Notes under the pieces: model-generated
Told to the model about the DNA's origin: nothing
What the model saw: the letters and a program-made list of their open reading frames with translations, nothing else
Database searches by the model: none
Shown here: in pieces, positions 1 to 64,000 of the stretch
How positions within the stretch are numbered: the first letter of the stretch is position 1
How the letters are laid out: the number at the start of each line of letters is the position of its first letter
Made by a program: the position numbers and the translations under genes
Assembly: GCA_022821845.1 (NCBI GenBank)
Contig: JAJECT010000042.1
Span: 62,001 to 126,000, forward strand
Length of the DNA stretch: 64,000 bases
Reading direction: 5' to 3'
DNA from: Rhodothermales bacterium
GTDB taxonomy: Bacteria; Bacteroidota; Rhodothermia; Rhodothermales; VXPQ01

Positions 1-39
1 TGTAACCATGCCGAATCCGCGCCGTTTGCGCCTGACCCT

Positions 40-885
40 ATGAAAACCCCTCTACGCCCCCTTTCCTTGCGTTTTTTCGGATGGCTTCTTCCTGTCCTGC
101 TGGGCGGCTGGCCTGCCCTGCACGCAGGCGGGCAAGATATAGGCCCGGCGCTTGCCGAACTCCACGACCTCGCGACCGCCGCGCTGGAGGCCGCGCAACA
201 GGCCGCCGGGGCGCCCGACGTCGAAACGGTCAAGGCGCATGCGGACCAGGTCTTCGAAGCCGTCTGGGGCATGCCTTCCGGCTTGACGGAAGCAGACGCT
301 ACGGGCGCCGCCCCCATGCATGGCTGGATGACGCGCTGGCAAGTAGCCTTCGGAGATTACGACGAAGCCTTCGCCGCGCGATACGAAAATGAAACGCCCG
401 AGATCGAAGATCCTTTGCTTCTGGGCATGATGGGCCGGGGGCGGTACGTTCGCCGCGTCATCGAAAACGCGATGCAGAGCAATTCGGCGGATCCGGCCAT
501 CGTTACGCACGGCCCCCATGTCGTACATTCCCTGAACAACGTGATCGGGTGGATGCGCATCGACGACGGCGTTACGAAAGGGGAACGGCAACCTCGGGTA
601 GACCTTACCCACCAATGGGACGCGCCCGTCGAATTCTGGATGTCCACGGCGGACACGGGTTGGCTTCCCGAAGCGTTCTCCCAAGCCCTGAACATATTGA
701 AAACGGAATATGGGGACAATGCGGACCTGGCGCGAAGCCATGCCGCCAGCCTGGTCGATCTCCTCGAAAAAAGCATGGAAGGGGTTGACGCCAACGGCAA
801 TGGCAGCATCGAACCCGTCCGCATGGAGGGCGGACTCCTCACCGCTTTACAACACGCCGGGTTCGCCGGATTCGCAACCAACTGA
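40..885 (+). CDS. Exported protein of unknown function
   Basis: I do not recognise this 281-residue protein. It starts with a typical signal peptide: basic residues at MKTPLRPLSLR, a hydrophobic core, and a likely cut after ALHA near residue 29. The mature part looks mainly helical and acidic. Near the C-terminus, DANGNGSIEP resembles a single EF-hand-type calcium loop. The gene ends 55 bases before a sugar dehydrogenase fusion, which is followed by a cytochrome c on the same strand, so a periplasmic role linked to that system is inferred from position only. The ATG at 40 is the only start that includes the signal peptide. Confidence 0.7.
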   Translation: MKTPLRPLSLRFFGWLLPVLLGGWPALHAGGQDIGPALAELHDLATAALEAAQQAAGAPDVETVKAHADQVFEAVWGMPSGLTEADATGAAPMHGWMTRWQVAFGDYDEAFAARYENETPEIEDPLLLGMMGRGRYVRRVIENAMQSNSADPAIVTHGPHVVHSLNNVIGWMRIDDGVTKGERQPRVDLTHQWDAPVEFWMSTADTGWLPEAFSQALNILKTEYGDNADLARSHAASLVDLLEKSMEGVDANGNGSIEPVRMEGGLLTALQHAGFAGFATN

Positions 886-940
886 CCTGCGACGCCTTTT
901 TTCGCGCACCGCTCCCCGTCGCATTAACGGATACAACGCC

Positions 941-3409
941 ATGAAAACGCGCCGATCAGGCCTGCTCCCGCTTCTGCTCCTCGTTTGCTCGTGGGTCGGG
1001 GTGCAAACGATTCCCGCAAACGCCCAGGACGCCGACGGGCCCCCGCCGATCAACGAACTGCTCGCCCCGGAAGCGGTGGCGGAACAGGTGGCCATCTCCG
1101 ACGCCCGCGAACCGGTTCGGGTACTCGTCTTAACGACAACGCACGGTTTTCGGCACAGCTCCATCGAAACCATACAGGAGACGCTGCCTGCGGTCGCCGC
1201 GACTACGGAATTCGAATTCGATATCACGGAAGACCTTGCGCTCCTCAACGAGGAGAACCTCAGCGGATACGACCTGCTCCTGTTCGCCAATTCCACGATC
1301 CGCGTCAGGACCGAAGCGCAGGAAGGCGACGAAAGCAGCGAAGCAGCCATCTACGGGTTTACGTTCCAGACGCTCGAAGGGGCTGTAGAGTCTTCCTTCG
1401 CCTTCGAGAACCTGGACAGCGACGCCCCCTCCGGATCCGTGCTGACGGCGCCCGGCGCCCCGCCCATTCCGCTGGAGGACATCCAGTACGATCCGCCCAT
1501 GCTGTCCTTCAGTTTCGATACGCAATCGGCCTATGGGCATATTTACGTTTCCGGCGAACTGACGGCGGACGCGTTCGACGCCCGCTGGCGCTCGGGCCTC
1601 GGCGACAGCGCCCTGCCCGTCCCCGCCACCCGGCAGAATCCGGAATCTACGGGAGTTCCGGACGGCATGACGGAAGCGCAACGCGAGGCGGTCCGCGCTT
1701 TTCTGGCTTCGGGCAAAGGCGTCGCAGGCGCGCACGCCGCCCTGGACGCCCTGTACGGATGGGACTGGTATCGGGAAATGGCGGGAGGCGGATTGTTTAA
1801 AAACCATCCCTGGACGCAATCCGTCCGCATCCGGATAGAAGAGCCGGGCCACCCCGCCGTAGCGCATTTCGGGGACGGTTTCCAGATACGCGACGAAATC
1901 TACGTGCTCGACGAAAATCCCCGCTGGAACGTCCATGTGCTGGCTTCGCTCGATATGCAGAGCGTCGGAATCGACGAAGGCCCCGCAAGCACGCTGGCCA
2001 ACGACTACCCGATCTCGTGGCTTCAGGAATACGGCGGCGGGCGCGTTTTCTTCACCGCGCTGGGCCATTTCGAAGACGTCTGGACCACGCCCGCATTCAT
2101 GCAGCATCTGTTGCAGGGCATGCGGATCGCAGCCGGGCGGCTTCCGGTCGATACGCGCGGCGGGACGCGAACCTACGAAGTGCTTGCCGAAGACATATGG
2201 CCCGACGATATCGCCGTGGACGAGCGGGGCCATGTCTGGATCGCCGAATTGCGCGGCAAGATACACCGCTACGACGCCGAAACAGACGAAACGCGTCAAA
2301 TTGCGCTCCTCGACACCACCGACCCGACCAATGTCGAGCATGGCTTGCTCGGCATCGAAGTCGATCCGGCCTTCTACGAAGGCGAACCGTACGTCTACCT
2401 GTACTACACGGAGCAAAAAACCTTCGTCAACACGCTTTCGCGGTTTACGTACCGGGACGACATGCTGGATCTCGCCAGCGAAAAGGTCCTGCTGCGCGTA
2501 CCCACGGAACCCCAATGCTGCCATCAGGCGGGCGACATCGAATGGGGTCCCGACGGGACGCTGTACTTGTCCACCGGAGATACGGGCATGTCCGAAGTGC
2601 GCCCGCAATGGGAACTGTCGCAAGAACGCATCGACGACTTCATGGTCCGCCACGATTTGTCCCGCATACACTGGACTCGCCTGGTGGATTCCGAACGCAG
2701 CGCGCAAAACCTGCAAGACTTGCGCGGCAAAATCCTGCGGATCCATAAAGACGGGTCCATTCCGAAAGACAATCCCTTCTTCGGGGAGCCCGGCGTACGC
2801 TGGGAAATCTACGCCTACGGCCTGCGCAATCCATACCGCTTCAAGGTGGACCACGAAACGGGCGCGCTCTACATCGGGGTCGTCGGTCCCGACGCGGGAT
2901 TCGATTACGACGAGTATAATATTTCGGAAACAGGCGGCGAAAATTTCGGGTGGCCGCGCAATATGGGCAAGTTGTTCTACAACGAGATCACGCCCGAGCA
3001 TATTCCCGATTTCGCGCCGCCAATCTGGGAATACACCTACGAATCCGGCGGGCGATCCGCGACGGTCGGCCCCATCTACCGCCACGAAGGCGCGAGCGGC
3101 TTCCCCGACCTCCTGCAAAACGGTTTGTTCGTCTACGACTGGTCCCGCCGCTGGATCAAATGGGGACACATTGGCGACAGCGTCTTCGAGAGCGACGTGG
3201 AAGAAAGCGCGAAAAACACGCCGCTGGCCCTGCGCATCCCTGCCAAGCGCTTGCTGAACATCAAAACATTCGACGTATTAACACGGACCGCGCCCATTTC
3301 CATGGAGACCGGGCCGGACGGCAGCATATATGTGGCGGAATTCGACGGATTCTGGGATCCCGGACCCAATTCCCGCCTTACGCGATACCGCTGGATACCA
3401 AACCAATAA
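941..3409 (+). CDS. ThuA domain fused to PQQ-type glucose/sorbosone dehydrogenase
   Basis: This 822-residue exported protein has two parts. After a signal peptide (residues 1-28, ending near PANAQ), a ThuA/trehalose-utilisation-like domain covers about residues 48-400; RVLVLTTTHGFRHSS and GKGVAGAHAALDALYGW are typical of that family. It is split by an unusual segment of about 110 residues near 130-235. From about residue 406, a six-bladed glucose/sorbosone dehydrogenase propeller follows, seen in HGLLGIEVDP, GDIEWGPDGTLYLSTGDT, LRGKILRIHKDG, YAYGLRNPYR and METGPDGSIYVAEF. Family knowledge points to periplasmic oxidation of a sugar or related alcohol; the substrate cannot be read. The ATG at 941 is preferred because upstream in-frame starts lie inside the previous gene and lack the signal peptide. 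The cytochrome c 16 bases downstream is a likely electron acceptor. Confidence 0.9.
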   Translation: MKTRRSGLLPLLLLVCSWVGVQTIPANAQDADGPPPINELLAPEAVAEQVAISDAREPVRVLVLTTTHGFRHSSIETIQETLPAVAATTEFEFDITEDLALLNEENLSGYDLLLFANSTIRVRTEAQEGDESSEAAIYGFTFQTLEGAVESSFAFENLDSDAPSGSVLTAPGAPPIPLEDIQYDPPMLSFSFDTQSAYGHIYVSGELTADAFDARWRSGLGDSALPVPATRQNPESTGVPDGMTEAQREAVRAFLASGKGVAGAHAALDALYGWDWYREMAGGGLFKNHPWTQSVRIRIEEPGHPAVAHFGDGFQIRDEIYVLDENPRWNVHVLASLDMQSVGIDEGPASTLANDYPISWLQEYGGGRVFFTALGHFEDVWTTPAFMQHLLQGMRIAAGRLPVDTRGGTRTYEVLAEDIWPDDIAVDERGHVWIAELRGKIHRYDAETDETRQIALLDTTDPTNVEHGLLGIEVDPAFYEGEPYVYLYYTEQKTFVNTLSRFTYRDDMLDLASEKVLLRVPTEPQCCHQAGDIEWGPDGTLYLSTGDTGMSEVRPQWELSQERIDDFMVRHDLSRIHWTRLVDSERSAQNLQDLRGKILRIHKDGSIPKDNPFFGEPGVRWEIYAYGLRNPYRFKVDHETGALYIGVVGPDAGFDYDEYNISETGGENFGWPRNMGKLFYNEITPEHIPDFAPPIWEYTYESGGRSATVGPIYRHEGASGFPDLLQNGLFVYDWSRRWIKWGHIGDSVFESDVEESAKNTPLALRIPAKRLLNIKTFDVLTRTAPISMETGPDGSIYVAEFDGFWDPGPNSRLTRYRWIPNQ

Positions 3410-3425
3410 CCACTGTTCGAGAACA

Positions 3426-4106
3426 ATGAAGTCGCTTACCGACCGTATTGCAAAAATGCAACGCGAAAAAAACTTCCGCCAATCCGGGCGAAGCTGTTCC
3501 CGGCGCATCCAATTCGCAACCTTGTGCCTCGCAGGCCTCGTCGGAATCGTTGGCGCGGGCGCGGCCTATGAAGACGTGTCTTCGCAAGCCGGGCGCCTGC
3601 ATTCGGAAACCGCCGTTTCCGGGGACCGGACGCATCCCGTGCAGGACGGCGCCGAGATTTACCAGGCCCGTTGCTTGTCGTGCCATCAGGCGAACGGAGG
3701 GGGCGTGCCGGGCGTGTTTCCCCCGCTCGTCGGAACCGAATGGGTGACGGGCGACGAAGAGGTGCTTATCCGGGTCGTGCTAAACGGGATGACCGGAGAA
3801 ATGGAAGTAAATGGCCTCTCGTACAGCGGAGCGATGCCGCCCTGGGGAGCCTTTCTGACCGACGAGGAGATGGCGGACCTGCTCACCTATATCCGCACGG
3901 AATGGAACAACGACGCCAGCGAAGTTACGCCGCAAACGATAGCCAAAGTGCGCGAGGCCGTTGCGGACCGCAAGGAACCCTGGACCGTCGAAGAGCTGGA
4001 AGCCCTCCGGGAAGCAAGGGAAAAAGCCAAAGCGGAAGCCGCCGAGGCAAAGGCGGCGGAAGAAACCGCAGCGAAGGCCACAACCGAAGCGCAGGAGGAA
4101 GAATAG
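3426..4106 (+). CDS. Membrane-anchored c-type cytochrome with acidic helical tail
   Basis: This 226-residue protein has one hydrophobic segment (about 28-48) serving as signal or anchor, then a class I cytochrome c domain. The heme-attachment motif is C83-L-S-C86-H87, and the likely sixth ligand is the Met in GAMPPWG. The last 50 or so residues are Lys/Glu/Ala-rich and predicted to be one long charged helix, which is not part of a usual cytochrome domain. The start at 3426, 16 bases after the dehydrogenase stop, removes an N-terminal stretch that overlaps that gene. The arrangement suggests it passes electrons from the upstream sugar dehydrogenase to the respiratory chain. It converges with the next gene, leaving 6 bases between stops. 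Confidence 0.9.
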   Translation: MKSLTDRIAKMQREKNFRQSGRSCSRRIQFATLCLAGLVGIVGAGAAYEDVSSQAGRLHSETAVSGDRTHPVQDGAEIYQARCLSCHQANGGGVPGVFPPLVGTEWVTGDEEVLIRVVLNGMTGEMEVNGLSYSGAMPPWGAFLTDEEMADLLTYIRTEWNNDASEVTPQTIAKVREAVADRKEPWTVEELEALREAREKAKAEAAEAKAAEETAAKATTEAQEEE

Positions 4107-4112
4107 GTTCCG

Positions 4113-4556
4113 TTACATCAGCGGGTAGTAGCGCGTCAACATAAGTACGAGCACGAACAGCCAAATGAGGTGCCCGGCGCCGACGCTCATGGAAAGTCGC
4201 TTGCGCGCGGCCTCCCGGGACGCTTGTTCGCCAGCAGAGGCCACAACGCCCCAGGCCGGACGTATCGCCAAAAACTGTACGCCCACGAGAATGAGCGTGA
4301 AGAGCAGGCTCGTGTGGTATTCCGGGCCGTAGGCTCCGAATCCTCCCCCGATCAAAAACGCGACCAGCCCGAACAGGAACGTAAGCGCGGCGAACATCCC
4401 GGCGAGGCTTACCGCCTTGTCCCCTGTTTCGCGCACGGTCTCGTCGGAAGACGTGGCGGCGGCGCGGGCGATCCGGCCCAGCAGCAGCGCCACGCCAAAC
4501 CACCCGGCGGCGGTCACGATGTGAAGCAACACGAATATATTTTTGATCGTCAGCAT
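4113..4556 (-). CDS. Four-helix integral membrane protein
   Basis: This 147-residue protein contains four hydrophobic helices: around IFVLLHIVTAAGWFGVALLL, MFAALTFLFGLVAFLIGGG, LLFTLILVGVQFLAI and LIWLFVLVLMLT. A His in helix 1 and a Gly-Trp pair recall small CopD- or DUF2269-type membrane proteins, but the match is not firm and no function is claimed. The ATG at 4556 is chosen because the hydrophobic N-terminus starts there; the 15 upstream codons look non-coding. It diverges from hemG across a 141-base A+T-rich gap and converges with the cytochrome gene. Confidence 0.72.
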   Translation of the reverse strand: MLTIKNIFVLLHIVTAAGWFGVALLLGRIARAAATSSDETVRETGDKAVSLAGMFAALTFLFGLVAFLIGGGFGAYGPEYHTSLLFTLILVGVQFLAIRPAWGVVASAGEQASREAARKRLSMSVGAGHLIWLFVLVLMLTRYYPLM

Positions 4557-4620
4557 GGCGGTGCAAGGAGAATGAGTATGTTGTGCGCGGCGTCCGCGCA
4601 TCGCAACCCGAACGGGAAGC

Positions 4621-4672
4621 GATACGCCCGTTATAATCCCTTATAATAGGGCATAATATTATTTTTTACGCG
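4621..4672. promoter_or_regulatory. Divergent A+T-rich promoter region upstream of hemG
   Basis: Two TATAAT hexamers lie at 4632-4637 and 4642-4647 on the plus strand. They sit in a partly palindromic A+T-rich stretch, unusual for this window, between the divergent membrane-protein gene and hemG. They are good -10 candidates for hemG, but no convincing -35 is visible, so the exact promoter is inferred. Confidence 0.4.
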
Positions 4673-4697
4673 GCAAACGCACAAGACCGATGGAACC

Positions 4698-6098
4698 ATG
4701 CGCGTAGCGGTAATAGGAGCGGGAATCGCGGGATTGACGGCGGCGTTCCGGTTGCGGCTTGCCGGCGCGGACCCCATTGTATTCGAAGCCCGGCCTCGCG
4801 CAGGCGGCGTCATCGGTACGGAGCGCGTTGAGGGGTTCCTGGTCGAATGCGGTCCCAATGCCATCCAGGCGGCGAATCCTGTCCTCAATGCGCTCATTCG
4901 CGACGCCGGACTGGACCCGGACCGCCTCCCTGCGTCCAAAGCGGCGCGCAAGAGATATATCGTGCGCGGCGGAAAGCCGGTGGCCGCCCCGAGCTCCCCC
5001 GCCGATCTTGTTGCCGGTTCCCTGTTTTCGGGGCGGGCCATCCGCCGGGCGCTTCGCGAACCCCTGATACCCAAATCCCGCCCGTCGGCAGAGGAAAGCG
5101 TGGCCGATTTCGCCCGCAGGCGTTTCGGACCCGAAGCGCTGGACTATGGCATGGACCCGCTGGTCGCCGGCGTATACGGCGGAGACCCTGGCCAACTCGC
5201 TATGCGCCATGCCTTCCCGAACCTCTGGCGCATGGAACAGGAATCCGGGTCTATCCTGCGCGGCCTTCTCCGCAGGCAGAAAAATCGCGAAAACCGGGAG
5301 GCGGGCGGCATGTTCTCTTTCCGCAAAGGCCTTGGGCAGCTGCCGGCGGCGCTTTCCGACGCCCTGGGCGAGCGCGTACGCCTGTCCACGCCCGTCCGGC
5401 GCCTGGAACGACAGGGACGCCGCTGGATCGTTTCGGGAGATGTCCCGACGGCGGGCGCCAAACAAACCGCCTGGCGCGAATCCTTCGACGCGGCGCTGTA
5501 CGCCGCCCCGCTTCATGCGCTTGCTTCCATCGCATTGCCGGATGGCCCGTCCCTCGAACCGTTGACCCGTGTCGCATACGCCCCGCTTGGCGTTGTCGCG
5601 CTCGGATTCCAAAGGGAACAAGTGGGCCATCCGCTCGACGGATTCGGCATGCTGGTTCCCCGCGTGGAACACGATATCCGCATACTGGGCACCCTGTTTA
5701 CGTCGTCCATCTTTCCCGGCTCGCCCGCCGCCTCGTCCGCCGCGCCGTCGAATGCGGCCCGCGCGCCGGCAGGGCATATTCTGCTGACTACCATGCTTGG
5801 CGGCATGCGCCACCCTGCGCTGGCCACGCTGCCGGACCAGGAGACGTACGACCTGGTGCTGCGCGATCTGCGTAGCCTCTTGAAGATTTCGGGAGAACCC
5901 GTTTTTCGGTGGCGGATCGCATGGAAACAAGCCGTGCCGCAGTATACTATCGGGTACGGAAACGTGCTGGCCGCCATGGACCGACTCGAATCCGCCTGGC
6001 CCGGCTGGTTTATGGCGGGCAACTACCGCATGGGCGTTTCCATCGGCGACGCCGCAAAATCCGGGGAAGAAGCGGCCCGGAGGCTGTGCAATGCGTAG
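4698..6098 (+). CDS. hemG: Oxygen-dependent protoporphyrinogen (or coproporphyrinogen) oxidase
   Basis: This 466-residue flavoprotein belongs to the HemY/PPOX family, which oxidises protoporphyrinogen IX (or coproporphyrinogen III in some lineages) in late heme synthesis. The N-terminus carries the FAD dinucleotide-binding fold: VIGAGIAGLTAAFRL, then an acidic residue in VFEARPRAGG. The C-terminal FAD-contact motif is present in WFMAGNYRMGVSIGDAAKSGEEAA. Length matches the family. The gene is also called hemY; sequence alone does not tell proto- from copro-specificity. It stands alone on the plus strand with its own A+T-rich promoter region. Downstream, base composition changes abruptly into an accessory island. 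Confidence 0.93.
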   Translation: MRVAVIGAGIAGLTAAFRLRLAGADPIVFEARPRAGGVIGTERVEGFLVECGPNAIQAANPVLNALIRDAGLDPDRLPASKAARKRYIVRGGKPVAAPSSPADLVAGSLFSGRAIRRALREPLIPKSRPSAEESVADFARRRFGPEALDYGMDPLVAGVYGGDPGQLAMRHAFPNLWRMEQESGSILRGLLRRQKNRENREAGGMFSFRKGLGQLPAALSDALGERVRLSTPVRRLERQGRRWIVSGDVPTAGAKQTAWRESFDAALYAAPLHALASIALPDGPSLEPLTRVAYAPLGVVALGFQREQVGHPLDGFGMLVPRVEHDIRILGTLFTSSIFPGSPAASSAAPSNAARAPAGHILLTTMLGGMRHPALATLPDQETYDLVLRDLRSLLKISGEPVFRWRIAWKQAVPQYTIGYGNVLAAMDRLESAWPGWFMAGNYRMGVSIGDAAKSGEEAARRLCNA

Positions 6099-6187
6099 GG
6101 AAGCTTTTCAGAAAATAATGGAAAAAGCAGCGGCGACAATAGCCAAAAAGGACCCAAAACGATTTTTTGTGAAAAAATCTCGCAAAA

Positions 6188-6217
6188 TGGTCTTTTTTGA
6201 TAGAAATGTCGTATAAT
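6188..6217 (+). promoter_or_regulatory. Candidate promoter of the RloA/RloB-like pair
   Basis: A perfect TATAAT is at 6212-6217, 36 bases before the ATG of the ATPase gene. It lies in a strongly A+T-rich leader (6099-6252) containing several A- and T-runs. No good -35 hexamer stands at the right spacing, so only the -10 is supported. Confidence 0.4.
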
Positions 6218-6252
6218 CAGGCATTATTCGAGAAAAAATCGCTCCTCAAGCC

Positions 6253-7632
6253 ATGATTGTAACCTTTTCCGTTGCAAATTTCCTCTCCTTCAACGAGGAG
6301 GAAACCTTCTCTATGGTTGCAAGCAAAAGGCTCTCCGACCATCCAGACCACCTCGTTTCGATCCCTGGCAGCGAGGAGATGGCGCTGCGAGGCAGCATAC
6401 TCTATGGCGCAAACGGTGCAGGCAAGTCGAACTTCTTCAAGGCGCTCGCTTACCTGCAAAAGATTGCGTGCGATCAACGCAAAAAAGGCGCGGGCACCGG
6501 ACGTAGCGCCTTCCGCTTCCGGGCGGACCCCGAAGCGCCGAGCCTTTTTGATCTGCAGTTCATCGCTGGAAATACGCTGTACCGGTACGGCCTGACACTG
6601 GATGACGACCGGATTCTTGAGGAGTGGTTGCTTGAGGTCGATGGAAATCGGGAAAAAACGATCTACGAACGCAAAACCGATGCAACAGACACGGTTACGG
6701 TAAATCCGAAGGGTCTCAAAGGCGCCGGAGAGAAAGTGCAAGCCTTGGCTACTGTAGGCGGGCCCAAGGGACAAAGTTTTCTTGCCACCATCCGGGCCAC
6801 GCTGAATCCAAGTGAAGTGCAGGGCCGCCTGCGCGAAGCGATGGACTGGTTTGGAAGTGGAATGCGTTGCATACGCCCTGATAGCCGCTTTGTGACGCTT
6901 GGACACGCCTTGAGCATAGATCAGAATTTTCGATCTTTTGCCGGGGACTTCCTTCGTGCTGCCTCGACTGGCGTGGACAAGTTGGATGTCGCCCACAAGG
7001 AAATATCCGAAGATCAATTGAAATCCATGCTGCCCAATTTTCTTTTCGAAAAAGTCGTTGAGGATACCAAGGAGGACAATTGGGCGTTTCTTGAAATCGG
7101 AAGCAATCGCGAAATCGTCATAGAAAAGACCGGCTGTCATCGATACCACCTTTTATCGGTCAAATCGATTCACCAACACGAGACATCGCAAGAGATTTTC
7201 TTCGATTTTGCCGAAGAATCGGATGGAACTCAGCGCCTGTTGCACCTGTTGCCCGCCCTCCATCAACTCCACACGGAAGGAGGCGTCTTTGTAATCGACG
7301 AGATAGAGCGGAGCATGCATCCCCTGCTGGTCAGGAAGTTTTTACAGTTTTTCTTCCAGCGCTGTGGCGGCAATCGACGACAACTTATCGTAACCAGCCA
7401 CGAATCAAAACTGCTGGACCAGAAATTGCTTCGGCGAGACGAAATATGGTTCGCCGAGAAAAACCAGCGCGGCGCTACAACGCTTTATTCTCTTGCAGAT
7501 TTCCGGCCCCGAAAGGACCTGAAACTGGACAAGCACTACTTGCAGGGACGTTTTGGAGCGATTCCCTTTCTATCGGAAACAGAGGCGATTATGAAGAAAG
7601 CGGAGGGGAGTTATGAGCAATCCTCGGCGTAA
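6253..7632 (+). CDS. RloA-like AAA/ABC-type ATPase (predicted anti-phage defence)
   Basis: This 459-residue ATPase resembles the RloA/AbiLi/COG1106 group of SMC-like ATPases found in defence modules. The family N-terminus (FSVANFLSFNEEETFSM) precedes a Walker A at residues 52-59, GANGAGKS. Walker B is FVIDEIERSMHP near residues 345-356, and a switch histidine lies in VTSHES near 380. Between them is a long variable region with helices. It overlaps the RloB-like gene by 20 bases, so the two are translated together. Family members are paired with a TOPRIM-like RloB effector; a role in sensing phage and triggering growth arrest is inferred, not shown. The pair is visibly less G+C-rich than neighbouring genes, suggesting transfer. 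Confidence 0.85.
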   Translation: MIVTFSVANFLSFNEEETFSMVASKRLSDHPDHLVSIPGSEEMALRGSILYGANGAGKSNFFKALAYLQKIACDQRKKGAGTGRSAFRFRADPEAPSLFDLQFIAGNTLYRYGLTLDDDRILEEWLLEVDGNREKTIYERKTDATDTVTVNPKGLKGAGEKVQALATVGGPKGQSFLATIRATLNPSEVQGRLREAMDWFGSGMRCIRPDSRFVTLGHALSIDQNFRSFAGDFLRAASTGVDKLDVAHKEISEDQLKSMLPNFLFEKVVEDTKEDNWAFLEIGSNREIVIEKTGCHRYHLLSVKSIHQHETSQEIFFDFAEESDGTQRLLHLLPALHQLHTEGGVFVIDEIERSMHPLLVRKFLQFFFQRCGGNRRQLIVTSHESKLLDQKLLRRDEIWFAEKNQRGATTLYSLADFRPRKDLKLDKHYLQGRFGAIPFLSETEAIMKKAEGSYEQSSA

Positions 7633-8290
7633 ACCGCGACCGCTGGACCGGGATCAACAGGATTACCGAGACGACCGCCTCTATATTGTGGCGTGTGACG
7701 ATACCTATGCGCCCAAGCAATATTTTGAGGCGTACAAAATTCCGCGCTTGCAGATTCACGTGATTCCAACAGAGGACGGTACATCGTCCGCCAAGCATGT
7801 GCTGAAACGCCTGCTGGAATATGAATCCGAGGAAAGGGATGAACGCTGGATGCTGCTTGATACAGATCGCTATGCGCAGCGCGAGCACCTGAAGTCGTTT
7901 AAAAGGGCCCTCAAGGAAGCCAGGAAAAAAGGCGTACATGTCGCGCTCAGTAAGCCCTGTTTCGAATTCTGGCTTCTTTTACACCACCTTGCCCGGCATG
8001 ACCCGGATTTGCAACAGGTATCCACAGCCAGACATGCCGAGAATCTTCTGCGAAAAACATTGGGGGCGTACAAGAAGAATAATCTCAAACCAGAAGATTT
8101 TTCATTGCAGAGGGTGGTTCAAGCCATCGTTGAGGGCCAAGCAGTCGATACATCGGTAGGCGGCGGAGACATCCCCAGGGCCAATGCCTCCCGCGTGTAC
8201 CGCCTCTGGGAATCTATTATCCGCAATGCATCGCCCGCGCAACTGCCTGAAGAACTGCGAAATCTGAAAAGAAAGTTGGACAAACTTTAG
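7613..8290 (+). CDS. RloB-like protein, partner of the RloA-like ATPase
   Basis: This 225-residue protein fits the RloB family. The clearest signature is SKPCFEFWLLLHH (about residues 113-125), close to the family's SNPCFELW...LLH block, preceded by an acidic MLLDTDRY near residue 80 and a long helix. It has an oddity: where most RloB proteins have a CEG-x-x-TE acidic motif after the first strand, this one reads ACDDTYAP, so an expected glutamate pair is replaced by Asp-Asp. The start at 7613 lies inside the ATPase gene and has a strong GGAGGGGAG ribosome site just before it. The stop codon coincides with the left edge of a repeat block shared with 9786-10021. Confidence 0.8.
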   Translation: MSNPRRKPRPLDRDQQDYRDDRLYIVACDDTYAPKQYFEAYKIPRLQIHVIPTEDGTSSAKHVLKRLLEYESEERDERWMLLDTDRYAQREHLKSFKRALKEARKKGVHVALSKPCFEFWLLLHHLARHDPDLQQVSTARHAENLLRKTLGAYKKNNLKPEDFSLQRVVQAIVEGQAVDTSVGGGDIPRANASRVYRLWESIIRNASPAQLPEELRNLKRKLDKL

Positions 8291-8316
8291 CCCGCCGCAT
8301 CCGGAAAAACAAGGGA

Positions 8317-8384
8317 AACAGGCAAAATGTACAGGTTTCAACGGGCAGAATGTCCAAGTTTCAACGGGCAAAATGTACAGGCCC
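8317..8384 (+). repeat. 23-bp tandem repeats, three units (copy 1)
   Basis: Three head-to-tail units lie at 8317-8339, 8340-8362 and 8363-8384 (the last truncated by one base). Consensus is AACRGGCADAATGTMCARGTTTC. Units differ mainly at ATGTAC versus ATGTCC. There are no spacers, so this is not a CRISPR array. Repeated short sites of this kind are common at transposase-binding ends, but no transposase gene is present. Confidence 0.85.
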
Positions 8385-8451
8385 AAAACGAGCGGTAGGA
8401 CCGGGCAAGCGAAGGCTGCGCTGGAGGCGGCCCATCGCAATGGGCAAACCG

Positions 8452-8499
8452 TCACACCTTGCTTCCCCGCGGTGCGTCGTACTCTTCGAACGTAAACGC
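8452..8499 (-). pseudogene. Duplicated 3'-terminal fragment of fadE
   Basis: Read on the minus strand, these 48 bases encode AFTFEEYDAPRGSKV and a stop. This matches the real FadE C-terminus at 9974-10021 (AFTFEEYDALRGSKA plus stop) at 13 of 15 residues. It has no start and no upstream coding sequence. It shows that the repeat block carries a copy of the end of the neighbouring fadE gene, so the duplication arose at this locus or was transferred with it. Confidence 0.8.
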
Positions 8500-8503
8500 T
8501 TTA

Positions 8504-9739
8504 CTACGGCCCCAACGCGCCGACCGGTACGATGCCCACATCGCCATGTGTCACATAACCATACCCATTGGGAACGATAACAGCGAGGGCTTGGGGTTTT
8601 GTTTTCATGCGGCCAGCCATTCTGCGCAGGTTTTCGGTCGCATCGTCTATCCATCGCTCTCCGAGTTTCACTTCGAAGGCCGCCCAACGTCCGTCAGGCA
8701 TTTCGACAATAGCGTCGACTTCCAACCCGTGTTGCTCTCGATAGTGAAACACCTCAGCCTCAATCCCCTGAGCATAAATGCGTAAATCCCGAATAACCAT
8801 AGACTCGAAAAGAAAGCCCAGAAAGTTGAGATCGTTCAGGAGTTTATCGGGCGTTGCTCCTAACGCGGCCGCGGCAAGGGACGGATCGACAAAATGGCGA
8901 ACGGGCGTTTTTCTTAGCGTTACCGAAGATCGAAGGTGCGGCGTCCACGCAGGTTGATCCTCCACAATCATAAGTCGTTGGAGCACATTAAGATATTCGG
9001 CAGCAGTATTCCGATTCACGGTCGTATCGTCTCCGCGCATGTCGGCGACCAACGTCGAAATATGCGCTGGCGTCGCCACATTCCGGGCCAGAGATTGCAA
9101 AAGGCGCCCCATCTTGGCGGGATCCCTGTTCTTTTCGCTTGCCTGCAAAATGTCCACGCGTTGAATTTCTTTGAGATAATCCCGGTTCGCTCGCATGGAT
9201 TGTCTTACAGACTTGCCAAGATGGCCCGGCCAACCCCCAGTGCAGATAAAGTCCGTCAGCAACCGAATCGCCAAACTGGATTTGCCTGCCTTCTGATCTT
9301 CCCCGTTCAATAATTTTTTGAGCGAAATTTTTCCCGAAGATTGGCCCGCCTCAAAGAGCGACAATGGACGCATTCGGAGCCGGGTAAGACGACCGGCGCC
9401 CGTATGACGCGTAACGCTATCGGAGGGAATAGCCGAGCCAGTAAGAATAAACTGTCCAGGCGCCGCGCGATCATCCACTGCGCGGCGAACATGGTTCCAT
9501 ATTTCCGGTTCCTGTTGCCATTCATCGATCAGGCGCGGCGTTGCCCCCTCGAGCACTGAAGCAGGATTCACTGCAACCATCCGTCGGGCATTGCGATCAA
9601 TATCCAGCAATACCTCGCTCTTCGCGATATTCCTTGCGGTAGCCGTCTTGCCGCAAGTCTTGGGACCTTCTATAACGACGGCGCCGATGGCTTCAAGCCG
9701 TTCGGCCAATTCCCGGTCAACGATTCGTGGCCTATACAC
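8504..9739 (-). CDS. AAA+ ATPase with C-terminal DUF4143 (PD-(D/E)XK-like) domain
   Basis: This 411-residue protein has the layout of the widespread DUF4143 ATPases. The N-terminal AAA+ domain has Walker A GPKTCGKT (residues 25-32), Walker B LIDEW (70-74) and a sensor-like TGSAIPS near 102. The C-terminal DUF4143 part carries an acidic residue in LEVDAIVE and an E-x-K in FEVKLG (E356, K358), the pattern of a nuclease-like fold. The start is GTG at 9739; the nearest upstream ATG is out of frame. Its role is unknown, though the family is often scattered by gene transfer. The gene fills almost exactly the gap between the two repeat blocks: its stop is 5 bases from copy 1 and its start 46 bases from copy 2. 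It therefore looks like an inserted cassette. Confidence 0.88.
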   Translation of the reverse strand: MYRPRIVDRELAERLEAIGAVVIEGPKTCGKTATARNIAKSEVLLDIDRNARRMVAVNPASVLEGATPRLIDEWQQEPEIWNHVRRAVDDRAAPGQFILTGSAIPSDSVTRHTGAGRLTRLRMRPLSLFEAGQSSGKISLKKLLNGEDQKAGKSSLAIRLLTDFICTGGWPGHLGKSVRQSMRANRDYLKEIQRVDILQASEKNRDPAKMGRLLQSLARNVATPAHISTLVADMRGDDTTVNRNTAAEYLNVLQRLMIVEDQPAWTPHLRSSVTLRKTPVRHFVDPSLAAAALGATPDKLLNDLNFLGFLFESMVIRDLRIYAQGIEAEVFHYREQHGLEVDAIVEMPDGRWAAFEVKLGERWIDDATENLRRMAGRMKTKPQALAVIVPNGYGYVTHGDVGIVPVGALGP

Positions 9740-9785
9740 TGGCGCTTACCATGGATAATGAAAGGGGATGCAGGAAAAGGAAATA

Positions 9786-10021
9786 TAGCCCGCCGCACCC
9801 GGAAAAGCAAGCGAAACAGGCATAATGTCCAAGTATCAACAGGCATAATGTACAAGCTTCAACAGGCAAAATGTACAAGTTTCAACAGACATAATGTCCA
9901 TACTCAGCCGAGCGGCAGGGACGGGCGAGCGACGGCTTTGCAGGAGAAAGCCCATCGCAATACAGGCAAGCCGTCACGCCTTGCTTCCCCGCAACGCGTC
10001 GTACTCCTCGAACGTAAACGC
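9786..10021 (+). repeat. Direct repeat block, copy 2 (overlaps the 3' end of fadE)
   Basis: This is the second copy of the block at 8288-8499, in the same orientation and 24 bases longer, mostly because it has one more 23-bp unit. Its last 48 bases are the authentic end of fadE. The block runs from A+T-rich non-coding sequence next to the start of the DUF4143 ATPase gene into coding sequence, so it is not a simple intergenic element. Confidence 0.85.
9815..9906 (+). repeat. 23-bp tandem repeats, four units (copy 2)
   Basis: Units lie at 9815-9837, 9838-9860, 9861-9883 and 9884-9906. The first three differ from each other at only two to four positions; the fourth diverges at its 3' end. They match the three units in copy 1 and keep the same ATGTAC/ATGTCC alternation. 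Confidence 0.88.
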
Positions 10022-12415
10022 ATCGACTTCGAGGTATGCCGCGCGGGCCGCCTCGGCCGCCTCCGCCAGATCGCGTTCTTCGGCGGAAATAACCCCTGCC
10101 TCGCAAGCCGCGGCCAAAGCCTGTTCTGGACGACTGCGCGCCAACGCGCCCTGGCGCATCGCGCTTCGAATCCGCGCCAGCGCCGGCTCCGACGCCGCCG
10201 CAAGCCGAAAAGCCCGTTCCAGCCGGGCAAGACTGCCGGACTCGTCTGTGCGGTATACCGCCGCCGTGAACCGATCCCGCTGCGCGCCGGGCGCTTGCAG
10301 GGCCCGGGCCACTGTTCGCCCCAGCCTGTCCGAAGGATACCGACCCAGACGATTGATGCGGAACCAGAGGGCGCAAGGACCGCGAAGCAACCAGGACATC
10401 CCGACCGGCAGCCGCAAATTCTCGAAAAGCCCCTCGAAACCGGTCTGAATGCGGCATAGCGCATGCTGCATGGCCCAGTGCATGAATGGAGCGTCCTCCG
10501 CGCGACGGCCCTCTGCCTCGAAACGCCGCAACACCGCCGTCCCGATATACAAGGACGAAAAAATATCCGCAAATCGACCCGTCAGTTTCTCCTTCCGCTT
10601 AAGGTCCCCGCCCAGTACGCCCATCGCAACATCCGCCATGCAGGCAAACGTAGCGGACGCCCAAGCCAGTTTCCGCACATAGCGCGCCGACGGACCGCGA
10701 ACCGGCGAGCGAACGAGGCGCCCCCGGGTCAAATAGAGCGCCTTGGCCCGGCACGCATTCCGAAACACATGCCCGACATGTTTCCATAAATTCCGGTCGA
10801 ACCCGGCGACGTCTCCGCGAGCCAGCGCATCGATTTCCGCATAGGCGTACGGGTGGCACCGGATCGCCCCCTGGCCGAAAATCATAAGCGTACGCGTCAG
10901 AATATTGGCTCCCTCCACAGTAATGCCTATCGGCGCCGCCATATACGCATGGGCCAGCAAATTGCGCGGGCCGCGCGAAATCGCGTTTCCGCCAAGAATA
11001 TCCATCGCGTCGTTCACAATTCGCCGTTGCATCTCCGTCGCATTGTACTTGGCGATGGCGGTCACGACGGACGGCTTCGCCCCCGCGTCTATCGCGCCGC
11101 ACGTGTAGCGCCGCATGGCTTCCATGGCGTACAGATACCCTCCCATGCGCGCCAGCGGCTCCTCTATGCCCTCGAATCGCCCGATAGGCAGTCCGAACTG
11201 CTTCCGCACCGCTGCATGGGCCGACGCAACGCCGCACACATATTGCGCCCCGCCCGCGCTCATGGCCGGAAGCGAGACGCCCCGGCCCGCGGCAAGGGAT
11301 TCCACCAGCATGCGCCAACCGGCGCCAGCCCCCTCCTTCCCCCCGATTATGGCGTCCACCGAAACCACCACGTCATGTCCTTCCGTTTTCGAATTGATGA
11401 ACGCCATGCCCAGCGGATCATGCCGCCATCCGGTTTCGACGCCCGGCGTATCCGCAGGAATCAGCGCGCACGTAATGCCCGGCGCAATCCCCTTGCCAAG
11501 CAAGTTGTCCGGGTCTTTCAATCGAAACGCCAACCCCAGCAGGGTCGCAATGCCCGCCAGCGTAATGTACCGCTTGTTCCAGTTCAGCCGTATCCGTAGT
11601 TCTCCGTCCGCATCCCGGAAAACCACGCCTTCGGAAGCGATCGCGCCTGCATCGGACCCCGCCCCGGGTTCCGTGAGCGCAAAGGCCGGAATCTCCTCGC
11701 CGCGCGCAAGGCGCGGAAGGTAATAATCGCGCTGCGCTTGCGTACCGTAATGAATAAGCAATTCGGCGGGGCCCAGCGAATTCGGCACCATGACGGTGAT
11801 CGCCAGCGGCAACGAGCGGGTCGCCGTTTTCGCCACGACCGCGCTGTTGGCCATCGCCGAAAAACCCAGGCCGCCATATTCCTTTGGTATGATCATGCCG
11901 AAGAAACGCGCTTCCTTGAGCAAATCCCACGCCGCCGGGGGCAGGTCGCCGCGCCGATGCACGTCCCAATCGTCGGTCAGGGCGCACAGCCGCTCCAGGG
12001 GGCCTTCCATAAATGCGCGTTCCTCGTCCGTCAGGTCGGGATACGGCGTCGCCAGCAATTTCCCGAAATCGGGACGCCCGGAAAACAAATCCCCGTCCAC
12101 CCATACGTCTCCCGCCTGGATGGCCACCCGTTCGGTGTCGGAAATCGCAGGCAGAAAACCCGCCGCGCCCAACACGCGCATCATCGGCCCGGAAACCAGC
12201 AAGCGCCGCAGGGCGGGCACATGAAAAATCGCCGCCAACGCGCCCAACGGCGCCCAAAGCCACGCCGGCGCGCCCAGGCCGTACAGCAAACCGGCCGCAA
12301 GCAGCGTATGCGCAAGCAAAGGAGCGCCCGCATAGCCCGCCGCCCAAAACGCCAGGAGCCATGCAAGCACGACCCAACCGATCGACGCATCCTCAAGAAA
12401 ATGGTAATAGGGCAT
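9974..12415 (-). CDS. fadE: Acyl-CoA dehydrogenase FadE
   Basis: This enzyme of about 813 residues performs the FAD-dependent first step of fatty-acid beta-oxidation. Length and layout match Escherichia coli FadE (814 residues): a hydrophobic N-terminus with membrane segments (about 10-80), a central acyl-CoA dehydrogenase core (FALTEPGAGSDAGAI, MDILGGNAISRGP), and a C-terminal DUF1974-type region. The ATG at 12415 is preferred because AAGGAG lies at a normal distance before it and the length then fits the family; a GTG at 12433 is possible. It is last in the ligase-fadN-fadA-fadE operon, starting 14 bases after fadA. Its last 16 codons lie inside repeat copy 2. Confidence 0.93.
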   Translation of the reverse strand: MPYYHFLEDASIGWVVLAWLLAFWAAGYAGAPLLAHTLLAAGLLYGLGAPAWLWAPLGALAAIFHVPALRRLLVSGPMMRVLGAAGFLPAISDTERVAIQAGDVWVDGDLFSGRPDFGKLLATPYPDLTDEERAFMEGPLERLCALTDDWDVHRRGDLPPAAWDLLKEARFFGMIIPKEYGGLGFSAMANSAVVAKTATRSLPLAITVMVPNSLGPAELLIHYGTQAQRDYYLPRLARGEEIPAFALTEPGAGSDAGAIASEGVVFRDADGELRIRLNWNKRYITLAGIATLLGLAFRLKDPDNLLGKGIAPGITCALIPADTPGVETGWRHDPLGMAFINSKTEGHDVVVSVDAIIGGKEGAGAGWRMLVESLAAGRGVSLPAMSAGGAQYVCGVASAHAAVRKQFGLPIGRFEGIEEPLARMGGYLYAMEAMRRYTCGAIDAGAKPSVVTAIAKYNATEMQRRIVNDAMDILGGNAISRGPRNLLAHAYMAAPIGITVEGANILTRTLMIFGQGAIRCHPYAYAEIDALARGDVAGFDRNLWKHVGHVFRNACRAKALYLTRGRLVRSPVRGPSARYVRKLAWASATFACMADVAMGVLGGDLKRKEKLTGRFADIFSSLYIGTAVLRRFEAEGRRAEDAPFMHWAMQHALCRIQTGFEGLFENLRLPVGMSWLLRGPCALWFRINRLGRYPSDRLGRTVARALQAPGAQRDRFTAAVYRTDESGSLARLERAFRLAAASEPALARIRSAMRQGALARSRPEQALAAACEAGVISAEERDLAEAAEAARAAYLEVDAFTFEEYDALRGSKA

Positions 12416-12429
12416 TGCGCTGCGCTCCT

Positions 12430-13611
12430 TCACCCACCCAAATATTCAATCACGCCCGCCGCGCCCATCCCTCCGCCTACGCACATCGTACACAAGCCGT
12501 ACCGGACGTTTCGCCGCGCCATTTCCCGGATAAGCGAGATCGTCAATTTGGCGCCCGTGCATCCAAGGGGATGTCCCAATGCGATCGCGCCGCCGTTCAC
12601 ATTCACGATCTCCTCGTCGAGGCCCGCCTCGCGAATCACCGCAAGCGCCTGCGCGGCGAAGGCTTCGTTCAATTCTACCAGGCCAATGTCTTGCATACCC
12701 AGTCCGGTTTGCGACAGCGCCTTGCGTATCGCAGGCACTGGCCCCATGCCCATGACTTCGGGGGCCACCCCGGCCACGGCGAAGCCGACGAGCCGGGCCT
12801 CAGGCTCCACGCCCAGTTGCTTCGCGCGCTCCCCGCTCATCACCGTCAGCGCCGCCGCCCCGTCCGAGCGCTGGGACGTATTGCCCGCCGTCACCGTGCC
12901 TCCGTTTCGAAAAACCGGATGCAAACGGCCAAGCGCTTGCAAACTCGTGTCGGAACGCGGTCCCTCGTCCGTATCGAACGTCTGGCGAACGGTCTGCGCA
13001 GCCCCCCCTTCGTAGCGCGTTTCTTCGATTTCCATGGGGAGGATTTCGTCCGCAAAACGCCCCGCCCGGATGGCCTCCAGCGCCCGCTCGTGCGAACGGA
13101 GCCCAAACCGGTCCTGATCTTCCCGGGAAACGCCGTAGCGCTCGGCCACATTCTCCGCAGTAATGCCCATCGAAACGTACACGTCCGTGTCCTGCGCCGC
13201 CAAACCGGGGTCGGGCTGAAAAAAGAAACCCGTCATCGGCACCATGCTCATCGACTCGACGCCCCCGGCCACCGCCACCTGCGCCGCGCCCGCGCGAATC
13301 GCCTGGCTCGCCATGGCGATCGTCTGGAGGCCAGAAGAACAAAACCGATTGACCGTAGCGCCGGGCGCTTCGTCCGGCAAGCCCGCCTTCTGCGCAATCA
13401 GGCGGCCAATATTCTGTCCCTGGGCGCCTTCCGGGAAGGCGCATCCCATCAATACGTCCTCAACCTCGCCCGGCTCAAGTCCTTCGACGCGGCGAATCGC
13501 CTCGCGCACCACGGCCGCGCCCATCCGCTCGGGACGAACCGACCGGAGCGCGCCCCGGTCGGCCCTGCCGACCGCCGTGCGTACGCCGCAAACGATAAAA
13601 GCATCCTGCAT
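12430..13611 (-). CDS. fadA: Acetyl-CoA acyltransferase (thiolase)
   Basis: This 393-residue thiolase cleaves 3-ketoacyl-CoA in the last step of beta-oxidation. Active-site residues are visible: nucleophilic Cys in NRFCSSGLQ (about residue 90), His in [13 protein letters not shown], and Cys in [10 protein letters not shown] near the C-terminus. Length is standard. It lies between the multifunctional FadN-type protein (3-base gap upstream) and fadE, the order of the Bacillus fadN-fadA-fadE operon. Confidence 0.94.
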
Positions 13612-13614
13612 GGG

Positions 13615-16029
13615 TCAATTCCTCAGCGGTTTCTTTGTCTTCAGCATGTGTGCAATGCGGTCCTGCGTTTTTTGCTCGCATATCAGTTCCATAAACACGC
13701 GGCGCTCCAGTTCAATGAGATATTCCTCGTCCACCTCCTCCGAACCGGTCAAGTCGCCTCCCGTCAACACGAAGGCAAGGCGCCCGGCAAGCAATGCGTC
13801 GTATTCGGAGGCGAACCGCCCCTCGACCAACTGCCGCGCCATCACGTCCAGCGCCGCGCCGCCGGGGCGCCCCAGCACCCGGATTCGTTGCGGAACCGGC
13901 GGGCGGTAGCCTGCGGCGGACAGGCGCAGCGCCTCCTCGCGAGCGACATAAAGCCGCCGGTCGTCGTGCATGACGATCCGGGCATGCGGCGACAGGAAAC
14001 CCCATGCTTGCGCTTCCGCAGCGCTTGACGATACACGGGACATCGCCACCGTTTCGAAAAAGCGCGCGATCCAGGACTGAATTTCGGAAGGATGGCCGTT
14101 CGCCGCCCGCCGGGACGCTTCCGCCGCCAGCCGCATCGTCCCCGTGCCCGCCGGAATCAACCCCACGCCCAGTTCCACGAGGCCTGCGTAACACTCCGCC
14201 GACGCCACCTGGTTCGGACACGCCATGAGCAACTCGCACCCGCCGCCCAGCGCCCGCCCGTGGGCCGCTGCGACCACCGGCTTGCGGGCATGCCGTACGC
14301 GCTGAATCGTTTGCTGAAACGCCTCGATTTGCCGATCCACCGCCTCTGTGGCGCCCTGCTGCAAGGCGCCCGCCAGTTCCACAAGGTTCGCCCCCACCGA
14401 AAAATTACGTCCTTCGTTGCCTATCACCAGCCCCTTGCGCGACGAATCTCCTTCAACGTACTCGACGGCGCGCGCGATCGCTTCCATCACGCCCTGCCCC
14501 AGGGTATTCGCTTTCGAACGAAACTCCAGGAGCGCCACCCCTTCTCCTATATCGAGCAAGCCCGCCTCGCTTGATTCCCACAGGGTCCGGCCCGTCTCCG
14601 CCCGGATGGCGGCCAGCCCCACAGTATCTTTCGGAACGGGGTCCGCCGCGTACTCCGCGCTTGCCGGAACGTAGAACGCCCGCGCCCGCTCGTCCGTCCG
14701 ATAAAACCCGCCTTGCCGCACGGCCTTCTCCACCCAGGCGGGCGTCGCCAGGCCCGCAGCGTCCATGTCATCCAATACTTGCTCCGCACCCAGCGCGTCC
14801 CATAGTTCGAAGGGCCCCAGTTCCCATCCGAATCCCCAGCGCATAGCCCGGTCCACATCCGCGGGATAATCCGAAATTTCAGGGATTCTGCGGGCAGCGT
14901 ACGCCAGCAAATCCAGCGTCGCGGCTCGAAAGAAGTCCCCCGAACGTCCTTTCGCGTCGTACAGCGCCCGCAACCGGTCCTCCAAAGCGCGCAAACGGCT
15001 TATTTCCAGCAGGGCGGGCAGCTGCACGGGCCGCGCAGCGCCATACGTCAGGTCTTCCGGGTTCACAGACTTGATTTCCCCGTCTTCTTTCGCATAAAAC
15101 CCGCCGCCGGTCTTTTGCCCCAACTGACCCGCCTGCACCAGCCGGGACAATAAATCCGGCGGGCGAAACCCCGAGCGGCTTTCGTCGCCCGCCGCCGCCT
15201 CGTACAAATTGGACGCCACCGCCCACAATACGTCAAGGCCCACCAGGTCCGCCGTTCGGAACGTGGCGGACCGGGGGCGGCCAATGAGCGGCCCGGTCAG
15301 CGCATCAACTTCCTCTATCGCATAGCCCTGCTCCGTAAAACCCCGGAGCGCCTGCATCATCCCGTACACCCCAATGCGATTCCCGACGAAGTAGGGCGTA
15401 TCCCTTGCTACGACAATGCTTTTTCCAAGATGAATCCGTCCGAAATGCGCAAGACGTACCAGCGCGTCCGGGTCCGTATCCGGTCCGGGAACGAGTTCCA
15501 GCAACCGCAAATAACGGGGCGGATTGAAAAAATGGGCGCCGAGAAAACGGCGGCGAAACGCTTCGCCGCGCGCGGCGGCGATCCGCTCCACGGAAAGCCC
15601 GCTCGTATTGGTGGATACAATGGTCTCCGGGCCTATGGCGGATTCGACCTGCGCGAGCAGGTCGCATTTGACGTCCAGCCGCTCCACCACCGCCTCGATC
15701 ACCCATTCCGCTTCGGACAAGCGGTCCAGGTCGTCCTCGAAATTGCCAATCCCGATGCGCTCCCGCGCCGCCTCGTCGAAAAACGGCGCAGGCTTGGCTT
15801 GCCCGGCGATTTTCAGCCCTCGCTGGGCGAAAGCGTTGCGGGACGCGCCTTGCCCGAACGCCCTGTCGAGCAGCAACACCCGCAGCCCCGCATTGGCAAG
15901 GTGCGCGGCGATTTGCGCGCCCATGACGCCCGCGCCCAGCACGGCGGCCTTGCGAAACGGGGGCCAGGCATGAGGGGGAGCGAATGCGCCCGAAACACGG
16001 TCGGACGCTGCCGTCGAGTGTGCGTTCAT
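13615..16029 (-). CDS. fadN: FadN-type 3-hydroxyacyl-CoA dehydrogenase/enoyl-CoA hydratase
   Basis: This 804-residue protein carries out the two middle steps of beta-oxidation. The NAD-binding dehydrogenase comes first (LGAGVMGAQIAAHLANAG near residue 33; STNTSGLSVERIA; GAHFFNPP), followed by a crotonase-type hydratase in the C-terminal half (NFSVGANLVELA; AHGRALGGGCEL; LVELGVGLIPAGTGTM with the catalytic acidic region). This is the domain order of FadN and the reverse of E. coli FadB. The start is ATG at 16029 because the slightly longer frame would use TTG. It follows the acyl-CoA ligase by 54 bases on the same strand. Confidence 0.92.
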   Translation of the reverse strand: MNAHSTAASDRVSGAFAPPHAWPPFRKAAVLGAGVMGAQIAAHLANAGLRVLLLDRAFGQGASRNAFAQRGLKIAGQAKPAPFFDEAARERIGIGNFEDDLDRLSEAEWVIEAVVERLDVKCDLLAQVESAIGPETIVSTNTSGLSVERIAAARGEAFRRRFLGAHFFNPPRYLRLLELVPGPDTDPDALVRLAHFGRIHLGKSIVVARDTPYFVGNRIGVYGMMQALRGFTEQGYAIEEVDALTGPLIGRPRSATFRTADLVGLDVLWAVASNLYEAAAGDESRSGFRPPDLLSRLVQAGQLGQKTGGGFYAKEDGEIKSVNPEDLTYGAARPVQLPALLEISRLRALEDRLRALYDAKGRSGDFFRAATLDLLAYAARRIPEISDYPADVDRAMRWGFGWELGPFELWDALGAEQVLDDMDAAGLATPAWVEKAVRQGGFYRTDERARAFYVPASAEYAADPVPKDTVGLAAIRAETGRTLWESSEAGLLDIGEGVALLEFRSKANTLGQGVMEAIARAVEYVEGDSSRKGLVIGNEGRNFSVGANLVELAGALQQGATEAVDRQIEAFQQTIQRVRHARKPVVAAAHGRALGGGCELLMACPNQVASAECYAGLVELGVGLIPAGTGTMRLAAEASRRAANGHPSEIQSWIARFFETVAMSRVSSSAAEAQAWGFLSPHARIVMHDDRRLYVAREEALRLSAAGYRPPVPQRIRVLGRPGGAALDVMARQLVEGRFASEYDALLAGRLAFVLTGGDLTGSEEVDEEYLIELERRVFMELICEQKTQDRIAHMLKTKKPLRN

Positions 16030-16083
16030 AGACAATATAAAACCTTGAAATTACGTACTGGGGGCAATCGCAACGAGCAGCAA

Positions 16084-18015
16084 TCAGACGCTGCCGCCCT
16101 GTTTCTGTTCTTCTACTACCACGACTTCTGCGGGCAAGCGCCCTTCGCCGTACATCGCTTCGATTTCTTCCTCGAACCGTGCTGTCACCTGTCGGCGGCG
16201 CACCTTGAGCGTAGGCGTAAGCAACCCGTTTTCCGTCGTGAGCGAAGCGATCGCTATGTGAAATCGCTTAACGCTTGACCAGGGGTCCATGCCCGCATTG
16301 GCCTCCCGCGCCGCGGCGCGCAAATACGATTGCACGGCGGGCAAGGCGACGAGGGCGGCGGCGGGCAAGTCCTCCCCGGCGCCCTGCCCCCGGGCATAGT
16401 CCCGCAGATTCGCCAGGTCGGGGAACACGAGCGCCGCGCAGTACCGGTAGCCGCTGCCCAATACCATGGCTTCTTCGATCGCCGGATGCGCCCGAAGCCG
16501 ATTCTCAATGGGCTGGGGCGCCACGTATTTCCCCGTAGAAAGTTTGAAAAGCGACTTCTTCCGGTCCGTGATGCGCAAGTAGCCCGGCGGCGAAAACATC
16601 CCGATATCGCCGGTATGAAACCACCCGTCTTCGTCGATGACCTCCTTCGTCAAGGCCTCGTCCTTGTAGTATCCCCGCATCACGTACGGCCCCCGCGTCA
16701 AAATTTCTCCGTCCCCGGCAATCTTCGCCTCCGCTCCCGGAATCAATTCCCCTACCGTACCCGGCTGAACGCGCCCTTTTCGGTTAAAGGAGATCACGGG
16801 GCTCGTTTCCGTAAGGCCGTATCCTTCCAGCACCGCAATATTCGCCGCCGCAAACAAATTGGTCAGACGCGCGCCCAGCGCCGCGCCGCCCGAAATAAGG
16901 AAATGCACGCGCCCGCCCAGCGCCTTGCGCCATTTCGAGAAGAGCAGACGGTCCGCCGCCTTGAGCGCAAGCGCCTGAAGTCCGGCGGGCGGCGACAATA
17001 CGTTGTATCGCTCGCCCGTGGACAGCGCCCAGGAAGCGATGGCCTTCTGCGGGCCGCGCATCCCGGCGATCCGCGTCAGCACGGCGGCGTACACTTTTTC
17101 CAGCACCCGCGGCACGGTGGCGAAAATGGTGGGCCGCACCTCGGCAATGTGCTGCATAAGGAACTCCTGCGACGTGAAATACACGGAGGATCCATGGTAA
17201 ATAAAGCCGTACTGAAGCATTCTCGCGAAAATATGGGTGAGCGGCAAAAACGAAATAATCTGCTCGCCCCCGGCGCCCGGACGATACGCCGGCATCCCGG
17301 AAAAAGACGTGAGCGCATTCGCGCTGATATTTTCATGCGTCAGCACGACGCCCTTGGGCTGTCCCGTCGTGCCGCTCGTATACAGAATGGTGGCCGCGTC
17401 CTGCGGCCCCACGCGTTCGCGCAACGCAGGCATGGCGCTGGCGTCCGCCTCCATCCGGCGGCGACCGACATCCCGAACCGCCTCCAGCGAGCAGGCCGCC
17501 ATGCTTTCCGGAAGCGAACGCTCGTCGGGAAGGTCCCCGTTCGCCACGATCACCGCCGCAACCGACGGGCATTCGGGCAAGACGTCCTGGATGGCTTGCA
17601 GATGCTCTTTGCTTGAAACCGCCACCGCCCTCGCCTCCGAATGCGCAAGCGCGTACCGAATCTGGTCTGGCGCATGCGCCAGATACAGGGGCACGTCAAT
17701 GACGCCGGCAAGCAAGCAACCCATGTCCACGACGCAAAACGACACATCGCTTTCCATATACAGCGCAAGGCGGTCTCCATGGGCCAGTCCGAGTTCCGCG
17801 AGCCCTAGCGCCACTTCTTCGGCCTGGCGACGAAACGCATCGAGGGAAAGAGACCGCCAGCCGCCCTCGCCGTCCGGCTCGTTGAACGCGCGGGGGTTTT
17901 CGTACCGCTCCGACGCTTCGTACAGCAAGTCGGGGAGGGTCTTCCCCAGCGTAAGCGCACCGCTGCCCGGCGGCGCGGCAAGCGTGTTTTCCAATTCCGA
18001 TACGGTATCCGGCAT
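16084..18015 (-). CDS. fadD: Long-chain acyl-CoA synthetase (AMP-forming)
   Basis: This 643-residue ligase activates fatty acids to acyl-CoA. The AMP-binding P-loop is ILYTSGTTGQPKGV (about residues 212-225); FLISGGAALG, LEGYGLTETSPVISFN and DGWFHTGDIG follow in the normal order, with ITDRKKSLFKLSTGKYVAPQPIEN as the hinge and C-terminal domain. It belongs to the eukaryote-like long-chain ligase (FadD15) group rather than the E. coli FadD type. It heads the beta-oxidation operon and has a GAGGAACAGGT sequence just before the ATG. A terminator from the preceding minus-strand gene lies in the 185-base gap upstream. Confidence 0.92.
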   Translation of the reverse strand: MPDTVSELENTLAAPPGSGALTLGKTLPDLLYEASERYENPRAFNEPDGEGGWRSLSLDAFRRQAEEVALGLAELGLAHGDRLALYMESDVSFCVVDMGCLLAGVIDVPLYLAHAPDQIRYALAHSEARAVAVSSKEHLQAIQDVLPECPSVAAVIVANGDLPDERSLPESMAACSLEAVRDVGRRRMEADASAMPALRERVGPQDAATILYTSGTTGQPKGVVLTHENISANALTSFSGMPAYRPGAGGEQIISFLPLTHIFARMLQYGFIYHGSSVYFTSQEFLMQHIAEVRPTIFATVPRVLEKVYAAVLTRIAGMRGPQKAIASWALSTGERYNVLSPPAGLQALALKAADRLLFSKWRKALGGRVHFLISGGAALGARLTNLFAAANIAVLEGYGLTETSPVISFNRKGRVQPGTVGELIPGAEAKIAGDGEILTRGPYVMRGYYKDEALTKEVIDEDGWFHTGDIGMFSPPGYLRITDRKKSLFKLSTGKYVAPQPIENRLRAHPAIEEAMVLGSGYRYCAALVFPDLANLRDYARGQGAGEDLPAAALVALPAVQSYLRAAAREANAGMDPWSSVKRFHIAIASLTTENGLLTPTLKVRRRQVTARFEEEIEAMYGEGRLPAEVVVVEEQKQGGSV

Positions 18016-18135
18016 ACCTGTTCCTCATGCTGAACGAAAAAGGGCGACGCGGGGCATACTTCGTCTTCCGAAAGAAAAGAAAAATCGCAACGAGATAAAA
18101 GCCCCTGCCCGATACGTCGAACATAAAAAATGCGT

Positions 18136-18173
18136 AAAAAAACAGGGGCCGCCCGCATCTTCGGACGGTCCCT
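18136..18173 (-). terminator. Rho-independent terminator after the DUF4097 gene
   Basis: On the minus strand a 12-bp stem, including G-U pairs (arms 18162-18173 and 18144-18155), is followed directly by a run of seven T (18136-18142). It separates the DUF4097 gene from the fatty-acid operon. The rest of 18016-18135 shows only A+T-rich leader sequence. Confidence 0.75.
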
Positions 18174-18200
18174 CTGGCCCATATAAAATTTTCAGGCGCG

Positions 18201-19124
18201 CTATTGCTTGCGCAAAGCCACGTTGCCCACGGCGGCGTACAGACGCAGATTCGGGCCGCCGCCATTGATGCTGCCTGCAAAGGATTTGCGGGTCCACTTG
18301 CCTTCCACCTTCAGCGGATAGTCCGTACTCGCCGACCCTACCGCGCACTCCGCGTCGACGTCCACGCCTACGCCGCCCGCCACGTACACCATGACGTTTC
18401 CGGCCCCCGTCCGGAGATGAGACGCCCCGTCCGGCTGGTCGGTAATGTATACTTCGATATTGCCCGCGCCCGCCTTGACGGTGGCTTCGCCTTGCGTGGA
18501 TCGAATCACCACATTGCCTGCGCCCGCGTACACCTCCACTTCCTCGCCTGCGCTTTCGATATCGATATTCCCGGAGCCGGAAACCACCTTGACCGATCCG
18601 CTCACCGCGCCAATCTCAATGTTGCCCGCCCCCGTCACGCCGGAAACGTCCCCGGAAAAGGAGCCCAGTTCCACATTGCCCGCGCCCGTCTTGAATTCGA
18701 TGTTATAGTCTTCGGGAATCCTTGCCCGGACGCGAACCGTGAGCCGGTCGGAAGAGCGAATGCGATTCCAGAACGTATCCTCGCGATCAAAGCGCGACCC
18801 TACGTAGACGCCCCCGTCCCGTTCCTCTATTTCCAGTTCGTGCCGTTCGAAAATGCGTTCGGCCCGGTCGCGGGAATCGGTCGTTACCTTGCGCTCCACC
18901 TCGATAAGCACTTCCCTGGCGGAGCCAGGCAGCACTTCCACCCGGCCCTGGTCTATTATATCCAGCTCCAGCGTACCGCCAGGACGCACCTTGTAGGAAC
19001 GCTTGACCGTATCCTTGATATCGACCCGATCGGGATCGCCCGCATGGACGTTCGTCGCGGTCAGCAGCGCGGCAACGAGCAGCAAAGGCCACGTTCGGGC
19101 GTATCGGGGAAGGCGGTTCGGCAT
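18201..19124 (-). CDS. Exported DUF4097-type beta-repeat protein
   Basis: This 307-residue protein has a signal peptide (MPNRLPRYARTWPLLLVAALLTATNVHA) and a repetitive beta-strand domain. Seven short motifs of the form G-A/S-G-N-V/I (the last is AVGNV), spaced about 17-25 residues, run from about residue 150 to the end. They look like rungs of a beta-helix or stacked sheet, as in DUF4097 and auto-transporter-adhesin head-GIN proteins. No enzyme motif is seen. The ATG at 19124 is chosen because the signal peptide begins there. It lies downstream of rpoC, separated by that gene's probable terminator. Confidence 0.8.
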   Translation of the reverse strand: MPNRLPRYARTWPLLLVAALLTATNVHAGDPDRVDIKDTVKRSYKVRPGGTLELDIIDQGRVEVLPGSAREVLIEVERKVTTDSRDRAERIFERHELEIEERDGGVYVGSRFDREDTFWNRIRSSDRLTVRVRARIPEDYNIEFKTGAGNVELGSFSGDVSGVTGAGNIEIGAVSGSVKVVSGSGNIDIESAGEEVEVYAGAGNVVIRSTQGEATVKAGAGNIEVYITDQPDGASHLRTGAGNVMVYVAGGVGVDVDAECAVGSASTDYPLKVEGKWTRKSFAGSINGGGPNLRLYAAVGNVALRKQ

Positions 19125-19209
19125 GGCGACGGCGGGCGTTTTCGACAAGGCGATTTTTGGGGGATTACTCCGCAATACGGAATTTTTCTTCCATAGTTGC
19201 GAATGGTCC

Positions 19210-19253
19210 AAAAATTTGCGGCCCTTGCCGCTCGCCTCGCGGAAACGAGGGCC
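19210..19253 (-). terminator. Probable terminator of the rpoBC operon
   Basis: Just after the rpoC stop, on the minus strand, GGCCCT (19248-19253) pairs with AGGGCC (19220-19225), and an inner CCTCG/CGAGG arm strengthens the stem. It is followed by the T-rich AAATTTTT at 19210-19217. The T-run starts a few bases after the stem, so efficiency is uncertain. Confidence 0.55.
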
Positions 19254-22200
19254 TACAGCTCGACTTCCTCGGCCTTCGCGTCCGGCGCGCCGGACTCCGC
19301 CGGAAGCGAATCGCCATCCCCGCCGATGGCGGCTTGCAATTCGGCCAGCTCGGCCTTTGAGCCGACAACCAGGTCGCGGAAACGACGCTGCCCGGTTCCC
19401 GCCGGAATCGGATGGCCCACGATCACATTTTCCTTGAGTCCGTAGAGCGGGTCCACTTGCGCCTTGATCGCCGCGTTGGTAAGCACCTTGGTCGTTTCCT
19501 GGAACGAAGCCGCCGACACGAACGAATCGGTCGAGAGCGCGGCCTGCGTGATGCCCAGAAGAATCGGCTGCGCCACGGCGGGCTGGGTTTCGCGCACGTC
19601 CACCTGCTGGAGATCCTGCCGCTTCAGCGCCGAATTCACCTCGCGCATTTGCCGCCGGGTCCGAATATCGCCCACCGACAGGTCGGAATCGCCCGGGTCG
19701 GTCACTACGAACCGGTCGTAAAGCCCGTCGTTGAGTTCCTCCATGGCGAACCGGTCTACCGTATAGTCTTGCAGCAAGGTCGTATCCCCCGGGTCCGCCA
19801 CGCGCACCTTCTGCATCATCTGGCGCACGATCACTTCAATATGCTTGTCGTTGATCGTCACGCCCTGCATGCGGTACACCTCCTGAATCTCGTTCACGAG
19901 ATACTCCTGCACGGCGCGCGGGCCCTTGATGGACAAAATGTCCTGCGGGGATACCTGCCCGTCCGAAAGCTGGCCTCCTGCGCGTATAAAATCGTGTTCG
20001 TGCACCAGGATGTGCCTTGAAAGCGGCACAAGGTACGTCCGGCTTTCCGATCCGTCGCGGGACGTAACCACGATTTCCTGCGCGCCGCGGCGACGTCCGC
20101 CGAAGCGAACCACGCCGTCGATCTCGGAAACGACCGCCGGATCGGCGGGCATCCGGGCCTCGAACAACTCGGTGACGCGGGGCAGGCCGCCCGTAATGTC
20201 GCCCGTCTTGGCGGACTGGCGCGGAATTTTCACCATCACCTGGCCGGCCTGAATCTCCTCGCCCTCGTCCACCTGAATGCGCGCCCGCACCGGAAGCGTA
20301 TACTCGCGGTCCTTGTCTTTCGCTCGCTTTACGATGAGCGCGGGCGTCAGCGAACGTTCGCGGCTTTCGGTAATGACTTTTTCCTTGTGCCCCGTCTGCT
20401 CGTCGGATTCTTCCCGGTACGTGGTTCCTTCCACGATGTCCTTGAAGGCGATCTTGCCGGAGACTTCCGACAAAATCACGCTGTTGTAGGGGTCCCAGCT
20501 GGCCAGTACGCTCCCTTTTTCAAGAATGTCTCCGTCGGAAATGAGCATTTCGGCGCCGTACGGAATGACATAGGAAATCAGGCGTCGACCGGTGTCCTCC
20601 GGATCGACGATCCAGACCTCGCCCTGGCGCGTGAGCACCACGTCTTTCTCCCCGTCGTCATCGTTCAGCGCAACGGTGCGCAGGTTTTCGTAGACCGCCT
20701 TGCCCGCGAATTTCGTCTGGAGCGTACTTTCGGCGGAGATCAAACTGGCCGTGCCGCCGATGTGGAACGTCCGGAGCGTAAGCTGCGTGCCCGGCTCGCC
20801 AATGGACTGGGCAGCCACCACGCCCACCGCTTCGCCCGTCTTAACCAGGTGTCCCGTGGCGAGATTTCGCCCATAGCACAAGGCGCACACGCCGCGCCGC
20901 GATTCGCAGGTGAGCGCCGAACGGATCTCGACTTCCTCGATGGACGTTTCGGAAATCCGCCGCGCCCGCTGCTCGTCGATCATCTCGTTGGCCGCAACAA
21001 TCAGGTCGCCGGAAAGCGGATCGCGCACGTCGTGCATGGAAACGCGCCCCACGATCCGGTCGGCCAGCGGCTCGACGATCTCCTCGTTGTCCTTCAGGGC
21101 CGATATGCGGATTCCGCGCAGCGTACCGCAATCCTCCTCAATGATCGTCACATCCTGCGCGACGTCCACCAGGCGGCGGGTCAAATAGCCGGCGTCGGCT
21201 GTTTTCAGGGCCGTGTCGGCAAGCCCCTTGCGCGCGCCGTGCGTCGAAATAAAATATTCGAGCACGGAAAGCCCTTCCTTGAAGTTCGAAATGATCGGGT
21301 TTTCAATAATTTCTCCCACCGATCCCACCAGGCTCTTCTGGGGCTTGGCCATCAGGCCGCGCATGCCCCCGAGCTGGCGAATCTGCTCCTTGGACCCGCG
21401 AGCGCCCGAGTCCGCCATCATATAAATGGCGTTGAAGCCGCCCTTGTCGTTGCGAAGCGTTTCGAAGAGCGTTTCGGAAACCCGGTTGTTCGTCTTCGTC
21501 CAGATGTCGATCACCTGATTGTAGCGCTCGCTCTCGAACATGAAGCCCATCTCGTAATTGCCGCGTACGCGATCTACCTCCGACTGCGCGTCCGAAATAA
21601 TCTTCTCCTTGACGTCCGGCACGATGATGTCGGCCAGCGAGAACGTGAGCCCCGCCGTCGTGGCCTGTTCAAAGCCCAGCCGCTTGATGTCGTCGAGAAA
21701 ACGGGACGCCTTTTGAAATCCGCTGGCCTTGAGCACGCGCCCAATGATCGGGCGCAGATTGCGCTTCGTAAGCACGGCGTTGATGAAGCCGACCTCGTCT
21801 GGAATCACCTCGTTGAAAAGAACGCGGCCTACGGTCGTTTCCTCGATCTTGCCCGAAGGAACGCGCACATGGATGCGGGCGTGCAGTTCGACGCGTTCCT
21901 GGTCGTACGCCTGGCGGACTTCCGTCACGTTCGCAAAGCGCATGCCGTCCCCTTGCCGGCCGGAGCGCATTTTCGTGAGATAGTACAAGCCAAGCACCAT
22001 GTCCTGCGTCGGCACCGCAACCGGGCCGCCGTGGGCGGGACTCAGGATATTATGGCTCGACAGCATGAGCACCCATGCTTCCAGGCAGGCGTCATGACTC
22101 AGGGGCGCGTGCACCGCCATCTGGTCCCCGTCGAAGTCGGCGTTAAACGCCGTGCACACCAGCGGATGCAGCCGGAGGGCCTTGCCCTCGATCAGGATAG

Positions 22201-23557
22201 GCTGAAACGCCTGAATGCCCAGCCGGTGCAGCGTGGGGGCGCGGTTCAGCAACACGGGACGCCCTTCGATAACCTTTTCGAGAATATCCCACACATCCGC
22301 CGTGCGCCGGTCCACCACCTTTTTCGCGCTCTTGACCGTCTTGACGATGCCCCGCTCGATGAGTTTGCGAATCACGAAGGGCTTGAACAATTCGACCGCC
22401 ATTTCCTTCGGCAAGCCGCATTGATGGATATCGAGTTCGGGACCCACCACAATCACCGACCGGCCCGAATAATCCACGCGCTTCCCAAGCAGATTCTGAC
22501 GGAACCGCCCCTGCTTGCCCTTGAGCATATCGCTTAGCGACTTCAGGGCCCGGTTCGAATCGCTGCGGACGGCGTTGGCCTTGCGGCTGTTGTCGAAGAG
22601 CGAATCGACGGCTTCCTGAAGCATGCGCTTCTCGTTGCGCAAAATGACTTCGGGCGCCTTGATGTCGATGAGCCGCTTCAGACGATTGTTGCGGATGATG
22701 ACGCGCCGGTACAAATCGTTCAGGTCCGAGGTGGCGAAACGCCCGCCCTCCAGCGGCACGAGGGGCCGCAACTCGGGCGGAATCACGGGAATCACCCGCA
22801 TAACCATCCATTCGGGCCGGTTTTCGAGCCGCGTGTTGGCGTCGCGGAACCCTTCGACGACGGCCAGGCGCTTCAGGGCGTCGGCCTTGCGGGCCTGGCT
22901 GGTTTCCGTTTTGATCTGGTGGCGCAACTGCTTCGACAAGGACGGCAAATCCAGGCGGCGCAAAATCGTCTCTACCGCTTCGCCCCCGATGCGGGCGATG
23001 AACTTGTCCGGGTCGTCGTCGGCAAGCCGATGGTTGTCGTCCCGTATCTGGTACAGAATGTTGAAATATTCGTCCTCGTTCAGCAGCTGATTTTCCTCTA
23101 CGCCATGCTCCGCCGCGCTCCCCGGCTGGATAACGACGTAATTCTCGTAATAAATGATCTTCTCAAGATCCTTCGACTTGAGCCCGATGAGGTGGCCGAT
23201 CTTGTTCGGCAGGGTCTTGAAATACCAGATATGCACCACGGGCACGCTGAGGGCGATATGCCCCATGCGCTCGCGCCGCACTTTTTTCTGCGTGACCTCT
23301 ACCCCGCAGCGATCGCATATGATGCCCTTGTAGCGAATACGCTTGTACTTGCCGCAATGACATTCCCAGTCCTTGACGGGACCGAATATTTTTTCGCAAA
23401 AAAGACCGTCCTTCTCCGGCTTGAACGACCGGTAGTTAATGGTCTCGGGCTTGAGCACTTCGCCATGGGACCGTTCCAGCACGCTTTCCGGGCTGGACAA
23501 ACTGACGGTGATTCGGCTGAACTGCTTTTTGATCTGCTGCGTCTTTCCGTAGGGCAT
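19253..23557 (-). CDS. rpoC: RNA polymerase beta' subunit
   Basis: This 1434-residue protein is the catalytic beta' subunit. The N-terminal zinc site is seen in [20 protein letters not shown], the catalytic metal motif in [13 protein letters not shown], and the second zinc site in [13 protein letters not shown]. The bridge and trigger-helix regions ([35 protein letters not shown]) are present. Length is typical of Bacteroidota. The ATG at 23557 ([15 protein letters not shown]) is the true start; 59 bases separate it from rpoB. Confidence 0.97.
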
Positions 23558-23616
23558 ATGGGCTGTCGCAATTCTGAATCCGGGAACGGTTCGCTGCAAG
23601 GGACCTTGCAACGCGG

Positions 23617-26600
23617 TCAATCGAGACGAACTTCGAGGCCAAGCCCCTGAAGTTCTCGAACAAGCACCTGAAAACTTTCCGGCATACCGGCTTCGGGCAT
23701 GTTCTCGCCCTTGACGATCGACTCGTATGCTTTCGACCGTCCCTGGACGTCGTCCGATTTGTACGTCAGCATCTCCTGCAAGGTGTGCGCCGCGCCGTAG
23801 GCGTAAAGCGCCCACACCTCCATCTCTCCAAGGCGCTGTCCGCCAAGCTGCGCCTTGCCTCCAAGGGGCTGTTGCGTAATGAGGCTGTAGGGGCCAATGC
23901 TGCGCGCGTGAATCTTGTCCTCCACAAGATGGCTCAGCTTCAGCATGTAGATGTAGCCCACCGTGGTTTTTTCGTCGAACTCCTTGCCGGTGCGGCCATC
24001 GTACAACTGGGCGCGGCCGTCGGGCGGCAATCCGGCTTCCTCCAGCCGGGCCCGAATGTCTTCCATCCTGGCTCCGTCGAAAATGGGCGTGGCGAAGGAT
24101 GCGCCGAGTTCCTTGCCGGCCCATCCGAGGAGCGTCTCGAATATCTGACCGAGGTTCATGCGCGAAGGTACGCCCAGCGGGTTGAGCACAATATCGACGG
24201 GGGCGCCGTCCTCAAGGAACGGCATGTCCTCTACGGGGACGATGCGGGCGACCACCCCCTTGTTGCCATGGCGACCGGCCATCTTGTCTCCTACCTGCAC
24301 CTTGCGCTTGCGGGCCACGTACACCTTGGCCAGTTGCACGATGCCCGGGGGCAATTCGTCCCCCATCTGCACCTGGTGCTTGTCGCGTTTCATTTCGCCG
24401 TCGAGACGGCTGCGGGCGCGGGCGTAGTTGCGAAGCAGCTGGCGCATGCGCTCGTTCGTATCAGGATCGATCGTCATGTCCTTGCCGGGGGCGAGCCGGT
24501 CGGGGGCCACGTTTTTGAACGCCGTCTTCGTAAAGCGGGCCCCTTTCGAAAGCAGGACGGCGCCGTCGCGGTCCTCTACGCCCGCGGACGATTTGCGCCC
24601 TACGACCTGGAAAAACTTCTCCCAGAACGCCTCGTCCAGCGCGGCCTTGTCGCGATTATACTGCGCTTCGATCGCGTCGATACGCTCCCCTTCCGCTTTC
24701 TTCGAAGCAGAATCCAGTTTGCGGCGACCGAACAGTTCGGTGGCGATCACCACCCCCTTCATGCCCGGAGGGGCCGTCAGGGAGGCGTCTTTCACGTCGC
24801 CCGCCTTGTCGCCGAAGATGGCGCGGAGCAGTTTTTCTTCCGGCGTGGGGTCCGTCTCCCCCTTGGGCGTAATCTTGCCCACAATGATGTCGCCGGCGTT
24901 CACCTCGGCGCCTACGCGGATAATGCCTCGTTCGTCAAGGTCCCGGGTGGCTTCTTCCGAAACGTTCGGAATCTCCCGGGTAAGCTCTTCCTCGCCGCGC
25001 TTCGTGTCGCGCACTTGCAACTCGAATTCCTCGATATGTATAGAGGTGTACACATCTTCGGTCACCAGCCGCTCGGACAACACGATGGCGTCTTCGAAGT
25101 TGTAGCCCCGCCAGGGCATAAACGCAACCAGGACATTCTTGCCCAGCGCAAGATCGCCCTTTTCCGTGGCGAAGCCGTCCGTCAGCACGGTTCCCTTCGA
25201 TACGCGCTGCCCTTTCCGAACGATGGGTTTCTGGTTCACGCTGGTGTCCTGATTCGTTCGGCGGAACTTCACCAGCCGATATTCGCGGATGGCGTCCTCG
25301 AAACCGAGGTCCGCGTCCGCTTCGCTCTGGTCGTAGCGCACCACGATGCGCGTAGCGTCTACGTACTCGACGACCCCCTCGCCTTCCGCCACGAGCACCG
25401 CGCGCGAGTCTTGCGCCACGCGCCCTTCGAGTCCCGTGCCGACCAGGGGGGCCTCCGCGCGCAGCAAAGGCACCGCCTGGCGCTGCATGTTCGATCCCAT
25501 GAGGGCGCGATTCGCGTCGTCGTGCTCCAGAAAAGGAATCAGGCTCGCCGCCGGAGACACAATCTGGTTCGGGGCGACGTCCATGTATTCGACTTTCGCC
25601 TTCGGGTCAATGGGAAAATCGCCCCGGTGGCGGCATTTCACGTACTCGTTGACGAAATGTCCGTCCTCGGCAAGGGGGGCGTTGGCCTGGGCGATAACCG
25701 CATTGTCTTCTTCTTCTGCGGAAAGAAAACGAATCTCCTCGGTTACCCTGCCCTCTTTAACGACGCGATACGGCGTTTCAATGAAGCCGTATTTGTTGAT
25801 GGTGGCGTGTACGCAAAGCGAAGAAATCAGCCCGATGTTCGGCCCTTCGGGCGTCTCGATGGGACACAGCCGCCCGTAGTGCGTGTAGTGCACGTCGCGC
25901 ACTTCGAACCCGGCGCGTTCGCGGGTGAGTCCGCCCGGCCCCAGCGCAGACATGCGGCGCTTGTGCGTCAACTCGGCCAGCGGATTCGTCTGATCCATGA
26001 ACTGGCTCAGCTGATTGGTCCCGAAAAAGGTGTTGATGACGCTCGAAACCGTGCGGGCGTTGACCAGCTCCTGCGGAGAAAACTTGTCCGCGTCGCGCAT
26101 ATTCATGCGTTCCTTGATGGTCCGGGCCATGCGCGCAAGCCCCAGCGAGAACTGGGTGGCAAGCTGCTCGCCGACCGTCCGCACCCGGCGGTTGCCAAGG
26201 TGGTCGATATCGTCTACGCTGCTTTTGCCGTTCTGCAAATTGACCAGTTCGCGGATGATGGCCACGATGTCCTCGGGCGTCAACGTCAGCGTATCCGAAG
26301 GCGTATCGAGCTTCAGGCGCTTGTTGATGCGATACCGGCCCACCTCGCCCAGATCGTACCGTTTTTCGCTAAAAAAGAGCCGATCCAGAATGCCCCGCGC
26401 ATTATCCAGATCGGGCGCCTCGCTGCCCCGAAGCTGCAAGTACATGTACTTCAGCGCCTCGTCCGTCGAGTGGGTAGGGTCCTTCCGCAGCGTGTCGATC
26501 AGCGTGGACTTGTCGATCTGCTCTTCCTCTTCCTTCTTCAGCAGCCAGACCTTCTTAATGCCCGCCTCCTTCAATTTGGGATAATCTTCCTCCGCGAGCG

Positions 26601-27450
26601 TATGGCCCGCGGGCAGGATCACCTTGTGCTCCGTTCTCTCCTCGAGAATCTCTCCGGTGTCCTCGTCCACGATCTCGTGTACTTCCGGGACCGTAACCGC
26701 GGTCGCCAGGTCGCGACCCTTCAACCTGCCAAACAACCGCTTCGTAGACGTGTCCCCCTCGTCGGCCAGGTCGAAGAGATGCATGATCGCATCGTTGCCG
26801 GAATGCCCCAACGTGCGCAAAAGCGTCGTAACCGGGAGTTTTTTCTTCCGGTCGATGTACGCCCACATGACGTTGCTTACATCGGTGGAAAATTCAATCC
26901 AGGACCCCCGGAAAGGGATGACGCGCGCGGAATACAACTCTGTCCCGTTCGGGTGAATGCTCAACCCGAAAAACACGCCGGGGCTACGATGCAACTGCGA
27001 AACGACCACGCGCTCCGCGCCGTTGATGACAAAAGCGCCCTGCTGCGTCATAAACGGCAGGTTGCCCAGGTAGACCTCCTGCTCGATCGCTTCCGCCGGT
27101 TCGTCCTCGTCCTCGTCCTCCTTGCTCGACAGGCGAAGCCGGGCCTTGAGGGGTACGGCGTAGGTCAGGCCCTGCGCAATGCACTCCGCTACCGAATGCT
27201 TTGGCGTATCCAGTTCGTAGTCTATGAATTCGAGGGTATACCGCTCGCGACTGTCCTGGATCGGAAAATGCTCCTTGAAAACGCCCTGGAGTCCAATATC
27301 CTTGCGTTCTTCCGGCGGCGCGTCCGGCTGCGCGAAATCCGCGAACGACCGGAGCTGGATAGCCAGAAAATCCGGGTATTCGCGTATGGTCGGAATGCGA
27401 GCGTACGAGATGCGCTTGCCTTGCGTGGCTTGACCGTTCGTATGGGACAT
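23617..27450 (-). CDS. rpoB: RNA polymerase beta subunit
   Basis: This 1277-residue protein is the beta subunit. Conserved blocks include HRSPGVFF, the rifampicin-pocket segment [20 protein letters not shown] then [21 protein letters not shown], and the C-terminal [32 protein letters not shown]. The pocket keeps the D, H, R and S residues whose change normally gives rifampicin resistance. It follows rplL after 90 bases, in the canonical rplL-rpoB-rpoC order. Confidence 0.98.
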
Positions 27451-27540
27451 GGATGCAGTGGCTTGAGAAGGAAAAAAACGGATCGAAGAACGACAACGGC
27501 GCTTGCGGCGCCCGCGCGCAAGGCGCAGGACCGCCCCCGC

Positions 27541-27924
27541 TTATTTGAGCTCGACTTCGGCGCCTGCTCCTTCAAGCCGGGTCTTGACTTCCTCCGCCTC
27601 GTCCTTGCCGACGGCTTCCTTGACCGCGTTCGGCGCGCCGTCTACCAGCGCCTTCGCCTCCTTCAGGCCCAGGCCCGTGAGGCTGCGCACCTCCTTGATC
27701 ACGGCAATCTTGTTGCCGCCGACGCCCTTGAGCACCACGTCGAATTCCGTTTGCTCCTCGGCGGCGGCCGCTCCGTCGCCTCCGACGGCGGGGCCTGCTA
27801 CGACCGCCGCGGCGGCAGCCGCCGGCTTGATGCCGTATTCCTCTTCGAGCAAGGTCGCCAGGTCGTTGGCCTCCTTGACCGTAAGGTTGACAAGTTCTTC
27901 TGCGATTTTCTTAATGTCCGCCAT
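27541..27924 (-). CDS. rplL: 50S ribosomal protein L7/L12
   Basis: This 127-residue acidic stalk protein has the usual N-terminal dimerisation helix region, an Ala-rich hinge ([17 protein letters not shown]) and the conserved C-terminal domain ([21 protein letters not shown]). It recruits translation factors to the ribosome. It follows rplJ, with 114 bases between. The 90-base gap to rpoB holds a GCGCC-rich hairpin and a separate T-run (about 27471-27477) that could partly attenuate transcription into rpoBC; that is only a suggestion. Confidence 0.97.
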
Positions 27925-28038
27925 GGTTTATTGTGTTCTCCTGCGAGCAGTCTTTGTCGCCGGTTCCGGCCACTGTGCCGCGCATTAAGGATGGATGGTG
28001 AAAACGAGAATGAAGGTTGGGTTCGGAACGCCGCAGCG

Positions 28039-28566
28039 TCATGCGGCGCGGTCGGCGATCTCGCGAATCGCGCCCGCCAGGTTGCGCGCAGGCGCCTGCG
28101 CGGCGGCGACCACATTGGAAACGGGCGCAAGCAGCAAGCCCACAACGTCGCCGAGAAGTTCGTCTTTCGACTTGAGCGAAGCCAGCGCATCCAGCGAGCC
28201 CTCCCCGTAAAAGGCGCCGTCTATGTAGACGGCCTTGACTTCGGGGCGGTCCGCCGATTCGTCTTTCAGAAAATCCCGAATGACGCGGGCCGGCGCCGAC
28301 GGCTCGCCGCCAAAGGCGATCGCCGTAGGGCCTTTAAGGTAGTCCAGCAAGGCGCTATACGCGGGGCGCTCCTCCATCGCAATCCGCGCCAGCGTGTTCT
28401 TGTACACCTTGAACGACACGTCGGCGGCGCGAAAACGATTGCGCAACTCGTTTGCCTGGCCGACGGTCAGCCCGGAATAATTCGTCAGGTATACGATGGC
28501 GTTGTCGTCGAGCATCTGCCCGATTTCCGCAATCATCGTTTCCTTTTCCGTTTTTGTCATGGGCAT
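28039..28566 (-). CDS. rplJ: 50S ribosomal protein L10
   Basis: This 175-residue protein anchors the L7/L12 stalk. The N-terminal NYSGLTVGQANELRNRFR and the GPTAIAF block are typical, and the C-terminus is Ala-rich and helical for L12 binding. The start may be ATG at 28566 (MPMTKTEKE) or two codons later at 28560; an upstream extension looks non-coding. It is part of the rplK-rplA-rplJ-rplL-rpoB-rpoC series. Confidence 0.95.
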   Translation of the reverse strand: MPMTKTEKETMIAEIGQMLDDNAIVYLTNYSGLTVGQANELRNRFRAADVSFKVYKNTLARIAMEERPAYSALLDYLKGPTAIAFGGEPSAPARVIRDFLKDESADRPEVKAVYIDGAFYGEGSLDALASLKSKDELLGDVVGLLLAPVSNVVAAAQAPARNLAGAIREIADRAA

Positions 28567-28659
28567 GTCGGCGCCTCGCTGTCTCAATCCGTTGCTTTGC
28601 TGTCCGGCGCAAGGGCCGGGGTACATTTTCGTGCTGACCGATTAATGGGGACCCGGGCG

Positions 28660-29373
28660 CTATCGCAGCGCGCTTACGACCTGAACCCGGTCCAGCGGAA
28701 CAGGCGGTCCCATCGAGGTCGAAATCGAAGCGGCCCGCACATACGCGCCCTTTGCCGAGGCGGGGCGCAACCGAAGCACTTCCCGGATAAACACTTCCGC
28801 GTTCTCCCGGAGATGCTCCGCCGAAAACGACGCCTTCCCGATGGCCGTATGCAGGTTGCCGGACTTGTCCACGCGAAAGTCGATTTTACCTGCCTTCACC
28901 TGCTGAACCGCCGGTCCCACGTCCATCGTGACCGTACCGCTCTTGGGGTTCGGCATCAGTCCTCTCGGGCCCAGTACGCGGCCCAGTTTGGCGACGTCGC
29001 GCATTACGTCGGGCGTGGCCACAACCACATCGAAATCCGTCCACCCTTTTTTCTGGATGCGTTCGATGAAGTCGTGCAGGCCGACATAATCGGCGCCGGC
29101 CGCCTTCGCTTCGTCTTGTTTGCTTTCGTTCGCCAGCACCAGCACGCGCACCTCCTTGCCCGTGCCGTGCGGCAGCGCCGCCGTGCCGCGGACCATCTGG
29201 TCTGCGTGGCGCGGATCGACCCCCAGCCGCAAATCTATATCGACCGATTCGTCGAATTTGGCCAGGCCCGCTCTCGCTACGAGCGCGCAGGCCTCTTCCA
29301 GCGTGAAGGGCCCGCCTCCGGCCTCTTTGACCATTTCGGCGGCCTGACGATACCGTTTTCCTTTTTTCGCCAT
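28660..29373 (-). CDS. rplA: 50S ribosomal protein L1
   Basis: This 237-residue protein has the standard L1 blocks: [65 protein letters not shown], and the C-terminal [13 protein letters not shown]. It builds the L1 stalk near the E site and, in many bacteria, represses its own operon. It begins 88 bases after rplK. Confidence 0.97.
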
Positions 29374-29461
29374 CCGATTACGCAGCGGATGCAGTGCTTG
29401 TGTCCGTGATGATGGAATGCGCCGGACGCAGAACGTCGATCCGGCCGTATGCTGTCCCCAT

Positions 29462-29896
29462 TCAGGCGGGGGCGCCTTCGACGCGTATTCCCATCGACCG
29501 CGCCGTGCCGGCGATCATGGAAGCCGCGTTGTCCAAATCGAATGCATTGAGGTCCGCCATCTTCTGCTCGGCGATATTTCGGCAATCCTGCCAGGAAACC
29601 GTGCCCACCTTCTGACGCAGGGAATCGCCGGCCCCCGAAGGAATCTTCGCCGCCATTTTCAACAGCACCGCGGCGGGCGGACTCTTGACGACGAAACTGA
29701 ACGTCTTGTCCGCATACACCGTGATCACCACAGGCAGGACAAGCCCCATCCTGTCCTGCGTGGCGGCATTGAATTGCTTGCAGAAGTCCATGATATTCAC
29801 CCCATGCTGCGCCAGCGCAGGACCTATGGGGGGCGCCGGATTCGCTTGTCCGGCCTTTATCTGGAGCTTGACATACCCGCCGATTGGCTTCGCCAT
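29462..29896 (-). CDS. rplK: 50S ribosomal protein L11
   Basis: This 144-residue protein shows the L11 signature: [36 protein letters not shown], then the RNA-binding C-terminal domain with [23 protein letters not shown]. The ATG at 29896 is used because the longer frame relies on TTG. It starts a new transcription unit: a terminator after nusG lies about 130 bases upstream, and the gap 29897-30027 is A+T-richer and likely holds the ribosomal-protein promoter. Confidence 0.96.
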
Positions 29897-30027
29897 AGTC
29901 GAAATACGATTCAAGTGCGGTGCGAACGCCGGATCGCCGTACCCGGCGGTACGTCCGGCTCCCGCTTTATGTTAACCCGGAAACAACTTAGCCTTTCAAT
30001 ATAGGGCATTCCGAAGAAATGCGCCAC

Positions 30028-30079
30028 AAAAAAACGACGACGCGCCAAGGTTCAAGCGAAATTCACAATTCGGCGCGTC
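30028..30079 (-). terminator. Terminator after nusG
   Basis: On the minus strand GACGCGCC (30072-30079, overlapping the nusG stop) pairs with GGCGCGTC (30039-30046), with T-rich sequence following (seven T at 30028-30034). The 25-base loop is long, but the 8-bp perfect stem plus T-run supports termination between secE-nusG and the ribosomal-protein genes. Confidence 0.65.
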
Positions 30080-30632
30080 AATCGCCTCGCTCCACCTGCA
30101 AATAATCCAGTTCGAGGGGGGTCTTTCGCCCGAAAATCGACACCATCACCTTGACCTTCATCTTGTCCGGGTACACCTCCTCGACCATGCCCTGGAAGTT
30201 GTTGAAGGGCCCGTCCACCACCTTGACCTGATCTCCCCGTTTGAACGGCATCTCCGGCTGCTCGCCCGCCTCCCGGACCTCGTTCATTTTGCCCATGATC
30301 CGGTTGATCTCGTCGGGCCGCAGGGGCGTCGGTTCGTCGCCCGTGGTCAGAAAGCCAATCACCGAGGGAAGGCTGGAAATAACATGTTGCAACTCGGTGT
30401 CGAGCGCGATGTGCAGCATCACATACCCGGGGAAGAAGGTCTTTTCGCGGGTGCGCTTTTTGCCGCTGCGCATCTCGAAAACGGTCTCCGTCGGGATCAT
30501 GACCTCATTGATCCTGTCCTGCAGGTTGAGCCGCTCTATTTCCTTTTCGAGATAGTGCTTGACCTTCTTTTCGTGACCCGAAAACGTGCGCAGCACGTAC
30601 CATTTGCGGATAATTTCCTTGTCCTTGACCAT
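30078..30632 (-). CDS. nusG: Transcription termination/antitermination factor NusG
   Basis: This 184-residue protein has the NGN domain ([34 protein letters not shown]) and a C-terminal KOW domain ([18 protein letters not shown]). It binds the RNA polymerase clamp and links it to Rho or the ribosome. It lies 54 bases after secE, as in most bacteria. Confidence 0.97.
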
Positions 30633-30686
30633 CTTGTCGCGTGCCTGAGAAAAATGTCTCGACAGATATGCTTGCCAACGAACGGA

Positions 30687-30866
30687 TCAGCGGTAGATGA
30701 ACTCCAGCGCCCGGCTAATGACCTGATCGGCGCCCCAGATGTACAGGGACACGATCATGGTCGCCAGCAGGGTGATAAGCGTATTGCTGATCAACTCGTT
30801 GCGCGCAGGCCAGCTGACCTTGCGCATTTCCTTGCTTACGTCGCCCAGATATTGAACTACCTTCAT
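30687..30866 (-). CDS. secE: Preprotein translocase subunit SecE
   Basis: This 59-residue protein has the minimal SecE form: an amphipathic segment with the conserved VSKEMRKVSWPARNEL, then one membrane helix. It clamps SecY in the translocon. The ATG at 30866 gives the normal short length. It sits between the tRNA-Trp gene and nusG. Confidence 0.95.
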   Translation of the reverse strand: MKVVQYLGDVSKEMRKVSWPARNELISNTLITLLATMIVSLYIWGADQVISRALEFIYR

Positions 30867-30909
30867 AGTCGATTCGGGTTGCGGCGCAAAGCGCCATGCG
30901 TGTTGCGGG

Positions 30910-30982
<73 letters not shown>

Positions 30983-31047
30983 GTGTACGGCGGCGGCGTA
31001 CTCGCCAAACGATTCGCAGTATGCGAAAAGCGGCGCGGCGTCGCATG

Positions 31048-31119
31048 AGCCGCCTATCGGATTTGAACCGATGACCCCTTCCTTACCATGGAAGCGCTCT
31101 ACCACTGAGCTAAGGCGGC
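31048..31119 (-). tRNA. tRNA-Thr (GGT)
   Basis: The 72-base cloverleaf has acceptor arms GCCGCCT/AGGCGGC and anticodon arm CTTCC-ATGGTAA-GGAAG, giving anticodon GGT. The T-loop is GGTTCAAATCC. In most bacteria a tuf gene follows this tRNA; here only 65 bases separate it from tRNA-Trp. Confidence 0.95.
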
Positions 31120-31142
31120 CGGAGCGAACATGCGCTCGCTGG

Positions 31143-31215
31143 AGCGGAAGACGGGATTCGAACCCGCGACCCTCAGCTTGGAAGGCTGATGCTCTACCAT
31201 CTGAGCTACTTCCGC
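31143..31215 (-). tRNA. tRNA-Gly (TCC)
   Basis: The 73-base cloverleaf has acceptor arms GCGGAAG/CTTCCGC, anticodon loop CTTCCAA (anticodon TCC), and T-loop GGTTCGAATCC. It is third in the five-tRNA cluster. Confidence 0.95.
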
Positions 31216-31287
31216 TATGATCGCGATACGCCCGGCGCCGTTGCGGCGGAAGGTCTCCGCAACGCAACGCCGCCGAACGCAAAAGGG

Positions 31288-31369
31288 TGGGCAGGGGAGG
31301 ATTCGAACCTCCGAACCCTGAGGGAGCAGATTTACAGTCTGCCGCCTTTGACCGCTCGGCCACCTGCCC
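31288..31369 (-). tRNA. tRNA-Tyr (GTA)
   Basis: This 82-base class II tRNA has acceptor arms GGGCAGG/CCTGCCC, anticodon arm GCAGA-CTGTAAA-TCTGC (anticodon GTA), and a long variable arm between anticodon and T arms. It is second in the cluster. Confidence 0.95.
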
Positions 31370-31428
31370 GGTATGGTCGAAGCATGCGCTCCGCAAAAGT
31401 TTTCTCAAAGTCACGTATTCGAATACAG

Positions 31429-31501
31429 AGCTGGCGAAGGGACTCGAACCCCCAACCTGCTCATTACAAGTGAGCTGCTCTACCGGTTGAGCTACGCCAG
31501 C
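31429..31501 (-). tRNA. tRNA-Thr (TGT)
   Basis: The 73-base cloverleaf has acceptor arms GCTGGCG/CGCCAGC and anticodon loop CTTGTAA (anticodon TGT). It is first in the cluster, 32 bases after the predicted -10 of the shared promoter. Confidence 0.95.
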
Positions 31502-31532
31502 TTCGCCGTGTTGCGAGTAACCACAGTCTTTT

Positions 31533-31561
31533 AAGATACGCACTGCGGGGCGTCGAGTCAA
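31533..31561 (-). promoter_or_regulatory. Promoter of the tRNA-secE-nusG unit
   Basis: On the minus strand TTGACT (31556-31561), 17 bases, then TATCTT (31533-31538) form a good housekeeping-type promoter directly upstream of tRNA-Thr(TGT). It would drive the five tRNAs and probably secE-nusG. Confidence 0.7.
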
Positions 31562-31616
31562 CCTGCATGCTGCAAAAAATCAAGTCAACATATCCCGAAG
31601 CGGCGGCAAAGTTTCC

Positions 31617-32273
31617 TTATCGGGGCTTGCTTTTTGCATTTTCAGCCGATTTCCTTGCGGAAAGCTTGCGCTTTTGCGCATATCGGCGTACGCCGACAGC
31701 CAGCAAGACCAGTCCCGCGAGCAGCAATACGGCTTGTCCGTACCCCCGAAGCCAGTAGCCAATGTCCTCCCAGCGATCTCCGAGGGCGTAGCCGGCCCAG
31801 ACGATCAGCAATATCCAGACAATGGCGCTCAGGGCAGACACCGCCGCCGTGCGCCAACCGTCCATGCGGGCCATGCCGACGGCAAGCCCGATTACGCCGC
31901 GCAGTCCCGCCAGAAACCGGTTGGCGGCCACCAGGCCATACCCCCAACGATCCAGGCGGCGGCGGGCGGCGTCCATCCGCTCCGGGGGAATCCATCGGAA
32001 CCAGCGCGACCGCAGCACGGCGTCGCCCACCGTATATCCGATGAAATACATGGTCATAAACCCCGCCACGCTGCCCAGCGCGGCCACGCCCGCCACCAGC
32101 GCGAAATGCAATTTGCCCACGCCCGCAAGGTATCCGCCGAACGCCACGGCCATGTCGCCGGGGACCGGGGGCAGGACATTTTCCGCATAGGCGACGAGGA
32201 AAATACCAGCGTACGCCCATGCCGGAGACAACCCGTCCAGCCATAACGTCAGGTCATGCAGCAGATCGCCCAT
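31617..32273 (-). CDS. DedA-family membrane protein
   Basis: This 218-residue protein is a DedA/SNARE-associated (VTT-domain) membrane protein. The diagnostic acidic and proline motif is AENVLPPVPGD, and the downstream Arg-Gly segment is NRFLAGLRGVIGLAVGMARM. Several hydrophobic helices follow and the tail is basic. Family members move polyprenyl phosphate or phospholipid across the membrane and support envelope integrity. The ATG at 32273 has GGAGAGGG before it and overlaps the end of ispF by 20 bases, so it is last of the queA-ispD-ispF-dedA operon. Confidence 0.88.
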   Translation of the reverse strand: MGDLLHDLTLWLDGLSPAWAYAGIFLVAYAENVLPPVPGDMAVAFGGYLAGVGKLHFALVAGVAALGSVAGFMTMYFIGYTVGDAVLRSRWFRWIPPERMDAARRRLDRWGYGLVAANRFLAGLRGVIGLAVGMARMDGWRTAAVSALSAIVWILLIVWAGYALGDRWEDIGYWLRGYGQAVLLLAGLVLLAVGVRRYAQKRKLSARKSAENAKSKPR

Positions 32274-32763
32274 CCCTCTCCGTCCTGATATCCGTACGGA
32301 CAATGAGGCACACGGCGCAGGCGGCCGCGCCTTCCCCCCGTCCCATGGGGCCCATGCCCTCGTGGGTCGTGGCCTTCACGGACACCGCGCCTTCCTCCAC
32401 GGAAAGGCGCTCCGCAATGACGGCGCGCATGCGAGACGCATAGGGCCGCAGGCGCGGGCGCTCCAGGACCACCGTTGCGTCTACGTTGTGCGCGCGGTAG
32501 CCGGCTTCCGCAAGTTTGTCGGCCACGCGGCCCAGCAAATCGGCGCCCGCCATGCCCGCCCAGCGCGGATCCGTATCGGGAAAATGGACGCCAATGTCGC
32601 CCAGCGCCGCCGCGCCAAGCAACGCGTCGGCGATGGCGTGCAGCAGCACGTCCGCGTCGGAATGCCCGTCGAGCCCTTTGTCGAAAGGAATCGCTACCCC
32701 GCCGATCATCAGGGGGCGGCCCGCTACGAGGCGGTGCGCGTCGTATCCGAAACCGATTCTCAT
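32254..32763 (-). CDS. ispF: 2-C-methyl-D-erythritol 2,4-cyclodiphosphate synthase
   Basis: This 169-residue enzyme makes the cyclodiphosphate in the MEP isoprenoid pathway. Zinc-binding residues are in GYDAHRL, and the substrate region is LDGHSDADVLLHAIADALLGAA and DIGVHFPDTDPRW. The C-terminal ATTHEGMGPMGRGEG block is standard. Its ATG overlaps the ispD stop as ATGA, giving a coupled ispD-ispF pair that encodes neighbouring MEP-pathway enzymes. Confidence 0.96.
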   Translation of the reverse strand: MRIGFGYDAHRLVAGRPLMIGGVAIPFDKGLDGHSDADVLLHAIADALLGAAALGDIGVHFPDTDPRWAGMAGADLLGRVADKLAEAGYRAHNVDATVVLERPRLRPYASRMRAVIAERLSVEEGAVSVKATTHEGMGPMGRGEGAAACAVCLIVRTDIRTERDGRSAA

Positions 32764-33494
32764 GCGTCCGCGGGGGTCATGCGTTCGGAGGCGGACTGAA
32801 TGACGCCCGCCAGTTTGTAGTCCGTGGCCGTGGTCACCTTGATGTTCAGGGCGCTTCCCTCCACCAGCGCGACCGGACGACCGATATGCTGCACAATCAT
32901 CGCGTCGTCCGTCGCCTCGACGCCCTCGTCGCGCGCCGCGCGGTGCGCCTCTTCCAGCCAGGCGCGGCGAAAGGCTTGCGGCGTTTGCATGCGATAGAGC
33001 CCCTCCCGGTCCACGGTGTCTCCAAACAGGCCGTCGGACACGAAACGCAGCGTATCCGAAACGGGCAACGCCAGGGACGCGGCCCCCTTGCCCGCCGCCG
33101 TATATATCAAGGCGTCGATGCAACTTGAAGGAACGAAGGGGCGCACCGCGTCGTGCACCAGCACAATATCCCGGTCGGGCGATACGGCCCCGGCGGGAGG
33201 CGCCGCCGCAAGCGCCGCCGCCACGGACTCCTGCCGGGCGCCGCCGCCCGCCGTAACGGCATGGATTTTCCGAAACCCCCGGGAACGCAAATCCCGCGCC
33301 AGCCACTCCGTATCGCGCTCGGGCGCAGCCACCACGATATGATGGACGCGGGGGTGCTTGTCGAAGACGCGGAGGGTTTGCGCGAGGAGCGGGGCGCCGC
33401 CCAGGTCGCGGTATTGCTTGCGCTGCCCTCCCATGCGTACGCCGCTGCCCGCAGCCGGGACGAGTACCGTAACGATGGGCAACAAGGTCTTCAC
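32760..33494 (-). CDS. ispD: 2-C-methyl-D-erythritol 4-phosphate cytidylyltransferase
   Basis: This enzyme of about 244 residues attaches CMP to methylerythritol phosphate in the MEP pathway. The nucleotide-binding start VPAAGSGVRMGGQRKQY, the DIVLVHDAVRPFV motif and EATDDAMIVQHIG are all diagnostic. No ATG fits the N-terminus; GTG at 33494 (VKTLLPIVTVLVPAAGSG) gives the normal length. It lies 44 bases after queA. Confidence 0.92.
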   Translation of the reverse strand: MKTLLPIVTVLVPAAGSGVRMGGQRKQYRDLGGAPLLAQTLRVFDKHPRVHHIVVAAPERDTEWLARDLRSRGFRKIHAVTAGGGARQESVAAALAAAPPAGAVSPDRDIVLVHDAVRPFVPSSCIDALIYTAAGKGAASLALPVSDTLRFVSDGLFGDTVDREGLYRMQTPQAFRRAWLEEAHRAARDEGVEATDDAMIVQHIGRPVALVEGSALNIKVTTATDYKLAGVIQSASERMTPADA

Positions 33495-33538
33495 AAGCGT
33501 TTCCAGGTCCACGGAGCGCGCGGGGCGCAGCGACAACG

Positions 33539-34588
33539 TTACAGGATAAGCATCGCGTCTCCAAAGGAGAACAAGCGATACTCCTCCTGCACGGCAAGGT
33601 TGTAGGATTCCATGACGAAGTCGTGCCCGGCGAACGCCGCCGCAAGCATCAGCAACGTGCTTCTGGGTTGATGAAAGTTCGTAAGCAGCCGCTCGGTGAT
33701 TCTGAATTTGTACGGCGGGCAAATGAACTTGTCGGTCCACGCCAGGCCGGTCGGCTTGGACAAGTACGACGCGGAAAGGCTTGATTCGATGGCCCGAACC
33801 ACGGTCGTGCCCACCGCCGTTACCGTATGGTCCGGGGACAACAGCGCCTTGTTCACGGCGCTTGCGGTCTCTTCGGAAATAATAAAGCGCTCCGAATCCA
33901 TGCGGTGCTTGGTCATGTCCTCCACTTCGACCGGACGAAACGTGCCCAGCCCGACATGCAGCGTAACGGGCAGGATCCGAACGCCCTTGGCGCGAAACGT
34001 TTCGATCAGGTCGGGGGTGAAATGCAGGCCGGCGGAAGGCGCCGCCACGGCGCCCCGCCTTTCTGCGAAAATGGTCTGATACCGCTCCCGGTCCTCCTCT
34101 TCGACCTCGCGTTTTACGTAGGGCGGCAGCGGCGTTTGCCCTATCTCGTCTATCTTTGCGTGGAGCTCCGCGCTGGAGCCGTCGAACACGAAGCGAATGG
34201 TCCGCCCCCGCGACGTGGTGTTGTCGATCACCTCGGCGACCAGGCCGCCATGGAAATAGAGTTTGTTGCCGATGCGGATCTTCCGCGCAGGATCCACGAT
34301 CACGTCCCACAATTTGCTCTCGGCGTTCAGTTCCCGAAGCAGAAACACCTGGATGTTCGCGCCGGTCTTCTCCTTGTTCCCGAACAGGCGGGCAGGAAAA
34401 ACCTTGGTGTCGTTCACAACGATGACGTCCCCCTCTCCGAAGTATTCCGGAAGGTCCCGAACGTACCGGTGGCGAATGGTCCTGTTTGCGCGATCCAGGA
34501 CCATGAGCCGGGCCGAATCGCGCGGCTCGGCAGGGTATTTCGCTATAAGGTCCTTGGGATATTCGTACTTGAAATTCGATACTTTCAT
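33539..34588 (-). CDS. queA: S-adenosylmethionine:tRNA ribosyltransferase-isomerase
   Basis: This 349-residue enzyme transfers and rearranges the ribosyl part of AdoMet onto preQ1-modified tRNA, the penultimate queuosine step. Conserved blocks are FKYEYPKDLIAKYPAEPRD, DVIVVNDTKVFPARLFG, APSAGLHFTP, VGLGTFRPV and NFHQPRSTLLMLAAAFAG. The ATG at 34588 begins the family N-terminus; further upstream the frame is Pro/Cys-rich and non-coding. It heads the operon. Confidence 0.96.
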   Translation of the reverse strand: MKVSNFKYEYPKDLIAKYPAEPRDSARLMVLDRANRTIRHRYVRDLPEYFGEGDVIVVNDTKVFPARLFGNKEKTGANIQVFLLRELNAESKLWDVIVDPARKIRIGNKLYFHGGLVAEVIDNTTSRGRTIRFVFDGSSAELHAKIDEIGQTPLPPYVKREVEEEDRERYQTIFAERRGAVAAPSAGLHFTPDLIETFRAKGVRILPVTLHVGLGTFRPVEVEDMTKHRMDSERFIISEETASAVNKALLSPDHTVTAVGTTVVRAIESSLSASYLSKPTGLAWTDKFICPPYKFRITERLLTNFHQPRSTLLMLAAAFAGHDFVMESYNLAVQEEYRLFSFGDAMLIL

Positions 34589-35213
34589 ACAAAATCTGCA
34601 TGCGGGGAGCAAAGGGACCGCGCCGCAAACGCCCGAACAGGCGGGGGGTTTCCTGCATGGGGCGGGAAAGACGGGCGGAGGCAAGGGCAAAGCGGCTTCG
34701 GGTTGATTGGGCGGCTTGTTTTGGGGTTGGGGCGGCATTTGGGGGAGGTTGAGGCGCCGGGAGGCGCCTTGTTTTGGCCCGAACCTTAAAAACTTAGGCG
34801 CGAAAATATGGAGGTTAAATAATTAAGGTTGGGGTTCGCGAGGCGGGCGGGCGCGGCGTTGCCTGGTTCCGTTACGTCATGGCAGAACGATCTTGACAGG
34901 GGCTTGACAAATTGGCGTGCGATTGCGTATTCTTTATAGAGGAAATCTGCTGGCGAAGGCGGTATTGGATCGTTGGCGTCCGCGGCGAAAAGGTTACTCC
35001 GTTCGGTCGCTGGACGCGAGACGCGCTGGGCGGCGACCGCCTGGATGTGGGCGCGAAGGCGTCGCTGCCCGCAGGCGGGGCGGCTGCGTCGCCGCGTACG
35101 CTGGACGTGTCGTTCAACAGGGAACGCAGGACCCTTACCTTGCGGGCGGTATGGCCGCTCGCCGACCGTTAATCGGGGCTTGCTCTTTTTTTCATTCGCC
35201 TACGTCGTCGCAT
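34589..35213. other. 625-base non-coding region with G-runs, hairpin and inverted repeat
   Basis: No convincing gene is seen. From about 34642 to 34746 the plus strand is packed with runs of three to six G, enough for G-quadruplex formation. At 34752-34769 a 7-bp GGCGCC-type stem with a GGGA loop is followed by TGTTTT, resembling a plus-strand terminator with no gene before it. An 8-bp inverted repeat, AACCTTAA (34782-34789) and TTAAGGTT (34823-34830), frames A+T-rich sequence. A promoter is at 34904-34933. An 86-codon frame (34912-35172) starts with TTG inside that promoter and is not called. Confidence 0.5.
34904..34933 (+). promoter_or_regulatory. Promoter upstream of the LRR protein gene
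   Basis: TTGACA (34904-34909), 18 bases, TATTCT (34928-34933). A second TTGACA lies at 34893-34898. If used, the transcript has a leader of about 275 bases before the ATG at 35214. Confidence 0.55.
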
Positions 35214-37802
35214 ATGCGTATCGCTTATTCGCCGAGTACTCGTTTGTATGCGCAAGGGCCCCTGCGTTGTGTCAGGCGGTTCTTGCGGCGGGCGCTTTTG
35301 GGTTTTGCGGGCTTTGCAGGAGTGCTTCTGGCTTTTGGGCCGTATCCTGCGCTGGGGCAGGATACGGCGGAGGCCTTTGTCGCCGAGCCGGATTTCATGC
35401 GCCTTCGCGCGGAGCGGTATGCAAATGCGCAAGACTCATTGGACTTGGTAGATTTTTATCATGGGATGGGCGAAGAAGACTGGATGGACAGGGGCTGGCT
35501 CGAAGCGTCGGAGAAGATGACAGGCGCCGCTGTTGCGGCCCATGAAGCGGACTCGCTGGCCCTGGTGGATTTTTATCATGCGGCGGGCGGCGAGGGTTGG
35601 AAAGACCGCACGGGGTGGCTCGAAGACCCCGTCATGGACTGGTATGGCGTTACGCTAAACGAAGAAGGAAGAGTTGTGCGGCTTCAGCTGATCGATAATA
35701 ACCTTACGGGTACGATCTCCGCCTCGCTTGAGGAACTTGGAAACTTGAACGAGATATGGCTTTCTTACAATAGTCTGACAGGGCCTATACCTTCGGAATT
35801 AGGCAACCTCGCGAAACTGGAAGCACTAATTCTGCACTACAATGACTTGACGGGTATGATTCCTGCCTCGCTGGGACGCCTCTCCCTTTTGCGCGGACTC
35901 TCGTTGGATAACAATAACTTTACCGGTTTAATTCCTCCTGAATTAGGCCATCTTGCCAAACTGAAGGTTCTGGGTATTGGCAGTAACGAATTGACAGGCC
36001 CAATTCCCGCCTCGCTGGGACGCCTCTTCCAGTTGTCCAGACTCTCGTTGTATAACAACAACTTGCATGGTTCGATCCCCCTTGAATTAGGCAACCTCGC
36101 CGAGCTGAAAGTTCTCGTTCTTCGGGATAATGACTTAACAGGCTCAATCCCCGCCTCGCTGGGACACCTTGCAAAATTGGAGTCCCTCGATCTTGCTGAC
36201 AATCGTATAACGGGTTCTATACCCTCAGAGTTAGGCAACCTCGCCAATCTGGAAAGGCTTAATTTTCGATGGAACTACGGCTTGACGGGTTCAATTCCTC
36301 GCTGGTTGAAGCGCTTGACCCAGTTGGAGCGTCTCTGGCTTGGTGGGAATAGGCTGACAGGATCTATACCCCCGGAATTAGGCAATCTCGCCAAGTTGGA
36401 AGTCTTGGATATTGCCTATAACGACTTGACGGGGACCATCCCGACCTGGTTGGGAAAACTTTCCCATTTGCGAGAAATCTATTTGGGAGGCAATGCGTTA
36501 ACGGGCTCCATACCGCCGTCGCTCGGTAGTCTTGCGAACTTGGCGTATCTGAATTTGAGCCACAATCTGCTTGATCCCTACGACTTTCCGGCGTGGATCA
36601 TGAATCTTGATAAATTGCGGATGCTCAATCTGAGCAATACGCGACTGCGAGGCGCGATCCCTTCTGAATTATTCGATCTGCCAATTTATGATCTGAGTAT
36701 TTCGCACAACGACCTGGAAGGCGCACTGCCCGACAATGTCGCCAATTCAAAGACGCTATCACATCTTTACATTAATGCTAACTACCTCAATGCGCTGCCT
36801 GACCTGTCCGGCCTGCCCAAGCTCTTCGACGTTCGCGTTTTGCTTAACCGGCTCACGTTCGAGGATTTCGAGGACCGTGAACTGCCTGCGGGCGTAAGAT
36901 ACTATGAATATGCGCCCCAGCGTCGCGTACCCACCCATGTAGCGCGCTCGGCGTTTCAGGCCACGTTTTCTGTCGAGGTGGGCGGCACGGCGAACAAGTA
37001 TCAGTGGTACCGCGAAGGGTCCGTGGAGGACGAGGCGGTTCCGGGCGCTACTTCGGACACGCTCGTCGCGTCCTTGTCCGACCCGCCGCTGTGCTACTAC
37101 TGCAAGATCACGAATGCGAAAGTGCCCGACCTGATGCTCTATAGCGAGTGCGTCTCCGTGGATGACGCCGACACGCAGGCGACGCCGAACGTGGAAGCGA
37201 GTACGTATACGCTGTCTCTTCAGGAAGGCGGCGATCCGGGCAGCTACATGCTTGCGCTGCGCACGGATCCGGGCGGTGCGGTTGCTGTAACGCCGTCCTC
37301 AAGCAACGAGGAATCGGCGACGGTGTCGGGCGCACTTGCGTTCGACCCTTCGAACTGGCAGGCCCCGCAAACCGTCACGGTGACGCCCGTGGCGGATGCG
37401 AACCTGGAAGACGATACGGTTACGATTACGCATGCCGTGGCGGGGTATCCGGGCGTTCCCGTGGGGCCGGTCGTTACTGTAACGGTCGCCGACGCCACGA
37501 TCATCATATCCGCCGAGGAGGAGGAACAGGGAATACCCACCGCCTTCGCGCTGGAGCAGAACTATCCGAACCCGTTCAATCCGTCCACCACCATTGCGTT
37601 TACGCTGAACAAGGCGCAGCGCGCCACGCTTTCGGTTTACGACCTGCTGGGGCAAAAGGTGCAGACGCTTGTGGACGGCATGCGTCCGGCGGCCCGCTAC
37701 CGCATCCCGTTCGACGCGTCGGAGTTGGCCAGCGGCACGTATCTCTACGTTCTGCGAACCGAAGAGGAGATCGCGGTCAAGACCATGTTGCTCGTCAAGT
37801 GA
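35214..37802 (+). CDS. Secreted leucine-rich-repeat protein with NYPNPFNP sorting tail
   Basis: This 862-residue exported protein starts with a long signal peptide (ending near GYPALGQ-like PYPALGQD, residue 50). Two related segments, DSLDLVDFYHGMG and DSLALVDFYHAAGGEGW, follow. About 14 plant-type LRRs of 24 residues, consensus LTGSIPxxLGNLxxLexLxLxxN, span about residues 155-530. Ig-like or calx-beta-like strands come next, and the last 90 residues hold the NYPNPFNPSTTI-type C-terminal domain used for surface attachment or type IX-like secretion in this phylum. The LRR section is visibly less G+C-rich than the rest. Function is probably cell-surface protein-protein contact. The ATG at 35214 is the only one that gives the signal peptide. 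Confidence 0.88.
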   Translation: MRIAYSPSTRLYAQGPLRCVRRFLRRALLGFAGFAGVLLAFGPYPALGQDTAEAFVAEPDFMRLRAERYANAQDSLDLVDFYHGMGEEDWMDRGWLEASEKMTGAAVAAHEADSLALVDFYHAAGGEGWKDRTGWLEDPVMDWYGVTLNEEGRVVRLQLIDNNLTGTISASLEELGNLNEIWLSYNSLTGPIPSELGNLAKLEALILHYNDLTGMIPASLGRLSLLRGLSLDNNNFTGLIPPELGHLAKLKVLGIGSNELTGPIPASLGRLFQLSRLSLYNNNLHGSIPLELGNLAELKVLVLRDNDLTGSIPASLGHLAKLESLDLADNRITGSIPSELGNLANLERLNFRWNYGLTGSIPRWLKRLTQLERLWLGGNRLTGSIPPELGNLAKLEVLDIAYNDLTGTIPTWLGKLSHLREIYLGGNALTGSIPPSLGSLANLAYLNLSHNLLDPYDFPAWIMNLDKLRMLNLSNTRLRGAIPSELFDLPIYDLSISHNDLEGALPDNVANSKTLSHLYINANYLNALPDLSGLPKLFDVRVLLNRLTFEDFEDRELPAGVRYYEYAPQRRVPTHVARSAFQATFSVEVGGTANKYQWYREGSVEDEAVPGATSDTLVASLSDPPLCYYCKITNAKVPDLMLYSECVSVDDADTQATPNVEASTYTLSLQEGGDPGSYMLALRTDPGGAVAVTPSSSNEESATVSGALAFDPSNWQAPQTVTVTPVADANLEDDTVTITHAVAGYPGVPVGPVVTVTVADATIIISAEEEEQGIPTAFALEQNYPNPFNPSTTIAFTLNKAQRATLSVYDLLGQKVQTLVDGMRPAARYRIPFDASELASGTYLYVLRTEEEIAVKTMLLVK

Positions 37803-37987
37803 CGGACTGCGCCGCGCAAACTTGCGCCGGGAACCTGCTGCTGACGCGTAGCGACGGGCCGCTTCGGCGAAACGCGCGCAATGATCCTGACGCGACAGAT
37901 TTACGCAGGCGGGAGAACAATTTTCGATATAATCCCCTATTTTCAAGAATACGTTGACCGTATCCGTCCCGGCGCCGCTTTACCGCT

Positions 37988-38527
37988 TTGCCTGTGCGTT
38001 TTCTTCCCTTTTTTTCGACCGTATCTTCCCGCGCGCGCGCAGCCGCGCGCCCTGTTTGGTTCTGGCTGGCGACAGGCATGGCGGCGGCCTTGCTTGCCGG
38101 CTGCGACCAGGGCTTTACCCCGCCCGACGCCCCGCCTACCGGCGCGATCATGGTCGATATCACCTATGAAAATCACCCGGAGGCCTGGCCCGAAAGCGAA
38201 GATATTTACGAATTGCTGTTTGTCGCCCTGCGCTTTGTCCCGGAGGACACCACCGACTTTCTGCAACTCAACCGGCTTGTTTTCAGCGACCGCTTGCAGT
38301 TTCACGTAGCGCAGCAAACCGTAACGCTCGACAGCGTGGCGGCAGGCGTATATCCATACTCCGGGGTGGCCCACAAGTACGGTCCCGAACTGTTCGACTG
38401 GCGCCCCATTGGCCTCGTGGAAGAAAACGGCGGCGTCCTCGTGGTCTCCTCCGGGGAAATCACCCGCGTCTCCATGTCGGCGGATTTTCTAAATCCTCCC
38501 CCGTTCCCTCCTCCCGACGGCCCATGA
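37988..38527 (+). CDS. Putative lipoprotein coupled to a TonB receptor
   Basis: I do not recognise this protein of about 179 residues. A lipobox, ALLAGC, is near residue 39, preceded by a basic and hydrophobic stretch, so it is probably a periplasmic or outer-membrane lipoprotein. No ATG precedes the signal region; TTG at 37988 or GTG at 37994 must be used, since the ATG at 38078 would leave too short a signal. Its stop overlaps the ATG of the TonB-dependent receptor (ATGA), so the two are translationally coupled and likely work together, for instance as a surface ligand-binding partner. The 185 bases before it show no other feature. Confidence 0.7.
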   Translation: MPVRFLPFFSTVSSRARAAARPVWFWLATGMAAALLAGCDQGFTPPDAPPTGAIMVDITYENHPEAWPESEDIYELLFVALRFVPEDTTDFLQLNRLVFSDRLQFHVAQQTVTLDSVAAGVYPYSGVAHKYGPELFDWRPIGLVEENGGVLVVSSGEITRVSMSADFLNPPPFPPPDGP

Positions 38528-40773
38528 CGATCCCGAAAACATGGCGGGGCCTCCTGGTCGGCCTGTGCGTAACGTGGGGTCTGGGCGGAATGCAGGCTGC
38601 CCGGGCGCAGCAGGGGGCCGTAGCGGGCCGCGTAACCGACGCGGCGGGCGCCCCGCTGCCCGGCGTCAATGTCGCGCTGCTCGAAACGACGTACGGAGCT
38701 GCCTCCGCAGCGGACGGGAGCTACCGCATCGGCGCCGTGCCCACAGGATCCTACCGCATACAAGCGTCCATCGTGGGATTCGCCGTCGAAATCCGGCCCG
38801 TGGTCGTCGCGGCGGGCGAAACGACGCACATCGATTTCGTGCTGGAATCCATTGCCGTAGAAGCCCGCGAAATCGTGGTAACGACCACGCGCCGCACCGA
38901 AGTCGCGAACGAAATCGCAGCCAGCGTAAGCGTACTGACCGCCGAGGACCTCGTAACGCGCAACGCGCTGGCCCTGGACGACGCCCTGCAATACGTCCCC
39001 GGCGTGCAATTGACCGGAAACGAGGTAAACGTGCGGGGTTCGTCCGGCTTCTCCTACAACACCGGCAGCCGGGTCTTGCTGCTTGTGGACGGCATGCCCA
39101 TGCTGAGCCCCGATGCGGAACGCATTCCGTTCGACCTGATCCCGGTGCACCAGATAGCGCGGATAGAAGTGCTCAAGGGGCCGGGCTCCGCGCTGTACGG
39201 CGGCGGCGCGCTGGGCGGCATTATTCATGTCGTCACGAAAACCTACCCCGACGCGCCCGAAACGTACGTGGAAGCATACGGAGGCGCCTACCAACCGGCC
39301 CGCCGCGACGTATGGCGACGGGAATGGAAAGCGTCCACGGACCCGAGGCCGCTGGGCGGCGTCGCCCTAAACCATGCGCGTCCGCTGGGCGCGAACACGG
39401 GCCTGTGGACAAATGTCACCTACCGGTACGACGCCGGCTACCTGAACATGGACAATGCCCGAAGCTTCCAGGGATTCTCCAAATTCACCTGGCGTACGTC
39501 CCCCGATTCCCATATAAACATCCTGGCGGGCGCCAGCCGGGAAACAAGCGATACCTTCATCTACTGGAACGGCGCGCGGGACGCGCTGAACCCGGGGAGC
39601 ATCGAGATCGGCAGCGCCGCCAGTTCTTCGGGGGCAACCGACAACCGGACGCAGCATTTCAGCCTGATGCCCGCCTATGCGAACGCGCTGTCCGCGCGCA
39701 CCCTGTTCCAGGCGAAAACGCGCCTCCTTGGCGTCCTGATTCAGCCGCTCGACAGCGAGAAAAAACCGAAGCCGCTATCGAGCGGAACGGTTGGATTCCG
39801 GTACGGCGGCGAGGCCCAGATCGATTACGAACCGGCCCCCGGGCGATACCTTATCGCAGGCGTATCCGGCGACGCCAACGTTACGAATTCGAGCTTCACC
39901 GGCGACGACGCGCCCAGCGGCCAGCCCGAAATAGCCGCATTCGCCCAGTGGGAAGAAGAAATCGGGCGCGTCCGCCTGACGGGGGGCCTGCGTTTCGATA
40001 GCTACCGCATCCACGAAGGAAACGCCTTGCGCAAGCTAAGCCCGCGCGCGAGCGCCGCCGTCGGGTTTGCAGAGGCGTGGACCTTGCGGCTTGCCTACGG
40101 CGAAGGGTTTCGGGCGCCCAGCGTCCTGGAGCGCTTCGTCGAAAGCAGCGACTACCTGCCCGTGGTATCGAACCCGGACCTGAACCCGGAAACGAGCCGC
40201 AGTTACGAACTGGGCGTACGGGGGCAACCCACGCTCGGCGGCGTTCCGTTCTTCACGCTCGACGCGGCCCTGTTCCTGAGCCATTACCGGGAACTCATCG
40301 AACCCACGTTCGCCCCGGAGAGACGCTCCTTTCGATTCGTCAATTTCACGAGGGCCCGCATCCGGGGCGGCGAACTGGCGTTGCGCGCCTATCTGCGCCC
40401 GCTCCGCGCCGCGCTGTACGCAGGCTATACCTGGCTTGACGCGGAAGACCTCGAAACGAGCGAGCCGCTGGCCTTCCGCTCGACCCATCTTCTGAAGGCA
40501 GGCGGCGACTTCAGGATCGGCCCCATCGAATGCGGCGCGGATTTCCGGTGGGCGTCGGCCCCGGAGCGGGTGGATTCCGACTTTGCCCTGTTCGTCCCGG
40601 ACGCCGAATTGAGTACGCCCCTCCAGGTACTCGATGCCCGTGTCGGCTCCTCGTGGCGCGGCGTCTCGGCTACGCTGCACATTCGGAACGCGCTGAATTA
40701 CCACTACCTCTCCCGCCCTGCGCTGCTCGGCGCGCCGCGGCACGCCTTCCTGCAAATCTCGACGCGGTTCTAA
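38524..40773 (+). CDS. TonB-dependent outer-membrane receptor with CarboxypepD_reg domain
   Basis: This 749-residue receptor has a signal peptide ending at QAARAQ, an N-terminal CarboxypepD_reg-like domain (VAGRVTDAAGAPLPGVNV, about residues 33-115), the plug (VNVRGSSGFSYNTGSRVLLLVDGMPML; IARIEVLKGPGSALYGGGALGGIIHVVT) and a beta-barrel with the family block LRLAYGEGFRAPSVLERF and a final aromatic residue. It imports a ligand that cannot be named, such as an iron chelate or cofactor, using energy from TonB-ExbB-ExbD. A matching ExbB/ExbD operon lies at 61048-63226. It follows a coupled lipoprotein gene and ends at a strong terminator. Confidence 0.92.
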   Translation: MTIPKTWRGLLVGLCVTWGLGGMQAARAQQGAVAGRVTDAAGAPLPGVNVALLETTYGAASAADGSYRIGAVPTGSYRIQASIVGFAVEIRPVVVAAGETTHIDFVLESIAVEAREIVVTTTRRTEVANEIAASVSVLTAEDLVTRNALALDDALQYVPGVQLTGNEVNVRGSSGFSYNTGSRVLLLVDGMPMLSPDAERIPFDLIPVHQIARIEVLKGPGSALYGGGALGGIIHVVTKTYPDAPETYVEAYGGAYQPARRDVWRREWKASTDPRPLGGVALNHARPLGANTGLWTNVTYRYDAGYLNMDNARSFQGFSKFTWRTSPDSHINILAGASRETSDTFIYWNGARDALNPGSIEIGSAASSSGATDNRTQHFSLMPAYANALSARTLFQAKTRLLGVLIQPLDSEKKPKPLSSGTVGFRYGGEAQIDYEPAPGRYLIAGVSGDANVTNSSFTGDDAPSGQPEIAAFAQWEEEIGRVRLTGGLRFDSYRIHEGNALRKLSPRASAAVGFAEAWTLRLAYGEGFRAPSVLERFVESSDYLPVVSNPDLNPETSRSYELGVRGQPTLGGVPFFTLDAALFLSHYRELIEPTFAPERRSFRFVNFTRARIRGGELALRAYLRPLRAALYAGYTWLDAEDLETSEPLAFRSTHLLKAGGDFRIGPIECGADFRWASAPERVDSDFALFVPDAELSTPLQVLDARVGSSWRGVSATLHIRNALNYHYLSRPALLGAPRHAFLQISTRF

Positions 40774-40787
40774 TTACAGGACCTTCG

Positions 40788-40820
40788 GGGGCGCGGCCAA
40801 TGCGCCCCGTGCTTATTTTT
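40788..40820 (+). terminator. Terminator after the TonB receptor gene
   Basis: GGGGCGC (40788-40794) and GCGCCCC (40802-40808) form a perfect 7-bp stem with a 7-base loop. A T-rich run ends at 40820, just inside the converging transketolase gene. Confidence 0.72.
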
Positions 40821-42834
40821 CCAGTAATTCCTGCGCCCGGGCAAGCACATTTTCGGCGGTGAAACCAAATTGCCGCATGGCTACGGCCCCCGGCGCAGAC
40901 GCTCCGAACCCGGCCATGCCGATCACGGCGCCTTCGAGACCCACGTACCGCTCCCAGCCTGTCGCCGCGCCGGCTTCCACGGCAAGGCGCTTGCGAACGG
41001 CCCGGGGCAGCACGGATTCCCGATACGCCGCAGGCTGCTCTTCGAAGAGTTCCCACGACGGCATGCTCACCGCCTGCGCCGCGACGCCCGCCTCGCAAAG
41101 CCTGTCCGCCGCCGCCGCCGCATGTTGCGCCTCGCTCCCCGTGCCAATCAGCACAATGTCGGGCGTTCCCTCGCAAGCGCGCACGACATACGCGCCGCGC
41201 CGAAGTCCGGCGCCCGTCCCTTCAAGCACGGGTACGCCTTGCCGGGTTAGCACAAGGGCAATGGGACCGTCTCGCCGCTCGATAGCCAGTTTCCAGGCCT
41301 CGGCCGTTTCGGCGGCGTCCGCGGGACGAATCACCGTAAGGCCCGGTATGGCCCGCAGCGACATGATATGCTCTATGGGCTGATGGGTGGGTCCGTCCTC
41401 GCCAAGGCCGATGGAGTCGTGCGTAAAGAGGTAAAGGACGGGCGTCTTCATAAGCGCGCTGAGCCGCACGGCGGGGCGCATGTAGTCGCTAAACACCAGA
41501 AACGTGGCGCAATAGGGCCGCACCCCGCCATGCAACGCCATCCCGTTGCAGGCCGCCGCCATGGCGTGCTCGCGGACCCCGAAACGCACATACCCGCCCG
41601 CAGGGGACGTTTTCTGAAAATCCGCGCGCCCCTCGACCAACGTATTGTTCGAGGGCGTGAGGTCCGCAGACCCTCCCACCAGAAACGGCGCGGAAGGAGC
41701 CAGCGCGTTCAGGGCCTTGCCGCTGGCTGCGCGCGTGGCTTGCGCGACGCCCGGTTCGGGCATTTCCATGCGCGCCGCCCAGCCTTCCGCAAGCGTTCCG
41801 CTGCGCCAGGCGTCGAATGCCTTGGCCTCCTCCGGATAACGCGCCCCGTAGGCGGCAAGCCGCGCTTCCCAGTCGGCGACGGCGGCGCGCCCGGCGGGCA
41901 AAAACGCGTCGCGCAGGTCCGCATAGACTTCGTCCGGCACAAAAAAGGGCTTGTCTTCGGGCCACCCAAGATTTTGTTTGGCCAGCGCAACCTCCTCTTC
42001 TCCAAGGGGCGAGCCATGGGACGAGGCGGACCCCGCCTTGTTGGGACTGCCGTACCCGATGACGGTGCGCACGGCGATGAGCGACGGGCGATCCTGCTCG
42101 GCGCGGGCGCCATGCAGCGCCTGGTCAATGGCTTGCAGGTCGTTCCCGTCGGCGACCTGGTCTACGTGCCAGCCATAGGCGTCGAAGCGTTGCAGTACGT
42201 TTTCCGTAAACGCCAGGTCCGTTCCGCCGTCGATGGAAATGCCGTTGTCGTCGTACAGAAAGACGAGTTTGCCCAGGCCAAGGTGCCCGGCCAGCGACGC
42301 CGCCTCGTGCGAGACGCCCTCCATAAGGTCCCCGTCCGAACAAATGCCATACGTAAAATGGTCCACGATTTCGAAGCCGGGCCGGTTGAAACGCGCCGCA
42401 AGATGCTTTTCGGCCATGGCCATGCCCACGGCGTTGGCGAACCCCTGGCCCAGCGGCCCGGTCGTCGTTTCGACGCCCGCCGCAAGAAAATTTTCCGGAT
42501 GTCCGGGCGTTATGCTGCCCCACTGCCGAAACTGCTTGAGTTCCTCCATCGGCATGGAGTAGCCCGCAAGGTGCAGCAAACCGTACAGAAGCATGGAGCC
42601 ATGCCCGGCGGAAAGCACGAACCTGTCCCTGTCGAACCAGTCCGGGTGGGCGGGGCTGTGCTTCAAGTGCCCCTTCCAGAGCGCATAGGCCATGGGGGCC
42701 GCCCCCATCGGCATGCCGGGGTGCCCGCTGCGGGCCGCCTGGACCGCATCGACGGCGAGAAAACGCAAGGCGTTGACAGAAAGACGGGCGCGGCTGGACT
42801 CCGCAGAGCCGGGCGACGAAAACGAAGCGCTCAC
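40813..42834 (-). CDS. tkt: Transketolase
   Basis: This 673-residue thiamine-diphosphate enzyme of the pentose phosphate pathway shows the expected blocks: [36 protein letters not shown], the ThDP motif GDGDLMEG-type ([20 protein letters not shown] to YDDNGIS), and [19 protein letters not shown]. The GTG at 42834 is preferred because it overlaps the upstream stop as GTGA; an ATG at 42870 would overlap by 40 bases. It is paired with a VKOR-DsbA fusion gene, an unusual partner. Confidence 0.94.
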
Positions 42835-44114
42835 TGGGCGGCAGCCTCCTCGATCAGTTGTTGCAGGCATTCGACGGTATGGGATTCCGTAGCGACGAAA
42901 CGCCCGTTGATGAGGACGGTGGGGGTCTGGTTCACGCCAATCTCTATCGCCTCGCCCCGTTGTTGCTCCAGGGTACGACGGTACAGTTGGCTGTCGAGGC
43001 GCTGCATCAGCACGTCCGGGTTCATCCCGATATCTTCGGCGATGTCGCGCAACTGCTCCCGGGAAAGGCCGGTTTGCGGATTCTGCATTTCGAACTGCGC
43101 GTCGAGCATGTCAAAGAATTTCTTGTCCCGGCTCGCCGCGTACAGCGCTTCGGACTGCTCGATGGAATGCTCCCACAGCACAAACGGCTTGAACACGAAA
43201 AACGCGCGGTCCGCATGCGAATGCATCACCGGCGTCATGATGTCGTGAAACGTCTTGCAGTGGTAGCAATTGGGATCGAAATATTCAATGACCGTAACCG
43301 GCGCGTCCGCGTCCCCTACCGTTGGATCGAAGAGGTTGACGAGGCGGCGGAAATCCTCCACCGGCTCTTTCTCGGGATCGTACGGGCAGGCGGAAAGCGC
43401 CGCGGCGGGCGCCGCTTCCTGTGCGGGCGGCGAAGGCAACGCTTCCGCAGCCGGCGCGTCCGGCTGCGTTTCGGCGGCGAACACGTCGGCGAGTTCCGGT
43501 TCGTACTGGCTGAAATACAGGGCGTCCGCCGCTATAATCGTTCCGACAAGCAGCAGAAGTCCACCCATCCAGGCTATTTCGCGCAAAGGTTTGGGAATCA
43601 TGGTATCGGGAGGTTCGGTGTCGATGGCAAGAGCGGGAGCGAATCGCGCGTCCAGGCCATGCAAGATAGCAAGCAGCGCGACAATCCCCGCGGATATAAG
43701 GCAAAGAATGCATAATTGCTCCAGCACGGCTACCTGATAATAAACAAGATAGCCCGAGTATGCCAACCCGAAGGCGACCAGCGCCGTTCGGGCGGCCTTG
43801 TACGCCGCGCGCTTGCCCATGAAATTCCAGGCGACGGCCAGCGTCAGAAGGGCTATGGCCGCATAGAAAAGGATGCCCCACGCGGCATTGGACACGCCCA
43901 GAAAGACGCCGGCGGCGCTGCCCGTTACGGCGGCGCAGTCGAACAGGGCGCCCGCCACCGCCGAACCCGAAAACCCCGTGCACCCCTGCCCGAATCCGCT
44001 GTGCTTCTGGATCGCAATGTGCGCCGCGTCCACAAGGCCCACGAGGGCGAGCGCATAGATTGCGCGGTCGATGGAAGCGCGCCGGAAATCGAACCGATGC
44101 AAAAAACGGAGCAT
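42831..44114 (-). CDS. VKOR-DsbA fusion (disulfide-bond formation)
   Basis: This 427-residue membrane protein fuses a vitamin K epoxide reductase (VKOR) domain to a periplasmic thioredoxin. The VKOR part (about residues 15-155) has the outer-loop cysteines C45 and C60 and the quinone-side pair C135-I-L-C138. A further membrane segment (about 183-200) and an Ala/Pro linker lead to a DsbA/DsbG-like domain with C283-Y-H-C286 and a cis-proline in [14 protein letters not shown] passes electrons from the thioredoxin to quinone, so one chain should both make disulfides and be reoxidised. Such fusions are known in Bacteroidota and cyanobacteria. Confidence 0.92.
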
Positions 44115-44241
44115 GAAACCCGCGGCGAAAAGGACAAGCCGAATTTAAGGATACGCTGATTATGCGAAAACCCCGACGCCCCGGCTTATGATCCCGCGAA
44201 AACGCCGGGACCATCCGTATCCTCCGCATTTCGTACATTGA

Positions 44242-44500
44242 AAGGATACTCTGATCAAAACCACTGCGCTCAGCGCGTCACGTTCGTCCGTAAAAGCCGT
44301 CATGCTTGAATCATTGAAATCAGCAAAAAACACCGTAGATTCTGTATGCCGTGGACGTGACGCGCCCTTCGGGAGGCTGCGAGGGGTACGCTGGCTGTGT
44401 CATTCCTCATTACATGGGGCCTGCCATGCTGCTTCGTCATTCCTTGCCAGCGCACCCCTCGCAAACCTCTGAGCTTTGTGGATTTAATCAGAGTATCCTT
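44242..44500. repeat. MITE-like nested inverted-repeat element
   Basis: A perfect 14-bp inverted repeat, AAGGATACTCTGAT, is at 44242-44255 and, reversed, at 44487-44500; with mismatches it extends to 21 bases. Inside, a second inverted repeat pairs 44379-44395 with 44446-44462 (16 of 17), and a CATGG...CCATG pair lies within that. A third copy of the terminal motif (13 of 14) is at 44147-44160 in direct orientation. No gene fits in the 438-base gap 44115-44552, which otherwise shows nothing. This looks like a non-autonomous mobile element or a large structured RNA/DNA site. Confidence 0.7.
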
Positions 44501-44552
44501 AGGGGCCAAACGCACGAAACCAAGCCAGACGGCATAACGAGACCTGCGCGGC

Positions 44553-45506
44553 ATGTCCATCAGGGATTTTTTCCAGAGCGACCAGTTTCAGTCTTTCCTC
44601 GCCGGCGGCGCGGCGCAGGATTTGCTGATTTCCGCCTTGCTCGCGCTGGCCGCGACGATTCTGGCGTACGCGCTTCGCCGCCTCTTCTCGCGCTATATCG
44701 AAGAAACGGACCGGCGCTACCGGGCGTCGAAAATGGTCGGTCGGCTGATTGGCCTGTTCACGGCGCTGGCGATCCTTTTCGTATGGTCTTCGGGCCAGGG
44801 ACCCGGCCCCGCTACCATCCTCACCGTGGTGGGCGCCGGACTCGCCATCGCCCTGCGGGAAGTGCTCCTTTCGTTCGCCGCGTGGGTGCATATGTTGATT
44901 CGGGCGCCCTATAAAACCGGCGACCGGATCGAGACGAACGGGCTGCAAGGCGACGTCATCGATATTCGCCCCCTGCACAGTACGCTGATGGAAACAGGCG
45001 GGCTACTCGAGGGCGGACAAAGCACGGGCCGCATCGTGCATATCCCGAACAACTGGCTGTATCAGCACGGGGTGTACAATTACACCCAGGGGTTCCGGTT
45101 CATCTGGAACGAGATTCTTTTTACCGTTACGTTCCGGTCAAACTGGCAGGCGGCCCGGGACATCCTGCAGCAACTGGCCTCCGAAGCGACCGAACCCGTG
45201 GAAGAACAGGCCCGCGCGGAAATCCGGGAAATGTCCCGCGAGTACCTCGTGTACTACGAAGTGCTGACGCCGTTCGTGTACGTGCGCGTAACGCAAAACG
45301 GGATTCTCCTCTCCCTCCGGCACCTGGCCGAAGTGCGCAAGCGGCGGAACACGGAGCACCTGCTCACGATGCGCGCCCTCGAAGCCTTCCGCGCGCACGG
45401 CGACATCGAACTCGCCTACACGATGATCGGACACGGGCCAGCCGAAAGCGAGCCCATCGGGCCGCCGCCAGACGCGCTTTCCTCGTCTCCCAACCCCTCG
45501 CCTTAA
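44553..45506 (+). CDS. MscS-family mechanosensitive channel
   Basis: This 317-residue protein has two or three N-terminal membrane helices, then a pore-lining helix in the Gly/Ala-rich segment TILTVVGAGLAIALREVLLS, followed by the cytoplasmic beta domain (PYKTGDRIETNGLQGDVIDI; GRIVHIPNNWL). It should open under membrane tension to release solutes in osmotic downshock. It stands alone and ends in a terminator. Confidence 0.9.
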   Translation: MSIRDFFQSDQFQSFLAGGAAQDLLISALLALAATILAYALRRLFSRYIEETDRRYRASKMVGRLIGLFTALAILFVWSSGQGPGPATILTVVGAGLAIALREVLLSFAAWVHMLIRAPYKTGDRIETNGLQGDVIDIRPLHSTLMETGGLLEGGQSTGRIVHIPNNWLYQHGVYNYTQGFRFIWNEILFTVTFRSNWQAARDILQQLASEATEPVEEQARAEIREMSREYLVYYEVLTPFVYVRVTQNGILLSLRHLAEVRKRRNTEHLLTMRALEAFRAHGDIELAYTMIGHGPAESEPIGPPPDALSSSPNPSP

Positions 45507-45510
45507 TAAG

Positions 45511-45541
45511 TAAGGCGCGAAATTTCGCCGCCTTAGTTTTT
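45511..45541 (+). terminator. Terminator after the MscS gene
   Basis: TAAGGCG-CGAAA pairs with TTTCG-C-CGCCTTA (45511-45535, one bulge), followed by GTTTTT (45536-45541). The trpE ATG is only 43 bases further, so trp transcription must start within or just after this hairpin. A CGGCGCGCGCCG palindrome at 45551-45562 may be an operator or chance. Confidence 0.7.
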
Positions 45542-45584
45542 AAACCGACCCGGCGCGCGCCGTGCGTACCGCAACAATACAACC

Positions 45585-47069
45585 ATGTCCCTTGACGATT
45601 TCGTACGACTCGTAGACGCGCACCGGGACAAGGGAAACCTGGCGGCGCCGATCTGCCGAAGGCTCAGCGCCGACCTGCTGACGCCCGTCTCGGCCTTCCT
45701 CTCGTTTCGCAAGGACAGCCGCTTCTGTTTTCTGCTCGAAAGCGTGGAGGGGGGCGAAAAACTGGCCCGCTACTCCTTCCTCGGGAAAAATCCGTTCCGC
45801 GTCCTGCGCGCTTTCGGCGCCAGCGCGGTCGCCGAAGACGCCGACGGCGTCGAGGAGGCCCTCGAAGGCAACATTTTCGAGGCGATGCAGCGGGAAATGG
45901 ATCGCTATACGGAAGTCCGAAGCGGCGGCCTGCCCCCGTTCGTAACCGGCGCGGTGGGCTACCTCGGCTACGACGCCGTGCGGCTGGTCGAGCGCTTGCC
46001 AGACGCTCCCCCGGACGACCTCCGCATTCCAGACGCCGTCTGGTGCTTTTACGACAGCCTGGTTGCGTTCGACCATGTAAAACGGCAGCTGGTCCTGATT
46101 GCGTGCGCCTTCGTGCACGAAGGGGACGACCCCGCCGAGGCGTACGCCAGCGCGAACGAACGCCTCGACGCGCTCGAAAAAGAACTTTCGGAGGCCACGC
46201 CGCCCCGCCCGGACCCCATACGAATTTTGCGGGAAGAGATGGATTCCAACTTCGAACGGGCGGAATTCGAGGAAGCCGTGGAGAAAGTCAAGCGTTATAT
46301 CTACGAGGGAGATATTTTTCAGGCCGTCCTGTCGCAACGTTTTTCCATGCCATACGAAGGAGATCGCATAAACCTGTATCGGGCATTGCGTCAGGTGAAC
46401 CCGTCCCCGTATCTGTTCTACCTCGATTTCGACGATTTTTCGCTCGTCGGCTCGTCGCCGGAAGTGCTTGTGCGCATTGGCGGAGATACGGCGGAGGTGC
46501 TGCCCATCGCGGGGACGCGGCCCCGGGGCGCCACGGAAGAAGACGACCGGCGCCTCGAGGCGGACCTGCTGGCCGACCCGAAAGAACGGGCCGAACACCT
46601 GATGCTGGTAGACCTTGGACGAAACGACCTGGGGCGGGTGTGCCGCCACGGCTCGGTCAAGGTAGATCGATACGCCTACGTGGAACGATATTCGCACGTT
46701 ATGCATATCGTATCGTCGGTATCCGGCGAACTGGACCGCAAACGGGGCGCCATGGACGTCCTCGCCGCCTGCTTTCCGGCGGGCACCGTAAGCGGCGCGC
46801 CCAAGGTGCGGGCCATGGAAATCATCGACGAACTGGAGCCGTCTGCGCGCGGCGCCTACGCGGGCGCCGTAGGCTATATGGATTATTCGGGCAACATGGA
46901 CACCTGCATCGCCATCCGCACCATGCTCGTCCGCAAGGATCGGGTGTTCGTACAGGCGGGATGCGGCCTGGTGGCGGACAGCAAGCCGGCCAGCGAGTTC
47001 GAGGAAACCGTCAACAAGGCGCGCGCGCTGCAGGAAGCCATCCTCCTTGCCTCGGAAGGATTGTTGTAA
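45585..47069 (+). CDS. trpE: Anthranilate synthase component I
   Basis: This 494-residue enzyme makes anthranilate from chorismate using ammonia supplied by TrpG. The tryptophan feedback motif LLES is at residues 50-53. The chorismate-binding core shows PIAGTRPRGAT, HLMLVDLGRNDLGRV, YSHVMHIVSSVSG, and FPAGTVSGAPKVRAMEIIDELE. It is the first gene of a complete trp operon. No leader peptide or T-box is seen upstream, so control probably comes from feedback and an unseen regulator. Confidence 0.95.
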   Translation: MSLDDFVRLVDAHRDKGNLAAPICRRLSADLLTPVSAFLSFRKDSRFCFLLESVEGGEKLARYSFLGKNPFRVLRAFGASAVAEDADGVEEALEGNIFEAMQREMDRYTEVRSGGLPPFVTGAVGYLGYDAVRLVERLPDAPPDDLRIPDAVWCFYDSLVAFDHVKRQLVLIACAFVHEGDDPAEAYASANERLDALEKELSEATPPRPDPIRILREEMDSNFERAEFEEAVEKVKRYIYEGDIFQAVLSQRFSMPYEGDRINLYRALRQVNPSPYLFYLDFDDFSLVGSSPEVLVRIGGDTAEVLPIAGTRPRGATEEDDRRLEADLLADPKERAEHLMLVDLGRNDLGRVCRHGSVKVDRYAYVERYSHVMHIVSSVSGELDRKRGAMDVLAACFPAGTVSGAPKVRAMEIIDELEPSARGAYAGAVGYMDYSGNMDTCIAIRTMLVRKDRVFVQAGCGLVADSKPASEFEETVNKARALQEAILLASEGLL

Positions 47070-47116
47070 AGAATATTCTGCATTCAAACCGCGCCCGCAA
47101 CGCATTATTCGCCGTT

Positions 47117-47593
47117 ATGCCTTCGATTATGGGAATAAAGGACCTGTTTCTGAACAAGGGATGGGCCGGAAAAACACGCTCCCGAGCGGAAACCGTCGCC
47201 CGGATCAACCCCCTTATTCGCGCCCATTGCGCGTTGAATCATGCGCATGAACGCGCCGCGCGCACCCTCGAAAACCGGGAGGCCGCGGACGAACTGGCCG
47301 CGTTGCAGCGCATGGCCCGCATGGATGCGGGCAAACTCAGCGAAATCGTGCTGAGCGCCGGGGGCGCGCCGTTCAATGGCGCCTCCATGGCGCCGGAAGC
47401 GTTCGGCCCCGGAGACAGCGACCGCGAGATTGCGCAAGCGCTGGGCAAACTGGAAGGCGACTTCGAGCGCCTCCTCCGCGACGAGATGGAGGTAGCGCAC
47501 CAGATGCGTACGCGCGCCATCCTGTCCGCGGTGCTGAAAAACAGCAGCAACCGGCGGAAGTATGTGCGAAAACTGGCCATGCAGCGCCGCTAA
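47117..47593 (+). CDS. Helical protein of unknown function inside the trp operon
   Basis: I do not recognise this 158-residue protein. It is predicted to be mostly alpha-helical with many Arg, Glu and Ala, no signal peptide and no membrane segment. A HxxxxRAARTLENREAADEL helix and a long DFERLLRDEMEVAHQMRTRAIL helix suggest a helical bundle of ferritin-like type, but no metal motif is clear. Start is ATG at 47117 or 47129. It sits 47 bases after trpE and 29 before trpS, on the same strand with the same codon style, so it belongs to the operon. Confidence 0.75.
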   Translation: MPSIMGIKDLFLNKGWAGKTRSRAETVARINPLIRAHCALNHAHERAARTLENREAADELAALQRMARMDAGKLSEIVLSAGGAPFNGASMAPEAFGPGDSDREIAQALGKLEGDFERLLRDEMEVAHQMRTRAILSAVLKNSSNRRKYVRKLAMQRR

Positions 47594-47622
47594 CCCCCAA
47601 CCCCGCCTTGCGCCGCGCTCCC

Positions 47623-48675
47623 ATGCCTTCCGAACGCACCCGCTCGAACCCGCCTGCTCCCGGCCTGCCCGCAAGCAGCGAAGTGATCGTTTCCGGCATT
47701 CAACCGTCGGGCGCGTTGCATTTCGGGAATTATTTCGGCGCGCTCCGGCAGCATATCCAGCTGCACAAAACGCACGAAGCCTGGTACTTCATCGTCAACT
47801 ACCATACGTTGACCACGCTTCGGGACCGGGACAAACTGAGGCGATACACGCTGGACGTGGCGCTCGATTACCTTGCCCTCGGATTCGACCCCGAGGCCGC
47901 CTGCCTCTTTGCGCAAAGCGACGTCCCGGAAGTCACGGAACTGGCGTGGATTTTCAATAACCTGACCACGGTGTCCCAACTGGAGAAAGGCGTAGCCTAC
48001 AAGGACAAGGTGGCGCAAGGCCTCGCGCCCAACGCCGGACTGCTTACCTATCCCGTGCTGCAGGCGGCGGACATTCTGATCTACGGGGGCACGCTGGTCC
48101 CGGTGGGGGCGGACCAGAAACAGCATATAGAAATGACGCGGGTCCTGGCCGAGCGGTTCAACCGTACGTATTGCCTGGAGGACGACCCGGTCTTTCCCGT
48201 GCCCGAACCCTGGATTCTGTCCGACGTGGCGGTCGTGCCGGGGCTGGACGGACGCAAAATGTCCAAAAGCTACGACAACGCCATCGGCATCTTCGAGGAG
48301 GGCAAGGCGCTCCGCAAGAAAGTGATGGGCATCGTAACGGATTCGACGCCGCTCGAAGCGCCGAAAGACCCGGAGCGCGACCATGTATTCACGCTCATCC
48401 GGCTGTTTGCCGACGAGGAAACGCGGACGCGCATCACCGAGGCGTACCGGGCCGGAGGATACGGATACGGACACGCCAAAAAGGAACTGCTCCGGCTCGT
48501 AGACGAACATTTCGCGGAAGCGCGCCTGCGGAGAAAAGACCTGGCCCGCCGCCCGGACGACGTCCTCGACGTCTTGCGCGAAGGCGGACGCAAGGCCCGG
48601 GAACGCGCCTGCGAATACATGGAGCGCGTCCGGGAGCGCGTCGGATTGATCACCACGTACCGGGACGCCCCATGA
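47623..48675 (+). CDS. trpS: Tryptophanyl-tRNA synthetase
   Basis: This 350-residue class I synthetase has the HIGH-type motif in GALHFGNYFGA (about residue 30) and KMSKS in DGRKMSKSYDN (about 213). The region GADQKQHIEMTRVLAERFN is typical. It charges tRNA-Trp. Start is ATG at 47623; the longer frame would use TTG. Its stop overlaps the trpG start as ATGA, so charging and synthesis of tryptophan are in the same transcript. Confidence 0.95.
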   Translation: MPSERTRSNPPAPGLPASSEVIVSGIQPSGALHFGNYFGALRQHIQLHKTHEAWYFIVNYHTLTTLRDRDKLRRYTLDVALDYLALGFDPEAACLFAQSDVPEVTELAWIFNNLTTVSQLEKGVAYKDKVAQGLAPNAGLLTYPVLQAADILIYGGTLVPVGADQKQHIEMTRVLAERFNRTYCLEDDPVFPVPEPWILSDVAVVPGLDGRKMSKSYDNAIGIFEEGKALRKKVMGIVTDSTPLEAPKDPERDHVFTLIRLFADEETRTRITEAYRAGGYGYGHAKKELLRLVDEHFAEARLRRKDLARRPDDVLDVLREGGRKARERACEYMERVRERVGLITTYRDAP

Positions 48676-49298
48676 TTCTCGTCATCGACAACTACGATTC
48701 GTTTACCTATAACCTGGTGCACCTCGTGGGGCGGCGCGCAATCGACCTGGAAGTGGTCCGCAACGACGCGCTGGACGTGGACGCCATACGCGAGCGGGCG
48801 CCTCGGGGCATCCTGATTTCCCCCGGACCCGGGCGCCCCGCCGAGGCAGGCGTTACGGAAGCAGTGGTGAAAGCGCTGGGCGCCTCCGTGCCGATCCTCG
48901 GCGTATGCCTCGGCCATCAGGCGATCGGCGAGGCGTACGGCGGCCGCATCGGGTACGCGCCGAGGCTCATGCACGGCAAGACGAGCGAAATAGCGCACGA
49001 CGGGCGCGGCGTGTTTCGGAACGTGCCCAATCCGTTCACCGCCACGCGCTATCATTCCCTTGTGGTGGATCGCGCCAGCGTACCCGCCTGCCTGGACGTC
49101 TCCGCGGAAACGGACGACGGCGCCATTATGGGGTTGCGGCACCGGGAGCATCCGGTAGAGGGCATTCAGTTTCACCCGGAAAGCGTCCTGACGACAGAGG
49201 GGCCCCGCATCGTCGACAATTGGCTGGAAGACATCCTGGGCGACGTAGCAAAGGGCGCAACAGGCGCCGCCATGAAAGACCCGGCAGGCGCATCCTGA
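48672..49298 (+). CDS. trpG: Anthranilate synthase glutamine amidotransferase
   Basis: This 208-residue class I amidotransferase releases ammonia from glutamine for TrpE. The triad is visible: Cys in GVCLGHQAIGEAYGG, and His-x-Glu in GIQFHPESVLT. The NYDSFTYNLV start is diagnostic. Its ATG overlaps the trpS stop. A paralogue in folate synthesis (PabA) could share this subunit. Confidence 0.95.
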   Translation: MILVIDNYDSFTYNLVHLVGRRAIDLEVVRNDALDVDAIRERAPRGILISPGPGRPAEAGVTEAVVKALGASVPILGVCLGHQAIGEAYGGRIGYAPRLMHGKTSEIAHDGRGVFRNVPNPFTATRYHSLVVDRASVPACLDVSAETDDGAIMGLRHREHPVEGIQFHPESVLTTEGPRIVDNWLEDILGDVAKGATGAAMKDPAGAS

Positions 49299-49318
49299 CC
49301 CCATTTCGCCCCGAAATC

Positions 49319-50359
49319 ATGCAGAAATACCTGAATATTCTTGCCGGCGGCGGCGCGCTGCCAAGCGAAGAGGCCGAGCAGGCCATGCGCCTGTTGATGG
49401 AAGGCGCCTCGGAGCCGGAATATACGGCGGCCTTTTTGATGGGCCTCCGTACGCGCGGCGAAACGCTGGACGAACTGGTCGCGTTCGCCAGGGTCATGCG
49501 CGCCTGCGCCATCCCGGTGGAAACGGGGGACCCGGACGCCATAGACCTGTGCGGGACGGGCGGAGACGGCGCAGACACATTCAACATCTCGACCGCCGCC
49601 GCGCTCGTATGCGCCGGGGCGGGCGTTACCGTAGCCAAGCATGGGAACCGGTCCGTATCGTCGCAATGCGGCTCGGCGGACGTGCTGGAAACGCTCGGCG
49701 TAAAAACGGCGCTGGGCAAGGAAGGCGTCGAATATTGTTTCGAAAAGGCGGGGATTGCGTTCCTTTTCGCCCCGCTTTTTCATCCTGCCATGAAGCATGT
49801 CATGCCCGTGCGCAAAAAACTCGGCGTCCGCACGTTTTTCAATATCCTGGGGCCTTTGTGCAATCCGGCCGGGGTGCGGCGGCAGTTGACCGGCGCCTTC
49901 GACGAACAAACCGCCCAAACCATGGCGGCCATTCTGGAGCGCCTCGGCGCCCGCCGCGCGCTGGCCGTACATGCGCGAGATGGCCTGGACGAGGTGTCGC
50001 TTGCGGACGAAACAGCGGCCTTCGAAGTGCGGGAGGACGCAGAAAGCACGACAGGCGGCGGTCCGGCGAAACGCACGCTCCGGCCCGAAGACCTGGGCTT
50101 TGCCCGCTGCGATCCGCGCGCGCTGAAAGGCGGCGACCGCCATGAAAACGCCCGCATCGTGCAGGAGGCGCTGGCGGGCGAACCGGGACCGCGGCGCGAT
50201 GCGGTCGCGCTCAATGCAAGCTATGCCCTGTGGACGTCCGGCAAATTCGATTCGCTGGCCGCCTGCCGCAAGGCCGCCGAAGAAAGCATCGATTCGGGCA
50301 AGGCGCAAGAGACGCTCCGGCGGCTGGCCCAGGCTTCGCACAACGCGCCCGCCTCATGA
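49319..50359 (+). CDS. trpD: Anthranilate phosphoribosyltransferase
   Basis: This 346-residue enzyme joins anthranilate to PRPP. The PRPP/anthranilate motifs DLCGTGGDGADTFNIST, VAKHGNRSVSSQCGSADVLE and FFNILGPLCNPA are present. The ATG at 49319 gives the standard N-terminus; it follows trpG by 20 bases and its stop overlaps trpC. Confidence 0.95.
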   Translation: MQKYLNILAGGGALPSEEAEQAMRLLMEGASEPEYTAAFLMGLRTRGETLDELVAFARVMRACAIPVETGDPDAIDLCGTGGDGADTFNISTAAALVCAGAGVTVAKHGNRSVSSQCGSADVLETLGVKTALGKEGVEYCFEKAGIAFLFAPLFHPAMKHVMPVRKKLGVRTFFNILGPLCNPAGVRRQLTGAFDEQTAQTMAAILERLGARRALAVHARDGLDEVSLADETAAFEVREDAESTTGGGPAKRTLRPEDLGFARCDPRALKGGDRHENARIVQEALAGEPGPRRDAVALNASYALWTSGKFDSLAACRKAAEESIDSGKAQETLRRLAQASHNAPAS

Positions 50360-51150
50360 CGATACTCGACCGCATCGTAGCGGATACGCGCGAAGTCGTG
50401 GCCGCCCGAAAAGCCGCCGCGCCGCCGGGAACGCTGGAAAACAGCGCGGCGTTCGCCGAAAGCCGGCGTTCCCTCGAACAGGCGCTGCGGACTCCCGGTC
50501 CGGCGATCATCGCGGAGATCAAGAAAGCTTCCCCGTCCCAGGGAATCATCCGAAACGATTTTCGCCCGGCCGAAATCGCCCGGCAATACGAAGCCGCGGG
50601 CGCCTGCGCCGTTTCCGTCCTTACCGAACCCCGCCATTTTCAGGGATCGCTGGACGACCTGCAGGCCGCCCGGCAAACAGTGTCCCTGCCCGTATTGCGA
50701 AAAGATTTCATTATCGACCCGTATCAACTGACCGAGGCCCGGGCCTGCGGGGCCGACGCGGTGCTCCTGATCGCCGCCATCCTGTCCAGGACGCAGCTGC
50801 GGGACCTGCTGCAAGCGGCGCATGCCCTGGACCTTGACGCGCTGATCGAAGTATACGCGGCGCAAGAACTGGACCGCATCGATTTCGACGAAGCGCGCAT
50901 CGTGGGCGCGAACAATCGCGACCTGCGCACCTTCGAGGTAGACGTCCGCCATAGCCTTCGGGTCTTCGAGCGCGTCCCGAACAGCGTGGTCCGGGTGTCG
51001 GAAAGCGGCCTTGCGTCGGGCGAAACGGTGCGCTTCCTGCGCGAACGCGGCGTCGACGCCTTCCTGATCGGGGAAGCCTTCATGCGGGCGGAACGCCCCG
51101 GAGACGCCCTGACGAAACTTTTGCGCGAAGCAAACCGCGCGGACGCATGA
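50356..51150 (+). CDS. trpC: Indole-3-glycerol phosphate synthase
   Basis: This 264-residue TIM barrel closes the indole ring. Catalytic regions are IIAEIKKASPSQG, VLTEPRHFQG, LRKDFIIDPYQ, GANNRDLRTFEVD and RVSESGL. It is a stand-alone TrpC, not fused to TrpF. ATGA overlaps join it to both trpD and trpF. Confidence 0.95.
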   Translation: MTILDRIVADTREVVAARKAAAPPGTLENSAAFAESRRSLEQALRTPGPAIIAEIKKASPSQGIIRNDFRPAEIARQYEAAGACAVSVLTEPRHFQGSLDDLQAARQTVSLPVLRKDFIIDPYQLTEARACGADAVLLIAAILSRTQLRDLLQAAHALDLDALIEVYAAQELDRIDFDEARIVGANNRDLRTFEVDVRHSLRVFERVPNSVVRVSESGLASGETVRFLRERGVDAFLIGEAFMRAERPGDALTKLLREANRADA

Positions 51151-51815
51151 CGAAGACCCGACTCAAAATATGCGGAATCACGAGGCTGGAAGACGCCCGG
51201 TACGCCGCCGCCGCAGGCGCCGATTACCTCGGGTTCGTGCAGCATCCCGGCAGCCCGCGCTATATCGATCCGGAACATGCGCGGGACATCGTCGAATGGA
51301 TTCATGGTCCGCAGCCGGTGGGGGTGTTCGTGAATACGCCGGCGGACGAGGTGAACCGGATCGCCGAAAAAGCGGGGTTCGACCTGGTGCAGCTCCATGG
51401 CGAGGAGCCGGTTTCCGAGGCCCTCCGGATCGAACGTCCGGTAATCAAGGCGTTTCGCGTCGCGCCGGACGCAACCCCCGAAGCCCTGGCGGGCGCCATG
51501 CGGGCATACGAACAGGCGGCGGCGTATTTTCTGCTGGACGCCTGGAGCGACGAGGTCTACGGGGGCAGCGGACACCCCTTCGACTGGCGCGTAGCCCCGC
51601 CTGCCTCTCATGGCGCGGACAGCCCCGAAGGCCCCGGCGTCTTTCTGGCGGGCGGCCTCCATGCGGGCAACGTAGCGGAAGCGATCCGTACGCTGCGCCC
51701 CTTCGCCGTGGACGTGTCCAGCGGCCTCGAATCGGCGCCCGGGCAAAAAGATTTTTCCAGAATCGACGCGTTTATGGAAGCCTTCCGGGAGGCCCGGCTC
51801 CCGACGGGAACCTGA
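51147..51815 (+). CDS. trpF: Phosphoribosylanthranilate isomerase
   Basis: This 222-residue TIM barrel performs the Amadori step before TrpC. KICGITRLEDARYAAAAGADYLGF holds the catalytic Cys, QLHGEEP follows, and the phosphate site is in FLAGGLHAGNVAEAI and VDVSSGLESAPGQKD. Its start overlaps the trpC stop; 57 bases separate it from trpB. Confidence 0.95.
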   Translation: MTKTRLKICGITRLEDARYAAAAGADYLGFVQHPGSPRYIDPEHARDIVEWIHGPQPVGVFVNTPADEVNRIAEKAGFDLVQLHGEEPVSEALRIERPVIKAFRVAPDATPEALAGAMRAYEQAAAYFLLDAWSDEVYGGSGHPFDWRVAPPASHGADSPEGPGVFLAGGLHAGNVAEAIRTLRPFAVDVSSGLESAPGQKDFSRIDAFMEAFREARLPTGT

Positions 51816-51872
51816 CCAGCCCCCGCGCCGCGCACGCCGCATGACGACGCATTACGACATAACACCGTACGC

Positions 51873-53066
51873 ATGATGGAAAAAACGCGCCCCCTTCCAG
51901 ACGAACGCGGGCATTTCGGACTGTACGGCGGCATGTTCGTCCCCGAAACCCTGATTCCCGCCGTAGAGGAAGTCCGCGCGGCCTACGACGCCGCCCGGCG
52001 GGACCCGGACTTCCAGCAAGAACTGGACGCCATGCTCGCAGACTATGCCGGACGCCCCACGCCCCTTACGTTTTGCGAACGCCTCACCGACGCCATAGGC
52101 GGCCCGAAAATCTATCTCAAAAGGGAAGATTTGTGCCACACCGGCGCGCACAAGATCAACAATACGGTCGGGCAAATCCTGCTGGCCCGCCGCATGGGCA
52201 AGATGCGCATCATCGCGGAAACGGGCGCCGGACAGCATGGCGTGGCCACGGCGACCGTTTGCGCGCGGTACGGCATGGAATGCATCGTCTACATGGGCGA
52301 AGAAGACGTCGAGCGGCAACGCCTGAACATGCTGCGCATGCAGCTGCTGGGCGCCGAGGTGCGGCCCGTATCCAGCGGCAGCCGCACCCTGAAGGACGCC
52401 ACCAACGAGGCGATTCGGGATTGGGTGACCCATGTGCGCGATACGTTCTACATTATCGGCTCTGTCGTGGGGCCGCATCCCTACCCGATGATGGTTCGGG
52501 ACTTTCACCGGGTGATCGGGGAAGAATCCCGTCGGCAACTCCAGGAGGCGGAGGGGCGGCCCGCGCCCGACGCGGCGGTAGCCTGCGTGGGCGGCGGCTC
52601 GAACGCCATCGGGCTGTTCTATCCTTTCCTGCAGGACCCGAACGTAGCGCTATACGGCGTCGAAGCGGCGGGCGAAGGGCTGGATGGACGCCATGCGGCG
52701 ACGCTTACGAAGGGATCGCCCGGCATCCTGCATGGCGCCATGAGTTACTTGCTGCAGGACGCAGAGGGACAAGTGCAACTGGCGCATTCCATCTCGGCGG
52801 GGCTGGACTACCCGGGCGTAGGGCCGGAACATGCCTGGCTGCGGGACGCCGGGCGCGTACGGTATGTGTCCGCGACGGACGAAGAGGCCCTCGCAGGCGT
52901 ACGATTGCTGTCGGAAACGGAGGGCATTATCCCGGCCCTCGAAACGGCGCACGCCATAGGCTGGATGGCGGAAGGCGTACGCGGCATGGCGCGCAGCGAA
53001 ATCGTCGTGGCGAATTGCTCGGGGCGCGGCGACAAGGATATGGGGACCATCGCAAAACATCTCTGA
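51873..53066 (+). CDS. trpB: Tryptophan synthase beta chain
   Basis: This 397-residue PLP enzyme condenses indole with serine. The PLP lysine is in [13 protein letters not shown], with [14 protein letters not shown] and the phosphate loop [10 protein letters not shown]. The C-terminal [10 protein letters not shown] is typical of TrpB1. It pairs with trpA 15 bases downstream. Confidence 0.96.
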
Positions 53067-53081
53067 ATATCTCTGGACATC

Positions 53082-53915
53082 ATGCAACGACTCCGGGAAA
53101 CGCTGGCGGCTTGCAAGGCGCGCGGCGAAAAAGCCATGGGCCTGTTTATGACCAGCGGCTTCCCCGACCCCGAAAGCACGCTGCCCGTGCTGCGCGCGAT
53201 GGATCGCGGCGGCGCCGATTTCATCGAACTCGGCATGCCTTTCAGCGACCCGCTGGCGGAAGGGTTGCCTATCCAGCGCGCCAGCGAACGCGCCTTGCGC
53301 GCGGGTACGCGCATGCAGGATACGCTCCGAACCGCCGCCGCCTTCCGCGCCGAAAGCGATACCCCCCTCCTCTTGATGGGATACGCCAACCCGATCCGGC
53401 AATACGGCGCGGCCCCCTTTTGCTGCGATGCGCGCGCGGCGGGCGTCGACGGGTTGATTCTGGCCGACGTACCCCTGGAAGAACAGGCTCCCTTCGCCCG
53501 CGAGGCCGCTGCCGCCCGCCTGGGATTCGTCAGCCTGATCGCCCCGAACACGCCGGACGAACGCATTCGGGAAATCGACGAAACCGCCACGGGGTTCGTA
53601 TACGCCGTCTCGATAACCGGACTCACGGGCTCGGGCCTTGGCGCCCTTGAGCGCGTGGAAGCCTACCTGAGGCGGGCGCGCAGCGTCGTGCGTAAAAATC
53701 CCCTGCTGGTTGGATTCGGCGTCCGCAACCATGCCGACGCCGCGCGCCTGAGTCGCCATGCCGACGGGTTTATCGTCGGATCAGCGCTCATCAAGCAGGT
53801 GGAAGCGCTGTGGGACGGCGAACCAAAGCCCGCCGAAACGCGCTACGAAGCCATTCGCCGTTTTGTCCGCGCGCTGAAGACGGGCGACAACGCCGCGCAG
53901 GAAGAAACCCGATAA
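53082..53915 (+). CDS. trpA: Tryptophan synthase alpha chain
   Basis: This 277-residue TIM barrel releases indole for TrpB. Catalytic Glu and Asp are in [15 protein letters not shown], and the phosphate loop is [10 protein letters not shown]. Length is standard. It is the last biosynthetic gene of the operon. Confidence 0.95.
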
Positions 53916-53999
53916 GCCGCTGGCGCGGCAACCGGAAACCGTTCCATGCGTTAACAATAGACCCTTTTCCTGTTTTTGCAACGGATTTTCGCACGGACC

Positions 54000-55130
54000 A
54001 TGACCGCATTCCCGGGAAACACGGCCCCGTTTCGCACCTCGATCATCGTATTGGCGGCCGGCCTTTTCGCCCTGACCGGATGCAGCGGCGAAAGCGATTT
54101 TCGACCGAGGGCGGTCGGACAGGACGCCGAAATCCTTGTCGTGGCCGATTCGCTGGACTGGCATGGCGCCATCGGGGACGCGCTGCGCGAAACAATCGGA
54201 CAATTCATCAGCACCCTGCCCGCCCCCGAACGGCAGTTCGACTTGCGGCACGCGCGTCTTGCAACCGAACGCGACCTGGAAATGGCGCGGCGGCGCAAGA
54301 ACGTGATCTTCGCGGCGGCCTTCAACGATTCCACCAACGAGGCGGAATACCTCCGAAACGTCTTTGACCCGGCCACCCGGGAAACCATTCGCGAGGACGG
54401 AGGCGTCGCGGTCTCCCGCGAAAACATTTTTCGACGGGATCAGCAGGTATACTATATCGCGGGCGAAAACAAGGAAGACGTCGTACAGGCCATCTACGAC
54501 CGGGCGGAAGGGGTGTCCGGGCAATTCAACCGGATCGCCCGCCGCCGACTCGCCGAAGAAATGTTCGACCGGGGACGGCAGTTCGAAGTCGAGCAGGAAC
54601 TGGCCGCCATGTACGACTTCGCCGTGAACGTGCAGCACGATTATCTCATTGCGATCGATACGAGCGATTTCGTATGGCTCCGGCGGATTCTGACCGACAC
54701 GTGGCGAAGCGTATTCGTGCATTTTATCGAGAACGCCGACCCCCGGCTCTTGACGCCCGAATGGATTTACGACACGCGCGATTCCCTGGGCCGCCAGTAC
54801 ATTCAGGGCAACCTGGGCGGATGGGTAGAGATAGATCGCAGGGAAACGAGGCCGCTGGAAACCAGAAACATTAACTTCCTGGGCCGATACGGCTTCGAAA
54901 CGCGCGGCCTTTGGCGCATGGTCGGCGACGAGGACGGTCGAAAAATAGAATTCGGGATGGGCGGCCCCTTCGTTACCTACGCATTCTACGACGAACCCAC
55001 AAGGCGGCTCTACATGATCGACGGCATGGTTTTCGCGCCGGGGTACGACAAAAGAGAATTCCTTCGGCAGATGGAAGCGATCGCCTGGACCTTCCGCTCC
55101 GTGGACGCCGCCGCAGAAAGCAGCGGCTAA
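54000..55130 (+). CDS. DUF4837-type lipoprotein
   Basis: This 376-residue protein has a lipoprotein signal with lipobox LTGC near residue 27. The rest resembles DUF4837, a Bacteroidota family of unknown role: [39 protein letters not shown], and the C-terminal [36 protein letters not shown] at 54000 is chosen over TTG at 53976. It lies 84 bases after trpA and 104 before hisG; a shared transcript is possible. Confidence 0.82.
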
Positions 55131-55234
55131 TACGCCGCGCCCGAAACATCTTTCCCCTGTCCGCTGTACGCCCGGCGCCCCGCCCTTCTTTTTGCAACGG
55201 CGCTCCGGGCAAGCATTTCCCCGCGAACGTATCC

Positions 55235-56143
55235 ATGGCCACCGCTACCGATAAAAAGGCGTCTCCTGCCCCCGTGTTGCGCCTCGGACTTCCCAAGGGC
55301 AGCCTGCAAACCGCCACGCTGGAGCTTTTGCAGCGCGCCGGCTATAATTTTTCCACCCGCGAGCGATCCTACTTTCCGTCCACGGACGACGAGGAAGTGC
55401 GGGCCATGCTGGTTCGGGCCCAGGAAATGGCGCGGTACGTCATGGACGGCGTATTCGACGCGGGCATTACGGGCAAGGACTGGGTGCTTGAAACGGAGGC
55501 GGACGTGCACCCGGTAAGCGACCTTGTCTACTCGAAAACCAGCATGCGCCCCGTGCGATGGGTCCTGGCCGTGCCCGAGCATTCCGATATCCGGTCCGTA
55601 CAGGATCTGCAAGGCAAACGCATCGCCACCGAAGTCGTGCATATCGCAAGCGCCTGGCTTCGCAAGCACGGCGTCGAGGCGGACGTGGAATTTTCCTGGG
55701 GAGCCACCGAGGCCAAATGTCCCGACCTCGTGGACGCCATCGTCGAGGTGACCGAAACCGGTTCGTCGCTGCGGGCCAACAAACTGCGCATCGTGGAGGT
55801 CCTGATGCACTCGAATACGCAGCTCGTCGCCAACCGGGAGGCCTGGAAAGACCCCTGGAAGCGGCAAAAAATCGAAAGCATTGCCATGCTGATGCAGGGG
55901 GCGATCCGGGCCGAGGGGCGCGTGGGCCTCAAACTCAATGCGCGGCGGGACCGCGTGGAGCAAATTATCGAATTGCTGCCCGCCCTGCGCATGCCCACCG
56001 TGGCGCCGCTGGCGAACGGGGAAGACTGGGTGGCGATCGAAACGGTCATCGAAGAACGCCACGTGCGGGGGCTTATCCCCGACCTGAAGCGGCTGGGCGC
56101 CGAGGGCATTATCGAGTACGCCCTGAACAAAATCATTCCGTAG
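55235..56143 (+). CDS. hisG: ATP phosphoribosyltransferase, long form
   Basis: This 302-residue enzyme performs the first histidine step, joining ATP to PRPP. The catalytic part has [21 protein letters not shown] and the PRPP loop [16 protein letters not shown]. The C-terminal ACT-like histidine-feedback domain (from about residue 230) marks the long form, which works without HisZ. No other his gene is in the window, so this one is separated from the rest of its pathway. Confidence 0.95.
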
Positions 56144-56153
56144 CGATCCGGGC

Positions 56154-56528
56154 ATGACGCACCCGCTCTCCGCCTCGTCTCGTCCGCCCGAAACCGCCGT
56201 TCGGGCCGGGCGCCTTGCTCTTGTCGCGGCATGCCTTGCCTGGGCGATGCTCCCTGCGTGCGGCGGGGATGCGCATCCGCCCGTCCCGGACGACGCCATG
56301 GTGGCCGCGCTGGCCGAAATGCACCTTTTGCAAGCCCGGGCCGAGTATGCGGAAATCCATTTCGAGGAAGCGCAGGATTCGCTCCTTGCGGTCCATGGAC
56401 TCGACAGCGCGGCCTGGGCCGACGCTGTCGCCTGGTATACGTCCCGCCCGGAAATCCTGGCCGGAATATACGGACGCGTGGTCGATACGCTTCAGGCGCG
56501 GCAAATTCCTCAGATCGAAACAGAATAA
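56154..56528 (+). CDS. DUF4296-type small lipoprotein
   Basis: This 124-residue protein has a lipobox (MLPAC, near residue 36) and a helical domain, DDAMVAALAEMHLLQARAEYAE..., similar to DUF4296 of Bacteroidota. The role is unknown. It begins 10 bases after hisG and its stop is 11 bases from the converging recQ. Confidence 0.75.
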   Translation: MTHPLSASSRPPETAVRAGRLALVAACLAWAMLPACGGDAHPPVPDDAMVAALAEMHLLQARAEYAEIHFEEAQDSLLAVHGLDSAAWADAVAWYTSRPEILAGIYGRVVDTLQARQIPQIETE

Positions 56529-56539
56529 GGATACGCCGG

Positions 56540-58504
56540 TCAGGACGCCGCCGCAAGCATCGCCGTGGCCTTCGCCGTAAGTTCGGGCGCGCCGCCGAGG
56601 GGCGTGGACGGCGCAAGATACCCTTCGTTCATGAGCCAGCCGAGCAACTGATCGACCCGGTACGCAGGCGTTCGCGTCCCTTCGAGCCACTCCCGGCGAG
56701 GCTTCCCCTCGGCGATCTGCCGAAGCAACTGCCGTACGACAGGGGATTCGAGGGGGGGCGGCCGGTAGGCTTCGTGCCGCCCGAGGCATACGTCGCACGT
56801 GCCGCACCGCGCCGGCGTCGCCTCGCCAAAATACGTCAGCAGAAAATGCCGGCGGCAGGTCGTCGAACGCGCAAACCGGATCATCTGATCGAGTTGCGCC
56901 TCCGCCCGCTTGCGCGCGGCGGCGACCCGGTCCCCATCTATGGGAAGGCGGGCGCTGCGGGCATGCGTCAGCGCGACGCGCACCACCCGATCCGGGGGAA
57001 TCCAGTCGAGCCATTCCCCTTTTTGCAGATACTCCATGCCCTTCAGGAAGCGCTCCGGGGCCAGCTCCGTCCGCCGCGCCAGCATCCGAACGTCGATTTC
57101 CCGCCAATCCGAAAAAGCGCCGGCGTCCACCGTGCGCAATAGCGTCTGCAAAAACGCGCCGAGAGCCGTCTCCTCGTTCCGGTCGGCATACTCCCGAAAC
57201 GCCGAGGCGTCGCGGCGGCAACGAATCAGCCCGGCTTGCTCCCGCTGCGGCAGCATGCGCCAGGCTTCCTGCCGTTCGAGCAAGGTCACGGCGGTACGGA
57301 TTTTTCCCTCGACAAGCCCCGTGACGCGACGTACGTCATCAATCCGCACGGGCGCAGGGGCCTCCGCTTCGGCCCCCACGGCCACCTGCGCCAGACTGCA
57401 CACCGCGTCATAGACCTTGCGCACTTCTTTCGGCGCAGGATGGCTTTCCTCGATCAGCCTGCGCGGCGTATCCTCGTCCCCCTGATGATACAGCAGCGCG
57501 GCCCAGGACGTCTTGCCGTCTCTTCCCCCGCGCCCCGCCTCCTGATAATATCCTTCCAGCGTACCCGGCAAATCGACGTGCACGACGAAGCGCACATCCG
57601 GCTTGTCGATGCCCATCCCGAACGCGTTCGTGGCCACCATAATCCGCTGATCGCCGCGCACCCATCCGGTCTGCATTCGTTCCCGCACGGACCCTTCCAT
57701 CCCGCCGTGGTACGACGCGACAGACACATTGCGGCGGGCAAGCCAGGCGGCCCACCGTTCCACGCCCTTGCGGGTGCTTGAATACAAAATGCCGGGGCCC
57801 GGAACGCCTTCCAGCACGTCCAGCGCCTTCGAACGCTTGTTTTCCGTCTGGAAAACGGACCACACGATATTCGAACGGTCGAATCCCCGGATAATGCGTT
57901 CCGGCTGACGCAGCGCCAGCTGCTCGACAATATCCTTGCGCACAGGGGGCGTCGCCGTCGCGGTAAGGGCGACCGTCGGCGGATCGCCCATGTGCTTGCG
58001 CGCAGCGGCGATCCGGAGATAGGCCGGCCGGAAATTGTGCCCCCACTCGGAAATACAGTGGGCCTCGTCCACGGCGAGCAAGGAAATATTCATCCGGGGG
58101 GCGCGGGCGGCGAACGCTTCCGACGCCAGGCGCTCCGGAGCGAGATACAGCAAGCGATACCGCCCATGCTCGGCGTCGAGCCAGCGCTGTTCTATCTCGC
58201 GGCGCGACAAGGCGCTGTTAATGCAGGCCGCCTCGACGCCATGCGCATTCAGCGCCGACACCTGGTCCTGCATGAGCGCGATCAGCGGAGAAACGACCAG
58301 GGTGAGGCCTTCGTACAACAGCGCCGGAACCTGGTAGCAAATGGATTTTCCCCCGCCGGTGGGCAACACCGCAAGCACGTCCCGCCCTTCGACAATGGGC
58401 TGGACAATGTCCCATTGCCCGGGCCGAAAGTCGTCGTACCCCCAGTACGCGCGGAGTACGCGACAAGCGTCTTCATACGATGGATACTTCCCTGCCATGA
58501 CCAT
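56540..58504 (-). CDS. recQ: ATP-dependent DNA helicase RecQ
   Basis: This 654-residue 3'-5' helicase acts in recombination and fork repair. Motifs are GYDDFRPGQ (motif 0), LPTGGGKSICYQ (Walker A), DEAHCISEWGHNFRPAY (DEAH and aromatic loop), ALTATAT and QEAGRGGRDG. The zinc site uses four Cys in TTCRRHFLLTYFGEATPARCGTCDVC. After the winged-helix region the C-terminus does not show a clear HRDC domain. The start may be ATG at 58504 or 58498. Confidence 0.95.
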   Translation of the reverse strand: MVMAGKYPSYEDACRVLRAYWGYDDFRPGQWDIVQPIVEGRDVLAVLPTGGGKSICYQVPALLYEGLTLVVSPLIALMQDQVSALNAHGVEAACINSALSRREIEQRWLDAEHGRYRLLYLAPERLASEAFAARAPRMNISLLAVDEAHCISEWGHNFRPAYLRIAAARKHMGDPPTVALTATATPPVRKDIVEQLALRQPERIIRGFDRSNIVWSVFQTENKRSKALDVLEGVPGPGILYSSTRKGVERWAAWLARRNVSVASYHGGMEGSVRERMQTGWVRGDQRIMVATNAFGMGIDKPDVRFVVHVDLPGTLEGYYQEAGRGGRDGKTSWAALLYHQGDEDTPRRLIEESHPAPKEVRKVYDAVCSLAQVAVGAEAEAPAPVRIDDVRRVTGLVEGKIRTAVTLLERQEAWRMLPQREQAGLIRCRRDASAFREYADRNEETALGAFLQTLLRTVDAGAFSDWREIDVRMLARRTELAPERFLKGMEYLQKGEWLDWIPPDRVVRVALTHARSARLPIDGDRVAAARKRAEAQLDQMIRFARSTTCRRHFLLTYFGEATPARCGTCDVCLGRHEAYRPPPLESPVVRQLLRQIAEGKPRREWLEGTRTPAYRVDQLLGWLMNEGYLAPSTPLGGAPELTAKATAMLAAAS

Positions 58505-58609
58505 AGCGCCCGAACGATACCGCGTTCAACTCGTTGGATAAGGATACTTTCTGTCCGCCCCGCCGGATTCGCAGCAAAATACGACCGCGCGCAACAAAGC
58601 CCAGTCGGC

Positions 58610-59668
58610 ATGGCCGAAATACGCCCTCGGGTATCCATTATTATCGTTACCTGGAACGCATTGCCGCTCCTGAAGCAATGTTTCCCTTCCGTGGCGGCCA
58701 CCCGATACGAAAATCTGGAAATCGTGCTGGCCGACAATGCTTCGGACGATGGTTCCGCCGAATGGATCCGGGAGCGCTTCCCTGCCGTACGGATCGTGCG
58801 CTATGCGGAAAACGCCCTGTTTTGCCGGGGCAACAACCAGGCCATTCCGCATGCTACGGGAAAATACGCGCTGCTGCTGAATAACGACGTCGCCGTGCCG
58901 CCCGACTGGCTCGACCCGCTCGTGGACGAAATGGAAGCCCACGACGACGTAGCCGCCACGCAGCCCAAGATATTGCAATACGAGGACCGGTCCCGGTTCG
59001 AATACGCCGGCGCGGCGGGCGGGTTCATGGACCGGCTGGGATACCCCTTTGCCCGCGGGCGCATTTTTTTCCGGCTGGAGCAGGACCGCGGACAATACGA
59101 CGAGCCCCGGGATATTTTCTGGGGGTCGGGGGCGGCCCTATTGCTCCGCCGATCCGCGCTGAACGAAGTAGGATTGCTGGACGAGCGCTTCGGCATGCAC
59201 ATGGAAGAGATAGACCTGTGCTGGCGGCTCCAGCGAGCCGGATACCGGATCCGCGTACAGCCTGCCAGCGAAGTCTACCATATCGGCGGCGGCACGTTGC
59301 GGCGAGGCAGCGTTCGGAAAACGTATCTGACGTTCCGGAATAACCTGCTGATGCTGTACAAGAACCTTCCGGAATCCGAATGGAAACGGGTGTTCGCCGC
59401 GCGATGCGCCCTGGACGCGGCGGCGGCGGCGCGAACGCTGGCGCAGGGACGCCCCGCAGAAGCCGCAGCCATCATGCGAGCCTATACCGATGCGCATCGC
59501 ATGAAGGATTCCTGGACGCACGGCGGCGCGCGCCCGGCGACGCTTGCGGAAACCGTGCTGCCTTCCTACCGAAACAGCATCGTCGTCGATTATTTCGCGC
59601 GCGGTCGGCGGCGCTTCGACGCGTTGCCGCAAAAAGCTTTCGCTTCGCCCCCACGCGGCGCCGCATAA
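58610..59668 (+). CDS. Family 2 glycosyltransferase
   Basis: This 352-residue enzyme has a GT-A fold: VSIIIVTWNALPLLKQCFPSV, ADNASDDGSAEWI, LLLNNDVAVPPDWLD, and GSGAALLLRRSALNEVGLLDERFGMHMEEIDLCWRL. It most resembles rhamnosyltransferase-like GT2 enzymes that build surface glycans from nucleotide sugars. The ATG at 58610 starts the domain. It diverges from recQ and converges with the EamA transporter, only 3 bases apart. Confidence 0.9.
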   Translation: MAEIRPRVSIIIVTWNALPLLKQCFPSVAATRYENLEIVLADNASDDGSAEWIRERFPAVRIVRYAENALFCRGNNQAIPHATGKYALLLNNDVAVPPDWLDPLVDEMEAHDDVAATQPKILQYEDRSRFEYAGAAGGFMDRLGYPFARGRIFFRLEQDRGQYDEPRDIFWGSGAALLLRRSALNEVGLLDERFGMHMEEIDLCWRLQRAGYRIRVQPASEVYHIGGGTLRRGSVRKTYLTFRNNLLMLYKNLPESEWKRVFAARCALDAAAAARTLAQGRPAEAAAIMRAYTDAHRMKDSWTHGGARPATLAETVLPSYRNSIVVDYFARGRRRFDALPQKAFASPPRGAA

Positions 59669-59671
59669 GAC

Positions 59672-60601
59672 TCAATTCGCGCCCGGAGCCGCCGCCCGCC
59701 CGCGACGGCGATACAGCACCACGAACGAAATAGCGACGAGCGTAACCAGCATGCCCGCTATGGCGACGGGACCTGGCGCTTCGTCGAATATGGCGTAGGC
59801 AAGCAGCGAAGCCCCGACAGGCTCCACAAGCCCCAGCAATCCTATCAGCGTGGCGGGCGCGTAGCGAATGGCGTAATTAAACGCCCCGTGCCCCATGATT
59901 TGCGGTCCGAGGGCAAGACCCGCGCAGAGCAGAAAAAAGAGCGGGTCGAATCCCCACAAGGGCGTATCAAGCACGAGGGCCGCGCCGAGCAGGGTAAAGG
60001 CGGCGATGGCGTACAGGGGAAACACATAGGCCAGCCAGGAATGCTTTTGCCGCACGACCCGGCCCAGTAAAAGGTATACGCTGAAAACCAGCGAAGCGAG
60101 CAAGGCCAGGCCATTGCCAAAAAGCGTTCCGGCGGCGCCTGCTTCGAACATATCCACGGCGCCGATGAACGCCGCGCCTGCCACGGCCAGGGCAATGGCC
60201 CCGTACACGGGTTTCGAGAGCCGCTCGTTCAGGAAAAAGCGCCCAAGCGCCGCAAGAAATATCGGGCTGGTGGTAACGAGCACGGATGCCGCCGCCACCG
60301 TGGTGTGGTACAGAGATTCGATCCATAGCGCGAAATGCAGCCCGAGCAACAGGCCTGCGGGCACGATCAGGCGCCATTCGCGGGGCCGGATCGCCTTGAT
60401 TTCGGTTCGCGCGCGCGCCCAGGCAAAAGGCGCCAGCGCTACGGTCGCCATCATGGTGCGCCAGACGGCCACCGCCAGGCCCGGCGCCTCCCCTCCCGCC
60501 GCGCCGCCCGCGAACCGGATCAGAATCGGGCTGAACGAAAAACTGAGGATGCCGCCGGCAAGTATGCCATACACCCAGGCCGACCCGTTTTCGTTGCGCA
60601 T
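59672..60601 (-). CDS. EamA-family (drug/metabolite) transporter
   Basis: This 309-residue protein has about ten membrane helices in two EamA repeats: one near SFSPILIRFAGG through PIFLAALGRFFLNERL, the other through LGPQIMGHGAFNYAIRY and LVEPVGASLLAYAIFDEAP. Such proteins export amino acids, nucleobases or similar small molecules; the substrate is unknown. It is the last gene of the run that begins with exbB, 25 bases after the DUF4293 gene. Confidence 0.88.
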   Translation of the reverse strand: MRNENGSAWVYGILAGGILSFSFSPILIRFAGGAAGGEAPGLAVAVWRTMMATVALAPFAWARARTEIKAIRPREWRLIVPAGLLLGLHFALWIESLYHTTVAAASVLVTTSPIFLAALGRFFLNERLSKPVYGAIALAVAGAAFIGAVDMFEAGAAGTLFGNGLALLASLVFSVYLLLGRVVRQKHSWLAYVFPLYAIAAFTLLGAALVLDTPLWGFDPLFFLLCAGLALGPQIMGHGAFNYAIRYAPATLIGLLGLVEPVGASLLAYAIFDEAPGPVAIAGMLVTLVAISFVVLYRRRGRAAAPGAN

Positions 60602-60626
60602 GGTGGGCGTTCCCCTGTCGCAGGCC

Positions 60627-61019
60627 TTAGCGAATGCGATCCGCCGAACGCGCCAACGCGCTGTCCGCCCGGATGGCCCGCCGCGCCAGCCAGAAGAAGC
60701 CGTACGCGCATACAAGCAGCGCCAGCGGAAGGAGACTGTCGGGCGCGGCGCCGTCCGTACGCGCAAGGGCCGCGGTAAAAAGGCCCATCCACGCCAGCGT
60801 GCACAGCTGCGCCGCAAGCACGACCAGATGCTGGCGATCCCGGTTCCCGTACAGGAAAATGGCGACGATCCCCGACAAACCGGCCAGCGCCCCCGCGCCG
60901 GATACGAGCGGGGCGTACCCGCCAAACGCAGCGGCCACAGGGGCGGCCCAGAAGAAAAACACGACGGCAAGCGCCAGCGACCCCAAAAAGAGGTATGCCG
61001 ATTGTTTGCGCTGAATCAT
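60627..61019 (-). CDS. DUF4293-type four-helix membrane protein
   Basis: This 130-residue protein starts MIQRKQSAYLFLGSLALAV, the hallmark of DUF4293, a Bacteroidota membrane family of unknown role, and contains four hydrophobic helices. It follows the second exbD by 28 bases and may be part of the energy-transduction operon. Confidence 0.8.
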   Translation of the reverse strand: MIQRKQSAYLFLGSLALAVVFFFWAAPVAAAFGGYAPLVSGAGALAGLSGIVAIFLYGNRDRQHLVVLAAQLCTLAWMGLFTAALARTDGAAPDSLLPLALLVCAYGFFWLARRAIRADSALARSADRIR

Positions 61020-61047
61020 GCGGCGTAGTACGCAGGCCGCGAACAGC

Positions 61048-61500
61048 CTACAACAGCTCGGGTTTGCTGGAATAATTGATGCGCAACGTGCCCGCCTCTC
61101 GCAATTCCTGCTGGACGTCGATCACAATGCCCATTTCCGAGGATTCGTCCGCGCGAATGGACACGATGAGTTTCGGTTGCTCAAGCAGCTTGCGGTACAT
61201 AATGTTGCGGATCGACGGCGTATCGTCGATCAGCACGTCGTCGATCTGCACGGAGGTATCCCCCAACTGGTTGTCGGGCAGTTTGATGGGCCCCAGATAC
61301 ACATAGGACACCAACCGCTTCTGGTCGATCTTGGTCAGGGCTTCGGCGCGCGGCAAGGTAGTGCGCACCTGAATCTCCGTTTCGCGCAAGACGGTCGTCA
61401 CCATAAAGAAGATGATGAGCATAAAGATGATGTCCGGCATGGACGCCATCGGAATGCTGGGACTCGACTTTGCGCTTTTTTTCTGAAAGTGCGTGGACAT
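61048..61500 (-). CDS. exbD: ExbD/TolR-family protein (second copy)
   Basis: This 150-residue protein has a single membrane helix containing the essential Asp in PMASMPDIIFMLIIFFMVTT, and a periplasmic domain ending with LRINYSSKPELL. It couples proton flow through ExbB to TonB. It follows the first exbD by 51 bases; paired ExbD proteins are usual in this phylum. Confidence 0.92.
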   Translation of the reverse strand: MSTHFQKKSAKSSPSIPMASMPDIIFMLIIFFMVTTVLRETEIQVRTTLPRAEALTKIDQKRLVSYVYLGPIKLPDNQLGDTSVQIDDVLIDDTPSIRNIMYRKLLEQPKLIVSIRADESSEMGIVIDVQQELREAGTLRINYSSKPELL

Positions 61501-61551
61501 AATGACCGCTTGGCTACTTGTCGTGCTGCAAGGAAAAGGCCTGATCGCCGC

Positions 61552-62115
61552 TTAGCCCGCGTCCGGCTCCGCGATGGAAATCTGCGCCTTGATCTTCTTG
61601 CGAATCAGGTTCTCTTCGTCGTTCTCGTCGATGTAGTCCCGATACGTAGCGTAATCGGGATACCCCATGGCGCGCGCCTCGGCGTCCCACATCTCGAAAT
61701 ACGCCATCCAGATCTCGTCGATCACGTCGATATAGATCTCGTACGGCGTTTGCCGGTCCGTTTTGAAGGAAACGACCGCCTGGGCCATCGATTCGGCGTA
61801 TCGGGGGTCTTCTCCCTCGTTCAGGGTATGCTTCTTGACTTCCTCGCGCACCCTCGGAACCGCCGACGGAATGTCTTCGATCAGCACCCGCCCCTCGGCG
61901 TTGACGAGAATCTTGAGCATGTTGCGCTCCTTGACCGGAGGCGGCTCCTGGTTCTCGTCCAGTTTGGGGGGCAAGGTCATGCCAATGCCCGTATCCACGT
62001 TGATGGTCGTCGTAACGAGGAAAAAGATGAGCAGAAGGAAGGCGATATCCGCCATGGAAGCGGTGGGTATCTCGCCCCCTTCGCGCTCCTTTTTCTTTTT
62101 AAGCAATCCAGCCAT
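61552..62115 (-). CDS. exbD: ExbD/TolR-family protein (first copy)
   Basis: This 187-residue protein has the ExbD helix with Asp in TASMADIAFLLLIFFLVTTT. Its periplasmic part is longer than usual, with an acidic insertion (YRDYIDENDEENLIRKKIK) before the C-terminus. It likely forms a mixed motor with the second ExbD and ExbB. Confidence 0.92.
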   Translation of the reverse strand: MAGLLKKKKEREGGEIPTASMADIAFLLLIFFLVTTTINVDTGIGMTLPPKLDENQEPPPVKERNMLKILVNAEGRVLIEDIPSAVPRVREEVKKHTLNEGEDPRYAESMAQAVVSFKTDRQTPYEIYIDVIDEIWMAYFEMWDAEARAMGYPDYATYRDYIDENDEENLIRKKIKAQISIAEPDAG

Positions 62116-62195
62116 GACGCAGTGCGTATTGGTGCTTGAGCATGCCCCGATTCAGCGCGCAGCCCGACGCGGCGGACTGCGGCGAACGAGGATCG

Positions 62196-62471
62196 TCAGT
62201 TGTTGAACAGGCCCCGGATTCCGGATACCAGCAGGCCCGTGGTCGCCAGCGCGAACATAATGACCAGCGTCCAGACGCCCGCAATGGCCCAATCCCCAAG
62301 GATCAGGCCAAGGATGAGCAGCAGAATCACAGGAACGAGTATGATCGCGCCGGTAACCAGGTTGATCTTCCCGTTTATGATGCTTTTGACGCCGAACAGC
62401 AACATGCCGAGCAAGCCGAGGCCCAGAATAACCGCAGCGATCCAGATAGCGATGGGAACTAAGGTGTCCAT
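62196..62471 (-). CDS. Small three-helix membrane protein of unknown function
   Basis: This 91-residue protein is almost entirely hydrophobic, with three predicted helices: about residues 3-30, 38-60 and 65-88. I recognise no family. Its place between exbB and exbD, 20 bases after exbB, suggests an accessory subunit of the motor. Confidence 0.75.
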   Translation of the reverse strand: MDTLVPIAIWIAAVILGLGLLGMLLFGVKSIINGKINLVTGAIILVPVILLLILGLILGDWAIAGVWTLVIMFALATTGLLVSGIRGLFNN

Positions 62472-62491
62472 AGTCTAAAGAGCGTTTGCGG

Positions 62492-63226
62492 TTAGTCGGA
62501 ATCGCCGGAACCTTCCAGCGGGGCAGCCGCTGGCGCCACCGGACGGCCCGCCTGCAACAACACCAGCGAATCGATCAGTTCGATGGAGGCGTCTTCCATT
62601 TCCACGACGATGCGGTCGATCTTCGACACTGCGTAGTTATAGAAGAATTGCAGGATGATGGCCACGATAAGGCCAAACGCCGTCGTCAGGAGCGCCACCT
62701 TGATGCCGCCCGCCACGAGACTGGGGGAAATATCGCCCGCCGACTCGATGGCGTCGAACGCCTCGATCATGCCGACCACCGTTCCGAGGAACCCAAGCAT
62801 CGGAGCCAGGCTGATGAACAGGGAGAGCCAGACCAGCCCGCGCTCCAGAAAGCTCATTTCAATGGAGCCATAGGAAACCACAGCCTTTTCCACGGCCTCG
62901 ATCCCCTCTTCGTGGCGCAAGAGGCCCGCCTGGAAAACGGCGGCGACAGGGCCGCGCGTCTTCGCGCAGATCTCCTCGGCGGCGGAAACGCCCCCGTCGT
63001 CAAGCGAATGCTTGATCCCGACGATGAATTTGCGGGTATTGATGTCGGCCCGATTGAGCGTGATAATGCGTTCGAACGCAATAGCAAGCCCAATGATCAA
63101 ACAGATCAGAACAGGCCACATCCAGTCGCCGCCCTCGTTAAAGCGCTCTACAAGAACGTTGATGAAGCCTCCATTCGCGGAGGCGGCGTCTTGCAAAAGC
63201 AATACCATCAAGTTAGGAAGAGTCAT
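62492..63226 (-). CDS. exbB: MotA/TolQ/ExbB proton-channel protein
   Basis: This 244-residue protein has three membrane helices and the family signature SLFISLAPMLGFLGTVVGMIEAFDAI followed by GGIKVALLTTAFGLIVAII. It forms the proton channel that powers TonB. GGAGG lies 9 bases before the ATG at 63226. It heads an operon with a strong promoter and a folded leader. Confidence 0.94.
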   Translation of the reverse strand: MTLPNLMVLLLQDAASANGGFINVLVERFNEGGDWMWPVLICLIIGLAIAFERIITLNRADINTRKFIVGIKHSLDDGGVSAAEEICAKTRGPVAAVFQAGLLRHEEGIEAVEKAVVSYGSIEMSFLERGLVWLSLFISLAPMLGFLGTVVGMIEAFDAIESAGDISPSLVAGGIKVALLTTAFGLIVAIILQFFYNYAVSKIDRIVVEMEDASIELIDSLVLLQAGRPVAPAAAPLEGSGDSD

Positions 63227-63325
63227 GGATTGGTTCCTCCGAAGAACACGGTGTGTCGATTACAAAGTATGTCATGTTGCGAGGGGCGACGCGCAATGCG
63301 CCAGGCCCTCCGATATCCGGCGTCT

Positions 63326-63362
63326 GCGCCTTGCCGCGCGGGACGCGCAGGATGCAAGGCGC
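63326..63362 (-). promoter_or_regulatory. Folded 5' leader of the exbB operon
   Basis: A perfect 9-bp inverted repeat, GCGCCTTGC on the plus strand (63326-63334 with 63354-63362), with smaller GCGC pairing inside its 19-base loop, lies between the promoter and the exbB ATG. The leader is roughly 180 bases long. It resembles no riboswitch I know. Confidence 0.5.
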
Positions 63363-63409
63363 GGGCCGGACGTCGCATTTTCCGGCATCCGAAACCGCCG
63401 TACCGGTCA

Positions 63410-63438
63410 AGTATACCCATTGCAAACCGAAGTGTCAA
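63410..63438 (-). promoter_or_regulatory. Promoter of the exbB operon
   Basis: On the minus strand TTGACA (63433-63438), exactly 17 bases, TATACT (63410-63415). This is the best consensus promoter in the window. Confidence 0.75.
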
Positions 63439-63492
63439 CGCGGAAACGCCAAACATTGCAATTTCCTGCACTTTTTTCTTCGGATCCAGGGT

Positions 63493-63512
63493 AAAAAAGG
63501 CGTCGCGACGCT
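63493..63512 (-). terminator. Terminator after the S41 peptidase gene
   Basis: The palindrome GCGTCGCGACGC (63501-63512) touches the stop codon and is followed on the minus strand by CTTTTTTAC. The stem is only 4-5 bp, so strength is uncertain. Confidence 0.5.
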
Positions 63513-64000
63513 ATTTCAGGGACGTTTTCGCGGCCCGACCCCACAACGCCATGGCTTCGTGCAGCGCCGAATCGACTTCGCCGATCGTTCGGTACCACAT
63601 GCTCCGGTCGTACGTCCGCTGCCCGATGCGGGCCTTCACGCGCGTCATCAGCAACGCCCGGTCGGCTTCGGCCTCCGAGCGGCTGAACCACTGTCCCTCC
63701 CGGTCGGGTTCGTCCCCGCGCGCCAGTTCCGGGCTGTCGTCCGGGACCACATGCACGCCCTGCTGGTCGAGAAACGCCAGAAACGCCTCGAATTCGTCCG
63801 GGGCGAACGCAAATTGTCCGACGAACTCTTCCCGCCGCGCCAGCCATTCTTCCTGAAAGGCCCCGTTTCGGTCGAGCCACGCCCGCGCGTAGGCGTTGTC
63901 CTGCGACTGCCCGATAACCGTTCGGGCAAAAGACGACAGGGAATCCGGATAGACGATCACGTCCGGCAAGACGCCGCCGCCGCCAAATACCGTGCGCCCC
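63511..64000 (-). CDS. C-terminal part of an S41 (carboxyl-terminal processing) peptidase
   Basis: The gene enters from beyond the window; about 162 residues are visible. The first residues read GRTVFGGGGVLPDVIVYP, a segment found just after the protease core of CtpA/Tsp-type S41 peptidases. The rest is a helical C-terminal region (LSSFARTVIGQSQDNAYARAWL). The catalytic Ser-Lys dyad lies outside the window, so activity cannot be judged. These proteases trim or degrade periplasmic proteins. Confidence 0.78.
   Translation of the reverse strand, partial: GRTVFGGGGVLPDVIVYPDSLSSFARTVIGQSQDNAYARAWLDRNGAFQEEWLARREEFVGQFAFAPDEFEAFLAFLDQQGVHVVPDDSPELARGDEPDREGQWFSRSEAEADRALLMTRVKARIGQRTYDRSMWYRTIGEVDSALHEAMALWGRAAKTSLK

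Follow-up and report, generated by a model that had tools for sequence, protein, structure and literature searches.

The window that we analysed, a stretch of 64,000 nucleotides from a Rhodothermales bacterium, contains a short interspersed element located between two divergent genes. One of these genes (42831-44114, minus strand) presumably encodes a DsbA-like protein fused to a membrane domain, and the other (44553-45506, plus strand) encodes what we take to be an MscS-like channel, both being named from their translations. Positions 44244-44498 of the window constitute one copy of the element, which is non-coding, 255 bp long and reads GGATACTCTGAT...ATCAGAGTATCC. The original prediction for this locus described a perfect 14-bp inverted repeat framing 259 bases, and such a repeat is indeed present (44242-44255 on the plus strand and 44487-44500 on the minus strand) within a longer imperfect repeat (32 nt, 84% complementary). 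The bounds of the element are GGATACTCTGAT and its complement, and the 14-bp repeat adds to these two flanking bases that match by chance. A further inner inverted repeat, predicted at 17 bp, is found at 44378-44395 and 44446-44463 (18 nt, 94% complementary), as is the third copy of the motif predicted outside the element, AAGGATACGCTGAT (44147-44160, plus strand, one mismatch). This third copy is a solo end that stands beside the element with no partner end, and it is absent from congener G001, where TTACGACATG stands instead. Altogether the end motif has three matches in the window with up to two mismatches, compared with 0.12 expected, a number reached by none of 100 shuffles.

The element consists of a terminal stem enclosing two arms. 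The left half of the stem (44244-44272, plus strand), including the terminal inverted repeat GGATACTCTGAT at 44244-44255, pairs with the right half (44470-44498, plus strand), which includes the terminal inverted repeat at 44487-44498. Arm H1 (44273-44365) has a paired foot (44273-44281 with 44357-44365) and a variable upper part that pairs poorly across copies. The turn between the arms, CCTTCGG (CCGAAGG on the minus strand), lies at 44366-44372 and is followed by arm H2 (44373-44469), which is composed of a long stem (44373-44395 with 44446-44469) and an apex (44396-44445). Read on the minus strand, the conserved loop letters of the H2 apex are AAGGAATGACGAAGCAG ... AATGAGGAATGACACAG, and they flank a small hairpin of the GTGG/CCAC type. 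The extent of the element is supported by its other copies, by an alignment of 55 copies (A1) and by an empty site in G001. We assign the element to the minus strand since wobble pairs give a moderate hint that this is the strand that is folded; as mobile DNA it has no coding strand. Although a mechanical 86-aa open reading frame (44300-44560, minus strand) crosses the window copy, the 55 aligned full copies contain indels and range from 253 to 258 bp, lengths that break any frame. There is thus no conserved reading frame, and we rejected a coding reading of the element, in line with the predicted lack of coding capacity.

The genome from which the window derives (2,815,196 bases in 45 contigs) contains 95 + 83 matches to the end motif with up to two mismatches, compared with 2 + 0 for the reversed control. 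Using the element as a BLAST query, we identified at least 40 places in this genome at E <= 2e-53 (40 of the 40 scored, from 119 first-look candidates). The core motif AAGGAATGACGAAG, with up to one mismatch, occurs 51 times in this genome, 57, 145, 22, 109 and 37 times in five congeners and 21 times in a gammaproteobacterial metagenome-assembled genome (MAG), copy numbers that in draft genomes are lower bounds because many contigs start or end inside a copy, so that the repeat breaks the assembly. The reversed control of the core motif occurs 0 or 1 times per genome (once in the window's own genome). Contigs of the own genome (G000) that start inside a copy include C2, C10, C20, C30, C31, C36 and C44, and those that end inside one include C5, C10, C15, C37, C43 and C44. 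Among the 60 genomes in and around the genus that were searched, the element is present in the own genome and in all five congeners and absent from the 54 other genomes of the order. The named records that carry the core are Rhodothermales MAGs, among the matches listed. The original prediction held that a unique occurrence in the genome and absence from relatives would argue against a mobile family; the element is neither unique nor absent from relatives.

The 339 nhmmer hits yielded 159 unique copies that are full and 119 that are partial, the remainder being duplicates or cut by the end of the locus; alignment A1 was derived from 62 unique near-full copies, of which 55 have both ends and flanks. 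Genome G003 carries a deletion form (for example C18:8049-8235 and C46:108761-108947) in which about 60 bp of H1 are gone (query 56-116) and H2 is kept. Spread by phages or plasmids was considered and rejected: the window element has no match in 50,697 phage records, the related gammaproteobacterial element of genome G060 and two distant elements have none in 72,556 plasmid records, and two exact-type patterns have none in viral contigs. Pattern matches in Poribacteria and Woesearchaeota proved to be tandem or simple repeats around GTCATTCCT and not the element. Those in Poribacteria (L166, L168 and L223) are tandem repeats around GTCATTCCTTGCGGTTTTTC, and the one in Woesearchaeota (L206) is a similar repeat containing GTCATTCC; the structure of each is unrelated to that of the element.

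The sequences that flank the element in the window (43300-44239 and 44503-45500) match, at 96% and 95% identity respectively, sequences that lie one base apart in G001. This empty site reads ...TTTCGTACATTAGGCCCAAACG, with TTAG at the place of insertion. The window copy is bordered by GAAA on the left (44240-44243) and by TTAG on the right (44499-44502, plus strand), the latter being the same 4 bp as at the empty site. The predicted lack of an obvious target duplication therefore holds for the window copy, in which the duplication is not intact, but not for the family, whose members have inverted ends of 12-14 bp, TTAA/YTAR-like targets and 4-bp direct duplications. Of the 159 full copies, 81 have a left 4-mer that is not a palindrome, and in 23 of these 81 it is identical to the right 4-mer; 5000 permutations of the flanks gave on average 3.2 identical 4-mers and never more than 11. 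Inverted 4-mer matches occur at chance level (3 versus 2.6 expected). For the 78 of 159 copies with a palindromic left 4-mer, the match to the right 4-mer seen in 39 is less informative. The commonest flank is TTAA (51 left and 37 right, n = 159). YTAR is given as the target motif of IS5 in the available part of the source (PMC10359306). Strict YTAR is found in 67 of 159 left flanks and 53 of 159 right flanks, and we therefore describe the target as TTAA/YTAR-like and not as strictly YTAR.

A search for DDE_Tnp_1 transposases recovered one locus in the own genome and a further 11 spread over four of the six other genomes covered. Three transposase loci, all in congener G004, have GGATACTCTGAT ends: L288 carries the sequence at both ends and is internally deleted (666 bp), and L280 and L284 carry it at the right end, L280 with an internal stop. 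The transposase fragments match Pfam DDE_Tnp_1 and DUF772 above cut-off, and the best NCBIfam model is that of the IS5 family transposase (E 5e-39; 134.3 bits against a cut-off of 140, in a fragment). The sole DDE_Tnp_1 match in the own genome (L148, G000:C3:65614-65988, a frame near a contig end) is devoid of the element's ends within two mismatches, indicating that it belongs to a different insertion sequence. We found no intact transposase with the element's ends in the genomes searched, and because the matching loci are decayed and occur in one congener only, the partner is known only from decayed copies. The full-length transposon with the same ends that the original prediction suggested looking for is represented in these genomes by remnants.

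Four properties of miniature inverted-repeat transposable elements (MITEs) of the IS5 group have a counterpart here. The element is short (253-258 bp), non-coding and multi-copy (51 core motifs in the own genome); its inverted ends are shared with those of an insertion sequence, by way of the decayed loci of G004 and none in the own genome; a 4-bp YTAR-type duplication is evident at the level of the family, the flanks of the window copy not being identical; and the site is empty in a relative (G001). We conclude that window positions 44244-44498 are almost certainly a non-autonomous transposable element, a MITE of the IS5 group, which an IS5-group transposase supplied in trans would have cut and pasted or copied. 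The original prediction named this reading and offered a bacterial interspersed mosaic element as an alternative. Such REP-type mosaics are likewise palindromic, extragenic and repeated, but they are composed of palindromic units of 20-40 bp with no target duplication, whereas here a single 255-bp unit (253-258 bp across copies) has terminal repeats, 4-bp duplications, an empty site and IS5-family remnants with the same ends, and is no mosaic of short REP units. We regard this alternative as highly improbable.

Similar solo or truncated ends occur elsewhere in the own genome. We rejected the idea that solo ends form a separate repeat, since most of those examined are truncated or decayed ends of the element and some are chance matches in genes. 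On contig C45 of the own genome (~17990-18090, L320), seven 15-bp units GGATACGCCGATTAA, one of them changed, are arranged head to tail; each unit comprises an element end plus TTAA, and this array of bare ends runs into a decayed element end.

The RNA of the window copy folds at -114.9 kcal/mol on the plus strand (z -8.8) and at -124.9 kcal/mol on the minus strand (z -8.4), with none of 200 shuffles as low in either case, and its DNA folds at -63.1 kcal/mol (z -7.3), also far below shuffles. The predicted capacity to fold into a long hairpin in RNA is therefore real, but the structure is a branched fold with two arms and not one hairpin. The interior, which comprises the terminal stem and two long arms around the CCGAAGG turn, shows numerous compensatory changes. 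The 55-copy consensus has 51 pairs, 12 of them with two-sided changes, and the H2 apex is almost invariant among these copies. A MAFFT alignment of 159 copies gave a poor RNAalifold structure as a result of misalignment, and pairs were instead projected on the window copy, with pair changes and wobbles called in the 154 distinct rows of the 159 copies. By this approach, two-sided Watson-Crick changes were identified in 12 of 24 pairs of the terminal stem, 9 of 14 in the H1 foot and upper part, 9 of 12 in the poorly paired H1 apex, 11 of 21 in H2, neither of the two pairs of the turn and 2 of 12 in the H2 apex as paired on the plus strand. We also built a minus-strand model of H2 from diverse copies (22 selected, of which 20 are in alignment A2 and L273 and L216 were left out). 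In this model 92.7% of cells are paired, compared with 88.2% when shuffled; 9 of 31 pairs have two-sided changes; and covariation is 0.263, compared with 0.176 for shuffled alignments (0/500) and 0.066-0.096 for slid ones. A known Rfam family was rejected, as none matched at threshold: the sole match of Rfam 15 to window 43900-44800 is mir-rL1-14 (19.6 bits, gathering score 60), and two sub-threshold matches at five distant-relative loci both lie outside the element.

Relatives of the element with other ends are present in Gammaproteobacteria. The MAG CAR3_bin_20 (G060) contains a 253-bp form at ~20-25 places (40 scored candidates; 21 core motifs), with the ends GGAAGGTCTGATCAAG and variants and with CTAG or TTAA as flanks. 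The H2 stems of this form differ en bloc between copies yet still pair, and the loop letters are as in the window family. Three copies (L253, L261 and L262) have an extra segment of ~69 bp in one arm, and another (L266, 203 bp) has its arm tip replaced. Directly upstream of copy L259 (G060:C40) there is another apparent miniature element (GGAATCTCTGAACAAG...), an internal segment of which is common to the L253-type insert, so that the arms look modular.

When we searched more widely with the H2 model (R1), matches at E <= 1e-5 were recovered in five of the 395 genomes sampled from the own phylum, each of them a member of the own genus, and in six of the 369 sampled from the class to which G060 belongs (G060, G430, G488, G495, G552 and G689; E 3e-11 to 4e-6). 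The 390 own-phylum genomes with no R1 match provide the best control that the model does not find just any long hairpin. Four to five gammaproteobacterial genomes other than G060 carry the fold, more distantly than G060 does. The stems of these distant matches are wholly different, and CAAGG, GCAG and ACGCAG-like letters recur together with CCGAAGGG. At L347, L342 and L349, and within L344, a whole element of 259-272 bp folds into a terminal stem and two arms with a CC-GAA-GG turn; L354 (171 bp) has one arm only. The weakest match, L345 (G552), has no CCGAAGGG turn, unlike the other distant relatives. In L342, L348 and L351 the model also hits the second arm, there on the opposite strand (E about 3e-4). 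In 12 model-aligned matches, 25 of 31 pairs have two-sided changes and covariation is 0.78, compared with 0.206 shuffled and at most 0.189 slid, values that lean towards structure because the alignment followed the structure and the model had itself retrieved the members.

Wobble pairs bear on which strand is folded, as an A-C mismatch on the plus strand corresponds to a wobble pair on the minus strand. By parsimony on the tree, the terminal stem, H1 foot and H2 together have 240 changes between Watson-Crick and A-C pairs versus 88 between Watson-Crick and G-U pairs (sign-flip test per pair, p 0.004); unpaired columns have 248 G/A and 275 C/T changes. Adding the upper part of H1, which runs in the opposite direction (15 A-C versus 44 G-U), gives 255 versus 132 (flip p 0.036, sign test 0.065), and all 85 pairs of the fold give a flip p of 0.009. 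H1 alone has no asymmetry (A-C 109 versus G-U 118, p 0.79), and sign tests for the combined helix sets range from 0.007 to 0.065. The asymmetry is thus a hint, and not proof, that the minus strand may be the one that folds in the terminal stem and H2. The gene orientations around the copies lend no support to co-transcription of the minus strand: classified by a rough ORF rule, 130 copies comprise 41 plus-plus, 23 minus-minus, 36 divergent and 30 convergent settings. The sole promoter-like site found is weak and lies on the plus strand.

Membership in the IS5 group accounts for the ends, targets, copies and empty site, but not for pairing and loop letters that are kept despite different ends. 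We favour the view that the interior is selected as a folded nucleic acid. Compensatory changes have preserved the pairing, and the H2 loop letters are kept as letters. Our overall explanation, in which we have good confidence, is that the element is an IS5-group MITE whose interior fold is under selection as folded nucleic acid; the fold is probably maintained by selection. That nucleic acid would more likely be RNA than DNA. In the reading that we prefer, RNA transcribed across or from the element would carry the fold, which would either protect the host transcript or help the element persist. We tentatively suggest that the fold may act as minus-strand RNA. Each of the window family, G060, G689, G495, G430 and G488 carries the folded interior with different terminal repeats. 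It is conceivable, if somewhat doubtful, that the interior is in itself a mobile cassette of non-coding RNA (a branched structure of stem, two arms, CCGAAGG turn and CAAGG/GCAG/ACGCAG loops) which has passed between phyla and come to be framed by different transposon ends. Were this so, the two facing copies of the motif arm in the distant forms would mean that a transcript of either strand begins with a working arm, and the second arm would have decayed in the window family.

Several other readings of the fold deserve consideration. Template switching corrects long inverted repeats in bacterial DNA, and in a plain MITE the arms might be leftovers of an inverted duplication in which mutation, through correction of quasi-palindromes, and not selection, produced the appearance of compensation. 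Stem arms that are replaceable en bloc, and a wobble asymmetry that is moderate only and absent from H1, fit this reading. Template correction would not, however, keep unpaired loop letters, whereas the H2 apex is near-invariant in 55 copies and recurs in a gammaproteobacterium, and unpaired CAAGG, GCAG, ACGCAG and CCGAAGG remain where every stem differs; we find such a purely mutational origin unlikely. Integron attC sites work as folded bottom strands, and the fold might similarly act at the level of DNA, single-stranded or as a cruciform, for instance by serving as a substrate of strand-specific recombination or excision. The DNA fold (z -7.3), the ability of both strands to fold well and the variant copies with swapped or inserted arm segments agree with this, and the use of one DNA strand would also give a strand-specific excess of wobbles. 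Against it, the element has the ends, targets and duplications of a DDE transposon, for which a folded interior is unnecessary, and no recombinase is tied to it here. We consider a DNA role improbable.

Alternatively, the fold might be needed only in one or other transcript strand, where it would serve as an RNase III site, a terminator or a stabiliser, shielding against read-through and making insertions tolerable. Most copies adjoin gene ends (at median distances of 56 and 16 bp from the chosen ORFs), and the available portion of one source describes other bacterial MITEs with stable folds and RNase III cleavage (PMC10969869). This reading leaves unexplained the conserved loop letters and their recurrence in other lineages, and the excess of A-C over G-U changes, which varies with the helices counted, points to one strand and not both. 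We consider it less than likely, although not far-fetched, and continue to prefer an IS5-group MITE with a selected fold.

The bcr1 repeat of the Bacillus cereus group is reportedly, from the title of a paper, mobile and restricted to that group, and differs in this from the window family. As far as the accessible text describes it, bcr1 is an interspersed repeat of 147-167 bp with tabulated fold scores (PMC2267715), and by description it resembles the window family in being mobile, interspersed and conserved in its fold. QMITE2 of Coxiella, Correia/NEMIS, ERIC, BOX and SPRITE are, in the excerpts available, short, non-autonomous and predicted to have transcripts that fold, as in the window family, and some structured bacterial MITEs are cleaved by RNase III (PMC10969869, PMC3049150). 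In those descriptions none of them appears as one fold that occurs across phyla with exchanged ends. R0, R2, R6 and R200 of Pseudomonas fluorescens are, according to the available part of their description, likewise high-copy intergenic repeats with inverted repeats, and R0 and R2 share ends with insertion sequences (PMC2718517). By that partial description the window family is set apart from them in sizes and end structure, and it may be related to R6 or R200. The family itself is not described in the portions of the open-licence literature that were available. IS5-family remnants with the same ends in the genus and 4-bp TTAA/YTAR-like targets align the window family with IS5-group MITEs, whereas its interior differs from theirs in being a conserved branched fold with covariation that recurs with other ends in other bacteria.

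Bacterial MITEs are usually viewed as internally deleted leftovers of insertion sequences. Here it is the ends that look exchangeable and the fold that is conserved, with stems rewritten and pairing and loop letters kept both within one genus of Rhodothermales and in several Gammaproteobacteria. Should the fold have a function, these elements would be a route by which a structured RNA (or folded DNA) passes between bacteria, and the family would offer a natural set of compensatory mutants for finding what that function is.
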